A stretch of DNA of 64,000 nt from the NCBI RefSeq assembly GCF_003226255.1, contig NZ_QJST01000002.1:62001-126000 (forward strand). Reading direction: 5' to 3'. This document shows positions 1-64,000 of this stretch, piece after piece. Numbering within the stretch: position 1 is the stretch's first letter; each line of letters opens with the position of its first letter. The notes beneath the pieces are model-generated. The model saw only the letters and a list, made by a program, of their open reading frames with translations. It was not told the DNA's origin and ran no database searches. The translations under genes were made by a program, and so were the position numbers. The stretch is from Idiomarina fontislapidosi. GTDB lineage: Bacteria; Pseudomonadota; Gammaproteobacteria; Enterobacterales; Alteromonadaceae.

Positions 1-1136
1 TGATACGTATCAATACGGCGTTTGATAGCGGCAATATCGACGTTATCGAAGCAAGCTCAAGTGACAACATTCGTCTTACTATCCGTAAGGATCATCAATC
101 AGATTTTTATCAGTGGTTTCATTACAAGTTGTTTGCCGAAGTCGGCGAGGAACATGTGATGATCATTGAAAACGCCGGCAAGTCTGCTTATCCCGATGGC
201 TGGAAAGACTACCAGGCGTTGGCTTCCTATGATCGCGACACCTGGTTCCGGGTTCCAACCGAGTACGACGGTGAAAAACTTACTATTCGTCATACACCGG
301 AACAAGAATCTGTTTACTATGCTTATTTTGTGCCTTATTCATATGAGCGTCACTTAGACCTCATTCAGCAGGCGCAACAGTCAGTTGACTGTTACCATGA
401 GTTACTTGGTGAAACGCTAGACGGTCGCGAGCTCAACTTGCTGATTATTGGCGAACCGAGCGACGGGAAAAACACCATTTGGATTACTGCACGTCAACAC
501 CCGGGTGAGTCAATGGCGGAGTGGCTGATGGAAGGCTTGATTGGTCGCTTGTTAGACGACGAAGACGGTGTGGCGCGTAAGTTGCTAGATGAGAATGTCT
601 TCTACGTGGTTCCTAACATGAACCCAGACGGCAGTGTACGTGGTCATTTGCGTACTAACGCGGTAGGTACTAACCTGAACCGTGAGTGGGCAGAGCCGAG
701 CTTAGAAAAAAGCCCTGAAGTATTTTACGTGCTTAAACGCATGCAAGAAACCGGCGTTGATATGTTCTTAGACGTGCATGGTGATGAAGCATTACCTTAC
801 AACTTCGTCGCGGGCTGCGAAGGTATTCCATCGTATGATGAACGCCACAAGCACTTAGAAGAAACATTTAAGAATGCGCTGTTAGCGGCAACACCTGAGT
901 TCCAAGACGCGTTCGGTTACGAGAAGGACGAACCCGGTAAAGCCAACATGACGGTTGCATGCTCGGCTGTTGGTGAGCGTTTTAAATGTTTATCGTATAC
1001 ATTAGAAATGCCATTCAAAGATAATGCTGACTTGCCTGATGAAGATTTTGGTTGGTCTTCAACGCGCTCTCAACGTTTAGGCGAGGATGTGCTGACTGCT
1101 ATATTGGCAGTATCGCCGATCCTGCGTAAGGTTTAA
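1..1136 (+). CDS. M14-type cytosolic zinc carboxypeptidase (5' end at window edge)
   Basis: Metallocarboxypeptidase of the bacterial cytosolic M14 group, which trims C-terminal residues from peptides in the cytoplasm. The reading frame is open to the left edge. The first complete codon is at base 3, reading IRINTAFDSGNI, and the codon cut by the edge ends in TG. The true start is therefore probably an ATG or GTG only one base outside, giving about 378 aa, the usual family length. Numbering from that start, the zinc ligands are His167 and Glu170 (HPGE) and His260 (DVHGDE), and the catalytic Glu is near 336 (LEMPFK). The Arg/Asn substrate motif is in GTNLNREW. There is no signal peptide. The next gene, an amino-acid symporter, follows after 39 bases, which fits a peptide and amino-acid use cluster. 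A TTG at 129 would cut off the N-terminal domain and is rejected as start. Confidence 0.93.
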   Translation, partial: IRINTAFDSGNIDVIEASSSDNIRLTIRKDHQSDFYQWFHYKLFAEVGEEHVMIIENAGKSAYPDGWKDYQALASYDRDTWFRVPTEYDGEKLTIRHTPEQESVYYAYFVPYSYERHLDLIQQAQQSVDCYHELLGETLDGRELNLLIIGEPSDGKNTIWITARQHPGESMAEWLMEGLIGRLLDDEDGVARKLLDENVFYVVPNMNPDGSVRGHLRTNAVGTNLNREWAEPSLEKSPEVFYVLKRMQETGVDMFLDVHGDEALPYNFVAGCEGIPSYDERHKHLEETFKNALLAATPEFQDAFGYEKDEPGKANMTVACSAVGERFKCLSYTLEMPFKDNADLPDEDFGWSSTRSQRLGEDVLTAILAVSPILRKV

Positions 1137-1175
1137 AAACGCGGTAAAAATAACAATAAATAAAGGGGATACACC

Positions 1176-2852
1176 TTGGAAACGCTGAATAATATTCTGT
1201 TATGGATTGATGGGTTTTTGGGCTCAGCAGCCTATTTCCCATTCCTGTTGTTGGGTGTGGGTTTGTTCTTCACACTTTACTTGGGTTTTCCGCAAGTTCG
1301 GTACTTTCGTCATGCTTGGCGAGTGTTGAGCGGTAAGTTCGATAAAAAAGACTCACAAGGCGATACCAGCCACTTCCAAGCGCTCTCGACTGCACTGTCG
1401 GGTACCGTTGGTACGGGTAACATTGGTGGTGTCGCACTGGCTATCTTCTTAGGTGGTCCGGCGGCTATCTTCTGGATGTGGATGACCGCATTCATGGGTA
1501 TGACCACTAAGTTCGTTGAGGTTACTTTATCGCACAAATACCGCGTTAAGACGGAAGACGGCACCATGGCAGGCGGGCCCATGTACTATATGGATCGCCG
1601 TTTGAACATGAAGTGGTTAGCAGTGATTTTTGCTATCGCTACAATTATCAGTTCGTTCGGAACCGGTAATATGCCGCAGATTAACAACATCGCTCAGTCG
1701 ATGGAGCAAACCTTCGAAATCGATCCGGTTATCACAGGTGCGGTGCTTTCTATTCTTCTAGCGATGGTTATCATCGGCGGTATCAAGCGTATTGCAGCGG
1801 TTACGTCTAAAATCGTGCCTATCATGGGTATCCTATACGTGTTGGGCTCTTTGAGTGTTATCGCGTTTAACATCGATAATATTGGCGAATCGTTTGTCTC
1901 TATTTTCCGCGATGCCTTCACCGGCTCTGCAGCGGCGGGTGGCTTCTTAGGTGCAAGCTTTGCGTATGCGTTTAACCGAGGTGTTAACCGTGGTTTGTTC
2001 TCGAACGAAGCAGGTCAGGGTTCGGCTCCAATTGCTCACGCATCAGCGCGTGCTAAAGATCCGGTATCTGAAGGTCTTGTCTCTATTCTTGAGCCGTTCC
2101 TAGACACCATCCTGATTTGTACACTAACGGGTCTCGTTATTCTCTCGTCAGGTGTGTGGACCGAGAAGTTCGAAAATAACTTTGCTCGCAGCGACCTTGA
2201 GTTTGTGGCAGGTCACTACGATGACACGGTGGAAGCCGATCGTAAGCAACTGTATGCGTACCTTAACCAGACCGATGATAATCAGATTGAGCGATTCAAT
2301 GGTGTGGTACAGGTAGAAAATGGCGTTGCACAGACAAACAACCAATTCACTATCTTGCACGCGCGCTCAGTCGCTGAAGATGTTCGTTTCATCGTAGCTG
2401 GCGAGGATGCTTACACGGGTAGCGTTAAAGTTGAAAATGGTAATTTGATCAAAGACGATATTGAGGTCGTTGGTAAGTCGTTGGTTCACTCGGCGGCGCT
2501 GACTTCATTAGCCTTTGCAAATGGTTACCTTGGTGATTTCGGTCAGTATATTATTCCAGTAACGCTCTTGCTATTCGCGTTCTCGACCGCGATTGCATGG
2601 TCGTACTATGGTGACCGTGCGGTGGTATATCTGTTTGGTCAAAAAGGTGTGATGCCATACCGCATTCTTTATGTGGCGGGTTTCTTCTGGGCATCTTTTG
2701 CAGACACCACATTGATTTGGACAGCCTCTGCCGTTGCAATCGTATTGATGACGTTACCTAACTTAATTGGTATGTTATTGCTACATAAAGAAATGAAGAG
2801 CACTGTTAAATCATATTGGCAGGACTTCAACAAAGAGCAAAAGCGTAAATAA
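1176..2852 (+). CDS. Alanine/glycine:cation symporter (AGCS family) with inserted soluble segment
   Basis: Inner-membrane Na+- or H+-coupled importer of small neutral amino acids. The AGCS hallmarks are clear: the N-terminal [19 protein letters not shown], the [17 protein letters not shown] motif, GGPMYYM, and [15 protein letters not shown]. The protein has 558 aa, while the family usually has about 450-480. The excess is a hydrophilic insertion from about residue 329 to 435, between a membrane segment ending SSGVW and the conserved [12 protein letters not shown] segment. Start is TTG at 1176, with AGGGG at 1164-1168 as ribosome binding site. No upstream ATG fits as well. It lies close behind the carboxypeptidase, so co-transcription is likely. 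A strong terminator follows. Substrate (Ala, Gly or other) cannot be told from sequence. Confidence 0.93.
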
Positions 2853-2866
2853 ACATAACGTTTATG

Positions 2867-2900
2867 CTAAAAAAGCGAGGCAAACGCCTCGCTTTTTTTA
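2867..2900 (+). terminator. Rho-independent terminator after the AGCS symporter
   Basis: Seven-base-pair GC stem GCGAGGC (2875-2881) / GCCTCGC (2886-2892), loop AAAC, extended by A/T pairs and followed by a run of seven T. It separates the transporter gene from the zinc-ribbon operon. Confidence 0.92.
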
Positions 2901-2928
2901 TTTAAACCTCATTTATTGGGGCTGTCCC

Positions 2929-2956
2929 TTGAATTTGGTGACAAAAGCCTTATATT
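2929..2956 (+). promoter_or_regulatory. Sigma70-type promoter of the zinc-ribbon/proQ operon
   Basis: TTGAAT (2929-2934) and TATATT (2951-2956) with a 16-base spacer. They lie just past the previous terminator and about 30 bases before the start at 2987. Match to consensus is seen; use in the cell is inferred. Confidence 0.6.
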
Positions 2957-2986
2957 GCTTGGTATATATCAGTAAAGGTGTTTGAT

Positions 2987-3313
2987 ATGGCATTAGTCAA
3001 TTGCCCGTCGTGTGGCAAGCGCGTGTCTTCAAAAGCAAAAGATTGCCCTCATTGTCAGTTTGTATTTGCGGGTAGCTCAAAAGAAGACATCGAGCGTGAA
3101 GCGGCTCGACTACGTCAAGAAAAGTCAGATAAACTGGTTTCTCAGTCGATGTTAGCGCTACTGCTCTCGATTGCAGCATTTGTCTATCTCTTCTTCCAAC
3201 AACCACTTGCTAATAGTTGGCAGCGAAGCACTGCATTATTGGTCATTGGTATTGGACTGGTGTGGTTTGTAATTAACCGCGTTCGGTTGATTATGCTGAA
3301 AAGAAAGCGATAG
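2987..3313 (+). CDS. Small zinc-ribbon membrane protein
   Basis: A 108-aa protein with an N-terminal zinc ribbon of two CxxC pairs (CPSCGKRVSSKAKDCPHC), a charged helix (about 25-50), then two hydrophobic segments (about 48-68 and 78-98) and a basic tail KRKR. It is likely an inner-membrane protein with the ribbon in the cytoplasm; no specific function is known to me. ATG at 2987 is preferred to a GTG at 2978 because TAAAGG at 2973-2978 sits at normal distance before it. The gene opens an operon whose later members are yeaC, the GAF sulfoxide reductase, the acidic protein, proQ and prc, with gaps of 8 bases or less up to proQ. Confidence 0.75.
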   Translation: MALVNCPSCGKRVSSKAKDCPHCQFVFAGSSKEDIEREAARLRQEKSDKLVSQSMLALLLSIAAFVYLFFQQPLANSWQRSTALLVIGIGLVWFVINRVRLIMLKRKR

Positions 3314-3321
3314 AGTACAGC

Positions 3322-3618
3322 ATGCAATTTGAAGACCTCATTAATAGTATGAGCCAAGATACTTACGAACGCTTGGTGAGCGCTGTCGAAACCGGTCGTT
3401 GGCCCGACGGTGCGAAACTTTCAGAAGAACAATTGGAAAACTCCCTTCAGCTAGTTATGGCCTATCAAGCTAAATTTCTCGATAGCGATCAACACTACAC
3501 GGTGGGGAAAGACGGGCGCATAGTCACGAAATCAAAAAGTGAACTAAAGCGCCAATTTTCAGAGCAGGGCGGTGCAGACACAATTGCACGCTTTGACCTT
3601 AAAGATGACGCGGAATAA
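3322..3618 (+). CDS. yeaC: YeaC-family (DUF1315) protein
   Basis: A 98-aa soluble protein. The N-terminus (MQFEDLINSMSQDTYERLVSAVETGRWPDG) and the motif with QLVMAYQAKF are typical of DUF1315/YeaC. The family has no proven function. The C-terminal third is charged and probably disordered. It starts 8 bases after the zinc-ribbon gene and ends 8 bases before the sulfoxide reductase gene, so it belongs to the same operon. Gene order next to a msrC/yebR homologue and proQ-prc agrees with gammaproteobacterial relatives. Confidence 0.85.
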   Translation: MQFEDLINSMSQDTYERLVSAVETGRWPDGAKLSEEQLENSLQLVMAYQAKFLDSDQHYTVGKDGRIVTKSKSELKRQFSEQGGADTIARFDLKDDAE

Positions 3619-3626
3619 GAGGCCTT

Positions 3627-4097
3627 ATGCAAGCAGTATCAGTGCGTGATGACATCGTGACCCAATGCGAAGCCATCACAACCGGTGAACCCGATTTAAT
3701 CGCCAATCTAGCCAACATTTCAGCTCTCATTTTTGACCAGTTCGAAAATATCAATTGGGCAGGATTTTATCTGACCCGCGGTGAACGCGAACTCGTATTA
3801 GGTCCATTCCAAGGTAAAGTCGCTTGCGTGCGCATTCCGTTTGGACAGGGCGTATGCGGCGTAGCAGCTGATTCCCAAACTTTACAGCATGTACACGATG
3901 TACATGATTTCAGTGGTCACATTGCATGTGACGCAGCCTCGAATAGCGAGGTTGTCGCCCCCATTATTGTCGACGGCAAAACCGTTGGTGTGTTAGACAT
4001 TGATAGTCCAAGCGTCGGCAGATTCAGTGCCGATGACGCAGAGATGTTCGCGAGAATCGCGGCAATCTGTGCTACCTTTAATTGGGATCAAATCTAG
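3627..4097 (+). CDS. msrC: Free methionine-(R)-sulfoxide reductase, GAF domain
   Basis: The 156-aa protein is a single GAF domain of the fRMsr (YebR) family, which reduces free L-methionine-(R)-sulfoxide in the cytoplasm, with electrons from thioredoxin in known members. Seen in the sequence are INWAGFYL, LGPFQGKVACVRIPFGQGVCGVAA and HIACDAASNSEVVAPI; these hold the three conserved cysteines used for catalysis and resolution. Length matches E. coli YebR (about 165 aa). In E. coli msrC/yebR is also directly upstream of proQ-prc. The next gene starts 4 bases after the stop. Confidence 0.92.
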   Translation: MQAVSVRDDIVTQCEAITTGEPDLIANLANISALIFDQFENINWAGFYLTRGERELVLGPFQGKVACVRIPFGQGVCGVAADSQTLQHVHDVHDFSGHIACDAASNSEVVAPIIVDGKTVGVLDIDSPSVGRFSADDAEMFARIAAICATFNWDQI

Positions 4098-4101
4098 CCC
4101 T

Positions 4102-4392
4102 ATGTTTGCTGATTTTGACATCCAACTGTATCTGGTAAATTACGAGGATACTGTTTTCTTCGAAAACCATGAAGAAGAAGCCGCCGACCAGATTAATGAA
4201 ATGCTGCATCTTATTAATGATCAGCGTTTAGAAACCGATACCGTAGAGCAGCTCGAAGAAGCCGTGCGTCTCACGTTATATGAGTGGATTGAGGAGCCTC
4301 GGCTGCTCGAGCTCGAATTCGATGATATGGACATGTTTGTTCGTACTGTTTTAGAAAACGTCCGTGAACAGGAAGAAGATTGGAATGAGTGA
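4102..4392 (+). CDS. Highly acidic small protein overlapping proQ
   Basis: A 96-aa protein I do not recognise. It has about 20 Glu and 10 Asp, only 5 Arg and no Lys, so its net charge is near -25. Hydrophobic residues recur regularly, which predicts helices, and there is no signal peptide or membrane segment. Start is the ATG at 4102, four bases after the msrC stop. No good ribosome binding site is visible, so translation may be coupled to msrC. Its last 8 bases overlap the proQ start at 4385. Placement between a repair enzyme and a strongly basic RNA chaperone suggests, but does not show, a link to ProQ. The frame also runs open upstream to about 4000 inside msrC, but that part is a shadow. 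Confidence 0.7.
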   Translation: MFADFDIQLYLVNYEDTVFFENHEEEAADQINEMLHLINDQRLETDTVEQLEEAVRLTLYEWIEEPRLLELEFDDMDMFVRTVLENVREQEEDWNE

Positions 4393-5020
4393 GTCTGAAA
4401 AACTGACGAAGAGTAAAGACGTCATTGCGTATTTGGCCGAACAGTTTCCTAACTGTTTCAGCCTACAAGGTGATGCAAAGCCTTTAAAGATCGGGATTTT
4501 TGAAGATCTGGCGAAACGTCTAGAAGACGATGAGAAGGTGAGCAAAACCCGTTTACGCACGGCGTTACGTCACTATACGAACAGCTGGCGTTATCTTCGC
4601 AGTGTGAAGGTTGGCAGTGAGCGCGTTGATTTAGATGGCGAGGCCGTTGAAAAAGTGCTTGATGAGCACCAACAACATGCCGCCGAAGCATTAAAAGAAT
4701 CAAAGGAACGTGCTGCTGAACGCGCAAAACAGCGTAAAGCCGCAGATACAAAATCAGAAGACGCACGTAATAAGCCTAAGAAGAAGCCTGCGCCTGCGAC
4801 AAAGGCGAATAAAAAGCCTAAACCTGCACGCAAGCCCGCACCTAAGCTGAAAGATGTTGAACTTAATAGCCTTTCTGTGGGTCAACAGGTTCAGGTGAAA
4901 GCAGGAAACCGTCCAATGCCAGGCACTGTTGTCGAAATCGACAAAACCGATGTGCAAGTGCAGTTGGCTAACGGTCTTAGCATGAAAGTGAAAGCGGAAA
5001 ACGTATTTGTAAAACAATAA
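4385..5020 (+). CDS. proQ: RNA chaperone ProQ
   Basis: Global small-RNA and 3'-UTR binding protein of the FinO/ProQ family. The 211-aa protein has a FinO domain at about residues 5-115 (AEQFPNCFSLQGDAKPLKIGIFEDL, then RTALRHYTNSWRYL), a Lys/Ala/Pro-rich flexible linker (about 100-155) and a C-terminal Tudor-like domain (about 155-211, with VGQQVQVKAGNRPMPGTV). The start is the ATG at 4385, preceded by AGGAAG; an upstream GTG at 4364 would only add residues absent from the family. It overlaps the acidic gene by 8 bases and precedes prc by 22, the same proQ-prc pairing as in E. coli. Confidence 0.95.
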   Translation: MSESEKLTKSKDVIAYLAEQFPNCFSLQGDAKPLKIGIFEDLAKRLEDDEKVSKTRLRTALRHYTNSWRYLRSVKVGSERVDLDGEAVEKVLDEHQQHAAEALKESKERAAERAKQRKAADTKSEDARNKPKKKPAPATKANKKPKPARKPAPKLKDVELNSLSVGQQVQVKAGNRPMPGTVVEIDKTDVQVQLANGLSMKVKAENVFVKQ

Positions 5021-5042
5021 GCGTCAGTCAGGAGTCGTCAAT

Positions 5043-7103
5043 ATGAAGTCAGGAATGTTTAAATTAAACGCGTTAGCTTTACTGGTCTTAGCCCCGAGCG
5101 CGTTGGCGATTCCACCTACGCATGAAATTTCTGAGTTACCTCAACTTGAACAAGAAAGTCAGCACGACACGGTCAGTGAGCGTGTTTTGTCTTACTTTAC
5201 GCGTTATCACTTTTCGCAGCCTGAATTAAACGATCAATTATCTGAGCAGATCCACGAGCGTTACTTAGAAATGCTCGACTTTAATAAAATGTTCTTATTA
5301 AAGTCAGATGTCGCTGCATCGGAAGAGTACGCGCGTTTGTTTGACGACATGCTCGAAAGCGGCGAACTGGAAGTGGCTTATGATTTGTACCAAACCAGTT
5401 TAGAACGCCGTTTTCAACGTTATGTTTATGCGCTCTCACTGCTTGATGAAGAAAAGCCGATGAGCTTTGATGAAGAGGGTGAGAAGTATTATTACGATCG
5501 CGAAGAGGCCGACTGGGCAAAAGACGAAGAGGCGCTGAACGCGTTGTGGCAGCAACGTGTTAAATACGATGCGCTCAATTTAAAGCTCGCAGGCAAAGAG
5601 TGGCCTGATATTGTCGAGACCTTAGGCAAGCGCTATAACAGCGCACTGAACCGTCTAACTAACTCGAAAAGCGAAGACGCATTCCAGGTCATTATGAATG
5701 CTTTTGCGCGCTCGATTGAACCACATACAAGCTACCTGTCGCCTGCTAACTCTGAGCGTTTTCAACAGAACATGAACCTCGAGTTAGAAGGCATCGGTGC
5801 AGTACTGCAGTCGGAGTACGATTACACCGTGATCCGCAGTCTTGTGCCGGGCGGACCCGCCGATAAAACCGGAGAGTTATCGCCTGAAGATAAAATCATC
5901 GCTGTTGGCCAAGGTGTTGGTGACGATGCCGAAGAGTTCGTCGACATCATTGGTATGCGTCTTGATGACGTGGTCGATATGATTAAAGGACCGAAAGGGT
6001 CTTCGGTTCGTTTACAGGTGTTAGAGGCGTCACAAGGCGTTGGTGGTACACCGAAAGTGGTCGAGATTGTTCGCGATAAAGTTAAATTAGAAGACCGTGC
6101 CGCTAAGGCGCATGTCGAGGTCCCAGAAGATGGCCCCAATAAAGGTCGGAAAATGGGTGTCATCGAGATCCCAGGTTTTTATAACAACCTCACTGCCGAT
6201 GTTAAGAAATTAATTGACGACCTTAAAGCGGATGAGGTTGAGGGTATCGTGGTTGATTTGCGTAGCAACGGCGGTGGTGCTCTTAACGAAGCCATTAGTC
6301 TAACGGGCTTGTTCATTGACGAAGGTCCTGTTGTACAGGTGAGTGATGGTCGTGGTCACGTTGAAGTGAGCAAGGATCGTGATGGTGTGACCTATTATGA
6401 TGGACCTTTAGTTGTATTGGTGGATCGTTACAGTGCGTCGGCTTCAGAAATTTTCGCGGCTGCGATGCAAGATTATAAGCGTGCTCTCATCGTGGGTGAG
6501 AACACCTTTGGCAAAGGTACAGTGCAACAGCACCGTGGTTTAAATCGCCGCTTTGACTTCTTTAGTGAGCCCTTAGGCAGTGTGCAATACACGATCGCTA
6601 AATTTTATCGTATTGATGGTGGTAGCACCCAGTTAAAAGGCGTCGCGCCTGATGTCACCTTACCTTCGTATGTTGAATCATCAGAGTGGGGCGAAAGTCG
6701 CGAAGATAACGCATTGCGGTGGGATCAGATTAAACCCGCTCAATATGATACCTTTAGCTATCTTGATAGCGCAGAGATTCAATCATTGAACAGCAATGCA
6801 CATCAACGTCTCGAAAAAGATCCAGAGTTCGCTTATATCTTCAAAGATATTGAAGAGTTGCGTAACAACATGGAAAAAACGTGGGTCAGCCTGAATCTTG
6901 AAGAGCGCGAAAGTGAGCAAGCGGCCGATAAAGAAGAACGTTTGCAGCGTGTTAATGACCGCCTTAAGCGATTGGGCATGGAGCCAGTAGAGTCGATAGA
7001 CGATGTTGATGACGAAGTGCTCGAAGTCGATCCATACCTGAATGAGACTATCTCAGTCGCATTTGAATTTATTGACGATGTGAAGTTAGCTCAGAACGAC
7101 TAG
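5043..7103 (+). CDS. prc: Tail-specific carboxy-terminal protease Prc (Tsp)
   Basis: Periplasmic S41 protease that degrades proteins with apolar C-termini and trims cell-wall enzymes. The 686 aa start with a signal peptide (MKSGMFKLNALALLVLAPSALA). A PDZ domain lies at about 245-335 and the S41 catalytic core at about 365-550. By alignment with E. coli Tsp (Ser430, Asp441, Lys455), the catalytic residues are Ser466 in RYSASASE, Asp477 in AMQDY and Lys491 in TFGKGTVQ. The charged C-terminal domain of about 140 aa is typical. ATG at 5043 has AGGAG at 5030-5034. It ends the operon at a clear terminator. Confidence 0.96.
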   Translation: MKSGMFKLNALALLVLAPSALAIPPTHEISELPQLEQESQHDTVSERVLSYFTRYHFSQPELNDQLSEQIHERYLEMLDFNKMFLLKSDVAASEEYARLFDDMLESGELEVAYDLYQTSLERRFQRYVYALSLLDEEKPMSFDEEGEKYYYDREEADWAKDEEALNALWQQRVKYDALNLKLAGKEWPDIVETLGKRYNSALNRLTNSKSEDAFQVIMNAFARSIEPHTSYLSPANSERFQQNMNLELEGIGAVLQSEYDYTVIRSLVPGGPADKTGELSPEDKIIAVGQGVGDDAEEFVDIIGMRLDDVVDMIKGPKGSSVRLQVLEASQGVGGTPKVVEIVRDKVKLEDRAAKAHVEVPEDGPNKGRKMGVIEIPGFYNNLTADVKKLIDDLKADEVEGIVVDLRSNGGGALNEAISLTGLFIDEGPVVQVSDGRGHVEVSKDRDGVTYYDGPLVVLVDRYSASASEIFAAAMQDYKRALIVGENTFGKGTVQQHRGLNRRFDFFSEPLGSVQYTIAKFYRIDGGSTQLKGVAPDVTLPSYVESSEWGESREDNALRWDQIKPAQYDTFSYLDSAEIQSLNSNAHQRLEKDPEFAYIFKDIEELRNNMEKTWVSLNLEERESEQAADKEERLQRVNDRLKRLGMEPVESIDDVDDEVLEVDPYLNETISVAFEFIDDVKLAQND

Positions 7104-7125
7104 GTCAATGATCATAAAGATGCTC

Positions 7126-7155
7126 AAAAAGCCGCCACTTTGTGGCGGTTTTTTT
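7126..7155 (+). terminator. Rho-independent terminator after prc
   Basis: Stem CCGCCAC (7132-7138) / GTGGCGG (7142-7148) with a TTT loop, preceded by five A and followed by seven T. Confidence 0.93.
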
Positions 7156-7227
7156 ACGTATGCTTGGCAACCTACGCAGTTTGTGGTCAACTACCGCGTT
7201 ATACAAAAGAAATGATCTAAAACAAAA

Positions 7228-8610
7228 ATGAAAAATACAGCATCAATCTCAAGCCGTTGGTCAAGTCGGTTGTCATTTATTCTGGCATCGTCGGCAGCAG
7301 CCGTCGGCCTCGGAAATATTTGGAAATTCCCCTACGTTATGGGTGAAAATGGAGGCGGCGCATTCGTCCTGGTGTATCTCCTATGTATCGCCTTTATCGG
7401 TATTCCTATCATGATGGCCGAGGTGGTTATTGGTCGTCGTGGTCGCCACTCACCCGGTTATGCAGCGGAACAGGTCGCAGTCGAGTCAGAACGGAGCAAG
7501 CATTGGCAGGTAGCCGGCTGGCTTGGCATGGTAACTGGCTTTTTAGTATTAAGCTTTTATGCCGTTATTGCTGGATGGGCGCTCGATTACGTGTTTAAAG
7601 CGGGTAGCGGCGTGTTTAACGGTGCCTCGGCAGAGCAAGTCGGTGGTTTATTTGAAGGGATGCTCGCCTCAGAGAATGAGTTGATGCTTTGGCATACCTT
7701 GGTACTCGTGGGTGTCGTCATTGTCGTGGGCAAGGGTGTCAATAAAGGGCTTGAGCGCTCTGTTCGCTTCTTGTTACCAGCGATGTTCGTATTATTGGTG
7801 GCATTAGCTATTTATGCGGGTAATATCGGCGCGTTTGGCGAGGCGGTCGCGTTTATGTTCGAACCCGACTTCTCGAAATTGTCGATCAACGGTGTGATGA
7901 TAGCGCTGGGCCATTCGTTCTTTACGCTGGGATTGGCATCTGGTGTGGTCATCATGTATGGCGCGTACTTGCCAAAAGAAACCTCAATCGTGCAAACCAG
8001 TGTTTGGATTGCCGTAATTGATACACTGGTCGCGTTAATTGCAGGGTTAGCAATCTTTCCGTTGGTGTTTGGTTTCAATCTAACGCCGAGCGAGGGCCCC
8101 GGTTTAATATTTACCACCTTGCCGTTAGCATTTGGTCAAATGCCAGGTGGACAGTGGGTCGGTACGCTATTTTTCACCATGCTCGTAATTGCTGCATTCA
8201 CATCGGCGATAGCGATGATCGAAGCATCCGTCGCGTTTGTCTCAGAAAAGTTCAACTTATCGCGTTGGCCGTCAACGATTATCTCTGCGAGTGTATTATG
8301 GCTGCTCGGTCAGCTGACCATTCATTCGTTCTCGGGCAGTTCGTGGGCCCAGTTGAGTACCGAGTGGTTGGGTAAACCGCTGAATTCAATTTTTGATGTG
8401 ATTGATTTACTGACATCGAGCATCTTGCTACCGCTCGGTGGCTTGCTGTTGGCGATATTAGCGGGTTGGGTAATGACCCGCGACAATGCCAAAGATGAGC
8501 TAGATACTGGCAAGCACATGTTTGATGTGTGGCATCTGTGCCTTAAGTACGTTGCGCCGATTGCTATCATTATTATTTTTCTTCAACTTATTGGCATTAT
8601 CGAGATCTAG
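7228..8610 (+). CDS. Sodium-dependent transporter, NSS (SNF) family
   Basis: Inner-membrane LeuT-fold importer that moves an amino acid or similar compound with Na+. The 460-aa protein opens with the NSS signature SRLSFILASSAAAVGLGNIWKFPY and ENGGGAFVLVYL, with the unwound TM1 GLGN that binds Na+, and shows about 11-12 hydrophobic segments, so length and topology are normal. The start ATG at 7228 has no clear Shine-Dalgarno sequence before it, only an A-rich leader. A NhaC-type antiporter gene follows after 12 bases. The pair suggests Na+-driven uptake joined to Na+ export. The substrate is unknown; tryptophan, tyrosine or other amino acids are all possible. Confidence 0.92.
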   Translation: MKNTASISSRWSSRLSFILASSAAAVGLGNIWKFPYVMGENGGGAFVLVYLLCIAFIGIPIMMAEVVIGRRGRHSPGYAAEQVAVESERSKHWQVAGWLGMVTGFLVLSFYAVIAGWALDYVFKAGSGVFNGASAEQVGGLFEGMLASENELMLWHTLVLVGVVIVVGKGVNKGLERSVRFLLPAMFVLLVALAIYAGNIGAFGEAVAFMFEPDFSKLSINGVMIALGHSFFTLGLASGVVIMYGAYLPKETSIVQTSVWIAVIDTLVALIAGLAIFPLVFGFNLTPSEGPGLIFTTLPLAFGQMPGGQWVGTLFFTMLVIAAFTSAIAMIEASVAFVSEKFNLSRWPSTIISASVLWLLGQLTIHSFSGSSWAQLSTEWLGKPLNSIFDVIDLLTSSILLPLGGLLLAILAGWVMTRDNAKDELDTGKHMFDVWHLCLKYVAPIAIIIIFLQLIGIIEI

Positions 8611-8622
8611 GATAACGCGTTC

Positions 8623-10083
8623 ATGACACAACAAATAAAACAGCCTACGCTTTTTCAGGCACTCATTCCGCTGGTTGCGCTGGTCATTATGTTGGCCTCA
8701 TCGGTGTACTTCTTTGGGGAGGATTCATCCTATGGCCCTAACCAGATCGCACTTTGGATAGCTGCGGGTATCGCTTGTATTATCGGCTTCAAAAATGGCT
8801 TTAGCTGGGAGCAGATAGAGAAGGGCATTCAGGAAGGTATCTCGGTTGCCCTAGGCGCTATGCTGATTATTCTCGCTGTCGGCTCGTTGATTGGTACTTG
8901 GCTTCTTTCTGGTACCGTACCAACCCTTATCTATTATGGCTTGGAGCTATTAAATCCAGGCTTATTTTATGCCGCTAGCTGTATCATCTGTGGCATTATC
9001 GCGCTATCGATTGGCAGTTCTTGGACCACCGCAGCGACCATTGGTGTGGCATTAATGGGCGTTGCCTCGGGTATGGGACTCGACCCTGCCATTGCCGCGG
9101 GTGCTATCGTCTCAGGTTCATACTTTGGTGATAAGATGTCGCCGCTTTCAGATACCACTAACTTGGCTCCTGCAGTCAGTGGTACAGAACTGTTCGCACA
9201 CATCCGATATATGGGTTACACCGCCGGTCCCGCGTTCATTATCTCAGTGACCCTGTTTTTATTCTTGGGCTTAAATGCAGATTCTGCAGTCTCGCTCGAG
9301 AAGCTCAACCAGATGCAAAACCTGTTGGACAATACCTTTAATGTCGGATGGGCAATGCTTGTGCCATTGTTTGTTCTGCTATTTTTAGCCGCTACACGCA
9401 AGCCTGCGCTCCCCACGGTGTTTTTTGGAGCGCTATTGGGCGGTGTTTGGGCTCTTATTTTCCAGCCTGATATGGTTCAACAGATGGCCGATGGCGAAGG
9501 TTTTCTCGCGCACTTAAAAGTGATCTGGTTGGCAATGTCTGACGGTACTACCGTAAGCACAGGCAGCACCAACCTTGATTCGCTTTTAAGTGGCGGGGGT
9601 ATGTCGAGCATGCTTAATACCCTCTGGTTGATTTTAAGCGCGATGACCTTTGGTGCGGTGATGGAAAAACTCGGCCTATTACAGCGCTTCATTCAAGGTA
9701 TGTTGAAGTCTGCGAAATCTGTGGGCAGTTTAATCACCGGTACATTATTTACCTGTTTCGGCGCTAACGTATTAACCGCCGACCAGTACATGGCAATTGT
9801 TCTGCCAGGTCGTATGTTTAAAGAAGAATATCAACGTCGTGGGCTGGACCCACGTGTGCTTTCTCGGACACTCGAAGACAGTGGTACGCTAACCTCAGCG
9901 CTGATTCCATGGAATACTTGTGGTGCTTATATGTTTAGCGTATTAGCAGTGAGTCCGTTGGATTATGGCATCTATGCATTCTTCAATTACCTAACACCAT
10001 TAATTGCGATTGTACTGGCTTACACTGGATGGACGATTTTATATCGCGAGCCAGAGATGACTGAAAATACTCAAACGTCGTAA
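8623..10083 (+). CDS. nhaC: NhaC-family Na+/H+ antiporter
   Basis: Membrane exchanger of the NhaC/ArsB-like superfamily. The 486-aa protein has about 11-12 transmembrane segments and the NhaC signature region GSYFGDKMSPLSDTTNLAPAVSG, plus GSSWTTAATIGVALMG and a second repeat ending SRTLEDSGTLTSALIPWNTCGAY. Some NhaC members exchange malate/lactate or amino acids rather than simple Na+/H+, so the label is family-level. It starts 12 bases after the NSS transporter and ends 9 bases before pepN, so the three are probably one operon joining peptide cleavage, amino-acid uptake and Na+ balance. Confidence 0.88.
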   Translation: MTQQIKQPTLFQALIPLVALVIMLASSVYFFGEDSSYGPNQIALWIAAGIACIIGFKNGFSWEQIEKGIQEGISVALGAMLIILAVGSLIGTWLLSGTVPTLIYYGLELLNPGLFYAASCIICGIIALSIGSSWTTAATIGVALMGVASGMGLDPAIAAGAIVSGSYFGDKMSPLSDTTNLAPAVSGTELFAHIRYMGYTAGPAFIISVTLFLFLGLNADSAVSLEKLNQMQNLLDNTFNVGWAMLVPLFVLLFLAATRKPALPTVFFGALLGGVWALIFQPDMVQQMADGEGFLAHLKVIWLAMSDGTTVSTGSTNLDSLLSGGGMSSMLNTLWLILSAMTFGAVMEKLGLLQRFIQGMLKSAKSVGSLITGTLFTCFGANVLTADQYMAIVLPGRMFKEEYQRRGLDPRVLSRTLEDSGTLTSALIPWNTCGAYMFSVLAVSPLDYGIYAFFNYLTPLIAIVLAYTGWTILYREPEMTENTQTS

Positions 10084-10092
10084 AGAGGGTTT

Positions 10093-12705
10093 ATGTCACA
10101 AAAAACCGCGAAGTATCGTAAGGATTATCAAGCGCCTAAGTTTACTATTGATACGGTGAACTTAGTCGTAGAACTCGATAAAACACACACACGTGTGACG
10201 AACACGATGACCATTAAGCGCCAAGGCGACCATAAGGATGCATTGGTTCTAGATGGTGAGCATATTCAATTAGAACAGCTCGCTTTAAATGGCAAAGCCG
10301 TTGACGCGCATAAGTATGAGATCGATGATGCAACGCTAACTGTTCACGTGGATGATAATGAGTTCACGCTGACCGTTGTGAATACATTAAACCCTTCAAC
10401 GAACAAAGCGCTTGAAGGGCTGTACCTCGCCGAAGGCACCTTTTGTACACAATGTGAAGCAGAAGGCTTCCGCCGCATTACCTATTACTTAGATCGCCCC
10501 GATGTGTTGGCGACATTTACAACTAAAGTCATTGCTCCCAATGCAGATTATCCTCACATTCTAGCCAACGGTAATAGTGTTGAGCGTGGTGAGGAAGGCG
10601 GCAAACCTTTTGTAACTTGGCACGACCCGTATCCAAAGCCAAGTTATCTGTTTGCGTTGGTCTGTGGTGATTTTGATTTGCTAGAGGATACCTTTGTCAC
10701 ACGCGAAGGTCGCGAAGTGGCACTGCAGTTGTTCGTGGATAAGGGCAATCTCGATCGCAGCGAACATGCAATGGTCTCATTAAAGAACGCCATGCGTTGG
10801 GATGAAGAACGCTTTGGTTTGGTTTATGACCTCGATATCTACATGATCGTCGCCGTCGACTTTTTCAATATGGGCGCTATGGAGAACAAAGGGCTCAATG
10901 TCTTTAACTCCAAATATGTGCTCGCCAACCCTAAAACGGGCACTGACCAAGACTTCCTCAATATTGAATCGGTGATCGGTCATGAATATTTTCATAATTG
11001 GACTGGCAACCGCATTACCTGTCGTGATTGGTTTCAACTGTCGCTGAAGGAAGGGTTAACCGTGTTCCGTGATCAGGAGTTTAGTTCTGACTTAGGCTCG
11101 CGCGCAGTTAATCGTATTCAAAACGTAAAAGTGATCCGTAGTCATCAGTTTACTGAAGATGCAGGACCGATGGCACATCCTATTCGCCCTGACAAAGTGG
11201 TCGAAATGAATAACTTCTATACGGTGACCGTGTATAACAAAGGCTCCGAAGTTATTCGTATGATGCATACCTTGCTTGGCGAGGCAGGCTTTCAAAATGG
11301 TATGAAGCGCTATGTCGAACGCCATGACGGTGCAGCGGTTACCTGTGAAGACTTTGTCAGAGCGATGGAAGATGCTAATGACCGTGATCTCTCCGTCTTC
11401 CGTCGCTGGTATGAGCAGGCAGGTACACCCAATGTTCAGGTTGAGACGTCATTTGATGCCGAGAAGCAGCAACTTGTTGTTAATACGCGTCAAACGATCC
11501 CTGCAACACCAGGTCAACCTGAAAAATTGCCAATGCATATCCCGATGCGTATTTCTGCCTATTCTCCCAGGGGTGAACAGATTGCGTTAAGTGATAATTT
11601 GCTTGAGTTGACAGAAGAGCGCCAAACGTTCCATGTCAGTGGTGCGTTTGCGCAGCAGCTTAACGAAAATGAAGCGCCTATCATATCGGTGTTCGATGAT
11701 TTCTCAGCGCCGGTTAAAGTTGAGCGTGACCTGCCAGAGTCGGCATTGTTGACCTTGATGGCTCATGCCAACGATCCCGTGAGTCGTTGGGATGCGGCAC
11801 AACAATTATTTACCCGTCGAGTAGTTGATGCGGTTAAAACACAAACCACGGTCGAGGTGGATGAAGCGCTTGTCACTGCGTGCGAACGATTGATAACGTC
11901 TGATACTGATCCGGCATTGATTGCACTCACCTTAACTTTACCGAGTGCGGCGACTGTTGGGGAGTATTTCGAAACGATCCAAATTGACGCAATCGTACAG
12001 AACCTACGTCAGTTGAAGCGACACCTAGCGGATCAGTTGCATGGTACCATGGGCGCGCGCTACGCCGAGATTTACCAGCAATTACAACAACATGATTACC
12101 GTTTATCGGGCGAGGATATCGCGTTACGTCAATTGCAGAATGTGTTGCTGAGCTATTTGACCGTTGCCGGTGAGAATTATGTCAACTTGAGTCAGACTCA
12201 GTTCGATAACGCTTCGAATATGACCGATCGACTCGCCGCGTTGCAAGCGTCAGTGTGGGGGAATGCGACCAACGCGACGACTTTAATCGAAGCGTTTGAT
12301 AAACAGTGGCGCGGTGATAAGTTGGTAATGGATAAGTGGTTCCAAACACAAGCATTAGCTGATACAGATGGCACTATCGCCAATGTCAAAGCGTTGATGA
12401 ATCACCCTGATTTCAGTCTCGACAACCCGAATCGAATCTATTCATTACTGGCTGCTTTTACGCAGAATAGTGCGCGTTTCCATCAGTTCGATGGTTCAGG
12501 TTATGAGCTGATTGGTGACGTTATTTGCCAATTGAATGACAAGAATCCACAAGTGGCTTCGCGCTTGATCTCTGGGTTTATGTCGTGGAAGCGATATGAT
12601 GCTGAACGGCAGGCGTTAATGAAGCAGCAGTTGGAGAAAATTCAAGCGTTGCCAAACCTTGCCAGTGATTTGCAAGAAAAAATAGAAAATAGTTTAACTG
12701 CATAA
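10093..12705 (+). CDS. pepN: Aminopeptidase N (M1 family)
   Basis: Cytosolic zinc aminopeptidase of wide specificity, the main enzyme removing N-terminal residues from peptides. The 870-aa length equals that of E. coli PepN, and even the numbering agrees: GAMEN at 261-265, zinc ligands His297, His301 (HEYFH) and Glu320 (KEG), catalytic Glu298. The N-terminal beta domain, thermolysin-like domain, small beta domain and C-terminal helical domain are all complete. RBS AGAGGG lies before ATG 10093. It follows nhaC by 9 bases and precedes the DUF2835 gene by 35. Confidence 0.97.
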   Translation: MSQKTAKYRKDYQAPKFTIDTVNLVVELDKTHTRVTNTMTIKRQGDHKDALVLDGEHIQLEQLALNGKAVDAHKYEIDDATLTVHVDDNEFTLTVVNTLNPSTNKALEGLYLAEGTFCTQCEAEGFRRITYYLDRPDVLATFTTKVIAPNADYPHILANGNSVERGEEGGKPFVTWHDPYPKPSYLFALVCGDFDLLEDTFVTREGREVALQLFVDKGNLDRSEHAMVSLKNAMRWDEERFGLVYDLDIYMIVAVDFFNMGAMENKGLNVFNSKYVLANPKTGTDQDFLNIESVIGHEYFHNWTGNRITCRDWFQLSLKEGLTVFRDQEFSSDLGSRAVNRIQNVKVIRSHQFTEDAGPMAHPIRPDKVVEMNNFYTVTVYNKGSEVIRMMHTLLGEAGFQNGMKRYVERHDGAAVTCEDFVRAMEDANDRDLSVFRRWYEQAGTPNVQVETSFDAEKQQLVVNTRQTIPATPGQPEKLPMHIPMRISAYSPRGEQIALSDNLLELTEERQTFHVSGAFAQQLNENEAPIISVFDDFSAPVKVERDLPESALLTLMAHANDPVSRWDAAQQLFTRRVVDAVKTQTTVEVDEALVTACERLITSDTDPALIALTLTLPSAATVGEYFETIQIDAIVQNLRQLKRHLADQLHGTMGARYAEIYQQLQQHDYRLSGEDIALRQLQNVLLSYLTVAGENYVNLSQTQFDNASNMTDRLAALQASVWGNATNATTLIEAFDKQWRGDKLVMDKWFQTQALADTDGTIANVKALMNHPDFSLDNPNRIYSLLAAFTQNSARFHQFDGSGYELIGDVICQLNDKNPQVASRLISGFMSWKRYDAERQALMKQQLEKIQALPNLASDLQEKIENSLTA

Positions 12706-12740
12706 CTATTTCTCATAGTGAGTTAGGAGGGGGTCATCCT

Positions 12741-12962
12741 GTGATTGAATATCGGTTTTCAATTTCTATGTCGTATCAGGAATTTATCGATATTTATTAC
12801 GGCGGTGGCGCCCAACATCTAGTTGTACGCTCAGATACCAACGTCCGAATTGCCATCCCTGCCGGTCGTATGGTTCCATTCGTTGACTCCACGGGTGTGT
12901 CTGGGCGCTTTATTATCCAGCTCGATGACAACAATAAATTCGTTTCCCTCAAACGCATTTAG
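12741..12962 (+). CDS. DUF2835 family small protein
   Basis: A 73-aa protein (IEYRFSISMSYQEFIDIYYGG, then GRMVPFVDSTGVSGRFIIQLD) of the DUF2835 family, found in gammaproteobacteria commonly next to pepN or gdh. Function unknown. It is predicted to be a compact beta-rich domain with no signal peptide or cysteine motif. Start is GTG at 12741, supported by the strong AGGAGG at 12725-12730. It is probably the last gene of the pepN transcription unit; gdh follows after 208 bases. Confidence 0.85.
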   Translation: MIEYRFSISMSYQEFIDIYYGGGAQHLVVRSDTNVRIAIPAGRMVPFVDSTGVSGRFIIQLDDNNKFVSLKRI

Positions 12963-13170
12963 CGACCAAATTGGATAGTTATTAAGTAATTTTTCATAAG
13001 CTTTAATTCACGCTGGTCTAAACACTCATATATTGCACGAATATGCGTTGAAAGCCTGCGTTAAATGTCCGACAATAACATCAATCATAGGTAGATTATC
13101 AGGCCGTGGGCCGCTTTGTGGCTTGCCTACGACGTTTCATCAAAAAAATAATCTCAAGGACTCAGCAATT

Positions 13171-16100
13171 ATGTCGTTGGTTGATGGTCAATCCCCAGTA
13201 CTTTTAGAAAAAGTAGTTGAACTTATTCAGAAGAAAGTTGCATCAAGCCAAGCTCCGCTTGTGCAAGACTTTGCGAAACGTCTTTACCGTAATATTTCGT
13301 CAGATGATTTGAGTCACCGAAATGACAGCGATATGTACGGGGCTGTGCTCGGTTTATGGCACAGCTTTAACGAATATAAACCGGGCGATAAAGCACTGAT
13401 CAAAGTGTATAACCCGGACGTTCCTAACGATGGTTGGGAATCGCCGCATACCATTATCGAAATCATTCAAAGCGACATGCCGTTCATGGTTGACTCTGTT
13501 CGCATGGCATTATCCCGTTTAGGCATTACCAGTCATTTATTACTTCACATGCCAATTAGCCACAAGCGCGATAAAGACAACCAAGTGACCGATTTATTAC
13601 GTCCAGGTACACGCGACGACAACTATATCGATACTGCGTTTTTGATTGAAGTTGATCGCCAAAGCAGCAAAGAAGAGCTTAAAACGCTCAAAAAAGAGCT
13701 CAGCTCGGTAATGGAAGAGATCAGCTTGGCCGTTTCTGACTGGCAACCCATGGTTGATAAACTGTCTGAAGTCGCGGAAGAGGTGACTGCCGAATATTAT
13801 CCAGGCACAAAAGAAGAAAAGGCAAACATTCAGGCGTTCTTACGTTGGTTGGCGAACGATAATTTCACAATAACAGGTTATCGCTCTTATGATTTAAAAC
13901 CTGTTAAAGGTGATTATGAACTGAGCCAAACGAAAGACAGCAGTTTAGGTCTGATGCGTAACTCGGTGAGCGACAAAGGCCGCTTGATTTCAAGCTTACC
14001 TGAGGACGCGCGTGAAATTACCCAAGACGATCGCATTTTATTACTCACCAAAACCAACTCTAAGTCACGAGTTCACCGCCCAGCGCATTGCGACTATATC
14101 GGCGTAAAACGATTTAATGCCGAAGGCGAAGTCATTGGTGAACATCGCTTTATTGGTTTGTATGCGTCGAACTTCTACAACAACAGCGCGCGTGATATCC
14201 CATTGGTATCTGAGAAAATTAAACGTGTGATTGATGCATCGGGTTTTGCACCGCAGTCGCATGCAGCGAAAGCCTTGGTGAATATACTAGAAACCTACCC
14301 GCGTGATGAAGTGGTTCAAGCAGAAGATGACGACCTGTTGCAGGTTGGCTTAGGTGTTCTACAAATGCAGGAACGTGACATGACCCGCGTTTTCTTGCGT
14401 CGTGACATCTTTGGACGCTTCATGACCTGTATGGTTTACGTACCTAAAGAGCGCTACAACACGTTATTACGTCAACGCACGCAGCGTATTTTAAAACAAA
14501 CATTGCGCACTCAGCACGATGTGGACTTTACGACTTATTTTTCGGAATCAAATCTCGCACGCACGCATTACACCGTGCGTCTAGAAGACGACCAGCAGGA
14601 CGTGAATGTGAAGGAATTGGAACAGAACCTAATTGAAGCCGCTCGTACGTGGGAAGACAACTTTGAGCGCATTTTAAACTCAACCTTTGGGGAAGCGCGC
14701 TCAACACGTTTGAATAAACGTTACAGCCAAGCATTTCCACGCGCGTACAAAGAAGATGTTTTACCGTCTGTTGCCATTTCTGACATCAACCAACTTGAAT
14801 CGCTTGATGATGATCACAAGCTGGGCATGGTGTTGTACCGTGCACAAGAAGAAAAAGATGACAGTAAATATCTGCGTCTGAAGCTGTTCCATAAAGACGA
14901 GCCGATTCATTTGTCTGACGTGTTGCCGATGTTGGAAAACTTCGGTTTACGTGTCATTGGTGAGAGTCCGTACCCGGTTAAAACCTCCGATGGTAACGTT
15001 TTCTGGATCCTCGACTTCCACATGATCCATACCGGCGGTGCGCTCGATCTCGAAACCAGTCGCGAGCTGTTCCAAGATGCGTTTGCCAAGGTTTGGAAGG
15101 GCGAACTTGAGGATGACGGTTTCAACCGTTTGGTACTTGGTGCAGGCATGACGGGTCGTCAGGTCACTATTTTGCGTATGTTTGCTAAATACATGCGTCA
15201 GATTGGTACGACCTTTAGCCAAAGCTATATTGAGAGCACCTTTAGCAAGTATCCATTACTTGCCAAATTGGTTATCAAAATGTTCTTTACCCGCTTTGAG
15301 CCAGGTACCAAAGGTGTCGAGAAGAAGCTTGATGCGCTACATACGCGGATTAATACCGAGCTCGATAGCGTGGCAAACCTCGATGACGACCGTATTATTC
15401 GTCGTTACGTTGAATTGATTGATGCGGCACTGCGCACAAACTTCTTCCAAAAAGACGAGAAGGGCAATGATAAACCGTATATCTCGGTTAAGTTCTTACC
15501 AGAGCTTGTGCCAGAGATGCCTTTACCTTTGCCTAAGTTTGAGATTTTTGTTTACTCACCACGGGTTGAAGGTGTTCACCTTCGTGGCGGCAAAGTAGCA
15601 CGGGGTGGTTTGCGCTGGTCTGATCGTCGCGAAGATTTCCGTACCGAGATTTTAGGTCTTGTTAAAGCGCAGCAAGTTAAGAACACAGTCATCGTGCCGG
15701 TCGGCGCCAAAGGTGGTTTCTATTGTAAACACCTGCCTGAAGATCGCGAAGGCATGATTGCCGAAGGTCAAGCCTGTTACAAAACCTTCATCCGCGCGCT
15801 GTTAGATATTACGGATAACATCGTTGAAGGTGAGATCGTACCGCCTGTCGACGTGGTTCGCCAGGATGAAGACGACCCGTATTTGGTTGTTGCTGCGGAT
15901 AAAGGGACTGCGACCTTCTCGGATATTGCGAATGGTATTTCAGCCGAGTACAACTTCTGGTTGGGTGATGCGTTTGCGTCGGGTGGTTCAGTGGGTTATG
16001 ACCACAAGAAAATGGGTATTACCGCCCGCGGTGCTTGGGAGTCGGTTAAGCGCCACTTCCGTGAAATGGGCATTGATTGCCAAACAACGGATTTTACTTG

Positions 16101-18015
16101 TGTCGCGATTGGTGACATGGCTGGCGACGTGTTTGGTAACGGCATGCTGTTATCTAAACATACCCGTTTACAAGCGGCATTTAACCACATGCACATCTTC
16201 ATTGACCCCGAGCCGGATGCAGCGAGTTCGTGGAAAGAACGCGATCGCTTGTTTAAATTACCGCGTTCAAGCTGGGAAGATTACAATAAAGAATTGATTT
16301 CGAAGGGTGGTGGCGTCTTTAACCGTAGCGCTAAAGCGATAGAGCTTACGCCAGAAATGAAGAAGATGCTGGGCTCGCAGAAGAAGACAATGACGCCAAA
16401 CGAGCTGATCCGTGCATGCTTAACCATGGATGTTGATCTGATCTGGAACGGTGGTATCGGTACTTATATTAAAGGTAAGGAAGAAACCGATTCTGACGTG
16501 GGTGACCGCGCCAACGATGCACTGCGCGTTAACGGTGCCGAGCTAAAAGCCAAAGTGATTGGTGAGGGCGGTAACTTGGGTCTGACTCAATTAGGCCGTA
16601 TTGAGTTTGCCCAGCGCGGCGGTCGTATTAACACTGACTTCGTGGATAACGTAGGTGGTGTTGACTGCTCGGACAACGAAGTCAATATCAAGATCTTGCT
16701 GAATGGCTTAGTGAATAACGGTGATTTGACTAAGAAACAGCGCGATAAGCTTCTGTACGATATGACTGATGAAGTGGCTGAAATCGTTGTTGATGATTGT
16801 AATCGCCAGACTCAATCACTGTCGATTACAGCGCTACGCGGTGCTGACCAAATCAAGGAATTACAACGCTTCATCCATCAGCTTGAACGAGACGGCGCAT
16901 TGAACCGTACGCTTGAGTTCTTGCCATCAGATGATGAGTTGGCTGAACGTCAGGCACAAAATAAAGGCTTAACCCGTCCAGAGCTGTCGGTACTGACTGC
17001 TTACGGCAAGATGGTATTAAAAGAACAGCTGATCACTGACGAAATCACTGAAGATCCGTTTCATAGTAAAGCACTGTTCCGTTCGTTCCCGAAACCATTA
17101 CAGGAGCAATTTGCGGACTCAATGGCATCACACCCATTGAAGGGGCAAATTATTGCGACCAAGCTGGCGAATACCATCGTCAACGATATGGGTCCTAATT
17201 TTGTATTCCGCAAACAAGAGGCAACCGGTGCAACAATTACCGAAGTGGCCTCAGCATTTGTTGTGGCACGTGAGTGCTTCCGCGTTGAAGAGTTGTGGGA
17301 TGCTATTGAAGCGTTAAATAACAAGGTACCAGCGGAAACGCAGAATGACATTCTGTTCCAAGTACGTCGTATGGTGCGCCGCGCGACGCGTTGGTTCTTG
17401 CGTCACCGCAATGCCAAGTTGAACGGTATTCAGGAGCATATCGATTTTTATATGCCGGCATTCGATGACTTGCGTAAGAACTGTCTGACTTACATGAACG
17501 AAGACGAAGCAGCGGTTATCCAAAAATCGATTGATCGCTATGTAGAGCAGGGGCTACCTAAAGCCTTGGCACAAGAAGTAGCGAGTTTGAGCACGGTATT
17601 CTCGGCAATGGATATCGCTGAAATCGCGGATGACACGAAACAGTCGTATCAGATCGTGGGTAATATGTACTTCTACTTGGGTGCACGCTTGAACTTGCAC
17701 TGGTTCCTTAACCAGATTAACAATCAGCCAGTTGCCAACCATTGGCAGGCCTTGGCTCGTGCAGCGTTCCGTGAGGAGCTGGATTGGCAGCAACGTGCAC
17801 TTACACTCGTTGTCTTGAAGTCAGCCGCCGAAATCGCTGAGCCACTGAAGATGCTTGATGATTGGATGGCACAGAATGAAGCGCTGCTACAGCGCTGGCA
17901 GTCTATGTTGTCGGACTTCCGCACGACGAAAAGTCACGAGTTTGCGAAATTCTCAGTGGCGCTTCGCGAGTTGATGTTGTTGAGCCACAACTGTGCGCCT
18001 AAGGTATCTGCATAG
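13171..18015 (+). CDS. gdhB: NAD-specific glutamate dehydrogenase, large (180-kDa) type
   Basis: Deaminates L-glutamate to 2-oxoglutarate with NAD+; this large class is catabolic in known members (Pseudomonas, Shewanella). The chosen start is ATG at 13171 ([20 protein letters not shown]) with AAGGA at 13156-13160, giving 1614 aa, normal for the class. A longer open frame to 13033 has no family-like sequence. The regulatory N-terminal half (ACT-like parts) runs to about 700, and the catalytic core is at about 730-1250, with [16 protein letters not shown] and the catalytic Lys near 847 in [11 protein letters not shown] dinucleotide-binding region ([14 protein letters not shown]) and a long helical C-terminal domain follow. 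Its stop overlaps the pyrD start by one base. With PepN and the transporters, it points to amino acids as carbon source. Confidence 0.96.
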
Positions 18016-19022
18016 TGTATAACTTGGTTAGAAAGTGGTTGTTTAACCAAGATGCCGAGCGTTCGCATGACTTGACGCTCGGTATACTCCGGCGTTTTGC
18101 TTCCACGCCATTATCCTTGGCGTGGAAGCAACAATTACCGACTAAGCCAGTGACGGTCATGGGCATTGAGTTCCCAAATGCGGTCGGACTTGCAGCCGGG
18201 CTCGATAAGAACGCGCGTTGTATGACGGCGTTTGGCCAAATGGGCTTTGGTTTTATTGAAGTCGGCACGGTTACTCCGAAACCACAAGCGGGGAATGCTA
18301 AACCGAGGTTATTCCGTCTAGTTGAAGACGAAGCGATTATTAATCGCATGGGCTTTAATAATGACGGGGTCGATGCACTTGTAGAGCAGGTTAAGCAACG
18401 CAAGTATCAAGGCGTGTTGGGTATAAACATTGGTAAAAATAAGGTGACCGAGGAGCAAGACGCTCTGCAGGACTATCTTGTGTGCTTGACCAAGGTGTAT
18501 CCCTATGCCGATTACGTGACCATTAATATTTCGTCTCCTAATACTCCTGGCTTGCGTAACTTTCAGCACGGCGATGCGCTTAATAGTTTGTTGGCAGGCT
18601 TAAAGGCCGAACAGAAAAAGTTGGCTGAAACACACAATAAATACGTGCCGCTAGTGGTCAAGATTGCACCTGATCTGAGCCCGGAAGAAGTCCGTACCAT
18701 GGCTGACGCATTTAATAATCAAGGTATTGATGGTGTGATTGCAACCAACACCACACTTGCGCGTGAAGGTCTAACGGATCAGCAGTTAGCAAGCGAGGCG
18801 GGTGGTTTAAGTGGTAAACCTGTTCGTGATCGCAGCACCAATGTGATTCGTTTGTTACGCAGTTCATTGAATCAATCAATTTCGATTATTGGCGTAGGCG
18901 GCATTGATTCCGCTGAGGCAGCGCAGCAAAAGCTCGAAGCAGGCGCCGCGTTGGTACAGGTTTACACAGGATTTATCTACAAAGGCCCTAAGTTGATAAA
19001 GGATATTGTGAATAACTTGTAA
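18015..19022 (+). CDS. pyrD: Dihydroorotate dehydrogenase (quinone), class 2
   Basis: Membrane-associated FMN enzyme that oxidises dihydroorotate to orotate in pyrimidine synthesis, passing electrons to quinone. The 335 aa match E. coli PyrD (336). The N-terminal amphipathic helices ([22 protein letters not shown]) mark the class 2 type. Conserved parts include [27 protein letters not shown] with the catalytic-base Ser, KIAPDLS, ATNTT and [13 protein letters not shown]. The start is GTG at 18015, overlapping the gdh stop codon TAG by one base, so translation is probably coupled. Followed by zapC as in E. coli. Confidence 0.95.
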
Positions 19023-19091
19023 AGCTGGGTGACTTTGGGTACTCTATCTGCCAAATTTATAACAACATTCATAATAATAAAGGTGTGCAAG

Positions 19092-19640
19092 TTGGAACTT
19101 AATCAACACATGTGTTGGCTATACGACGATAACGCTCAGCCATTGTCTATTCAGACAGGGGATGGCGCACCTTTCCGATTGCCTTATAAACATAAGCAGT
19201 TAGTGAATGTTGATTTTACCTCAGCACCTTTCAATATCGAAGATCTGACATTACTGCAAAATTTCGTTGATGTACTCGAGGGGTATTCAACCGAAGAGCT
19301 CGGTTCATCGACGGAGCAGGCCGCCTTGTGCGCGACCGCATTTGTGCGTTTTGGCTGTCCGCAGATGCCACAAAGCTGGCACTTCCAAAAATCTAACATC
19401 GATGAGTGGGCACCAGAGCGTCATATTTGTGAGCTCAATAGTGGCTTTGATGACGGTCTGTTCTTAATTATCGAGCGTGATGAAGAGTTTGCTTCGTGTC
19501 TATTGCTGTCAAAGGATATGCAACTTTCACCGATTAAAACACTCAAGCAGTATCACGTTATAAAAGTACTGCATAACCGCTTATTGCCTTCGACACTCGA
19601 AATGCGTCAAACGATGCTTTCCAGCCAACGCTTAGCCTAA
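19092..19640 (+). CDS. zapC: Cell division protein ZapC
   Basis: FtsZ-ring stabilising protein of the cytoplasm. The recognisable parts are CWLYDD, the LPYKHKQL segment and FVRFGCPQMPQSWHF, matching the conserved PQMPKSWHF of ZapC. The start is taken as TTG at 19092 with AAAGG at 19079-19083: this gives 182 aa, close to E. coli ZapC (180), while the GTG at 19029 adds a non-conserved hydrophobic stretch. The pyrD-zapC-rlmKL-uup order is the same as in E. coli apart from inserted or lost genes. Identity to ZapC is modest, so the function is a family-based call. Confidence 0.82.
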   Translation: MELNQHMCWLYDDNAQPLSIQTGDGAPFRLPYKHKQLVNVDFTSAPFNIEDLTLLQNFVDVLEGYSTEELGSSTEQAALCATAFVRFGCPQMPQSWHFQKSNIDEWAPERHICELNSGFDDGLFLIIERDEEFASCLLLSKDMQLSPIKTLKQYHVIKVLHNRLLPSTLEMRQTMLSSQRLA

Positions 19641-19781
19641 ACAGCAACGACGCTTTCTACCGATCAATGGTAGGGGATTGAAATGTGTGTTTTGGGACTT
19701 ACTGAATTTGTTTCTTTATTGCTTACTTTGTTTGTTTTACGAGAGATATACAAGAAAGGTATCTTAGATAGGCATCGGAAT

Positions 19782-19858
<77 letters not shown>

Positions 19859-19873
19859 TCCGATGTGGGATGC

Positions 19874-19902
19874 ATAATATACACGTCCTGCCAGTAGCGC
19901 AA
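19874..19902 (-). promoter_or_regulatory. Promoter of tRNA-fMet
   Basis: On the minus strand, TTGCGC (19897-19902) and TATTAT (19874-19879) are separated by exactly 17 bases. A transcript would begin only about 8-10 bases before the mature 5' end. Placement fits a stable-RNA promoter. Confidence 0.65.
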
Positions 19903-19981
19903 GGGCTTTTTTTAAATATACAGTTCAAATGCATAAAAAACACACATACCGAACAACCTTTGTTCACTTCACAGGGTTTTA

Positions 19982-20010
19982 AAGACACATTGGCCCAGAA
20001 ACGCTATAAT
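19982..20010 (+). promoter_or_regulatory. Promoter of rlmKL
   Basis: AAGACA (19982-19987), 17-base spacer, perfect TATAAT (20005-20010), followed by a GC-rich discriminator CGCGAG. The start codon of rlmKL is 29 bases beyond the -10 box. Confidence 0.6.
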
Positions 20011-20039
20011 CGCGAGCAAATTACTGAATGGAATAAACT

Positions 20040-22169
20040 ATGTTGCGTTTATTTGTGTCCTGCGCGAAAGGCATGGAACAATTACTAGAAACTGAGCTGA
20101 AAACACTGGGTGCTCAGTCAATTACGGTGACTCAAGCTGGATGCTATGTGGATGCGGAACTTAAGCTCGCTTACACCATCGCGCTGTGGTCTCGGTTAGC
20201 CAGTCGTGTATTAGTTGAGTTAGGTCGTGCAGAAACATTAAACGCAGAGCAAATTCAGCAAGCGATTAGCGTGTACGACTGGACACAGGTGATGCGTGAC
20301 ACGCACAGCTTTGTGGTGGACTTTCATGGCACCAATGATGAAATCCGCAATACGCAGTTTGGCGCACAAGTTGTAAAAGATGGCATTATTGATTTCTTTA
20401 GAGGACGTAACGCACAGCGTCCTAATGTTGATAAGCAGGTGCCCGATATTCGTGTTAATGCGCGGTATCACAAAAACGAGCTGATTTGGTCGTTAGACTT
20501 TTCAGGGGGCGGATTGCATCAACGTGGATACCGTAAACAACAGGGGGAGGCGCCTTTACGCGAAACACTCGCCGCAGCGGTACTGATGCGTGCTGGGATT
20601 CATCAACAGTTAGAGCAGGATGATCCCGTCATTCTTGATCCGTTCTGTGGCTCGGGCACACTTGTGATAGAAGCGGCCATGATAGCTGCCGACCAGGCAC
20701 CGGGGTTAAATCGTCGTGACTGGGGCTTTTTACGCTGGGTCGGGCATGACCGTAGCGTATGGCACAGCGTACTTGAGGATGCCGAACAGCGCTTTAAAAC
20801 AGGTCGTAATGAAATGACGGCACGCTTTTATGCCAGTGATATGAATCCGAAGCTCATTGGTATTGCGAAAGAAAACGCCGCACGCTGCCAATTGGGTCAG
20901 TTTATTCAGTTTGATACGGCTGATGCGTTGGATATCCAAGCACCTGCAGAACAAGGCTTACTCATTGCCAACCCGCCTTATGGTGAACGCCTAGGTGAAG
21001 AGGTTGAGACACTGCTTTTATATCGCCGTTTTGGTCGTCAGTTGAAACAATCATTTTTAGGTTGGCAGGTTGCGTTGCTTGCAGGTGATGAAAGCCTGCT
21101 GAAGCGATTAAAACTGCGTAGCCATAAAAAATACGCGTTTATGAATGGTCCGATTGCGACCACTTTGGCGCTTTTCGACCTCACAAAAGAGCAAGTTGAG
21201 TTTACAGAAAGTCAATCCGAGGACTTGTCAAATAGGCTCAAAAAGAATTATGCCAAACTTTCGAAGTGGGCACGTAAAGAAGGACTCGACGCATGGCGGG
21301 TCTACGATGCTGACTTGCCGGAATACAATGCAGCGATTGATATTTATGGCGATCACCTGGTGATACAAGAGTATGCACCACCGAAAACGATTCCTGATGG
21401 TGTTGCGACTGACCGTCTATGGCACCTCGTGGAAATGGTCGCTGAGACATTGCCATTTGATTCAAGCAATATCGTACTCAAAGTACGCAAACGCCAGAAA
21501 GGACAAGAGCAATACGAGCGTCGCAATCGTCAGAAGCAAGACAGTGTGATTTTTAATGTACAAGAGTACGGTGCTCAGTTTGAGGTTAACTTAACGGATT
21601 ACTTGGATACTGGCTTGTTCCTCGACCACCGCTTGGTGAGAAAAGAGCTGTTTGATAAATGCGAAGACCTCGATGTGCTGAACCTGTTTAGCTATACCTG
21701 TACTGCCTCTGTACAGGCAGCCTTAGGTGGTGCTCATTCGGTGACATCGGTTGATATGTCAAAGACCTATCTCGCGTGGGGCGAGCGTAATTTCCATCTT
21801 AATGGACTACGTGGCGACCAGTACGAGTTTATTCAAGCAGACTGCTTTACTTGGATGCGTGACCAGCGTGATGACAGACGCTATGACGTGATTTTTATCG
21901 ATCCGCCTACATTTAGTAACTCAAAGCGCATGACAGGCACCTTGGATATCCAACGTGATCATGTCGGCTTACTTAAAACGGCGGGTCGTTTGCTGAATGA
22001 AGGTGGCGTGATTCTATTCTCGAACAACCGTAAGAAGTTTAAGATAGACGAAGAGGGGCTCGAAAAGGCGGGTTACTCGGTGAACAATCAAACGGATGCT
22101 TCGATCCCCGAAGACTTTAAGCGTCACAAGGGCATTCACCATTACTTTATTATTAGCAAAGATTATTAG
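20040..22169 (+). CDS. rlmKL: Bifunctional 23S rRNA methyltransferase RlmKL (m2G2445 and m7G2069)
   Basis: Two-domain enzyme that methylates helix 74 guanines of 23S rRNA during large-subunit assembly. The 709 aa compare with 702 in E. coli. A THUMP domain spans about 45-155. The RlmL methyltransferase has [14 protein letters not shown] and the catalytic [12 protein letters not shown], and the C-terminal RlmK domain (about 430-709) has [19 protein letters not shown] and [14 protein letters not shown] at 20040 gives [20 protein letters not shown], the usual N-terminus. A glutaredoxin-like gene and uup follow closely. Confidence 0.96.
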
Positions 22170-22177
22170 GTGGAAGC

Positions 22178-22408
22178 GTGCATTATCTATTAACCAAGCC
22201 ACATTGCCCGTTGTGTAAAGAAGCATTATTGCTATTGAATCAATTGGATCTCGATGAACCTATCGAGTTGGGCGTCGTTGATATCAGTACAGATGAAGCA
22301 CTTCAAAAAGAATATGGTTGGCTCGTGCCGGTATTAATTGATGCCGATGACAACGAGCTGCGGTGGCCTTTTGATGCGCAAAAGGCAAAGGAGTTTATCG
22401 AATCATGA
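22178..22408 (+). CDS. Glutaredoxin-like protein (DUF836)
   Basis: A 76-aa thioredoxin-fold protein. CPLC at residues 10-13 takes the place of the glutaredoxin active site, and VPVLI gives the cis-proline loop. It is thus a small thiol-disulfide protein of unknown partner. Start GTG 22178 is preceded by AGGTGGA. It lies 8 bases after rlmKL, and its last 4 bases overlap the uup start (ATGA), indicating coupled translation. The rlmKL-DUF836-uup order is common in Vibrio, Shewanella and relatives. Confidence 0.87.
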   Translation: MHYLLTKPHCPLCKEALLLLNQLDLDEPIELGVVDISTDEALQKEYGWLVPVLIDADDNELRWPFDAQKAKEFIES

Positions 22409-24327
22409 GTTTGATACGCGTTCAGGATGCACAGCTTGCTTTTGGTGCTGATGCTATCCTCGATCATGCTGAGTTTATATTAGAAGCTGGCGAGCGAGTG
22501 TGTTTGGTCGGGCGTAATGGGGCGGGTAAGTCCACCTTATTAAAAGTGATTGACCAAGAAATTAATCTTGATGACGGTCAGGTTCAGTACGTTGGCGACA
22601 CCGTCGTTACACGTTTACCGCAGGATCCGCCCGCTCAGTTAGAAATGTCAGTTTACGATTATGTTGCTCAAGCACTCGCCGATGTGGGTGAAAAGCTCAA
22701 CGAGTTTAATCGCTTGTCGAGTTTGATCGCAGATGATCCCAGTGATGAAATGATGCGGGCATTGGATAATTTACAAACGCAAATTGATGCAAATAACGGG
22801 TGGCAGTTTGCTACACGTATTGAGCAAGTCTTAACCCGGCTAAGTCTGCCTGCTGATGTATCCATGTCGCAATTGTCAGGCGGTTGGTTGCGTCGCGTAG
22901 CGCTTGCCCGTGCGCTGGTTGTCGACCCCGATGTGTTGTTGCTTGATGAGCCGACCAACCACTTAGATGTTGATATGGTTCAGTGGCTAGAAGAACAATT
23001 GTTGCAGTTTAACGGCGCCATTTTGTTTATCAGCCACGACCGTGCCTTTATCCGCAAACTAGCAACTCGTATTGTCGATTTAGATCGTGGTCATTTAACG
23101 TCGTTTCCTGGTAACTATGACAGCTATATCGCGAAGAAGCAGGAGCTATTGGAGATTGAGCAGTCGCAAAATGCGGAGTTTGATAAGAAGCTTGCGGCTG
23201 AAGAAACCTGGATTCGTCAGGGCATAAAAGCCCGCCGTACGCGCAATGAAGGCCGCGTACGGGCATTGCAGCAATTACGTAAAGAACGCGCACAACGTCG
23301 CGAACTTCAAGGCAATGCGAAGATGCAAGTCAACCAAGCGCAACGCTCAGGCAAACGGGTGTTTGAGGGCGAGCATGTTTCGTTGAGCTTTGATAAACCC
23401 ATTATTCGGGATCTCGACTTGCTACTCCAGCGCGGCGATAAAATCGCTTTGGTGGGGCCTAATGGTTGCGGTAAGAGTACCTTGATTAAGGTGATTTTGG
23501 GTGAACAATCCGTTGATGCGGGTAACATCAAGCTCGGTACCAATCTAGAAGTGGCTTACTTTGATCAACATCGTTCGCAACTTGACCCGGAAAAATCGGT
23601 GATGGATAACGTTGGTGATGGTAAACAAGATATCGTGTTCCAGGGACGCCCACGTCACATTCTCAGCTATTTACAAGACTTCTTATTTAGTCCAAAGCAG
23701 TCACGTACACCTGTGCGCGCATTGTCGGGTGGTGAACGTAACCGTGCTCTGTTGGCCAAAATACTGCTCAAACCTAGCAATATTTTGGTACTCGATGAGC
23801 CAACCAACGATTTGGATATTGAAACTCTTGAGTTACTTGAGCAAATTATTGCGGACTACGAAGGAACGGTTTTGCTGGTCAGCCACGACCGTGAATTCGT
23901 GGATAATACGGCAACCTCAGTGCTGCTGTTTGAAGGCGAAGGGCATATTACCGAAATATTTGGCGGGTTTTCCGAGATTGAGCATTATCTCGCGCGTAAA
24001 AGTTCGCCCGAGTATGGAACAAAATCGGCATCAAAAGAGTCAGAGAAGCCGTCTACGCAACAAAGTAACAACAAGGGTTCAGTAACTAAGCAGAAAAAGT
24101 TATCCTACAAGTTACAACGAGAACTCGAAGAGTTGCCTGCACAAATAGAAAAATTAGAAGCTGAAATTGAAACACTGCAGCAACAAATGAATGAACCGGA
24201 GTTTTTCTCTCAACCCATCGATGTCACGCAGCCCGTGATGGAGCAGGCAGGGGCTCTTGAAGAGCAACTGATGAGCTATTTAGAGCGTTGGGAAGAACTC
24301 GAAAATTTATCAAAACAGAGTAGTTAA
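22405..24327 (+). CDS. uup: ABC-F ATPase Uup
   Basis: Soluble ABC-F protein with two ATPase domains, linked in E. coli to ribosome function, ribosome assembly and reduced transposon excision. The 640 aa contain Walker A motifs GRNGAGKST and GPNGCGKST, signatures LSGGWLRRVALARAL and LSGGERNRALLAKIL, Walker B LLLDEPTNHLD and LVLDEPTNDLD, the interdomain linker (about 240-310, rich in Arg) and the C-terminal coiled coil (about 560-640) that marks Uup. There are no membrane segments. It starts in the last codons of the glutaredoxin-like gene. A DUF3466 gene follows after 5 bases. Confidence 0.95.
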   Translation: MSLIRVQDAQLAFGADAILDHAEFILEAGERVCLVGRNGAGKSTLLKVIDQEINLDDGQVQYVGDTVVTRLPQDPPAQLEMSVYDYVAQALADVGEKLNEFNRLSSLIADDPSDEMMRALDNLQTQIDANNGWQFATRIEQVLTRLSLPADVSMSQLSGGWLRRVALARALVVDPDVLLLDEPTNHLDVDMVQWLEEQLLQFNGAILFISHDRAFIRKLATRIVDLDRGHLTSFPGNYDSYIAKKQELLEIEQSQNAEFDKKLAAEETWIRQGIKARRTRNEGRVRALQQLRKERAQRRELQGNAKMQVNQAQRSGKRVFEGEHVSLSFDKPIIRDLDLLLQRGDKIALVGPNGCGKSTLIKVILGEQSVDAGNIKLGTNLEVAYFDQHRSQLDPEKSVMDNVGDGKQDIVFQGRPRHILSYLQDFLFSPKQSRTPVRALSGGERNRALLAKILLKPSNILVLDEPTNDLDIETLELLEQIIADYEGTVLLVSHDREFVDNTATSVLLFEGEGHITEIFGGFSEIEHYLARKSSPEYGTKSASKESEKPSTQQSNNKGSVTKQKKLSYKLQRELEELPAQIEKLEAEIETLQQQMNEPEFFSQPIDVTQPVMEQAGALEEQLMSYLERWEELENLSKQSS

Positions 24328-24332
24328 CCGTG

Positions 24333-26057
24333 ATGAAACCATTTTCTAAGCATTTATTGGTAGCGAGCGTATTGGCAGCCTGCAGTACCACCGCAGCCGC
24401 TGATACTTTCTCAATTGAAGAAATTGCAACGGCAGATAACTTCCGCAATAGTTTTCCGCGTGACATGAACGAGCAAGGGTTCATTGTAGGAATCTCAAGC
24501 TTTCCGACGGATGTTGATATTGATTTAAGCCAGTTGACTGCATCGCAATTGGCGAGTCTTGGCATTACTGATATTGATGAAGTTGATGAGCTTACGCCGG
24601 CGCAGTACGAGTTTATTATCAACTCATTAGCGACCAATGAAAACAGCAACTTCTTACAAAAGCCGATCGCTTCCTATCAGGCATTTTTGTACGACGGTAT
24701 GACATTACCCGTCTCGTTTTTTAACGATCCAGAAGATGTTTCTACGATTACCTACCTTAACAGTATCAACGGCTCGAATACCGCTGTAGGTATGGGCTAC
24801 GGTTCCTATAAGCCGGTTGAGTTTAGTTATATCAATAGTGAAGACGAAGAAGTCACGAATACATTCTACGTGCGTGATTTCATTTCACGCGGTGTTTGGT
24901 ATCAAGATGGTCAAACAGCGACTGTTACGCCTCCTGAACAAGCAATCCTGGGTGGTGAAAGCGCCATCATGGACGTTAACGAAAGCGGCTTAGCAGCTGG
25001 CTATGCGAGTGTGGCGTTAAGTCCAGGTGCAGAGAGCACGATCGAGAACTGTACGCCGCCGGAAGATAGTGACGCTGTGCAAACTCGTCCTCTCGAAGTG
25101 TGTGCCTCTGAACTATGGCTTGATCTTCATAATGCGTCGGCCAACAACATCGCGCCGATCTTGTATTACACGCGCTCAAATTACGCGTCACGCCGTTCAA
25201 TCTATGACGTCCGTGGCTTCTTGTGGCAGTTAGATGCCAGCGGTGAAGTGATTTCTTCTGTTGAGCTAGGCACACTTGAAGAACGTCGTGAAGATGATGA
25301 GTCTGATTTCTCAAGCTATGCCTATGCTGTCAATAACAACGGCATTGCAGCGGGTCAGAGCTTCACCTACCACCCAGACCGCGGCGCTATCCGTATGCCT
25401 GCAATCTTCGTGGATGGTGAAGCGATTGCTGTGACTGAGAACGATGAATACTTCTGGGGATCAGCGAACGATATCAATGACAATAACCGCGCAGTAGGTT
25501 ATCTAACGACTACACGTGCCGCTAACCTGCGTAACATTGGTTTCTATTATGATGTCGATAGCGCCACAATGGAAACCCTACCAGGTTTCTTTGAAGGTTC
25601 TTCAACGGTGCCTAGCGATATTAACAATAATGGCTTGGTCGTGGGTACCGGCGAAATCGAACCCACGTTGTCGTCTTCACGCCGTCGTGTCGGCTTCTTG
25701 TATGACACAACCGCGGATGATGCTCAGTTCATTAACTTGAATGATGCGATTGCTTGCGATAGCCAATATTTTATCGTGGACGCACGTGCGATTACTGATT
25801 CAGGTGAAATCGTTGCTTCAGCGCTAAAAACTGAAGAGTACATTGATGGTGATGGCGAAACGCAATCTCGCGAAGTGGCGGTGACCATTAAAATGGACCC
25901 GATTGAGGGTGAACTCAATAATTGTCGCCAAGAAGAGAATAAAGTAGAGCGTAGTGGCGCGAGTTTCGGCGGCTTACCGCTGGCTAGCTTATCATTACTC
26001 GGCTTCTTTATTACACTTTCGCGCCGTCGCCAGCATAAAAATATCAAAAAATCATAA
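24333..26057 (+). CDS. DUF3466 family exported protein with HAF-type repeats and GlyGly-CTERM-like tail
   Basis: A 574-aa secreted or surface protein of unknown function. The N-terminus is a signal peptide (KHLLVASVLAACSTTAAA). The body holds repeated short motifs such as MNEQGFIVG, VNNNGIAAG, INDNNRAVGY and INNNGLVVG, resembling HAF-type extracellular repeats that can form a beta-propeller. The C-terminus, SGASFGGLPLASLSLLGFF plus a membrane stretch and RRR, fits the GlyGly-CTERM sorting pattern cut by rhombosortase. ATG 24333 is preferred to an adjacent GTG 24330. Next to uup, as in Vibrio and Shewanella relatives. Mature protein is acidic. Confidence 0.85.
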   Translation: MKPFSKHLLVASVLAACSTTAAADTFSIEEIATADNFRNSFPRDMNEQGFIVGISSFPTDVDIDLSQLTASQLASLGITDIDEVDELTPAQYEFIINSLATNENSNFLQKPIASYQAFLYDGMTLPVSFFNDPEDVSTITYLNSINGSNTAVGMGYGSYKPVEFSYINSEDEEVTNTFYVRDFISRGVWYQDGQTATVTPPEQAILGGESAIMDVNESGLAAGYASVALSPGAESTIENCTPPEDSDAVQTRPLEVCASELWLDLHNASANNIAPILYYTRSNYASRRSIYDVRGFLWQLDASGEVISSVELGTLEERREDDESDFSSYAYAVNNNGIAAGQSFTYHPDRGAIRMPAIFVDGEAIAVTENDEYFWGSANDINDNNRAVGYLTTTRAANLRNIGFYYDVDSATMETLPGFFEGSSTVPSDINNNGLVVGTGEIEPTLSSSRRRVGFLYDTTADDAQFINLNDAIACDSQYFIVDARAITDSGEIVASALKTEEYIDGDGETQSREVAVTIKMDPIEGELNNCRQEENKVERSGASFGGLPLASLSLLGFFITLSRRRQHKNIKKS

Positions 26058-26070
26058 AGAAAATATCATA

Positions 26071-26127
26071 AAAAAGTAACATAGTTTCAACTTGTTAGGG
26101 ATTTGCAAGTGGGCTGTGTTACTTTTT
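26071..26127 (+). terminator. Long two-tier hairpin after the DUF3466 gene, probable terminator
   Basis: Outer arms of 14 bases (26071-26084, 26114-26127) pair with one G-U: AAAAAGTAACATAG with CTGTGTTACTTTTT. An inner pair ACTTG/CAAGT (26090-26094, 26106-26110) extends it. The arm ends in five T followed by C. The location 13 bases after a stop suits termination in both directions, though the stem is longer and less GC-rich than the other terminators here. Confidence 0.65.
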
Positions 26128-26152
26128 CGTATTGAACTATCCTGGTTTCGCG

Positions 26153-26196
26153 TTATCAATAGTAGGGAGAGCAGTCGTTATGTTCTCTATTGATAA
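26153..26196. repeat. Inverted repeat upstream of rmf
   Basis: Perfect 10-base arms TTATCAATAG (26153-26162) and CTATTGATAA (26187-26196), separated by 24 bases. The left arm overlaps a possible -10 box (TATCAA, 26154-26159, 16 bases after TTGAAC at 26132-26137). It could be a pair of operator sites or an RNA hairpin in the rmf leader; function is unproven. Confidence 0.5.
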
Positions 26197-26233
26197 TCAC
26201 AACCGAATAAAAAAGTGAAAAAGGGGTAGTTTT

Positions 26234-26410
26234 ATGAAAAGACAGAAGCGCGATCGCTTTGAAAGAGCCCACACTCAAGGCTTTAAAGCCGGATTATCAG
26301 GACGCTCGAAGGATCAGTGTCCGTATCAAACCCAAGACGACTTTAGGTCTCAATGGTTAGGCGGTTGGCGAGATGCCATGGAGGCGAGGGGGACCGGCTT
26401 ATTCCGCTAA
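26234..26410 (+). CDS. rmf: Ribosome modulation factor
   Basis: A 58-aa basic protein that dimerises 70S ribosomes into inactive 100S particles in stationary phase or stress. Translation of this short frame gives MKRQKRDRFERAHTQGFKAG, then SGRSKDQCPYQT and SQWLGGWRDAM, nearly the same as E. coli RMF (55 aa). AAGGGG before ATG 26234 serves as ribosome binding site. It is convergent with fabA, the same rmf-fabA pairing as in E. coli. The upstream region holds an inverted repeat and a possible 12-codon leader frame. A strong terminator follows 23 bases after the stop. Confidence 0.96.
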   Translation: MKRQKRDRFERAHTQGFKAGLSGRSKDQCPYQTQDDFRSQWLGGWRDAMEARGTGLFR

Positions 26411-26432
26411 ATGTCTCATCAGATTGATATAC

Positions 26433-26462
26433 AAACGCCGGCAAGCAGCCGGCGTTTTTTTA
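26433..26462 (+). terminator. Terminator between rmf and fabA
   Basis: Ten-base stem AAACGCCGGC (26433-26442) / GCCGGCGTTT (26448-26457), loop AAGCA, followed by further T. It lies between converging genes; the T-run favours the rmf direction, but the symmetric stem may serve fabA too. Confidence 0.92.
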
Positions 26463-26480
26463 TGCAGTTTATACGTTGTT

Positions 26481-26993
26481 TTAGAACGTACTGGTATCCG
26501 TAAATAAACCGACCTTTAAATCTTTAGCGGTATAGATAGGGCGACCATCAACTTCGACCACACCATCACCTACACCCATAAAGAGTTTGCGTTTAATGAC
26601 ACGCTTCATGTCGATTTTATAAGTCACTTTGCTGTGGTGCGGAAGGATCTGACCGGTAAACTTAACTTCGCCGACACCTAATGCACGTCCTCGTCCTGGG
26701 CCGCCAGACCAACCTAGATAAAACCCAACTAATTGCCACATTGCATCTAAGCCTAAGCAACCTGGCATCACAGGGTCACCCTTAAAGTGGCAGTCAAAAA
26801 ACCACAAATCAGGATTAATATCTAATTCTGCATGAATAAACCCTTTGTCATGCGCGCCACCTTTTTCGGTAATGTTAACGATGCGATCCATCATCAACAT
26901 GTCGGGAGCGGGTAAGCGACTGTTACCTGGACCAAATAATTCGCCTTCACTGCATGCAATCAGATCTTCGCGAGAAAAACTCGATTGATTCAT
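26481..26993 (-). CDS. fabA: 3-hydroxydecanoyl-ACP dehydratase/isomerase FabA
   Basis: Cytosolic hotdog-fold enzyme that makes trans-2- and cis-3-decenoyl-ACP, the branch point to unsaturated fatty acids. The 170 aa match E. coli FabA (172). The active-site pair is His69 ([12 protein letters not shown]) and Asp83 (LGLDAMW). AAAGG stands before the ATG. The upstream region carries a promoter whose spacer is a perfect palindrome of FabR/DesT type, so repression linked to unsaturated acyl supply is likely. Upstream on the same strand is lonH, as in E. coli. Confidence 0.97.
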
Positions 26994-27032
26994 AACGACC
27001 TTTTTTGTTGTATACCACTGAAATCAAGTTGC

Positions 27033-27061
27033 AGTTTAGCGTACAGCTGTACGCTAAACAA
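27033..27061 (-). promoter_or_regulatory. fabA promoter with FabR-like palindromic operator
   Basis: On the minus strand, TTGTTT (27056-27061), 17-base spacer, TAAACT (27033-27038). The 26 bases 27034-27059 form a perfect palindrome: half-site GTTTAGCGTACAG followed by its exact complement. The core AGCGTACA-n-TGTACGCT resembles the FabR (E. coli) and DesT (Pseudomonas) operators of unsaturated fatty-acid genes. A TetR-family repressor bound here would block RNA polymerase. Confidence 0.75.
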
Positions 27062-27090
27062 CTCCGATTAGTGGAAGTCCGCGCTTTGAA

Positions 27091-29004
27091 TCAACCGAAC
27101 CAGCGTTGCCACCAGGTTCGATTGTCCGATTCTTGTTCATTATGCGCGTTGAGTTTTACCTGTTTGTATAAGTCTTTCACAGGCATATCACATAAATATG
27201 ACAACGCTTCGTCGACATGATCAACGGTATGGATATGAAACAAGCCTCGTTCAACCGCTTCGACGATATCAGGACGCAGCACTAACTGCTTTTGGTTAGA
27301 CTCAGGAATTAATACTTGATGACTGCCATCGAGGCCTCGTAGTGCACATAAATCAAAAAAGCCTTCGATCTTCTCGTTTACTCCGCCTATGGCTTGCACT
27401 TGACCAAACTGGTCAATCGCCCCAGTCAGTGCGACCGACTGCTTGAACGGAACATCAGCGAGGGCACTGATAAGACAACACAGCTCGCCCAGCGAGGCGC
27501 TATCGCCGTCGACCTCGTGGTAAGACTGCTCAAAGACAACGGTTGCCGAAACTGACATGGGCTCATGACGCGCGAAGTGGTGTGCCAGATAAGCGCTTAA
27601 GATCATCACACCCTTTGTGTGAATGTTGCCCGAAAGCTCTGACTTACGCTCGATATCGATGATATCGCCGTCACCATAATGGATGGTCGCGGTAATCCGC
27701 GAGGGTTCACCGAACTCAACGCCGGCGACACTCACGACCGTCAAGCCATTCACCTGACCGACAACTTCGCCGGCAGTATCGATGCGTACTTCGTTATTAA
27801 GAATACTGCGTCGACTGACTTCTTCAATATAGCCACCGCGTTCACGCTGTTGTTTGATTGCATTGCGCACACTATCGCCGTCAATCTGAGTTTTTTCGTC
27901 GTGAGAAGCAACAGCATTCGCTTGTTTAAGTAGTTGAAGGAGGGCGATCGCATCTAAACTGAGCTCATGCTGATGCTCGGCCCAGCGGGATACTTCGGTT
28001 AATACCGCAGCGTAAGCATCTTCAGTCAGCGGTAAAACATCCGCGTTGTCCCAGACGTAATGTAGAAACTTAAAATAGTCAGTGATAGGGTGCTGATTAG
28101 TGTCGTAACGCGACTGAAAGTCGGCGACAAATGGAAATAGGTCACTGAAATCGTCATCATAATCGGTCAGCGTTGCATAGCTGCTCCGGCTTCCGACCAA
28201 GATGATTTTTATATCGATAGGTACCGGCTCTGGACGGTAAAAATAAGCCGCTCCAGCTTCCATCGTCGGTTGTGGCCACTCAAAATAACCGCTTTTTAGG
28301 ACTTCCTTTAAACGCTTATACATTGTTGGTTGCTCAAGCAACGCATCAATATCAATCGCCAATACACCACCATTCGCCTTGAGTAACCAACCCGGCTCGA
28401 GTAGATGTAAATCGGAACGCACGGTGCCACCAATGGATTGCGCGCCCATTTGTCCAAATAACTGCGCTTCTGATACCCGATCACAATAATAAAAAGGAGC
28501 AGGGTGCTCGTGCCCAACGATGACAGTGGCGAACTGGTCGGATGCGAAGTCATCAAAGGTCTTCTGTTTTACGCGCTGAACATAGTCGCGCAAAGCACGC
28601 GTATCAAACGTACTGACGAGCTCTTCAACCAGTTCATCGCGCTGGTCGAGCGGCTGTTGCAGGATGTGTTGCAACGCGCCAATCACCGCGAACGCGTTAC
28701 CCGATGGCACATTAACGCATAATGGACGTAGCCCATCATCTGGGTCGGCCAAATAGAGCCAATCGAACCAACGACTATGTTGCCAAGTCATTGTCGCAAA
28801 ACACTCATCAAACACTTCTTTATGATTAAAGCCGCGTGGGACGATCGCAAAACAGTGGCCATAAGCGCCTGTTTGGCGCAGTGAGGCGGCTAAACCATTG
28901 AGTGCACGTTGTTGACCCACGAGTAACTGTGAATCGCACTCTTTAGGTCTTAGCGATAACCATGCTTGGGTTTGGGGTGTTAGTTGCGAAGCGCTCAGCT
29001 GCAT
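27091..29004 (-). CDS. lonH: Lon-like protease LonH (YcbZ family)
   Basis: Serine protease with a Lon proteolytic domain, 637 aa (E. coli YcbZ 586). The Ser-Lys dyad is Ser502 (EVDGDSASLGE) and Lys545 (GGVNEKIEGF); the 43-residue spacing equals that of E. coli Lon. Conserved FGEPSRITATIHYGDG and ERKSELSGNIHTKGVMILSAYL also fit YcbZ/LonB-type proteins. The N-terminal half is a degenerate AAA-like region: no Walker A motif is visible where one would expect it (VPRGFNHKE), so ATP dependence is doubtful. AAGGAA precedes ATG 29004. Located upstream of fabA as in E. coli; the matP neighbour of E. coli is missing. Confidence 0.9.
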   Translation of the reverse strand: MQLSASQLTPQTQAWLSLRPKECDSQLLVGQQRALNGLAASLRQTGAYGHCFAIVPRGFNHKEVFDECFATMTWQHSRWFDWLYLADPDDGLRPLCVNVPSGNAFAVIGALQHILQQPLDQRDELVEELVSTFDTRALRDYVQRVKQKTFDDFASDQFATVIVGHEHPAPFYYCDRVSEAQLFGQMGAQSIGGTVRSDLHLLEPGWLLKANGGVLAIDIDALLEQPTMYKRLKEVLKSGYFEWPQPTMEAGAAYFYRPEPVPIDIKIILVGSRSSYATLTDYDDDFSDLFPFVADFQSRYDTNQHPITDYFKFLHYVWDNADVLPLTEDAYAAVLTEVSRWAEHQHELSLDAIALLQLLKQANAVASHDEKTQIDGDSVRNAIKQQRERGGYIEEVSRRSILNNEVRIDTAGEVVGQVNGLTVVSVAGVEFGEPSRITATIHYGDGDIIDIERKSELSGNIHTKGVMILSAYLAHHFARHEPMSVSATVVFEQSYHEVDGDSASLGELCCLISALADVPFKQSVALTGAIDQFGQVQAIGGVNEKIEGFFDLCALRGLDGSHQVLIPESNQKQLVLRPDIVEAVERGLFHIHTVDHVDEALSYLCDMPVKDLYKQVKLNAHNEQESDNRTWWQRWFG

Positions 29005-29531
29005 ATAAATCGAGTTCCTTATCCTATGGTCAGCTTAGTTGTGACCACATCAATCTTAGATGAAATTAATCGACCGATGTTAGCACAGGTTGGCTTTAGC
29101 TGTTAGCTAATCGCGCTTTGCTATCGCTGTAATTCAAAGGAGCTGTGGGTTACTTTGGTTTGTAACTCCATGCGAAATAAAAGCTCAGAGGGCCCACTAG
29201 AAGAATCGGTAGGGTTTCCAAGATACCCTTATATAGCATTCAAAAACCCAAGCTTACTGTCCAAGCTCGTATGCAAAATCTGCGATACATAACACCCAAA
29301 GCTGGACAAAATTTCACGTAGAAGCGCCTGTATGAACAGGCGCATTTTAGAATCTCATTCCTTAAACCGAGCACGGCAAGGGCCAAGCGCGTAAATCCGC
29401 GTATCGACCACCCTAAACTACCATATTATTGATTGCGTATAATGTATATTATGTTAAATCATTAGTATATCAAGACAAGGACAAGGTGAAGTGCTCACAT
29501 TTTTACGTAAGCGCTTCCCCCTGTTTGTCTG
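29005..29531. other. Gene-free stretch with several hairpins
   Basis: No convincing reading frame in 527 bases. Visible structures: GGGTTAC/GTAACTCC (29147-29169, loop 8), AGGGT/ACCCT (29211-29229), a strong GCGCCTGT/ACAGGCGC stem with ATGA loop followed by ATTTT (29324-29347), and an imperfect 10-base stem at 29489-29516. An AT-rich part holds TATAAT (29438-29443) with no good -35 box. It contains the lonH promoter side and the end of the LysR unit, and may hold a small RNA or remnants of a lost gene. Confidence 0.5.
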
Positions 29532-30446
29532 TCAGTCGTTAAATAACTCGGCGCGTTTGGGTAAGTTTTCGGTGAGATAATCTATCAACACGCGTACGGC
29601 TGGTAGCAAACCCCGTCGGTGCGGATACGTGAGATGCATAATACCGACCGGTAGCTTCCAGTCTGGTAACACTTGCACTAACTGGTGGTTCTGTACTGCA
29701 TCCTTACATAAGTAATTTGGGAGTGCTGTCACACCTTGTGCCTGGATGGCTGACTCACGCAGTACAATCATATCGTCAGTAATTAAGCGTGGCTCAAACT
29801 TAATTGTTTGTTGCTCGCCACTGTCATGCGTTAATAAGTAACGGTATTGGCCACTGGTATAATGTAATGACAAATGGTTTAGGGTTAATAAATCATTGGG
29901 CGATTGTATTGGGTGGCGCTTTATTAATTCTGGCGCTGCGAATAGTGTCAATGGCGACTCGCTTAACGGTCGTGCAATTAAACTAGAATCCTCAATATTT
30001 GGACGCACGCGCAACGCAACATCGATGCCTTCATCAATTAAATTAATCGGGCGATTAGTCACGACTAAATTAATGTTTATTTCTGGATACAGTGTCATAA
30101 ATTCTGGCAATACATCCACAAGTAAACTTTGGCTTAATGCATAAGGTGCGCTGAAATTGACACGCCCGCGTGGCTTTTCTAATAAACGCTGTGTAACTTG
30201 CTGTGCACTTTCTGCGGCTTCCACCAATTGTTGGCAATGCAATAAAAATGCTTCTCCCACATCGGTAAGCCGAATACCCGATTGAGACCGATTAAACAAA
30301 CGCATGCCCTGCTCTGTTTCGAGCTGTTGTAATCGTCTGCTCACGGTGGCTTTTGGCAAGCTTAACGCCCGAGCCGCAGACGAAATACTGCCAGCCTCAA
30401 CCACTTTGGCAAATAAATAATAGTTAGTAATATCCGGAAGTGCCAT
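29532..30446 (-). CDS. LysR-family transcriptional regulator
   Basis: A 304-aa regulator with an N-terminal winged helix (about 5-65: VVEAGSISSAARALSLPKATVSRRLQQLE) and a C-terminal inducer-binding domain (about 90-295). It is of the CrgA/AaeR-like type with RVNFSAPYALSQ and EGIDVALRVR. It is divergent from an azoreductase gene with 100 bases between the start codons, the classical arrangement in which the LysR protein controls its neighbour and itself. The gap holds a repeated TATGGAAC and a GAAC-N4-GTTC dyad. The inducer is unknown; quinones or electrophiles would be plausible for this pairing. The local sequence is more AT-rich than surrounding genes. Confidence 0.92.
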   Translation of the reverse strand: MALPDITNYYLFAKVVEAGSISSAARALSLPKATVSRRLQQLETEQGMRLFNRSQSGIRLTDVGEAFLLHCQQLVEAAESAQQVTQRLLEKPRGRVNFSAPYALSQSLLVDVLPEFMTLYPEININLVVTNRPINLIDEGIDVALRVRPNIEDSSLIARPLSESPLTLFAAPELIKRHPIQSPNDLLTLNHLSLHYTSGQYRYLLTHDSGEQQTIKFEPRLITDDMIVLRESAIQAQGVTALPNYLCKDAVQNHQLVQVLPDWKLPVGIMHLTYPHRRGLLPAVRVLIDYLTENLPKRAELFND

Positions 30447-30460
30447 TACGGTGTACCAAT

Positions 30461-30518
30461 TATGGAACGTCAGTTCTCATTTTAGACATCTTTTTAATTT
30501 TATGGAACACCCTACAAT
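30461..30518 (+). promoter_or_regulatory. Divergent control region of lysR and azoR
   Basis: TATGGAAC occurs at 30461-30468 and again at 30501-30508, exactly 40 bases apart, about four helical turns. The first copy is part of GAAC-GTCA-GTTC (30465-30476). TACAAT at 30513-30518 could be the -10 box of azoR. These are candidate LysR-type binding sites. Confidence 0.45.
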
Positions 30519-30546
30519 AGCAGTATCAAATAATTGGAGGTGGTTT

Positions 30547-31110
30547 ATGAATATTTTGCACGTAGATTCAGGTATTTTCGTTGATCAGTCAGTCAGCCGT
30601 AAGCTGAGTGCGGATGTTGTAGCACAGCTAAAAGCCAATAATGAGAGCGCACAAGTCACGCATGTCGATCTTATTCAAAATCCTGTTGATCATTTAACAG
30701 CAGAAGAGTTGTTGGCAGAAGAAAAACCGCATTTCGACAAGTACGTAAGCCAGTTACAAAACGCTGATGTACTCGTGATTGGTGCACCGATGTACAACTT
30801 TACCATTCCATCTCAGTTGAAAGCATGGATTGACCGTGTTTTACAAGCCGGTGTGACTTTCCGTTACACAGAGCAAGGCCCTGAAGGTTTGCTAACAGGT
30901 AAAAAAGCGATTATTGCCTCAGGTCGCGGCGGTGTGTATTCAACGGGTGATCTCACAGCACTTGATCACCAAGAGAGTTACCTAAAACATGCCCTCGCCT
31001 TTATTGGCATCACGGAAGTCGAGGTCGTTCGTGCCGAAGGCATGAACATGGGTGATGAAGCACGCGAGCAAGGCTTTAAAAACGCGGCAGAGCAAATCGA
31101 ACAGTTATAA
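30547..31110 (+). CDS. azoR: FMN-dependent NADH:quinone oxidoreductase / azoreductase
   Basis: Flavodoxin-like enzyme of the AzoR family that reduces quinones and azo compounds by two electrons with NAD(P)H. The 187-aa protein starts MNILHVDSGIF, has the FMN-contact motif GAPMYNFTIPSQLKAWIDRV and the SGRGGVY loop that closes over the flavin. ATG 30547 follows GGAGGTGG directly; a longer frame to 30451 has no family sequence. It is slightly shorter than E. coli AzoR (201). The divergent LysR gene suggests induction by a reactive substrate. The convergent CPXCG gene ends only 2 bases away. Confidence 0.9.
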   Translation: MNILHVDSGIFVDQSVSRKLSADVVAQLKANNESAQVTHVDLIQNPVDHLTAEELLAEEKPHFDKYVSQLQNADVLVIGAPMYNFTIPSQLKAWIDRVLQAGVTFRYTEQGPEGLLTGKKAIIASGRGGVYSTGDLTALDHQESYLKHALAFIGITEVEVVRAEGMNMGDEAREQGFKNAAEQIEQL

Positions 31111-31112
31111 GC

Positions 31113-31304
31113 TCATTCGTCATCGCGGCGCGCAATCAGTTGCGCGTCGTCTCCTATTTGTAAGATCTCTAATTCTATCGGCTGACAGCAAATCTGGCAG
31201 TCGACAATTTGTCGCGTACCCAAGTCATTTAGCCAATCCAGCTCTAGCTCATTAATCGCCATACAATATGGGCACTCAAATGTCCGTGCATCCGCTAAGC
31301 TCAT
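31113..31304 (-). CDS. CPXCG-type cysteine-rich small protein
   Basis: A 63-aa protein with a zinc-ribbon-like pair CPYC (11-14) and CQICCQPIEL, of the 'CPXCG motif-containing cysteine-rich protein' family. It probably binds one zinc ion; function unknown. The acidic, hydrophilic rest lacks a signal peptide or membrane part. It runs against azoR with a 2-base gap and is divergent from the RND adaptor gene, 89 bases away. Confidence 0.8.
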   Translation of the reverse strand: MSLADARTFECPYCMAINELELDWLNDLGTRQIVDCQICCQPIELEILQIGDDAQLIARRDDE

Positions 31305-31393
31305 CGCTACGCCTCTATTTCTCGCCGATAATTGAATCCAACTGCGTTATTTTTCTCGTATACAAGTCAACTAAGTAACCAACGCAGGCTGTC

Positions 31394-32467
31394 ATGAAAT
31401 CCTACACTTTATTACTGGCATCACTTCTGGTGACGCCTTCATTGACTGTAGCACAAGATACGCAAGTTACCGTTGATAAGGCTCACTTTCGTGCACCGAT
31501 AAAAGAAGTTCGTGTACCTTCGGTGGTCAATACACTCGAGCAAAGCCAACTGAGCTTTGCCGTCGAAGGTCTATTTAAAGCGCACAACGTTGATGTGGGC
31601 GCTAAAGTGGCTCAGGGTGAAACCATCGCTGAACTCGACAAGCAACAAAGCGAAGCACAGTTGACTGAGTTGAGCGCACAAGTGCGCGCAAGCCAAGCGA
31701 CATTGGATGATCAACAACAACAGTTTGATGAACTGAACGCACTTACTGAGAGTCAATCTGTGGCAAAAAGTGAGCTCAGACGCGCGCGTGCGGCGCTTAA
31801 CACGGCACGCGCAGAACTAGAAAGCCGTAAAGCGGCTTTGCAGCGTGCAGAGGTTGAATTGGCATTCCACTCACTCAAGGCACCGTTTGATGGTGTCGTG
31901 TCGGCACGCTACGTTGATTTAGGTGAATGGGTAACGCCTGGCACCGCTGCTTTTGAGTTGACCCGCTTGGATAAGCTGTACATCGATGCCTTTTTACCCT
32001 TCCGTTACCTGCCCTATGTTGATAAAACGACTGAGGTATCGGTCATCCGCAAAGATCTTTCCGGTGATATACAGCAATATGATGCGACAATTTCAGACAT
32101 TGTACCGACAACGACCAATAGCGAGCGCGCATTTCGGGTTCGTATCAACGAATTGCCCAGCGACACACTTTATGTAGGTATGCCTGTTGATGTTCAATTC
32201 GAAGTCCAGCTTTCAGAGCCAAGTACCGTAGTAAATAAGGATGCGCTCATACGCTATAGCGATGGTCGAACTTCGATTTGGTTGGTTGAGACTGAAGGTG
32301 ATAAATCTCTGGCTAAGCAGCGGTTTGTTAATGTGACGCACCGCTTTGGCGACTTTATCGCCATTAAAGAAACCTTTCCTGAAACTGCGCAAGTGATCGT
32401 TCGAGGTAACGAGACGCTACGTGATGGTGATGAGGTGACTGTGGTGTCAGGAGAACAGTATGATTGA
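31394..32467 (+). CDS. RND efflux periplasmic adaptor (membrane fusion protein)
   Basis: Periplasmic adaptor that connects an RND pump to an outer-membrane channel. The 357 aa begin with a signal peptide (MKSYTLLLASLLVTPSLTVA). The lipoyl halves have GLFKAHNVDVGAKVAQGETIAELD and KAPFDGVVSARYVDLGEWV, on either side of a coiled-coil hairpin at about 85-155. A beta-barrel domain and a membrane-proximal domain follow. There is no lipobox. It overlaps the pump gene by 8 bases, so the two are co-translated. No outer-membrane factor gene lies nearby; a shared TolC is likely. Confidence 0.93.
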   Translation: MKSYTLLLASLLVTPSLTVAQDTQVTVDKAHFRAPIKEVRVPSVVNTLEQSQLSFAVEGLFKAHNVDVGAKVAQGETIAELDKQQSEAQLTELSAQVRASQATLDDQQQQFDELNALTESQSVAKSELRRARAALNTARAELESRKAALQRAEVELAFHSLKAPFDGVVSARYVDLGEWVTPGTAAFELTRLDKLYIDAFLPFRYLPYVDKTTEVSVIRKDLSGDIQQYDATISDIVPTTTNSERAFRVRINELPSDTLYVGMPVDVQFEVQLSEPSTVVNKDALIRYSDGRTSIWLVETEGDKSLAKQRFVNVTHRFGDFIAIKETFPETAQVIVRGNETLRDGDEVTVVSGEQYD

Positions 32468-35400
32468 GTGGCTGATTCGACATAAACACACCACCATAGT
32501 CGCAGTTCTGATCCTTTGCCTACTTGGTATCACCGCTGCGTTTCGCATTCCTATTCAGATGATCCCCGATCTAGAAGTCAGAACCATCAGCGTTCAGACG
32601 CAGTGGCCAGGCGCTACACCGCAGGATATTGAAAAAGAGATACTCATTGAGCAGGAAGAATTTTTAAGAACGATTCCGAACTTACAACGCATGGAAAGCA
32701 CTGCAAATACGGGACAAGCGACCATCGAACTGGACTTTCCGTACTCGGTTGACGTTGCGGAAACATTAATACTAGTTAACAATGCGTTAACTCAAGTGCC
32801 TAATTATCCAGAAAATGTGGATGAACCTAAAATCTTTGCTGCGTCTTTTTCAAGTAATGCATTTATGTACTTTCGAGTGGCGCCTATTGAGGGAAATCCT
32901 CAACAACTCGACATGATAATGATGCGAGATTACATTGAGGATAACGTCAGACCGCGCATGTCATCGGTTGCTGGAGTCTCTCAAGTTGAGGTGAGCGGAG
33001 GTGCTGAGCGACAAGTAAGAATCCAGCTTGATGATGCCGCGCTGGTTCAACACAACGTCTCGGTCGCTGATGTTCAGCGCGTATTGCGCGCACGGAATCA
33101 AGACACCTCTGCCGGCGATCTTGAGCAAGGTAAGCGACTTTACTTACTGCGCACCACGGGTCGCTTTGATGCACTTGAAGATATTGGTGACACGATTATA
33201 CGGCGTGACGGTCAGCAACTCGTGCGCTTGAGCGATGTTGCGTCTATTACCCTCTCCCATTTTGAACTGCGCAGCGAGTCTTGGTTTAAAGATAATCAGG
33301 TGCTGAGTCTCCAGGTGCAGCGCGAAAGTGGCAGTAATGTTATCGATATTAAGTATGCCATGCTTGATGAAGTGGAGCGTATTAACGAAGAGTTATTGCG
33401 CCCTGCGGGCATGGAGATTATTTTAAATTCCGATGATGTGCGTTATGTCGAACAGTCCATTTCGAATGTATTAGTGAACCTTTTTATCGGTGCGGTGTTC
33501 GCCACACTAGTCATGTACGCGTTCATGCGAACCTTCCGTGGCACTATGATGGCGGTGATCGGTATTCCGATTTGTACACTCGCTGGCTTTATTGGTCTGC
33601 TACTACTCGATCGTACGATTAACGTTATCTCACTTGCGGGCATCGCATTTGCGCTAGGTATGACGCTTGATAATGCGATCGTGGTACTTGAGAGCATTGA
33701 GCATGAGCGGCGGCAAAATAAAAAGCCCATGCAAGCCGCGATAGATGGTGTCAAGCAAGTGTGGACAGCCGTATTGACCTCAACGCTGACAACGGTTTTG
33801 GTGTTTTTACCTATTCTATTTATTCAACAAGAAGCCGGACAACTATATTCTGATGTCGCAATTGCGATTTCATCGGCAATTGTCGCGTCGATGATCCTCT
33901 CTGTGACACTGGTTCCTCTTTTAGCAGCTCAGTTCCCCCCACCGCTTAAAAAGCAAAATATGGATTGGGCTGATGCCATTACTTCACGTGCCGAAAAGCT
34001 CTACAAACGGCGCGGCAGAAGTATTGCCACGGTGGGTGTCACGGCTGCTGCTGTTGTGGGTATCTGGTGGTGGCTCATGCCGCCTGCTGAATACTTGCCG
34101 GAGGGCGAAGAAGCTAAAACCTTTGCCACTATGTCCGCACCGCCAGGCTATAACTTATCTACCATGTCGGCGATTGCCGCCGAAATACGCGCGATTTTTG
34201 ATCCCGCACTGGTGACGGAGAATGCCGAGGTAACGGAAAGCGGGCTCACTATTCCAGCGCTTAAGGCGATCTCCTACAGCGTGCAGCCTACTAATATGCG
34301 TATTATTGCAGAAACTCGTGATCCCGATCGTATCGATGAGCTCATGGCGCGTATCACTGAAGTCTATGAGCGTTATCCAGGTATGCGCGCATTTGCTGCG
34401 AAAGGTTCGATTATCAGCAGTAATGATGGCGGTACACGCAGTATTAACGTGGATGTCTCAGGCAACGAACTAGCGCCTCTTTACGCTGCAGCGCGCGCTA
34501 TTTATCAACGCAGCCAAGAAGTGTTTGAACAGCCACGTATTCAGACCAACCCGAACGCTCTAACGTTGGCGCAGCCACTGATTGAAGTGCAGCCTGACTG
34601 GGATAGGTTAAGCGAGTTGGATATTAGTGCTGAGGTGCTTGGCAGTGCTGTGGCTTCCCTCTCGGACGGCGCCTTTGTGGGAGAATTCTTCAGAGGCGAT
34701 GACAAAATTGATATGTATTTGTTCAGTGACCAAGCCACTGCAGTGAAGCCATCGGATCTGGATAGCTTGCCTGTCATCCAACGTGATGGCCGCCCGGTAT
34801 TTTTATCTTCAGTTGCCGATATCGTAGAGACGGTGGATACCAGTACAGTGCGACGAGTCGATAGCCGTCGAACTGTTACTTTAAATATTATTCCACCTGA
34901 ATCGGTTGCGTTAGAGCAAGGTGTGCAGCAAGTCCGCGAGGATGTGATTGGTTATTTGCGCTCACAAGGCGAGATACCCAACGATATTACCACGCAGCTG
35001 TCTGGAGCGGCCGATCAGCTCGCCGAAACCCAGTCTGCGTTAATGGAAAACTATCTGCTGGCCGTGGCGATTGTTTATTTGCTGATGGTTGCGATTTTTG
35101 CACACTGGGGTCACCCGTTGCTCATCATGACAACCATCCCCATGGGGATAAGTGCAGGTATCGCGGGATTAGCCCTGCTTAATGGAATTGGCTTATTTCA
35201 GCAACCCTTCGACATGATTACAATGTTGGGCTTTCTGATTTTGATGGGTACCGTGATCAATAACCCGATACTCGTTGTCGAGCGCACGCTGTTCTTGAAG
35301 AAGCAGCAAAACTGCTCGGTTCAAGACGCGCTGAGCGGTGCATTAAAAAGCCGTATTCGCCCTATCGCGATTACGACGGTCACAACATTGTGCGGCATTG

Positions 35401-35552
35401 CGCCCTTGGTCTTTATTCCGGGTGAAGGCACCGAGCTTTATCGTGGCGTCGGTACCATCGTGATGTTTGGCTTAATGGGTGCCGCGATTGTGACCGTACT
35501 CACGTTACCTGCGCTAACCGCTTTATTCTTGCGTAGTAGACTGAGTAAATGA
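32460..35552 (+). CDS. RND efflux transporter, inner-membrane subunit
   Basis: Proton-driven pump of the HAE/AcrB-like RND family, 1030 aa, with about 12 transmembrane helices and two large periplasmic loops (about 35-335 and 560-870). The N-terminus MIEWLIRHKHTTIVAVLIL is followed by the IPIQMIPDLEVRTISVQTQWPGA segment typical of the family. In TM4 the proton relay reads GMTLDNAIVVLE, with Asp then Asn where AcrB has Asp-Asp; this variant is common in one RND branch. The substrate cannot be told. The last 30 bases overlap the convergent SRPBCC gene. Confidence 0.94.
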   Translation: MIEWLIRHKHTTIVAVLILCLLGITAAFRIPIQMIPDLEVRTISVQTQWPGATPQDIEKEILIEQEEFLRTIPNLQRMESTANTGQATIELDFPYSVDVAETLILVNNALTQVPNYPENVDEPKIFAASFSSNAFMYFRVAPIEGNPQQLDMIMMRDYIEDNVRPRMSSVAGVSQVEVSGGAERQVRIQLDDAALVQHNVSVADVQRVLRARNQDTSAGDLEQGKRLYLLRTTGRFDALEDIGDTIIRRDGQQLVRLSDVASITLSHFELRSESWFKDNQVLSLQVQRESGSNVIDIKYAMLDEVERINEELLRPAGMEIILNSDDVRYVEQSISNVLVNLFIGAVFATLVMYAFMRTFRGTMMAVIGIPICTLAGFIGLLLLDRTINVISLAGIAFALGMTLDNAIVVLESIEHERRQNKKPMQAAIDGVKQVWTAVLTSTLTTVLVFLPILFIQQEAGQLYSDVAIAISSAIVASMILSVTLVPLLAAQFPPPLKKQNMDWADAITSRAEKLYKRRGRSIATVGVTAAAVVGIWWWLMPPAEYLPEGEEAKTFATMSAPPGYNLSTMSAIAAEIRAIFDPALVTENAEVTESGLTIPALKAISYSVQPTNMRIIAETRDPDRIDELMARITEVYERYPGMRAFAAKGSIISSNDGGTRSINVDVSGNELAPLYAAARAIYQRSQEVFEQPRIQTNPNALTLAQPLIEVQPDWDRLSELDISAEVLGSAVASLSDGAFVGEFFRGDDKIDMYLFSDQATAVKPSDLDSLPVIQRDGRPVFLSSVADIVETVDTSTVRRVDSRRTVTLNIIPPESVALEQGVQQVREDVIGYLRSQGEIPNDITTQLSGAADQLAETQSALMENYLLAVAIVYLLMVAIFAHWGHPLLIMTTIPMGISAGIAGLALLNGIGLFQQPFDMITMLGFLILMGTVINNPILVVERTLFLKKQQNCSVQDALSGALKSRIRPIAITTVTTLCGIAPLVFIPGEGTELYRGVGTIVMFGLMGAAIVTVLTLPALTALFLRSRLSK

Positions 35553-36038
35553 GGTCATTTGTAGCGACAAGACCTTGTCTACAACCGGCGCAAGTTGGGT
35601 AAGATCAACGCTGGGGTATCCACTAACGATATACTCCAGCGTTAACTCACTATCGCTGAAGGTCAACGTCATCGTACCGTTTAACCCCAATCCTTGCAGC
35701 GGACCTAAGCCTCCAGTGAGACGAAGTACATGGCCGGGATCGACATAGGAAACGGTCATATGTTGTGCTTGTCTATCCCCCGCTATCTCGCAAAAACAGC
35801 CACCGGCGACTGGGTCAATTGTTAACGTGCCGTCGGCACCAAACCAAGTGTGATCAACAGGCCACCAACTATCAATGTCATCGACAAATACTCGATATGC
35901 ATTTGTCGCGCTGTCGTCGTAGCGATGCGTTTGTTTGATATGAAAGCCCGTACTGTCGCTTGATACGACCTCTGCCGAAGCAAAAGGTGATAAGCATAAC
36001 GCGCTCATTAAGAGGCATAAGTGTGTGGTTTTTCGCAT
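35523..36038 (-). CDS. Exported SRPBCC (START-like) domain protein
   Basis: A 171-aa protein with a clear signal peptide (LCLLMSALCLSPFASA) followed by a SRPBCC/AHSA1-like lipid- or ligand-binding fold: TNAYRVFVDDIDSWWPVDHTWFG, a GGCFCE segment and GHVLRLTGGLGPLQGLGLNGTMTL. Most relatives are cytosolic regulators or environmental-sensor proteins; export to the periplasm is less usual. Its 3' end overlaps the RND pump gene by 30 bases on the opposite strand, so transcripts would be complementary there. The fasciclin gene upstream has its own terminator, so this gene likely has its own promoter. Confidence 0.8.
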   Translation of the reverse strand: MRKTTHLCLLMSALCLSPFASAEVVSSDSTGFHIKQTHRYDDSATNAYRVFVDDIDSWWPVDHTWFGADGTLTIDPVAGGCFCEIAGDRQAQHMTVSYVDPGHVLRLTGGLGPLQGLGLNGTMTLTFSDSELTLEYIVSGYPSVDLTQLAPVVDKVLSLQMTSFTQSTTQE

Positions 36039-36087
36039 AGTTATCTCGTTATTATTTTAATTAAACGAGCATAGCATAGCGGACATA

Positions 36088-36118
36088 AAAAAAGCGGCAA
36101 TACCATTGCCGCTTTTTG
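36088..36118 (-). terminator. Terminator after the fasciclin gene
   Basis: Stem GCGGCAAT (36094-36101) / ATTGCCGC (36105-36112) with a 3-base loop, flanked by A- and T-runs on both sides. On the minus strand seven T follow the stem, directly after the fasciclin stop codon. Confidence 0.9.
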
Positions 36119-36134
36119 GGGGTTACACTATGAC

Positions 36135-36644
36135 TTATTGACCAGGCATCAACACGGCGTCAATTACGTGGATCACGCCATTTTTGGCTTTGATATCCGC
36201 TTTGATCACCATGGCATCATTAATCATGACACCACTGGTTGCGTCGACAGCAATGGTTGAACCTTCAACAGTTTCAACATCAGTGGTTTTGCCTTTGATG
36301 TCTGCGCTCATGATATTGCCAGGTACTACGTGATAAGTGAGTACAGCACGTAACTTCTCTTTATCTTTTAGCAACTCTTCTAACGCGCCTTCAGGAAGTT
36401 CTTCAAATGCATCATTGGTTGGCGCGAAAACGGTAAATGGACCGTCACCTTTCAATGTACCAACCAAGCCAGCCTCTTTAATGGCTGTCACTAAGGTTGA
36501 AAACTGTGGATCTTTAGACGCGATTTGCACTATATCCCACTCACCTTTCATCTCTTTCTTACCACCATGATGATCGGCTAAGGCTTGGGTTGATGAAAAC
36601 GCGAGTACACCACCTACAACTGCAAATAAAAATTTACGAAACAT
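36135..36644 (-). CDS. Fasciclin-domain exported protein
   Basis: A 169-aa protein with a signal peptide (MFRKFLFAVVGGVLAFSSTQALA), a short His/Lys-rich spacer (DHHGGKKEMKGE) and one FAS1 domain (about 35-168). The conserved H1 box GPFTVFAPTNDAFEELP and the H2 region NGVIHVIDAVLMP are present. FAS1 domains serve adhesion or small-ligand binding at the cell surface or periplasm; the precise role here is unknown. GAGGAGG before the ATG is a strong ribosome binding site. It is divergent from the chemoreceptor gene with 139 bases between. Confidence 0.92.
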   Translation of the reverse strand: MFRKFLFAVVGGVLAFSSTQALADHHGGKKEMKGEWDIVQIASKDPQFSTLVTAIKEAGLVGTLKGDGPFTVFAPTNDAFEELPEGALEELLKDKEKLRAVLTYHVVPGNIMSADIKGKTTDVETVEGSTIAVDATSGVMINDAMVIKADIKAKNGVIHVIDAVLMPGQ

Positions 36645-36783
36645 ACTATGCCTCCTCGAATAATTAGGGCATCGTGTAATACGACTATTATTTTGATTTC
36701 GATTAACTATGGTTATGTAAATATTTTGTAATGCTGCCGATAAAGAGTTAACAACGATAAAACAGGAAGTTTTGGAGTACTAA

Positions 36784-38424
36784 ATGGCTATACTCAATCG
36801 ATACTCGATCGCAAAGCGGCTTATTGCCCTACTTGGTATTGCGGCAATAGGCACGGCACTGATGGTTGCTTTCATGATGTTCATTATGCGGGGCGTATTC
36901 ATCGATGAAGAAAAAAATAAACTAGATGCAGTGTTGGATTCTGCAGCCAGTGTCATGAGTTACTATCACGATTTACAGAAGCAAGGAGCACTCTCAGAGG
37001 CAGAGGCAAAGCAGCAAGCATTTGCTCGTTTGGATGAGGTTCGGTACGAGGGTCAAGAATACATATTCACTATCGACCGAAACGGAAATATGGTTCAGCA
37101 CCCGTTCGCCAAGCAACTGGTTGGTACTAATGTGCTGAGCTACGAAGACCCCAAGGGTAAGCGTTTGTTTCAGGCAATGGTCAATGGTGTAAAAACGAAG
37201 GATCGCGCCACCGTTGAGTATATTTGGCAAAAAGGCGCTGATCAAAATAACTTAGTCGACAAAATCAGTCGTGTATACGTGTTCGAGCCATGGGGGCTGA
37301 TTTTAGGCACCGGTCAGTACGTTGATAATATAGCTGACCTGTTATGGTCGCAGTTCTTCAAGTTGGTACTTTTAGCTGTATTTCTATCTGTGCCATTACT
37401 TATTCTCTTTTTGTTGATTATTCGAAGCATCGTTCGACCACTCAAGACCATCAATCAAGCGATGGAAAACATCTCTGAAGGTGATGGCGATCTCACTAAA
37501 CGGCTTAAAACCGAGGGGAACGATGAGCTCACTCAGGTAGCCGAGTCATTTAATACATTTGTTCATAAAATCCAGCAGTTGGTTGTTAACGTGCAAGAAT
37601 CTGCGGACTCAGAGCAACAAGCAGCAGAACAGTTAGCGACGTTGTGCGAGAGTAGCTCGTCACAAACCGCACGTTTGAACCAACAAACTGAAGCGGTCGC
37701 GACAGCGGTTAACGAGTTGACCTCCTCTGCCGGAGAAGTGGCGCAACACGCGCGCGAAGCGGCAGAATCCGCTAACGTGGCTGACGAGCAATCAGGTCGT
37801 TCAGCGGCCACCGTGCGCAGCGCTGTGCAAAACATTGATGCGCTTACACAGCGATTGAATCAAGCCAACCAACACGCCAAGACGCTTACTGAGGGCTCAA
37901 AACAAATCGGTGCGATTTTAAACGTTATTATTACTATTGCTGAGCAAACTAATTTGCTTGCGTTGAACGCAGCGATTGAAGCGGCTCGCGCTGGTGAGGC
38001 GGGGCGTGGTTTTGCGGTAGTCGCCGATGAAGTGAGACAACTGGCGACCAAAACGCAGAAGTCGACCGATGAAATCGGCAACATTGTTGACAACATTCAA
38101 CGTTCGATTACCGATGTAACGAATATTATACGAGAAGCTGAGTCCGGCTCTGAGCAAACACGGAGTGAGACGATTGAAGCTGAACAAGCGATTAGCCAAA
38201 TCCAAGAAGCTGTTGCACATATTTCAGGGATGAATGTACAAATTGCCTCAGCAACGGACGAACAAAGTCGTGTGACGCAAGACATTAGTGAAAACATCAC
38301 CTCAATTAGCTCGCTCACTTACGATACCAAAGATGCATCTGAGCAGGTAAAACAAGTGTCCGATTCACTCATTAAGAACAGCGTTGATTTGAGTCAAATG
38401 ATAAGACGTTTTCGGGTGAAATAG
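36784..38424 (+). CDS. Methyl-accepting chemotaxis protein with single Cache domain
   Basis: Transmembrane chemoreceptor, 546 aa. TM1 is at about 12-35, a periplasmic sCache_2 domain at about 40-185 ([30 protein letters not shown]), TM2 at about 190-213, HAMP at about 215-268 and a cytoplasmic signalling domain at about 270-546. The hairpin tip reads [23 protein letters not shown], the highly conserved CheA/CheW contact. sCache_2 receptors often sense small organic acids, but the ligand here is unknown. No pentapeptide tether for CheR is seen at the C-terminus. It stands alone, with no che genes in the window. Confidence 0.95.
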
Positions 38425-38577
38425 CCTTTTAGTTTATGGGGATATTGTTAAGATGCCCTCTGTACGTTTAGAGCCGTACGGTGTAAACTATGGGCACTTT
38501 TACAAGGGAGCTGACTTTTATAAGGAAGCGGGTAAAAGTCGTCTTTTTCCTGAACTCAATCACCGCGGAATATCAAG

Positions 38578-40014
38578 ATGAGTGAAACACTTCAAAACCA
38601 ACCGATCGAATATAATATGAAGGTCGTTCGGCAGTTTACTGTCATGACCATTATTTGGGGTATCGTCGGAATGGGCTTGGGCGTGCTTATCGCTGCACAA
38701 CTTGTGTGGCCTGAGCTAAACTTTAATACGCCTTGGCTCACCTACTCGCGTCTCCGTCCACTTCACACCAATGCCGTTATCTTTGCTTTTGGTACCAGCG
38801 CATTATTTGCCACCTCGTACTACGTTGTTCAAAAAACATGTAAAACATCGCTGTTCTCGGACCGCTTAGCAGCGTTTACGTTCTGGGGCTGGCAAGCCGT
38901 TATTGTCGCGGCTGTGATCACCTTGCCTATGGGCTTGAGCACTACAAAGGAATATGCTGAGCTCGAGTGGCCTATCGATATCTTGATTGCTGTCGTTTGG
39001 ATTGCTTACGCAATCGTATTCTTCGGCACCTTGGCGATTCGTAAAACCTCGCATATTTACGTTGCGAACTGGTTCTACGGCGGCTTTATCGTTGTTATCG
39101 CGATGTTGCACATCGTTAACAGCATGGCTATCCCTGTCAACTTCATCAAGTCGTACTCTATCTACTCAGGTGCAGTTGATGCGATGATTCAGTGGTGGTA
39201 CGGCCACAACGCGGTAGGCTTCCTATTGACCGCGGGCTTCTTAGGTATGATGTATTACTTCGTACCAAAACAAGCTGAGCGCCCTGTCTACTCATACCGT
39301 TTATCAGTCGTCCACTTCTGGGCACTTATTTCGCTGTATATCTGGGCGGGTCCTCACCACCTTCATTACACTGCGCTACCGGACTGGACTCAGTCTGTTG
39401 GTATGGTGATGTCTGTTATCTTGTTCGTACCTTCTTGGGGCGGCATGATTAACGGTATCATGACCTTATCAGGCGCATGGCATAAGTTACGTACCGACCC
39501 TATCTTGCGTTTCTTGATTGTGTCTCTGTCGTTCTACGGCATGTCGACCTTCGAAGGTCCTATGATGGCAATCAAATCTGTAAATGCCCTATCGCACTAC
39601 ACTGACTGGACAATCGGTCACGTTCACTCGGGTGCATTAGGTTGGGTTGCGATGATTACTATCGGCTCTATGTACTTCTTAGTACCGCGTTTGTTTAACC
39701 AAAAACAAATTCACAGCATCAAATTGGTTAACGTGCACTTCTGGTTGCACACCATCGGTGTTGTGTTCTACATCGTCTCAATGTGGATCTCAGGTGTGAT
39801 GCAAGGTTTGATGTGGCGCGCGACCAACGCGGATGGCACGCTCACTTATAGCTTTGTTGAAAGTGTTCAAGCTTCATACCCGTTCTGGACAGGCCGCTTT
39901 ATCGGTGGTGTGTTCATTATTACAGGTATGTTGTTGATGGCTTACAACTGTTATCAAACTATCCGTGCGGGTCGTCGTGAGACAGCCGCAGGTAACATCG
40001 TACAAACAGCCTAA
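38578..40014 (+). CDS. ccoN: cbb3-type cytochrome c oxidase subunit I
   Basis: Catalytic subunit of the high-affinity proton-pumping oxidase; it holds haem b and the haem b3-CuB centre. The 478 aa form 12 transmembrane helices. [13 protein letters not shown] contains the low-spin haem His, [13 protein letters not shown] the CuB region, [14 protein letters not shown] the CuB His pair, and [13 protein letters not shown] the haem ligands. ATG 38578 opens the ccoNOQP operon. The 153-base leader holds a short dyad (GTACG/CGTAC at 38463-38480) and no good FNR box. Confidence 0.97.
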
Positions 40015-40025
40015 GGGAGATAACA

Positions 40026-40649
40026 ATGAGTCGTGTAAAACATGAATTTGTAGAAAAAAACCTTGGCTGGTTGTCTGTTTTAATGATTATCGCAGTGTCG
40101 ATCGGTGGTCTCGTTGAGATCACCCCACTGTTGTTCCAAAGCCAAGTTCAGGAGCCAGTTAAAGGGTTAAAGCCTTACACTGCGCTTCAGTTAGAAGGTC
40201 GTGACATTTACATGCGCGAAGGTTGTTCAAACTGCCATAGCCAAATGATCCGTCCGTTCCGAGCTGAAACAGAGCGTTACGGTCACTATTCTTTGGCGGG
40301 CGAAAGCGTTTGGGATCACCCGTTCCTGTGGGGCTCAAAACGTACTGGACCTGATTTAGCGCGTGTAGGTGGTCGTTATAGTGATGACTGGCACTATGTT
40401 CACTTAATGAACCCTCGTAACGTAGTACCTGAGTCAAACATGCCTGCATTCCCTTGGCTCGCTGAAAACACCCTCGACGGTGCTTACACAGCCAAGAAAA
40501 TGGAAGCGCTTCGTACATTGGGCGTTCCTTATACGGATGAAGATATCGCCGGCGCTAAAGAAGCCGTGCAAGGTAAGACCGAAATGCAAGCGCTTATTGC
40601 TTATCTTCAGTCGCTCGGAACCGCTCTTCAACGCGCGGATCAAGAATGA
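40026..40649 (+). CDS. ccoO: cbb3-type cytochrome c oxidase subunit II (mono-haem)
   Basis: Membrane-anchored c-type cytochrome subunit, 207 aa. The N-terminal membrane helix (about 15-35: [20 protein letters not shown]) is followed by the haem c site CSNCH at residues 67-71, in [17 protein letters not shown], the classical CcoO signature. Met ligand and C-terminal helix are present ([10 protein letters not shown]). It follows ccoN by 11 bases and overlaps ccoQ by 4. Confidence 0.97.
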
Positions 40650-40852
40650 GTTACGGAGATTACGGCACTTGGCGGGGACTATTCTCCATTGTGATTTTGG
40701 TAATTTTTATTGCCATCGTACTTTGGGTGTATTTGAGCCGCCGCGCCAATAAACAATTTGATGAGGCCGCTAATTCAATTTTTGACGAAGGTGAATTAGA
40801 CAACTCATCTAACGAGAAAAGCGAGAAACCGGAGTCCAAGAAAGATGAGTAA
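40646..40852 (+). CDS. ccoQ: cbb3-type oxidase small subunit CcoQ
   Basis: A 68-aa single-span protein: TM helix at about 10-31 ([20 protein letters not shown]), the basic turn [12 protein letters not shown] typical of CcoQ/FixQ, then an acidic Ser/Glu/Lys tail that is longer than in many relatives. CcoQ helps stabilise the oxidase complex. Overlaps ccoO by 4 bases (ATGA) and ccoP by 8. Confidence 0.92.
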
Positions 40853-41798
40853 CTTCTGGAGTGCATGGATCATAGTTCTGACGTTGGGGTTACTGTTCGC
40901 CCTGATATGGTTACTACGTTGGAACATGAAAAACTATACGGACGTCGATGAAGGCCAGGAGATGGACCATGAATTCGATGGCATCGTTGAGGTCAATAAC
41001 CCACTACCTAAGTGGTGGACTTACCTATTCTGGGCGTGTTTTGCTTGGGGTTTTGTCTACCTAGCATTATATCCAGGTTTGGGTAAATTCGACGGCTTAC
41101 TCGGCTGGAAAAGCTCAAACCAAGACGTTCAGTCATTGGCAGAGTCTCGTGCAGCGATGGACGCCTCAAATAGCGAAGGCTCGATTGTGCAATACGACCG
41201 TGAGGTGCGTGATGCAGAAGAAGAGTTTGGCCCTATTTTTGAAGCGTATGCACAAACGCCAATCCCTGAGTTAATTAAAAACGAGGATGCATTGGAGGTC
41301 GGTCAACGTTTGTTCCTACAAAACTGTTCACAGTGTCATGGCTCAAACGCGATGGGTGGTCCTGGCTTCCCTAACCTAACCGACAATGATTGGCTGTATG
41401 GTGGAACACCACACGACATCAAGACCACGTTGTTAAACGGTCGCCAAGGCAACATGCCAGCATGGAGTGACCAGTTCAGTGACCAAGAAATCACCGAGTT
41501 GGCTAACTATGTGGCGAGCCTGAGTGGACGTGAGCGTGACCCTGAGCTTGTCGCGGCCGGTAAGAAAAACTTCGCAGTGTGTTCAGCCTGCCATGGTCCA
41601 AATGGCAAAGGCAACCAGCAACTGGGTGCACCTAACTTAACCGACAATGTATGGTTATATGGTGGTTCGATTGCTGCGATTGAAGAGACCCTGCACTACG
41701 GTCGTAATGGTGTCATGCCAGCATGGAAAGATATCCTCGGAGAGGATAAAATACACGTAGTCTCAGCGTACATTTACAGCTTATCTAACGACGAGTAA
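40845..41798 (+). CDS. ccoP: cbb3-type cytochrome c oxidase subunit III (di-haem)
   Basis: Di-haem c subunit that takes electrons from the bc1 complex or soluble cytochromes. The 317 aa have two N-terminal membrane helices (about 5-25 and 58-80), a periplasmic part with haem sites CSQCH (161-165) and CSACH (246-250), and Met ligands in GNMPAW and GVMPAW. It is the last gene of ccoNOQP; a strong terminator follows. Confidence 0.97.
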   Translation: MSNFWSAWIIVLTLGLLFALIWLLRWNMKNYTDVDEGQEMDHEFDGIVEVNNPLPKWWTYLFWACFAWGFVYLALYPGLGKFDGLLGWKSSNQDVQSLAESRAAMDASNSEGSIVQYDREVRDAEEEFGPIFEAYAQTPIPELIKNEDALEVGQRLFLQNCSQCHGSNAMGGPGFPNLTDNDWLYGGTPHDIKTTLLNGRQGNMPAWSDQFSDQEITELANYVASLSGRERDPELVAAGKKNFAVCSACHGPNGKGNQQLGAPNLTDNVWLYGGSIAAIEETLHYGRNGVMPAWKDILGEDKIHVVSAYIYSLSNDE

Positions 41799-41811
41799 GT
41801 AAATCTGATGT

Positions 41812-41838
41812 AAAGCCCCGCTACGGCGGGGTTTTTTG
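41812..41838 (+). terminator. Terminator after ccoP
   Basis: Stem CCCCGC (41816-41821) / GCGGGG (41826-41831), TACG tetraloop, followed by six T. It divides ccoNOQP from the assembly genes. Confidence 0.92.
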
Positions 41839-41856
41839 TAAAAGAGGATCAATACT

Positions 41857-42354
41857 ATGGAGAAACCCTGGTATAAGCAGTTTTGGCCTTGGTTTCTAAT
41901 CGCCCTACCCGTCACGGTGATGTGCGTGTGCGCGACGATTATTTACCTGTCAGCATCGCAAGGTGGCTTCTCAATGGTTGTCGACGATTATTATAAACGC
42001 GGCAAAACCATTAACGCGGTTATCGAGCACGTCGAAAAGGCGAAGCAGTTAGGTATTTCGTTTAACCTGACAGCACAAGAGGGAAAATTCACCCTTCAAT
42101 ACGCATCGGGTCAACCTAAAGAACTGACTGCATTAACTGTGAAATTTGTTCACGCCACGCAAGCGGATAAAGACTTTCAACGCCAAGTAACCGTAGGCGC
42201 TGATGGTGTCTATCGCACCAACATCCCTGCCGATATGAACGGCAAATATACTGTGACGGTGACACCACACAATGCCGACTGGAAAGTCAGTGAACAGTTT
42301 TACTTCCCATTAACGAAAGCCACGTTGTTGGAGCCCAACCTCTATGGCGTCTGA
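41857..42354 (+). CDS. fixH: FixH family cbb3 oxidase assembly protein
   Basis: A 165-aa protein with an N-terminal membrane helix (about 8-32: FWPWFLIALPVTVMCVCATII) and a periplasmic beta domain. The motif GGFSMVVDDYYKRGKTIN is the FixH hallmark. FixH/CcoH is needed for maturation or stability of cbb3 oxidase together with FixI and FixS. Its end overlaps fixI by 11 bases. In many relatives ccoG lies just before fixH; here there is only a terminator between ccoP and fixH. Confidence 0.92.
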   Translation: MEKPWYKQFWPWFLIALPVTVMCVCATIIYLSASQGGFSMVVDDYYKRGKTINAVIEHVEKAKQLGISFNLTAQEGKFTLQYASGQPKELTALTVKFVHATQADKDFQRQVTVGADGVYRTNIPADMNGKYTVTVTPHNADWKVSEQFYFPLTKATLLEPNLYGV

Positions 42355-44743
42355 AGTTGAAGACGGCGTTTGTTTTCATTGTTTGCAGCCGATACCTCAT
42401 GGGATTGAGTTGTCGGTTGTTTATCAAGATGAATCGCAAGCCGTTTGTTGCGCTGGTTGTCAGGCGGTCGCCGAAACCATTATTGAACATGGATTAACCG
42501 CTTATTATAAGCACCGCGATCTTGATAAACCGCAACAAACACCCCTACTTCCCGAACAGCTTAAAGAACTGGATGTCTATGACAATCCCGACGTCCAGTC
42601 CGATTTTGTGCGAAGCTTAGATAATCAGGCTAAACAGACCACGCTGACAGTCAATAATATTACCTGTGGCGCCTGTGCCTGGCTGATTGAGCGTGAACTA
42701 GCAAAGACCCCCGGTGTGATCAAATCTGTCGTCAATGTGAGTAACCAACGCCTCCACATTGAATGGGACAGCGCACAAATCAAACTCAGTGAAATCATCA
42801 CACGACTGGCGCGTATTGGCTATCAGGCACTTCCTTTCCAGCAGAACCAAATTGAAGCAAACATAAACGCGCGCCGTAAAGGGTTTATCCAACGGCTCGG
42901 CGTCGCTGGGTTAGCGACCATGCAAGTGATGATGATTGCATTTGCACTGTACTTTGGTGTGGTATCGGATCTTGATCCGACGACACAACAATACCTTTGG
43001 GTTGTCAGTTTTGTCTTTGCAACGCCTGTCATACTCTATAGCGCGCAGCCTTTTTATAAGAGTGCGTTAAAAAGCATACAAGCCGGTCGTGTTAATATGG
43101 ATGTACCGGTTACCATCGCCTTGATTGGCGCCTATTTAGCGAGCCTTTACGCGGTTATAATAGGTCGAGGCGAAGTGTATTTCGAATCAATCTCAATGTT
43201 TACCTTTTTCCTACTAACAGGACGCTTTTTAGAACTATTAGCAAAAGAAAAAGCCCTTAAGTTTTCGACTAACCGTCTAACCTACATTCCGAATTTAGCG
43301 CACCGCGAGTATCAAGGCGGTTTAGAAGATATCTCGGCTAAGCAGCTTAAGGTCAACGATATTATCGTTGTGAAGCCGGGTGAGACGATTCCAGCAGATG
43401 GCGTCCTACTGAGCGATAAAGCCGCAGTGGACGAAAGTCTATTAACCGGTGAAAGCCGCCCGGTCACTAAAGCAACCGGCGACGGCATTGTCGCAGGCTC
43501 GGTCAACCAAAATGTTACTTTACGTATTAAGATTACCGCGACGGCTCAACAAACCGTGTTAGCTAGTATCGTGGCGATGCAGGATGCAGCACTCGCCGAT
43601 AAGCCGAAGGTACAAAAAGCCATCGATCACATCGCGCAGTATTTTGTGATGACGTTACTGGTGATTGCTGCAGTGACTTTCTTTGTGTGGTCTTGGATCG
43701 ACCCTGACCATGCCTTATGGGTGACGCTTGCTGTTTTGGTGGCTACCTGCCCATGTGCACTATCGCTTGCTGCACCGACCTCGATTACAGGTGCGGTGCA
43801 CCGACTCAACCGTATGAATGTGCTGGTTAAAGGTGCCCAATTACTCGAGAGTGTAAAACACCTTGATACTGTTGTATTTGATAAGACAGGCACACTTACC
43901 TATGGTCAATTCAAACTGATCTCGCGTGAAGATTACAGTGATGTTGAGACAATCAACGCGCTTGTGAGTGCAATAGAGCAGCGCTCTGAGCACCCTATTG
44001 CCGCTGCACTTGCGCATCTAAGTGATCGTCCAGTGCAACCTGATGAGTTAACAAACCACACAGGGCAAGGCATTGACGCTGTCATTAACGGTCAAGCATA
44101 TCGACTCGGGCGTGAGGAATTCATTCAAGCGTGGCATCCAGAATTTAACGCTAAGCCACAGAGCAATGTAATTCTAGCCTCGCGTCAAGCTGTGTTGGCA
44201 GAGTTTCAGGTTGATGATCAAGTGCGTGAGGATAGCCACGCGGTTGTTTCTGCGTTAAAACAACAAGGTATTCGTACGATCATGCTTACGGGTGATAGTC
44301 ATGCGCGTGCCGAAAAACTCGCTCAATCACTTGCGATTGACGAAGTTCTGAGCGAACAATCTCCGGCTGATAAAGTCGATACGATTAATGCATTGCAACG
44401 CCAGCAGCGCACTGTCTGGATGATCGGCGATGGTATCAATGACAGTCCTGTACTCGCGCAAGCCGACTTGTCGATGACGTTTGCTCATGCATCGGATATG
44501 GCGCAAACGGCCGCCGATGTGGTATTGCTGAACGACCAGTTAACACGTGTGTTGGACGTTATTTCGACGGCGCGTAAAACGCGGATTATTATGCGCCAGA
44601 ACTTTATTTGGGCTGCCGGCTATAACCTGACTATTCTGCCTGTTGCAGCCTTAGGTCTGGTCGCCCCGTGGGCCGCTGCATTGGGGATGTCGTTAAGTTC
44701 GTTAGTCGTCGTAGCTAATTCATTAAGGTTGTATCGCTTATGA
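42344..44743 (+). CDS. fixI: Copper-exporting P1B-type ATPase FixI/CcoI
   Basis: Copper ATPase that supplies Cu for the CuB centre of cbb3 oxidase. The 799 aa begin with a cysteine-rich metal-binding domain (CFHC at 10-13, then CCAGCQAV), then an HMA domain with CGACAW, and eight membrane helices with the transport motif CPCALSLAAP in TM6. The actuator loop has TGES, the phosphorylation site is DKTGTLTYG, and the nucleotide domain has EQRSEHPIA and GDGINDSPVLAQAD. The ATG lies within the fixH end, and the stop overlaps ccoS by 4 bases. Confidence 0.96.
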   Translation: MASEVEDGVCFHCLQPIPHGIELSVVYQDESQAVCCAGCQAVAETIIEHGLTAYYKHRDLDKPQQTPLLPEQLKELDVYDNPDVQSDFVRSLDNQAKQTTLTVNNITCGACAWLIERELAKTPGVIKSVVNVSNQRLHIEWDSAQIKLSEIITRLARIGYQALPFQQNQIEANINARRKGFIQRLGVAGLATMQVMMIAFALYFGVVSDLDPTTQQYLWVVSFVFATPVILYSAQPFYKSALKSIQAGRVNMDVPVTIALIGAYLASLYAVIIGRGEVYFESISMFTFFLLTGRFLELLAKEKALKFSTNRLTYIPNLAHREYQGGLEDISAKQLKVNDIIVVKPGETIPADGVLLSDKAAVDESLLTGESRPVTKATGDGIVAGSVNQNVTLRIKITATAQQTVLASIVAMQDAALADKPKVQKAIDHIAQYFVMTLLVIAAVTFFVWSWIDPDHALWVTLAVLVATCPCALSLAAPTSITGAVHRLNRMNVLVKGAQLLESVKHLDTVVFDKTGTLTYGQFKLISREDYSDVETINALVSAIEQRSEHPIAAALAHLSDRPVQPDELTNHTGQGIDAVINGQAYRLGREEFIQAWHPEFNAKPQSNVILASRQAVLAEFQVDDQVREDSHAVVSALKQQGIRTIMLTGDSHARAEKLAQSLAIDEVLSEQSPADKVDTINALQRQQRTVWMIGDGINDSPVLAQADLSMTFAHASDMAQTAADVVLLNDQLTRVLDVISTARKTRIIMRQNFIWAAGYNLTILPVAALGLVAPWAAALGMSLSSLVVVANSLRLYRL

Positions 44744-44922
44744 GTGTTATATACGCATTAATCCCGGTCGCCATCCTATTCGTTATTTTAGCGGTCGTTA
44801 TTTTCTTTTGGGCGGTGCGTTCTAATCAGTTTGAGGATATTGAACGCCAAGGGATGAATATCCTGATGGATGACGACGACGAAAAAGAAGCACCGAAAAA
44901 AACTGATGACCGATCAAATTAA
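44740..44922 (+). CDS. ccoS: cbb3 oxidase maturation protein CcoS
   Basis: A 60-aa protein with one N-terminal membrane helix (IYALIPVAILFVILAVVIFF) followed by WAVRSNQFEDIERQGMNILMDDD, the standard CcoS/FixS motif. It is required for insertion of cofactors into CcoN in known systems. Both ends overlap neighbours (fixI by 4, the SafE-like gene by 17 bases). Confidence 0.95.
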   Translation: MSVIYALIPVAILFVILAVVIFFWAVRSNQFEDIERQGMNILMDDDDEKEAPKKTDDRSN

Positions 44923-45568
44923 TTGGCTAACGCCTATCATTATGGGCCTTGCCGGCGCGGGGCATTGTCTCGCCATGTGTGGTGGTCTTGCCGCCGCTAT
45001 GGGGGTTAACCAGAACCGACTCACCGTGCTGGTTTATAACCTTGGTCGACTCACCTCATACGCCCTACTCGGCGCTATCATGGGCGGTGCCATCGCATTA
45101 CTGGCACCCGATACACCTTATACAACACCAGCACTGCGAATTTTTGCGGCAGCGATGATGATCCTGCTCGGTCTCTACCTTACGGGCTGGTGGCCAATAC
45201 TGGTCAAACTCGAAACCTTAGGTCGTCCGTTGTGGCGGAGACTACAACCGCTTGCGGTGCGATTGCGTGGACAGCAAGGCCTTTTACCCGCGTATTTGGC
45301 CGGTATGTTTTGGGGATGGTTGCCCTGCGGCTTGGTATACAGCGCGTTAAGTTACGCTGCTGTTTCGGGGAGTGCTGCAACAGGCGCAGGCTACATGGCA
45401 TTATTTGCACTCGGCACGTTTCCAGCGATGGTAGGACTTGGGTTGCTGAGCCAGCATGTGGCTCAATTGTTTCGCGCCCAAGGCGTTCGTGTTGCGTTAG
45501 GCATCATGATGCTGCTCTATGGGTTGTGGTCACTATTGATCGTTATCAAACCGCTTATCCAAGGATAA
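44906..45568 (+). CDS. SafE/TauE-type membrane protein (cytochrome biogenesis-like)
   Basis: A 220-aa protein with about six membrane helices. It starts MTDQINWLTPIIMGLAGAGHCLAMCGGLAAAMG; the GHCxxMCGG motif and GMFWGWLPCGLVYSAL are typical of the 'sulfite exporter TauE/SafE' group (DsbD/CcdA-like) that stands beside fixI-ccoS in many genomes. A role in copper or thiol handling for cbb3 assembly is likely but not proven. ATG 44906 lies within ccoS; a frame open to 44870 merely extends into it. In many relatives fnr follows, but here it is uspE. Confidence 0.88.
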   Translation: MTDQINWLTPIIMGLAGAGHCLAMCGGLAAAMGVNQNRLTVLVYNLGRLTSYALLGAIMGGAIALLAPDTPYTTPALRIFAAAMMILLGLYLTGWWPILVKLETLGRPLWRRLQPLAVRLRGQQGLLPAYLAGMFWGWLPCGLVYSALSYAAVSGSAATGAGYMALFALGTFPAMVGLGLLSQHVAQLFRAQGVRVALGIMMLLYGLWSLLIVIKPLIQG

Positions 45569-45645
45569 CCGCGAACACTGGTACAGCATTCGTTATTGCG
45601 CTAAATTGGTGTTATCAGTCATTGGTTTTGCGGATGGGAAAAAAC

Positions 45646-46572
45646 ATGGAACGGTTTAAACGGATTCTCGTTGTTGTCGATCCTGCGGATGAAGCACATA
45701 AAGCGATCAACCGATCGTTGCATATTGCACGCTTAACACAAGCAAAGCTCAGTTTATTTCTCTCAATCTACGATTTCTCCTACGAGATGACGACGATGTT
45801 ATCGCGCGAAGAGCGCGATACGATGCGGACTAATTTAATTGGTGACCGTCGTGCGTGGGTCGCTGACCTGCTCGAGGGCTTCGACACCGATGGCGTTGAA
45901 ATTGACATTACTGTGGTATGGCACAACCGTCCATTTGAAGCCATTATTGAACAAATTCAAAAACTGGAAGCAGATTTGCTCGTGAAAGCGACTCAGGTTC
46001 AGCCAAGCTTTCAAAACCTGTTGTTCACCCCTACCGACTGGCACCTATTGCGCAAAGCACCATGTCCCGTGCTTCTGGTTAAAGAACACGCGTGGCCACA
46101 ACATGGTCAAGTGCTCGCAGCGGTCCATAGTGGCTCCGAAGAGCAGGAACATAAAGATCTGAATGATCGTGTTGTTGATACAGCTCAAGCAATAACCGAG
46201 GTATTAAATGCCAGTCTCCACTTGGTAAACGCCTATCCGACAGCACCGATTAATGTCGCGGTAGAAATTCCAGAGTTTGATGTTACTCAGTATAGCGATG
46301 AACTGGCGCGTCATCACAAGAATGCGATGGCCAACTTTGCCCGTAAACACCACATTCCCACTACGCAACAACACGTTGAGCAAGGGTTACCAGAACAAGT
46401 AATCCCCGATCTGGCTAAACGGCTGGATGCCGAACTGGTGGTTTTGGGCACAAAAGGTCGTACCGGCTTTTCTGCTGCATTATTAGGCAATACTGCCGAG
46501 CACGTATTAGAAAGGCTCAACTGCGATATATTGGCTATCAAGCCGCTAGACTTTAAATCGCCAGTGGCATAA
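45646..46572 (+). CDS. uspE: Universal stress protein UspE
   Basis: Tandem Usp-domain protein (308 aa; E. coli UspE 316). The first domain is at about 1-140, with RILVVVDPADEAHKAI and the nearly invariant IYDFSYEMTT, and the second at about 155-305, ending VVLGTKGRTGFSAALLGNTAEHVLERLNCDILAIKP, which has the G-2x-G-9x-G-S/N nucleotide pattern. ATG 45646 follows GGGA and gives the family N-terminus; the long frame upstream to 45190 is a shadow of the SafE-like gene. In E. coli uspE is next to fnr and ttcA. Here ttcA follows but fnr is not present. Confidence 0.94.
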   Translation: MERFKRILVVVDPADEAHKAINRSLHIARLTQAKLSLFLSIYDFSYEMTTMLSREERDTMRTNLIGDRRAWVADLLEGFDTDGVEIDITVVWHNRPFEAIIEQIQKLEADLLVKATQVQPSFQNLLFTPTDWHLLRKAPCPVLLVKEHAWPQHGQVLAAVHSGSEEQEHKDLNDRVVDTAQAITEVLNASLHLVNAYPTAPINVAVEIPEFDVTQYSDELARHHKNAMANFARKHHIPTTQQHVEQGLPEQVIPDLAKRLDAELVVLGTKGRTGFSAALLGNTAEHVLERLNCDILAIKPLDFKSPVA

Positions 46573-46593
46573 TACAAGGGTGTTCGCTATAAT
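46564..46593 (+). promoter_or_regulatory. Promoter of ttcA
   Basis: GTGGCA (46564-46569), 18-base spacer, perfect TATAAT (46588-46593), GC-rich discriminator CGCGCC. Part overlaps the end of uspE. The 13 bases CGCTATAATCGCG are the same as in the rlmKL promoter. Confidence 0.6.
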
Positions 46594-46629
46594 CGCGCCC
46601 TATTTTTGGCGACACTAATATAGGCACAC

Positions 46630-47556
46630 ATGGGTATGCAAACGGAGCGCACTGAGGCGAAGAAACAGTACGGCTTTAACAAACTGCAAAAGCGCATCCG
46701 CAGAGAGACCGGAAAGGCTATTCAGCAGTTCTCGATGATTGAGCACAATGATAAGATCATGGTCTGCCTGTCGGGCGGAAAAGACAGCTATACCCTCCTC
46801 GATACACTCATGTATCTAAAACGTGTCGCACCCATTCACTTTGATATTATTGCGGTCAACCTCGATCAAAAACAACCGGGATTTCCGGAGCACGTGCTAC
46901 CTCAGTATCTTGAGCAATTAGGCGTGGATTACGAAATTGTCGAGGAAGACACGTACAGTATCGTAAAAGATAAGATCCCAGAGGGGAAAACAACCTGCTC
47001 GCTTTGCTCTCGTTTGCGCCGTGGAATTTTGTACAAGACAGCTAAACGTCTTGGTGCTACTAAGATTGCATTGGGCCATCACCGTGATGACATGATCGAG
47101 ACAATGTTCTTAAATATGTTTTATGGCGGTAAGCTAAAATCGATGCCGCCGAAGTTAGTCAGTGATAATGGTGAGCATGTCGTCATTCGCCCGTTAGCGT
47201 TCTGCCGAGAAAAAGATATAGCGCGTTATTCTGAGGCGATGGCATTTCCTATCATTCCCTGTAACTTATGTGGCTCGCAGGAAAATCTCCAGCGTAAAAA
47301 CATTAAAACAATGCTGAATCAATGGGATCGACAATTCCCGGGTCGAATTGAGAGCATATTTACTGCGATGCAAAGTGTCACGCCATCACATTTGGTTGAT
47401 AATGAATTGTTTAACTTTGATGCGGTCAAGGCAACCGGAGTGGAAACAGAAGAAGGCGACACCGCGTTCGATGCGCCCTCTTTTAATCAGTCGTTTGTGC
47501 CTGAAGACACTGAAGAACAAAGCACCTCAGCTATCCAGATTACACAAATAGCCTAA
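46630..47556 (+). CDS. ttcA: tRNA 2-thiocytidine biosynthesis protein TtcA
   Basis: Iron-sulfur enzyme that thiolates C32 of tRNAs. The 308 aa (E. coli 311) contain the PP-loop [11 protein letters not shown], the CSLC pair (in [13 protein letters not shown]) and a third Cys region [12 protein letters not shown], all needed for the cluster and catalysis. The C-terminal acidic extension is poorly conserved. It has its own promoter. The stop overlaps the convergent bax-like gene by 4 bases, and no terminator is visible there. Confidence 0.96.
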
Positions 47557-48407
47557 TTTGATGCAGCGGCGGCTTCCGAAGTCGCCGCATCTTCTTGTTC
47601 AATAATGGCATCAACAATGGGTCGATTAACTCGAATCATTGCCTTTAACTCATCAATATAATCTTGCCCGCGCTCTGAGTAACTGTGTAAGCCACTCAGC
47701 AATGGTATCGCACGCACTTGCTCATCGCGTTGTCGCATCACCTGGCGAATTTGGCGTAATTCCAAGTACGGGTCATGAGTATTAATATTACGCATGTAAC
47801 TGCGGACTGACTGCGCCACATGGTCAAACTTAGCGACCTCATGGTTCATTCCTTCAGGTCGCTGTTCAGGCACTAATCCACAGCCTTCGCGATAACACCA
47901 CTGACCAAATAGGTTGAGTCCTTCTTGCGCAAACCGGGACATACCCCATGCCGACTCATTCGCCGCCTGTACAAGAACCATCATCGTTGGAATGATATCC
48001 ACTCGACGTTTGAGCAGCTCAAACTGCTCAGCGCTATCAAGCGTTGGGTCGACTTCGTAGTAGTCGACCAGGCGAGCAAGTTGTTTTTTGTCTTGCTCGT
48101 TCTCAAAGCCACGACTGAATGCACTCTCGATAGCCAATAGTTGCTGTCTCTCGTGCAGAATACGTAGGTTTTCTGCCTCAATCACCGGCAATAAGTAGCG
48201 AAAAAACTCCTTCTTTTTCTCTCGGACGTCGTTAAATTTATCAAAATTAGGTATTTCAGTTCGAGGCGCCAATGTCGGTATTGGCGGTAAACCATGGCTC
48301 GCAATATCCTTCTCGCTTGCCGGTTTCTCATACTTACTGAAAAACGGTAACAACAACGCGGCGATGCACACCAAAATAAAGAAAATGATGAATAGTTTTT
48401 TTCGCAT
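47553..48407 (-). CDS. bax: Bax-like glucosaminidase-domain protein
   Basis: A 284-aa membrane-anchored peptidoglycan hydrolase-like protein. It has an N-terminal signal anchor ([21 protein letters not shown]), a helical middle and a glucosaminidase domain at about 140-275 with [25 protein letters not shown] (catalytic Glu in ANESAW), [10 protein letters not shown] and [19 protein letters not shown] 48407 is preceded by AAAGGAG at 48413-48419; upstream frame residues overlap the neighbouring gene and are rejected. It follows the membrane-protein gene by 10 bases in an operon. Confidence 0.9.
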
Positions 48408-48417
48408 TCGAGCTCCT

Positions 48418-49221
48418 TTATGCCGTCCAGTCATCAGAACGTGTAGATTGCGACGGTGGTTGCAAATGCACACTCACACCGATGACTTGACGATAAACCA
48501 AACCGAGTAGATTCACTAAATAAGGAATCAGGACAAAAAGTAATAGGCCATAGGTAACAAGACCTATAATGAAACACATGTAAAAAACAAACGTCAGACC
48601 AATAAAAAATGGTAGCTGATAATGGGTAATACGAATTGAGTAATAGATTGCGTTTAACGGCGATAGACGACGCTCAACCACTAACGGAATGGCTAAGCAG
48701 AAAATGGCCGATGTATATAAAGTCACAACATAGCCCACAAGCGGTGAAATACTTGCGGCCAACCAAACAAATAACTGTGAAATAAGTGTCGTCATGACAC
48801 CAGTAGCTACGAGCGCGGTGACCGACTCAAAGCCTTTGAATATATGAATACCTTTGGTGGGTATATCGATACTGTGGCGTATCCCCATCAATATGATGCC
48901 GCCAAATAAAGGTGCTGCGATAGCAGTACTAAATAGCGCCAAGCCGAGACTTTGCAACGGAGTCATTTGATTAATCGCCTCTGGCGATGAAAGAACTGAC
49001 ATCGGCATCAGCACCTGAATCACCGTGACTATGATTAAAATGAGCGCTAGAAAGCTGATCATTGCAGTGACTAACGGCCAAAAGTGGCGGCCAGTGATCG
49101 CAAACGCGTCTTTTACCCACTGAACCACGTGAACTCGGTAATTTCCCTTTAAAGCCTCGGCGAGATCGCCGCCTACAATCATTTGCTCTTTTGGTTCATT
49201 TTGCTGCAATTTCGACCCCAT
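48418..49221 (-). CDS. Multi-pass inner-membrane protein of unknown function
   Basis: A 267-aa protein with a soluble N-terminus of about 40 residues and about six membrane helices (about 48-75, 90-112, 137-160, 165-185, 205-230, 230-250). It resembles the BPSS1780-like/YciC-type predicted membrane protein group (KDAFAITGRHFWPLV, IPLVVERRLSPLNAIYYSIR). No catalytic motif is seen. The first gene of a two-gene unit with bax, it suggests, weakly, a cell-envelope role. Divergent from rluE with 72 bases between. Confidence 0.75.
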   Translation of the reverse strand: MGSKLQQNEPKEQMIVGGDLAEALKGNYRVHVVQWVKDAFAITGRHFWPLVTAMISFLALILIIVTVIQVLMPMSVLSSPEAINQMTPLQSLGLALFSTAIAAPLFGGIILMGIRHSIDIPTKGIHIFKGFESVTALVATGVMTTLISQLFVWLAASISPLVGYVVTLYTSAIFCLAIPLVVERRLSPLNAIYYSIRITHYQLPFFIGLTFVFYMCFIIGLVTYGLLLFVLIPYLVNLLGLVYRQVIGVSVHLQPPSQSTRSDDWTA

Positions 49222-49293
49222 TAAGTTCTAAACATTTGATATAATTGATTCCATTCATCGATTTTACCATCGATTTTGTAGCTGAGGAAATTT

Positions 49294-49893
49294 ATGCCAA
49301 CTCAACACCGACGCAAGCGCAGTCCGCGGCGTCCACGTCCCGTAAATCCCAAACTGGTGCTCCTCAATAAACCCTATGGGGTGCTGAGCCAATTTTCAGG
49401 CGAACCGGACGATGTGACACTAAAAGATTATGTGCCACACACCAATGTGTACCCTGCTGGCCGCCTCGACAAAGATAGTGAAGGTTTAATGTTACTCACC
49501 AATGACGGTGTTTATCAGGCGCGACTGGCAAATCCCAAGTATAAGGTCGCTAAAACCTATTGGGTGCAGGTTGAGGGCATTCCCGATGAAGCGCAACTCG
49601 CAGCGTTACGTAACGGCTGTGAACTCAATGATGGAATGACCAAACCAGCGCAAGTATTTGCGATAGACGCGCCCGCGGGTCTTTGGCCTCGCAATCCACC
49701 CGTACGTGAACGCAAGACAGTACCCGACTCATGGATAAGCCTATCCATCAGTGAGGGTAAGAACCGCCAAGTCCGCCGTATGACGGCGCATGTAGGGCTA
49801 CCTACCCTGCGTTTAGTGCGGGCGCAAATTGGTCCTTTTAAGTTAGCCGGCTTACAACCGGGAGAATGGCGCGAAGAGCCTCCGGTATGGTAA
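49294..49893 (+). CDS. rluE: 23S rRNA pseudouridine(2457) synthase RluE
   Basis: RsuA-family pseudouridine synthase. The 199 aa have a basic N-terminus without an S4 domain, as in RluE, followed by LLNKPYGVLSQF and the catalytic Asp in AGRLDKDSEGLMLLTNDG, then KNRQVRRMTAHVGLPTLRLVR. E. coli RluE is 217 aa. Order with mnmA, hflD and purB matches E. coli, except that nudJ between rluE and mnmA is missing. Confidence 0.92.
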   Translation: MPTQHRRKRSPRRPRPVNPKLVLLNKPYGVLSQFSGEPDDVTLKDYVPHTNVYPAGRLDKDSEGLMLLTNDGVYQARLANPKYKVAKTYWVQVEGIPDEAQLAALRNGCELNDGMTKPAQVFAIDAPAGLWPRNPPVRERKTVPDSWISLSISEGKNRQVRRMTAHVGLPTLRLVRAQIGPFKLAGLQPGEWREEPPVW

Positions 49894-49936
49894 ACTACGC
49901 CACCAGCGTTCCGTGTAGTAATAGAGACAATGAATC

Positions 49937-51067
49937 ATGACTGAGTCCAAGAAAAACCCCAGCGAAACCAAAGTCATCGTCGGTATGTCTGGCGGTGTCG
50001 ACTCTTCGGTATCGGCCTACCTCCTACTTCAACAAGGTTATCAAGTTGAAGGTTTGTTTATGAAAAACTGGGAGGAAGATGACGACGACGAGTACTGCGC
50101 AGCAGCAGATGATCTTGCCGATGCTGAGGCGGTGTGCGAGAAACTTGGCATTGAACTACACACCGTAAATTTTGCCGCAGAGTATTGGGACAATGTATTT
50201 GAGCACTTCCTGGACGAATACAAAGCGGGTCGCACCCCTAACCCTGATATTATGTGTAACAAGGAAATTAAATTTAAAGCGTTCCTTGAGTTTGCAGCCG
50301 AGGCACTTGATGCAGACTATATCGCCACAGGACATTACGTCCGACGTGCCTTTGATGACGGTAAGTGGCAATTATTACGCGGCTTAGACAACAATAAAGA
50401 TCAAAGCTATTTTCTCTACACCTTGAGTCATGAGCATGTAGCGCAAACCCTGTTTCCGGTAGGCGAGCTTGAAAAGCCCGAAGTACGCCGTATTGCTGAG
50501 GAACAAGGTTTAGTCACTGCCGACAAAAAAGATTCGACGGGTATCTGTTTTATCGGTGAACGCAAATTTAAGGATTTCCTACAACAATACCTCCCGGCAC
50601 AACCAGGTACCATAGAAAGTGTTGACGGTGAAGCACTCGGTGAGCACGAAGGCCTGATGTATCATACCATCGGTCAACGTAAGGGATTGCACATCGGTGG
50701 TTTAGCCGATGCTGCCGATGACCCATGGTACGTCGTCGACAAAGATGTTGAACGTAATGTATTGGTCGTAGCTCAGGGCAAGAACCACCCTCGCCTGTTT
50801 GCCAAAGGACTGGTCGCCAGTCAATTACATTGGGTAAACCGCGAAGAAATTACAGAGCCGCTACGATGCGTGGTCAAAACCCGTTATCGTCAAGCCGACA
50901 TTCCATGTCAATTAGTGCCTGCCGACGAGGGTCGCATTGAGGTGATGTTTGATGAACCGGTCGCTGCGGTAACACCCGGTCAATCCGCCGTATTTTACCT
51001 CGATGAGGTCTGTTTGGGCGGAGGTATTATTGAGCAACGCATCACCGATTTTGAGGTGCGTCTATGA
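49937..51067 (+). CDS. mnmA: tRNA 2-thiouridylase MnmA
   Basis: Catalyses 2-thiolation of U34 in tRNA-Lys, -Glu and -Gln. The 376 aa contain the PP-loop [15 protein letters not shown], the first catalytic Cys in [12 protein letters not shown] and the second in [13 protein letters not shown], plus the C-terminal RNA-binding beta domain. It starts 43 bases after rluE and overlaps hflD by 4 bases. Confidence 0.97.
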
Positions 51068-51687
51068 ATGATTGGCAACAACGGGTTGTTGCTCTAGCAG
51101 GTATGGCGCAAGCGGCTATCGCCGTGCAACAGGCCGCGCGCACTGGGCGCGTGCACCATGAGGCAGTGGTCGAGACATTACTCAACAGCGTGCTGAATCT
51201 AGAGCCTGAATCGACTGAAGCCGTGTATGGCGGCGTCGATGGTGTTCGTCCTGGTCTCATCTTACTCGCTCAACAGTTTCGCAATAACGCGCAGCGAGAC
51301 CTCGAGATTACACGTTATATGGTGGGTATGGTGCACTTATCAAGACGCTTACTCAGCCAACCTAAATCACTAAATTTACTTGCCGAGCGATTGCACCAAG
51401 TAGGTCGGCAATATTATGAGTTTGGTTTTGATAAGCACCAAGTGACAGCAAGCTTAGCTTCGATTTATCGTGAAGTCATCAGTCCTTTAGGTCAGCCTAT
51501 CAAAGTCAACGGTAGCCCCCAGGTATTGCAGCAAGAAACCAATCAACACTTGATCCGCGCCCTACTTTTATCGGGTGTTCGCAGTGCGGTACTTTGGCAA
51601 CAAGTCGGTGGTAAGCGACGTCAGTTTTTATTGGGACGCAAGCGTATGCTAGCGGCCGTAAACGAACTACTCAGCGTGAGTGCATAA
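51064..51687 (+). CDS. hflD: High-frequency lysogenization protein HflD
   Basis: Peripheral membrane protein, 207 aa (E. coli 213). Recognised from [36 protein letters not shown] and the C-terminal [31 protein letters not shown]. In E. coli it binds phage lambda CII; its own cellular task is unclear. Always between mnmA and purB, as here. The all-helical character is evident. Confidence 0.95.
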
Positions 51688-51692
51688 CTTAA

Positions 51693-53092
<1,400 letters not shown>

Positions 53093-53093
<1 letters not shown>

Positions 53094-54223
53094 TGCAACT
53101 CGATAATATTGATAAACAGGCTTTTCTTGAGTCTGACTGGCAACAACGCCCGCGCTTAATAAAGCGCGGGCTCAATAACGTTGACCTTATCGAGCCCGAA
53201 ATTCTGGCTGGACTCGCAATGGAAGAAGGTGTCGACGCACGCGTGATCGAACACCGGAATCAACGTTGGTCAGTGTCCCATGGTCCCTTTGAAGAATACG
53301 AGTCGCTTGGCGAACAAGACTGGACTTTACTTGTTCAGGCTGTGAATGAATGGATGCCTGATGTTCACGCGCTGTTAGAGGCATTTCGGTTTCTGCCTGA
53401 ATGGCGTATTGACGATGTCATGGTCAGCTTCTCTGTTGAGGGTGGTGGCGTCGGTCCACATGTTGATGAGTACGATGTATTTATTGTGCAAGGCGCTGGT
53501 CGTCGCCATTGGCGTGTCGGTGAGCGTCAAGCCACAACACCGACCTATCCGTGTGAAGACCTGAAACAGATTAGTGACCCCTTTAACGCCGTGATCGATG
53601 AAGTGCTAGAACCTGGCGATATTCTCTATATTCCTGCGGGTTGCCCTCACGATGGTATTGCGCTTGAACCCTGTCTTAATTATTCGGTTGGGTTTCGCGC
53701 ACCTAATCAAGCCGAGTGGCTTGCTCAGCTCGCTGATATGGCATTACAAACTGAGCGACTTAAACAGCGTTACACCGACCCTAAATTGTCGAGCAGCACA
53801 CCCAGTCATGTGGTGACCAATGGGCAACTTGAGCAAGTAAAACAGCTACTCAAATCAGCGCTGGATGCAGACGAATTTAATGAACTCATCTTGCGTGCGC
53901 AGTCAATGAGTAAACGCCCTCTTCCAGAGCCCGAGTTACCCATGATGGCTGAGCAAATCCCAGCGTTACTCACCATGAATAATGCCATGCTGGTGCGTAC
54001 CCCAGGTGCACGTTTGCTTAAGCAGGCGGATACTGCCCATTATTTTGCCAATGGTGAACGCTTTACCGTAACAGAAGGCGCTGAAATGCTGGCACAAAAA
54101 ATAGCCGAACTGACGGATGAAGTACCGATGAGTGAGTTAGCCCCCTATTGCCAAGATATGTGTAGCCAAGAACTGCTCGCTTGGTTGGTTAACCAAGGTG
54201 TTATCGAACTATTAATCGACTAA
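53093..54223 (+). CDS. roxA: 50S ribosomal protein L16 arginine 3-hydroxylase RoxA (YcfD)
   Basis: JmjC-type 2-oxoglutarate/Fe(II) oxygenase that hydroxylates Arg81 of ribosomal protein L16. The 376 aa (E. coli 373) have the cupin core with His123 and Asp125 (GPHVDEYDVF), the distal His in IPAGCPHDG, then a dimerisation and winged-helix part (EIPALLTMNNA to the C-terminus WLVNQGVIEL). Translationally coupled to purB by a one-base overlap. Confidence 0.94.
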
Positions 54224-54242
54224 TTTTTATTAACAAGTTGCC

Positions 54243-54261
54243 GTTTACGTCAACTGTAAAC
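54243..54261. promoter_or_regulatory. Dyad upstream of leucine dehydrogenase, possible LiuR-like operator
   Basis: GTTTAC (54243-54248) and GTAAAC (54256-54261) with 7 bases between. The sequence includes TTTACGTCAA, similar to half-sites described for LiuR, the MerR-type regulator of branched-chain amino-acid breakdown in Shewanella and relatives. It lies 116 bases before the start codon. Match judged from memory only. Confidence 0.4.
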
Positions 54262-54376
54262 ACTAGTTGCTAAACACCTGTTTGAATGGCTATTTTAGTT
54301 TTGTTTTTTAGTAGCGCGTTAACATTGCAAGTGGTAATGTGCGCGCAATTTTGAAAACCAATGAGGATGGAAATTC

Positions 54377-55414
54377 ATGTCTCTATTTGAGCATATTGAA
54401 TTCGATAATCACGAACAAGTGACGTTCTGCCACGATGAAGAGTCTGGGCTTAAAGCTATTATTGCAGTCCATGATACGACACTCGGTCCAAGCTTGGGCG
54501 GTACGCGTTTATGGAACTACGCATCGTCTGCAGAAGCCTTAACAGACGTATTGCGTCTCTCGCGCGGCATGACTTATAAAAGTGCAATGGCCGGTTTGCC
54601 ACTGGGTGGCGGTAAAGCCGTTATCATCGGTGATGCAAAAACCATTAAAAGTGAGGCGCTGTTCCGCGCTTACGGTCGTTTCATCGAAACGCTAGGCGGT
54701 AAGTATATTACGGCTGAAGACGTTAACATTCGTACAGCGGATATCGATATTGTTGCGAAAGAAACCAGCCATGTGGCGGGTACAGCTGATAAAGCAGGCG
54801 ATCCCTCTCCTCATACCGCATTAGGCACTTATTTAGGTCTTAAAGCGGCAGCAAAACATCGTTTAGGTTCTGATGACCTCGACGGCGTTACCATTGCGAT
54901 ACAGGGCTTAGGTGCTGTCGGCTATGATTTTGCAGAGTACTGTGCAAAAGAAGGCGCCAAGTTGATCGTTACCGATATCAACGAAGAAGCAATGCAACGC
55001 GCTAAAGAAGAGTTAGGTGCACAAGTAGTCGGCCTTGACGAAATCTATGGCGTAGAAGCTGACGTTTATGCGCCTTGCGCACTCGGCGCAACGATCAACG
55101 ATGAAACCCTTAAGCAATTAAAGGTTAAAATCATCGCAGGTAGTGCAAACAACCAGCTTGCAACACCAGCTCACGATCAAAAAGTTAAAGACATGGGCAT
55201 TTTATATGCACCTGACTATGTCATTAACGCGGGTGGTGTTATCCACGTATGTTCAGAAGCTGCAAACTTCTCGCTTGAAGAAACGGATAAGCGTGTACGT
55301 GATATCTACAACACATTAGACAAGCTATTCGCACGTGCGACTGAAGAGAATCGTGCAACCGGCGAACTTGCTGATGAAATGGCGCGCGAGATTATCGCAA
55401 ACGCAAAAAAATAA
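54377..55414 (+). CDS. ldh: Leucine (Glu/Leu/Phe/Val) dehydrogenase
   Basis: NAD-dependent oxidative deaminase of branched-chain amino acids, first step of their breakdown. The 345 aa show TLGPSLGGTRLWNY, the active-site Lys in GLPLGGGKAVIIGD, the second lysine/Asp region (TAEDVNI), and the NAD-binding fold with IQGLGAVGYDFAEYCAKEGAKLIVTDIN. CALGATINDETL and GSANNQLATPAHD fit leucine dehydrogenase rather than glutamate dehydrogenase. AGGATGG lies before ATG 54377. Alone between roxA and a converging ydiJ-like gene. Confidence 0.93.
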   Translation: MSLFEHIEFDNHEQVTFCHDEESGLKAIIAVHDTTLGPSLGGTRLWNYASSAEALTDVLRLSRGMTYKSAMAGLPLGGGKAVIIGDAKTIKSEALFRAYGRFIETLGGKYITAEDVNIRTADIDIVAKETSHVAGTADKAGDPSPHTALGTYLGLKAAAKHRLGSDDLDGVTIAIQGLGAVGYDFAEYCAKEGAKLIVTDINEEAMQRAKEELGAQVVGLDEIYGVEADVYAPCALGATINDETLKQLKVKIIAGSANNQLATPAHDQKVKDMGILYAPDYVINAGGVIHVCSEAANFSLEETDKRVRDIYNTLDKLFARATEENRATGELADEMAREIIANAKK

Positions 55415-55420
55415 AACGAA

Positions 55421-55451
55421 TTGAGCTACCTTATTGACTCAGGTAGCTCAA
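55421..55451. terminator. Shared hairpin between leucine dehydrogenase and ydiJ
   Basis: Perfect 11-base arms TTGAGCTACCT (55421-55431) and AGGTAGCTCAA (55441-55451), 9-base loop. On the minus strand a T-rich stretch follows. One arm lies in the last codons of the convergent gene, so termination in both directions is plausible. Confidence 0.7.
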
Positions 55452-58400
55452 GATGACCTCAAGCGGGTGTCTTACCCGCTTGCCTTCTAGGCGTTTCACC
55501 TGCGAACGACACGAAAACCCTGTCGCTGTAATGCCACTGGTTCCATACTGTTTAACGGCAGCAGCCCAATCCATTTGGTATAACGCAATACTCTCTTTTA
55601 AGTTGCTACGTTCATGCCCAAATGTACCTGCCATACCACAACAACCCGCCTTAACAATGTCTAGCTGTAAGCCAACACTATTAAACAACGCCTGCCAATG
55701 TTTAGCGGATTCGGGAATAAAACTCTGCTCTGTACAATGCAGCATTAAACCGTAGCGACGATGACTGCTGTCGAGATTGAGATGCTCTGCTTTACCCTGC
55801 AACCACTCGATCACAGTTTGTACGTTCAGAGCTTCAGCTTTCTCTCCCAATACATGGTGATATTCGTCACGGAATACTAGCGCTGTCGATGAATCAACGC
55901 CAACACGTTCAATCTCGGTATCAAACAGCGGTGACAAATACGCGTAGACCTTTTCAGCGGTCTGCTTAAACTCTGAAAGGAAACCCTTCACATGTTGCGC
56001 TTTGCCTTGCCCAACAAATGGAATCAACACGGGTTGGTAACCCAGTCTCGATGCCAGTTGAGCAAAATGGTGTACAATTTCGGCTTCGTAGAAACTGGTA
56101 AACGGGTCTTGAATAATCGCCACAATCTGGCGCTGTTGCTCTACGGGTAACTGAGCCAGCTCCTCCGGTTCAGCCACTCGAAACTCAGACGACTGCCAAC
56201 GTTTAACTAAGTTGGGCACCGAAAAAGCCGGCGTATCAACATAGCCCACCACTTGTTTTAGGAAGAAATTACTCAGGGGGTTCTTAATAATGGCATTACT
56301 GAATTTGGGAAACTTTGCACCGATCTTCGCGGTTACTTCAACGCTACGTACCAAATGGTCCTTAATCGGACGTGGGTAACGTGAATAATAATGCTGTAAA
56401 AACTCCGCCTTAAAGGTCGGGACATCGACACTGACAGGACATTGATTAGTACATGCCTTGCAGGCTAAGCATTTATCCATTGAGGCTTTTACTTCGTGAC
56501 TGTAATCACCATTTGAGTCGGCCTGATTACGCCACTTTTCAAACCATGATACCTCACTGTCCGGCTGTTTAGCCGCGTTATAATTTTGCTCAGCGGTTAA
56601 CCGTAGCCATTCTCGCATGAGCGACGCACGCCCTTTCGGCGACATGCGGCGATCGCGCGTGACTTTGTAAGACGGGCACATCGCTGCTTTAGTATCATAG
56701 TTGAAACACAAGCCGTTACCGTTGCAGCTCATCGCATTAGCAAAATAATCGCGTGTTTCTATCGGAATTTGGCGATCAAAATAACCACGCTTTTGCGCAT
56801 CAACAGATACTAACGCTGCATCGCTTTTGTAAGGCGTCGCAATTTTTCCAGGGTTAAACTGATTATACGGATCCGCCGCCGCTTTGACTTTCTGAAGCTC
56901 TTGATACAGCTCCTCGCCAAAGAACTTAGGAGCATACTCAGAACGGTAACCTTTACCGTGTTCACCCCACATTAAACCGCCGTACTTAGCCGTCAAAGCA
57001 GCGACCTTATCGCTGATTTCACGCAATAGGACTTCATCATCAGGGTTCGTTAAATCCAACGCGGGGCGAACATGCAAAACACCTGCATCGGCGTGGCCAA
57101 ACATACCATAATGAAGATCCGCCTCATCGAGGATATCGCGAAATTCCATGATGAAGGCCGCCAATTGCTCAGGCGGCACGGCTGTGTCTTCAGCAAAAGC
57201 CACTGGTTTGCGCGCCCCCTTAGTTGCGCCAAGCAAACCAACCGCCTTTTTACGCATGGCGTAAATGGTTTGAATACTCTCAAGGTCATCGCATATTTGA
57301 TACCCGATCACCCCTTTATTGTCTTTGGCTTTTATCAGTTTATCTAAACGCTTACAAAGCTCATCAATTTTGCGCTGATTCTCGGTTTGCTCTGTCGACG
57401 CAAACTCCACCATATTGATACCATTCATGACCTGCCCTTCAACCTCCTCTAACAGAGGTGAAACGCTGTGCCAAATGATATCTTCGCGGGCAAGGTTCAA
57501 TACATTTGAGTCAATCGTCTCAACCGAGGTGGCTTCAGCTTCGACTAAAAAAGGTGCGTTATTTAACGCCGCTTGAAAGTCTGAATACTTCACATTAATC
57601 AATGTGCGGTACTTTGGAATCGGTGTGATATTGAGCTTAGCTTCAGTAACAAAACCAAGTGTGCCCTCTGAACCCGCAATTAAACGCGACAAATCAACCG
57701 TGTTATGTTCGGCATCAAAGGTGTGTTTTAAGTCGTAACCCGTCAAAAATCGATTCAGTGGTGGGAACTTACTTTCGATCGCTTCGCGCATACCTACACA
57801 GGTATTCAACGCTTGCTTGTAGAGCTGACCGATCCTCGAATCGTCCTCACTCAAGGTTTGTGCTTGGTGCAGGTCAACCGGTTCACTCGCTAATAACTCG
57901 CCACCTTGCAACACGGTACGCAACGAGAGAATATGGTCACTGGTTTTACCGTAGACTAGCGAGCCTTGTCCCGACGCGTCAGTATTAATCATACCGCCGA
58001 GTGTGGCACGGTTGCTGGTTGATAAATCAGGTGCAAAAAAGTAGCCATGTGGACGCAACGCATCATTCAGTTGGTCTTTAACAACGCCCGATTGAACGCG
58101 AACCCAGCCCTCTTCTGCGTTAACCTCAAGTACACGGTTCATGTGCCGACTTAAGTCGACCACGATACCGGGTGTTAACGATTGTCCATTAGTACCCGTA
58201 CCCCCACCTCTTGGTGCGAAAGTGACGGATTGGTAATCACGCTGAGCAGCAAGCTTTAATACCGTTTGAATATCGGCTTCGTTGACAGGGTAAAGGACGG
58301 CTTGCGGCAACTGTTGATAAACGCTGTTATCGGTTGCTGCAATCAGCCGTCCTGAAAACGTAACATCAATCTCCCCGCTGAAATCCGACTCCTCAAGCTC

Positions 58401-58466
58401 ACGAATAAATGCCTGATAAAGCGAAGGCAGTGCGCGCTTGGCGTCTAACTTAGGGAGTTGTGTCAT
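55431..58466 (-). CDS. ydiJ: YdiJ-type FAD/Fe-S oxidoreductase (D-2-hydroxyglutarate / D-lactate dehydrogenase-like)
   Basis: Large fused flavoprotein of 1011 aa (E. coli YdiJ 1018). The FAD-binding PCMH domain lies at about 40-220 (FAPRGGGTGTNGQSLTPGIVVDLSR), the FAD-oxidase C domain at about 270-540 (GMFGHADAGVLHVRP, GEHGKGYRSEY), a ferredoxin-like domain at about 655-690 (CLACKACTNQCP) with an extra cysteine set before it (CNGNGLC, MCPSY), and a CCG domain near the C-terminus (GCCGMAGTFGHE). E. coli YdiJ is described as a D-2-hydroxyglutarate dehydrogenase; related proteins are labelled D-lactate dehydrogenase. AGAGGAC precedes the ATG. Downstream of ppsA on the same strand with 17 bases between. 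Confidence 0.9.
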   Translation of the reverse strand: MTQLPKLDAKRALPSLYQAFIRELEESDFSGEIDVTFSGRLIAATDNSVYQQLPQAVLYPVNEADIQTVLKLAAQRDYQSVTFAPRGGGTGTNGQSLTPGIVVDLSRHMNRVLEVNAEEGWVRVQSGVVKDQLNDALRPHGYFFAPDLSTSNRATLGGMINTDASGQGSLVYGKTSDHILSLRTVLQGGELLASEPVDLHQAQTLSEDDSRIGQLYKQALNTCVGMREAIESKFPPLNRFLTGYDLKHTFDAEHNTVDLSRLIAGSEGTLGFVTEAKLNITPIPKYRTLINVKYSDFQAALNNAPFLVEAEATSVETIDSNVLNLAREDIIWHSVSPLLEEVEGQVMNGINMVEFASTEQTENQRKIDELCKRLDKLIKAKDNKGVIGYQICDDLESIQTIYAMRKKAVGLLGATKGARKPVAFAEDTAVPPEQLAAFIMEFRDILDEADLHYGMFGHADAGVLHVRPALDLTNPDDEVLLREISDKVAALTAKYGGLMWGEHGKGYRSEYAPKFFGEELYQELQKVKAAADPYNQFNPGKIATPYKSDAALVSVDAQKRGYFDRQIPIETRDYFANAMSCNGNGLCFNYDTKAAMCPSYKVTRDRRMSPKGRASLMREWLRLTAEQNYNAAKQPDSEVSWFEKWRNQADSNGDYSHEVKASMDKCLACKACTNQCPVSVDVPTFKAEFLQHYYSRYPRPIKDHLVRSVEVTAKIGAKFPKFSNAIIKNPLSNFFLKQVVGYVDTPAFSVPNLVKRWQSSEFRVAEPEELAQLPVEQQRQIVAIIQDPFTSFYEAEIVHHFAQLASRLGYQPVLIPFVGQGKAQHVKGFLSEFKQTAEKVYAYLSPLFDTEIERVGVDSSTALVFRDEYHHVLGEKAEALNVQTVIEWLQGKAEHLNLDSSHRRYGLMLHCTEQSFIPESAKHWQALFNSVGLQLDIVKAGCCGMAGTFGHERSNLKESIALYQMDWAAAVKQYGTSGITATGFSCRSQVKRLEGKRVRHPLEVILSYLSQ

Positions 58467-58483
58467 AACGTTTTATAGTCCTC

Positions 58484-60850
58484 TTATAGTTGTTCTGATA
58501 AGTACATCCAGGTTTCGATAACGGTATCAGGATTAAGTGATACTGAATCGATACCTTGCTCAACTAACCACTGAGCAAAATCAGGGTGATCAGAAGGTCC
58601 TTGACCACATATACCGACGTACTTACCACGTGCTTTAGCCGCCTTAATCGCCATTTCAAGCAGTGCTTTAACAGCGTCATTGCGCTCATCAAATAAGTGC
58701 GCAATCAGGCCCGAGTCACGGTCAAGACCCAGTGTCAGCTGAGTCAAATCGTTGGAGCCTATGGAGAAGCCGTCAAACATATCAAGGAACTGGTCGGCAA
58801 GTAGCGCATTAGATGGCAATTCGCACATCATGATCACGCGCAAACCGTTTTCACCCTGCTTGAGTCCTTGCTCTTCGAGTAAGTCGATAACTTGGCGACC
58901 TTCCTCTAATGTACGTACGAAAGGAATCATGATTTCGATGTTAGTCAGACCCATTTCATTACGTACACGTTTGATCGCTTCGCATTCGAGCGCAAAGCAG
59001 TCACGGAACTCTTCTGAGATATAACGTGATGCGCCACGGAAACCCAGCATCGGGTTCTCTTCATCTGGTTCGTACTGACGACCACCCACCAAGTTTGCAT
59101 ACTCGTTGGATTTAAAGTCTGACATACGGACGATGACGCGTTCTGGAGCAAATGCAGCCGCAAGCGTTGAGATACCCTCAGCAAGACGGGCAACATAATA
59201 CTCACGCGGTGATTCATAACCCGCGATCATGGTATTGATGGTTGCCTTTAATGCGTCTGGCTGGTCATCAAAATTAAGCAAAGCTTTTGGGTGTACGCCG
59301 ATCATGCGGTTAATAATGAACTCAAGTCGTGCCAGACCCACACCTGCGTGTGGTAAGCCTGCAAAATCAAATGCACGATCTGGGTTACCCACGTTCATCA
59401 TAATTTTTAACGGCAAGTCCGGCATCGCATCTACGCGCGACTCAGTCACTTCAAAGTCAAGCTCGCCTTCGTAGATGTAACCTGTGTCACCTTCAGCACA
59501 CGAAACAGTAACCGCTTGACCATTACTGATCAGCTGTGTAGCGTTACCACAACCCACAACCGCTGGAATACCCAGTTCACGTGCGATGATCGCTGCGTGA
59601 CATGTACGACCGCCACGGTTAGTAACGATAGCTGCCGCGCGTTTCATGATAGGTTCCCAGTCCGGGTCCGTCATATCGGTGACTAGCACGTCGCCTGGCT
59701 GAACTTTATCCATTTCATCAATACTGTCGAGCACGCGCGCAACGCCTTTGCCGATGCGTTGGCCGATAGCACGCCCCTCACACACAACACTACTGGTATC
59801 CTGCAGTGCAAAGCGTTCAATTGCTTGACCTTTCTGGTTTGATTGCACTGTCTCTGGACGCGCTTGAACGATATATAGCTTTCCGTCGATACCGTCTTTA
59901 GCCCATTCGATGTCCATTGGACGACCGTAGTGTTTTTCGATGATTAATGCTTGGCGCGCGAGTTCTTCTGCTTCTGAATCAGAAATCGAGAAGGTTTGGC
60001 TTTTCGCCGATTCAATATCTTCAATCAGTGTCTGCTTGCCATGTGCACGATCTTCAGAAAACACCATTTGGATTTTCTTGCTGCCCAAATTACGGCGCAA
60101 GACCGCTGGGCGACCGGCGTTAAGCGTAGGCTTGTGGACATAAAATTCGTCTGGGTTAACAGCACCCTGTACAACCATTTCGCCCAAACCGTAGGATGAA
60201 GTGACGAATACCACTTGATCAAAGCCTGATTCAGTATCGATGGTGAACATCACGCCCGATGAGGCGATGTCACTGCGTACCATACGCTGAACACCAGCTG
60301 ACAGTGCCACACCGCGATGATCGTAGCCTTGGTGCACGCGATAAGAAATCGCTCGGTCATTAAACAAGGATGCGAATACGTGTTTAATCGCTTCCATCAC
60401 GGCATCGAGGCCGCGTACGTTCAAAAAGGTTTCTTGCTGACCCGCAAAAGACGCATCGGGCATGTCTTCTGCAGTAGCCGAACTGCGCACGGCGAAGCTA
60501 AATTCGTCGTTATCTTCACTGAGTTGGCTAAAGGCTTGTTTAATATCGGCTTCGAAGGCAGGTTGAAAAGGCGTGTCGATGATCCACTGGCGGATGGTCC
60601 GCCCCGCTTCAGTTAACTTATTGACATCGTCAACGTCGAGGCCGTCGAGCAATTCGTATATTTTGTCATTCAGGCCGCTTTGTTCAAGAAACTGGTTATA
60701 TGCATCGGCTGTCGTCGCAAAGCCACCAGGGACTTCAACCCCAGCGCCGGCGAGGTTACTGATCATTTCACCCAGTGAGGCGTTTTTACCCCCCACTCTG
60801 TTGACATCTTGCATTCCTAATTGCTGATACCACAGTACGTTATCTTGCAC
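58484..60850 (-). CDS. ppsA: Phosphoenolpyruvate synthase
   Basis: Makes PEP from pyruvate and ATP, needed for growth on amino acids and organic acids. The 788 aa (E. coli 792) show an ATP-binding domain with [11 protein letters not shown] and [26 protein letters not shown], the swivelling phospho-His domain [24 protein letters not shown], and the PEP/pyruvate TIM barrel with [16 protein letters not shown] and [11 protein letters not shown] (catalytic Cys). Divergent from its regulator ppsR with 129 bases between, as in E. coli. Confidence 0.97.
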
Positions 60851-60979
60851 GTCTTATTCCTCGATTTAATCCGATGGGAGGTATGATGTGGGCAACATTT
60901 TACACATAGTTAGCCAACAAGTTAATATCGGATTTACAAAGCTTTCGATTTTTATCTATGGAATAAGGAATAAACGGTC

Positions 60980-61789
60980 ATGAGAACCGCATTTTACGTC
61001 TCTGATGGAACCGCGCTTACGGCAGAGGCGTTTGGACATGCTTTGCTTTCGATGTTCCCCACCGAGTTTCGACACAAAACGTTACCTTTTATTGACACAC
61101 AAGCCAAAGCTGAAGCGGCTTGCAAGCAAATCCAACGCGCCGCTGAGGTTGATGGAGAGCCGCCACTTATTTTTCATACCTTTGTTAATGTAAAACTCAA
61201 ACAACGCATCACACAATGCGGTGGCATTAGTTATGACTTCTTGGATAACTTTGTTGGTCAAGTCGAGCACGAACTGGGTATAAAAGCGAAGCCTAAGACG
61301 CACCGAACACACGGCGTTCATAAGGATTACAACTTTCGGGTCGAAGCCATTAACTATGCATTGGACAATGACGACGGCAAAAAACTGAATCAGCTGGAGC
61401 AAGCGGATTTGATCCTAGTTGGCGTATCACGGACCGGAAAAACCCCGACGAGCCTCTATTTAGCGATGCAATATGGCATTAAAGTCGCCAACTACCCAAT
61501 AACCGAGGATGACAACTTTGAGCGACTCAGCCTACCCTATGAGCTGAAAATGCAACGCCATAAACTATTTGGCCTCACCTTAGACTCGCAACGTTTACAT
61601 GAAATCCGCAGCCAGCGACGCGAAGGGAGTCAATACGCATCGATGCAACAATGTCGATTTGAACTGTCTGAGGTAGAAAAATTATACCGCAAAGAGGCTA
61701 TTCCGTTTATTAACTCAACGCGTTTCTCGGTTGAGGAAATCGCCGCCAAAATTCTCGCTCAAACAAATCTTGAGCGTCGACGTTACTAA
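60980..61789 (+). CDS. ppsR: PEP synthase regulatory protein (bifunctional kinase/pyrophosphorylase) PpsR
   Basis: DUF299 enzyme that inactivates PEP synthase by ADP-dependent phosphorylation of the active-site threonine and restores it by phosphate-dependent pyrophosphorylation. The 269 aa contain the P-loop [15 protein letters not shown] and the family N-terminus [23 protein letters not shown]. coli PpsR has 277 aa. Head-to-head with ppsA. A terminator follows. Confidence 0.95.
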
Positions 61790-61810
61790 TATTTGCAGAG
61801 GTTAGAAACA

Positions 61811-61840
61811 AAAACGGCGACCTAGAGGTCGCCGCTTTAT
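61811..61840. terminator. Terminator between ppsR and the DUF1338 gene
   Basis: Stem CGGCGACC (61815-61822) / GGTCGCCG (61827-61834) with a TAGA loop, flanked by A-run on the left and CTTTAT on the right. It lies between converging genes; on the minus strand the A-run gives a good T-run. Confidence 0.85.
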
Positions 61841-61855
61841 CTAAGCCAAAGTGGT

Positions 61856-62653
61856 TTAGCTCGCGTTGGTGCTTTCAAAAATCTTATCCGCAGATGCCGC
61901 GACAAAGCCAGAATAGAGTTTACCGGGCTCGATTTCATAACGCTTCGCAAATTCGTAAAAACACGAAGGGATTTCGACCGTTTTGTCACTGAACTCAACC
62001 GGATGGTGGTTTGCCATGGTTGACGATTGTTCAAGATATACATCAGGTGAACCTTTGATTTCACCACCTGACGTATTGAGCTTGAAGCCATTGTCTTTTA
62101 GCGTCTGATTAACTTCTTCTAAATCGGTGTAACCTGGAAGCTGGTTAACACTCACTGTGAAGTGGTTCGCACAGAACCCAAAAGCAGCCATCCAAGCTGC
62201 ATACTCACTCTCTTCTAACAAGGCTTGGTAATCATCGTGACTCACTTGCCAATGGGTACCAGAGTATAAGAAATCGTCTTTCTTAACATCTTCTGGATTG
62301 ATATGGCTGACCATCTCTTTGACTTTTGCTTGCAAGCTGTCACTAAACTCTTCGGTCATCAATTCGCTGATAAATACTTTCGGCAACGTCGGATCGTCGT
62401 GCTCAAAATGCTTAGCGCGTAGCTTCTTAGCTTCAAAGTGGTAATCACCGCCCTCTTTGTAGCCTAAGTCCAAAAAGTGTTGCGCGAGCGCTTCTAAACG
62501 TACAGGGGCAATATCAAACGTTCGGAAAGCAACGTGATCGTTAACAATCGGATGCCCTTTTCCTAGCACTTCGTGTACTTTTGGAGCCGAAGGCGTACGA
62601 GAAATATAATCCTGCCAAAGACGTTCAAATAATTGCTCGACATGTTGAGACAT
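61856..62653 (-). CDS. DUF1338 protein, short form (2-oxoadipate dioxygenase-like)
   Basis: A 265-aa protein of the DUF1338 group, related to HglS (YdcJ), the Fe(II) 2-oxoadipate dioxygenase/decarboxylase of lysine breakdown, which is about 460 aa. The metal-site pattern is kept: His40 with Arg44 (DHVAFRTF, the HxxxR spacing of HglS), His164 (CANHFT) and Glu234 (CFYEFAKRY). It is thus a likely non-haem iron dioxygenase with VOC-like fold. The substrate is unproven. AAAGGATT precedes the ATG. Between ppsR and the DAHP synthase gene. Confidence 0.82.
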   Translation of the reverse strand: MSQHVEQLFERLWQDYISRTPSAPKVHEVLGKGHPIVNDHVAFRTFDIAPVRLEALAQHFLDLGYKEGGDYHFEAKKLRAKHFEHDDPTLPKVFISELMTEEFSDSLQAKVKEMVSHINPEDVKKDDFLYSGTHWQVSHDDYQALLEESEYAAWMAAFGFCANHFTVSVNQLPGYTDLEEVNQTLKDNGFKLNTSGGEIKGSPDVYLEQSSTMANHHPVEFSDKTVEIPSCFYEFAKRYEIEPGKLYSGFVAASADKIFESTNAS

Positions 62654-62702
62654 GAAATTTAATCCTTTTAACGTAAAAGTTATTCAAAAAATTAGTAGCA
62701 AA

Positions 62703-64000
62703 CTAGCCGTGCCCGTTACGTGCCGCCCCAAGTGATTCAGCCACTAAAAACGCTAACTCAAGCACTTGGTCAGCATTCAAGCGTGGGTCGCACTGGGTAC
62801 GGTAGCGGCTCGACAAGTCAGCTTCGCTAATTTGGTAAGCACCACCAGTACATTCTGTCACATCTTCACCGGTCATCTCTAGGTGAATACCGCCTGCATA
62901 GCTTCCTTCTGCTTGATGTACCGCAAAGAATTGACGTAACTCTTTATGTATGGCGTCAAAATTACGTGTTTTCAACCCGCTATCGGCTTTTGTTGTGTTG
63001 CCATGCATAGGATCACTTGACCACACCACGTTACGGCCTTCTTGCTGAACACGGCGCACTAAGCGCGGCAGGTTATCTGCTAGATTATCGGCACCCATAC
63101 GTGAAATCAGGGTAAGTCGACCCGCTTCGTTATCTGGGTTAACCGCGTCAATCAAGCGAATCAGTTCGTCGGGGTCCATCGTTGGACCAACTTTTACGCC
63201 AATCGGGTTGTGAATCCCACGCATGAACTCGACGTGAGCATGATCCAACTGACGAGTACGCTCGCCAATCCAAATCATATGCGCAGAACAGTCGTATGGA
63301 AGACCTGTCAGCGTGTCGGTACGTGTTAACGCTTGCTCATAAGGCAACAATAATGCTTCATGCGAGGTAAACAATTGCGTTTCGTGCAATGTCGCATTGT
63401 TTTCTGCGTTAATACCAAGCACTTCCATAAATCTCAGTGCTGATTGAATTTGCTCTGCGATCTCTTGATAACGCTCTTTTAGCGGGTTCGCAGCCAAAAA
63501 GCCCAAGTTCCACTTATGTACTTTATGTAAGTTAGCAAGACCACCTTGTGCAAATGCACGCAACAGGTTAAGCGTCGCCGCAGAGTGGTGATAAGCTTTC
63601 AGCATGCGCTCTGGATCAGGGGTACGGCCCGCTTCAGTGAATGCCATATCGTTAATAATGTCACCACGATAACTTGGCAGACTCACACCATCGATGGTTT
63701 CGAGGTCGCTTGAACGCGGTTTTGCATATTGCCCTGCCATGCGTGCAACTTTTGTCACCGGACACGAGCCCGCGAATGTCATGACAATCGCCATCTGCAG
63801 GATGACTTTGAACGTATCGCGTATTTTCGGCGCGTTGAAGTCCGCAAACGACTCAGCGCAATCGCCACCTTGAAGCAAAAAGCCTTCGCCGTGACACACG
63901 TCAGTCAGCTGACTGCGTAATGCACGAATTTCCTCGGCAAACACAAGTGGTGGAAATTGACTCAGCTGTGACTCAACTTGCTGTAAGTGTTCTTTGTTTG
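62703..64000 (-). CDS. Class II 3-deoxy-7-phosphoheptulonate synthase (5' end beyond window)
   Basis: Plant-type DAHP synthase, the first step of the shikimate pathway, joining PEP and erythrose-4-phosphate. The visible part has [24 protein letters not shown], the [11 protein letters not shown] loop, SDPMHGNT, and [18 protein letters not shown], with metal ligands Cys, His, Glu and Asp in the usual places. The frame is open through the right edge ([23 protein letters not shown]), so about 25-30 N-terminal residues lie outside. A GTG near 63944 is internal and not the start. Gene stops 49 bases before the DUF1338 start. Nearness to ppsA fits the PEP need. Confidence 0.95.

Follow-up and report, generated by a model that had tools for sequence, protein, structure and literature searches.

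The stretch of DNA analysed here, referred to below as the window, comprises 64,000 nucleotides of the Idiomarina fontislapidosi genome (RefSeq assembly GCF_003226255.1, contig NZ_QJST01000002.1, positions 62,001 to 126,000 of the forward strand). It contains a forward-strand cluster in the order DUF1315 gene, GAF/msrC-like gene, a short gene for a very acidic protein, proQ and a prc-like protease gene (Table 1). The stop codon of the msrC-like gene and the start codon of the acidic gene are separated by 4 nt, and the 8-base overlap between the acidic gene and proQ described in the original prediction is present as stated. Consensus matching found no terminator-like site on the forward strand in the interval separating msrC from prc. 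The prc gene itself contains two weaker forward-strand sites, and the hairpins that follow prc belong to a set of five terminator-like sites where shuffled sequences gave 4.2, i.e. a number near chance. A search for RNA elements between positions 2800 and 7300 returned nothing credible, with one chance match.

Table 1. Features of the cluster around the acidic gene (positions are those of the window).
Feature	Positions	Strand	Basis
DUF1315 gene, upstream of msrC	3322..3618	+	Pfam PF07023
msrC (yebR)-like gene, GAF-domain protein	3627..4097	+	Pfam GAF_2 and GAF; name partly assumed
Acidic-protein gene, 96 aa	4102..4392	+	ATG to TGA ORF; homologues; purifying selection; AlphaFold2 model
Putative Shine–Dalgarno-like stretch for proQ within the acidic gene, AGGAAGAAG	4370..4378	+	Inferred by reading the sequence
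Overlap of acidic-gene stop and proQ start, 8 nt, ATGAGTGA	4385..4392	+	proQ ATG at 4385, acidic ORF stop at 4392
proQ (FinO domain, basic linker, C-terminal domain)	4385..5020	+	NF003434; Pfam ProQ and ProQ_C
prc-like protease gene, downstream end of the cluster	5043..7103	+	ORF; synteny in homologous loci; name presumed
Terminator-like hairpin and T run, after prc	7131..7146	+	Consensus match only
Matching terminator-like hairpin	7148-7132	−	Consensus match only

Two of the gene names are partly our own assumption: we take the GAF-domain gene to be msrC (yebR), and the protease gene is presumably prc, as judged from its context. The first of these names is supported by the order yebR–proQ–prc in other bacteria, as given in PMC8264596. 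This source places proQ between yebR and prc in both Dickeya and Escherichia coli and describes a promoter between yebR and proQ in Dickeya (PMC8264596). The order in these organisms is the same as here except that the acidic gene is missing from it, and the place of the Dickeya promoter is occupied here by the acidic gene.

A count of the charged residues in the 96-residue ORF (30 Asp/Glu, five Arg, no Lys) agrees with the original description of about 30 acidic residues, five basic residues and no lysine; there are also two His, the pI is 4.05 and the net charge is −25. The charge per residue (−0.26) lies far below the mean of the 46 long non-overlapping ORFs of the window that served as the baseline (−0.023, s.d. 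0.043; z of about −5.5). Comparison of two congeners (L256 and L257) gave a dN of 0.017, a dS of 0.59 and a dN/dS of ∼0.03, as expected under purifying selection; most other pairs of acidic genes are too diverged for dS. The ORF at 4102–4392 is a real gene and is under selection.

The AlphaFold2 model of the protein is all-helical with a mean pLDDT of 91.2, and its main predicted helices span approximately residues 24–41, 48–62 and 73–94. A Litorilituus/Colwellia-type homologue (L138) was likewise predicted to be all-helical (mean pLDDT of 91.3). Foldseek gave no match at E ≤ 0.001 for the acidic-protein models, and the best structural VIA Z was 6.7, to a de novo design, so that there is no clear relative in the PDB; this lack is not proof of a new fold. 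At the sequence level, the best Pfam score for the window's protein was 16.9 bits (Dpoe2NT) against a cut-off of 24, NCBIfam gave no match, and PHROG and PDB sequence searches gave no convincing match. A 22-member alignment of the family reached best E values of 0.0086 in Pfam and 0.0039 in NCBIfam (NF003383), from one member each, and no family in either database was matched by more than two members. We therefore rejected membership of a known protein family on the Pfam, NCBIfam, PHROG and PDB results. A mobile origin was also rejected, as the plasmid and phage collections held no match to the one homologue used as a probe.

Residue conservation was assessed on 46 proQ-linked acidic proteins, because alignment A3 is biased at residues 17–24 by the search motif; 42 of these 46 rows were not picked by that motif and were still found by their likeness to the acidic family. 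Asp or Glu occupies position 29 in 100%, position 70 in 98% and position 72 in 93% of the set, and Asn32 is invariant. All 46 proteins are strongly negative (net charge −17 to −31), as are 79 of 79 in a separate proQ-linked set (−18 to −37, the latter being the most acidic linked protein).

The original prediction asked whether the acidic gene always precedes proQ in Alteromonadales. Within the family of the window (f1) it does so in every sampled genome that has it. A profile search of 147 f1 genomes found the acidic gene in 144, representing 51 of 52 genera and including all 138 genomes of the best quality, and ProQ matches occurred in exactly the same 144; the three genomes that have no acidic gene also have no proQ match and are 81–85% complete. 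Of the 145 profile matches in these genomes, 144 lie directly upstream of proQ, the exception being a weak match within a 551-residue ORF. Across 295 genomes of the order, BLAST found 24 with a match at E ≤ 0.01, with proQ adjoining in 23 of the 24 loci, and the 22-row profile found 35: 24 from f1 (every f1 genome in the set), nine from family f16, one from f6, which is of the Ferrimonas type, and one chance match. A second scan, of named genomes that partly overlap with the 147-genome sample (Ferrimonas, Colwellia, Thalassotalea, Rheinheimera, Pseudoalteromonas and others), confirmed 89 loci; the best 80 were retained, and proQ adjoins in 79 of them.

In genomes where it is found, msrC is normally the gene just before the acidic one. 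In seven loci of a redundant set of 172, which come from five genomes (G194, G719, G680, G694 and G695), an msrC search at E 1e-3 gave nothing and other genes lie upstream. The upstream sequence covered was ∼1.5 kb in three of the genomes, with 3 kb for one locus, and ∼1.15 kb for L109 and L110. All five genomes still have the acidic gene beside proQ: the linkage partner is proQ, not msrC.

The spacing of the pair is less constant than its order. The 8-nt overlap is found in all five genomes of the window's genus that were compared, counting the window itself, and in a single sister-genus genome; most other loci show no overlap. For 79 other loci, the acidic-gene stop and the estimated proQ start are −5 to 91 nt apart, with a value of zero or less in six (L128, L129, L131, L132, L146 and L148). 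Two further family loci overlap by 4 nt (L111) and 1 nt (L112), and in the family sample proQ lies as much as 195 nt beyond the point where the profile match ends. The 8-nt overlap suggests translational coupling of the acidic gene and proQ in the genus of the window.

Outside f1, f16 and one genus of f6, the 295 order genomes gave no match other than the chance one, and the expectation of a universal pairing in the order does not hold. Among 20 order regions upstream of proQ, the acidic gene is present in L087 (Ferrimonas type) and L095 (f16) and is lacking in the other 18. In 12 of these 18 (L086, L089–L091, L094, L096–L101 and L103) msrC precedes proQ and the interval contains no ORF of this kind; the other six have no msrC match. 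Loci that we take to be Shewanella-like, from their kinship with Ferrimonas, carry the acidic gene in 0 of 11 cases. The msrC–proQ space in these loci (L086 and L235–L244) is 254–285 nt long; a decayed copy within it was considered and rejected, there being no remnant in any of the 11. A TATAAT box lies near the start of this space in L086, L235 and L238, as if a promoter took the place of the acidic gene.

ProQ itself is kept in the lineages that have no acidic gene. On a ProQ tree, the f16, Shewanella-like and Ferrimonas sequences form one supported group, and loss of the acidic gene in the Shewanella-like line is therefore possible; independent gains are possible too. The tree needs at least three changes of the presence label, with a shortest solution of five. 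It serves only as a guide and is not reliable everywhere, since it joins the window's own ProQ, on a long branch, to f15 ProQs that have no acidic neighbour.

More distant samples contained few relatives. In 369 genomes of the class there were nine matches (three from f1, one from f63, three from f140 and two by chance), and in 249 genomes of the phylum there were six, all from f1 or of the Ferrimonas type. The f140 proteins, found in four of six f140 genomes, are homologous to the acidic family with a probability of 99.4% by profile comparison, a score raised by the presence of the f63 protein in both of the compared alignments. No ProQ match was found in the 2.4–7 kb stretches around the genes of seven f140/f63 relatives. 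The original prediction would have been weakened by homologues commonly lying away from proQ; the 144 linked family genomes speak for it on this point, and the seven distant relatives show that the fold of the acidic family is not bound to ProQ, because these homologues have no proQ nearby. Their net charges are −5 to −12, compared with −17 to −37 for the proQ-linked proteins, a contrast that rests on just seven unlinked proteins from two families. Extreme acidity accompanies proQ linkage. The f140 (L057–L059, L062, L063 and L251) and f63 (L203/L250) proteins form another branch of the family, of lower acidity; a genome has up to two copies, and neither proQ nor msrC nor prc lies in the stretches examined.

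Gram-negative bacteria have few global RNA chaperones, and ProQ is one of them. The window's ProQ (211 residues, 44 Lys/Arg, pI 9.69) scores 261.7 bits against the NCBIfam equivalog NF003434, for which the cut-off is 127. Among 100 ProQs, 80 with an acidic neighbour and 20 without, Lys35, Arg58, Tyr70 and Arg80 are invariant, and Lys54 occurs in all 80 ProQs that have the neighbour and in 17 of the 20 that do not; the numbering is that of the window's ProQ, and the correspondence with the E. coli list is by residue number. According to PMC7192607, E. coli ProQ requires residues with these five numbers to interact with RNA. With all five conserved, the ProQs next to an acidic gene should therefore still bind RNA.

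The basic character of ProQ differs little between the two groups. The mean charge of the linker is +9.5 with the neighbour (n = 80) and +8.45 without (n = 20), that of the FinO part +1.8 versus +0.5 and that of the C-terminal part +1.4 versus +0.9; the linker averages 53.8 versus 45.0 residues. The correlation of linker charge with acidic-protein charge (ρ = 0.27, uncorrected for kinship) has the wrong sign. The idea that the acidic protein masks the Lys-rich linker pointed out in the original prediction gains no support, as the linker charges of the two groups are close and do not rise with the acidity of the neighbour, and simple electrostatic pairing with the linker is unsupported. Eight ProQ positions differ most between the groups (7, 26, 30, 63, 183, 200, 202 and 206), a thresholded comparison that is confounded by kinship; the last four lie in the C-terminal domain. 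Position 202 is Val in 20 of 20 ProQs without the neighbour and in 13 of 80 with it (Thr in 67), and position 206 is His in 18 of 20 without and nine of 80 with.

A comparable arrangement exists for another RNA-binding regulator: fliW and csrA are neighbouring genes, and the FliW fold is a β-barrel. According to two sources, FliW antagonizes the global RNA-binding regulator CsrA by binding beside its RNA site, with repulsion of RNA by a negatively charged FliW surface as one proposal (PMC7652899, PMC7829508). The acidic protein resembles FliW in being small and negatively charged and in having an RNA-binding regulator as its putative partner. It differs in that the presumed partner is ProQ rather than CsrA and in its predicted all-helical structure, and neither the protein nor its 22-member alignment matched the FliW profile in Pfam or NCBIfam. 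Nucleic-acid mimics such as ArdA, Ocr and DUF440/HI1450-type proteins are also small and strongly acidic. The acidic protein shares these properties (net −25 on 96 residues); it has no convincing sequence match in Pfam, PHROG or the PDB and no Foldseek match at E ≤ 0.001, and its gene is chromosomal, the phage and plasmid collections having given no match with a single homologue as the probe.

We propose, with about even confidence, that the acidic protein is a dedicated partner of ProQ that is made together with it and tunes its RNA binding as a FliW-like brake. The case for a dedicated partner rests on the adjacency without exception in the sampled family, the frequently tight spacing, the confinement of extreme acidity to linked members and a ProQ that is basic and apparently RNA-competent. 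From these we infer physical binding to ProQ, the contact surface and the antagonistic direction. The two proteins would be produced together, with translation coupled through the overlap in the genus of the window, such that each ProQ would meet a nascent acidic partner. This partner would be compact and all-helical, and its conserved Asp and Glu residues near positions 25–29, 44–45 and 70–75 may contact a basic face of ProQ. Such contact could tune RNA binding by ProQ, most probably by lowering non-specific or excess binding, and the protein would then act as a stoichiometric brake on ProQ as FliW does on CsrA. Of the possible directions, we regard inhibition of RNA binding as the most likely, by analogy with FliW and CsrA. 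Several findings weigh against the proposal: ProQ persists in lineages that have no acidic gene, among them the Shewanella-like loci, its linker charge does not follow the acidity of the neighbour, and homologues with no proQ nearby exist in f140 and f63.

The same linkage and acidity would also be expected of a positive partner, one that stabilizes or solubilizes ProQ or links it to an RNase, ribosome or Hfq complex while leaving RNA binding unblocked. The group-separating C-terminal positions 183, 200, 202 and 206 hint at a contact away from the FinO face, subject to the kinship of the sequences, but extreme acidity suits a competitor of RNA at least equally well, and we consider a positive role somewhat unlikely. 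The acidic gene could instead be a passenger of a stable operon, retained for a job unrelated to ProQ, such as a stress response. That msrC and proQ adjoin in the 12 regions described above without the acidic gene, and that relatives occur away from proQ in f140 and f63, would fit such a role. Against it, the pair persists where msrC does not adjoin, none of the 144 sampled proQ-bearing family genomes is without the acidic gene or carries it elsewhere, and acidity goes with proQ linkage; the passenger explanation is thus unlikely.

Two further explanations turn on the junction of the genes. The acidic protein might bind free ProQ during translation, report its level and set proQ translation, in which case the overlap or close spacing would be a working feature. 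The 8-nt overlap in the window's genus, with a Shine–Dalgarno-like stretch in the upstream gene, accords with this autoregulation, as do the six other loci with a distance of zero or less and the short overlaps in L111 and L112. The spacing is not conserved, however, with gaps of up to 91 nt in the 79 loci and, measured from where the profile match ends, of up to 195 nt in the family sample, which makes autoregulation distinctly improbable. A leader ORF, for which translation would matter to proQ and the product would not, also draws on the overlap in this genus, but it is very hard to reconcile with protein-level conservation across 51 genera, the dN/dS of the two congeners and the confidently predicted fold, and we regard it as most improbable.

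A bolder form of the brake proposal, which we put forward tentatively, is that a FinO/ProQ-domain RNA chaperone here has the first dedicated antagonist of its kind: a folded and acidic protein, resembling RNA and produced alongside ProQ, that sets the amount of ProQ free to bind RNA throughout the family. The original prediction knew of no ProQ antagonist at this site, in accord with the open-access literature, where none is among the matches listed; a protein controlling ProQ is likewise absent from these matches, most subscription papers and bioRxiv lying outside that literature. Wording about a ProQ antagonist or inhibitor occurred in the open-access literature just as 'anti-ProQ', presumably for antibodies, and the main text of PMC9977716 contains neither 'alteromonad' nor 'acidic'. 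The acidic family has no entry in the databases searched and lies directly upstream of proQ across the sampled family, and it offers a defined starting point for studying the control of ProQ activity. If the protein is an antagonist, ProQ activity would be set by partner switching, as CsrA activity is by FliW, and not just by ProQ abundance; if it blocks RNA binding, it might serve as a tool for switching ProQ off.

Some variation within the linked family deserves mention. A copy in G263 that appeared to be decayed, with an internal stop in the match, was rejected as such, the protein being intact and shorter (∼86 residues). Records titled Marinobacter nauticus and Endozoicomonas sp. (L130 and L133) carry Ferrimonas-like and Colwellia-like copies and may be misnamed. 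Acidic proteins of the Rheinheimera type (L144, L149, L150, L154, L160, L164 and L165) carry an Asp- and Glu-rich C-terminal tail.
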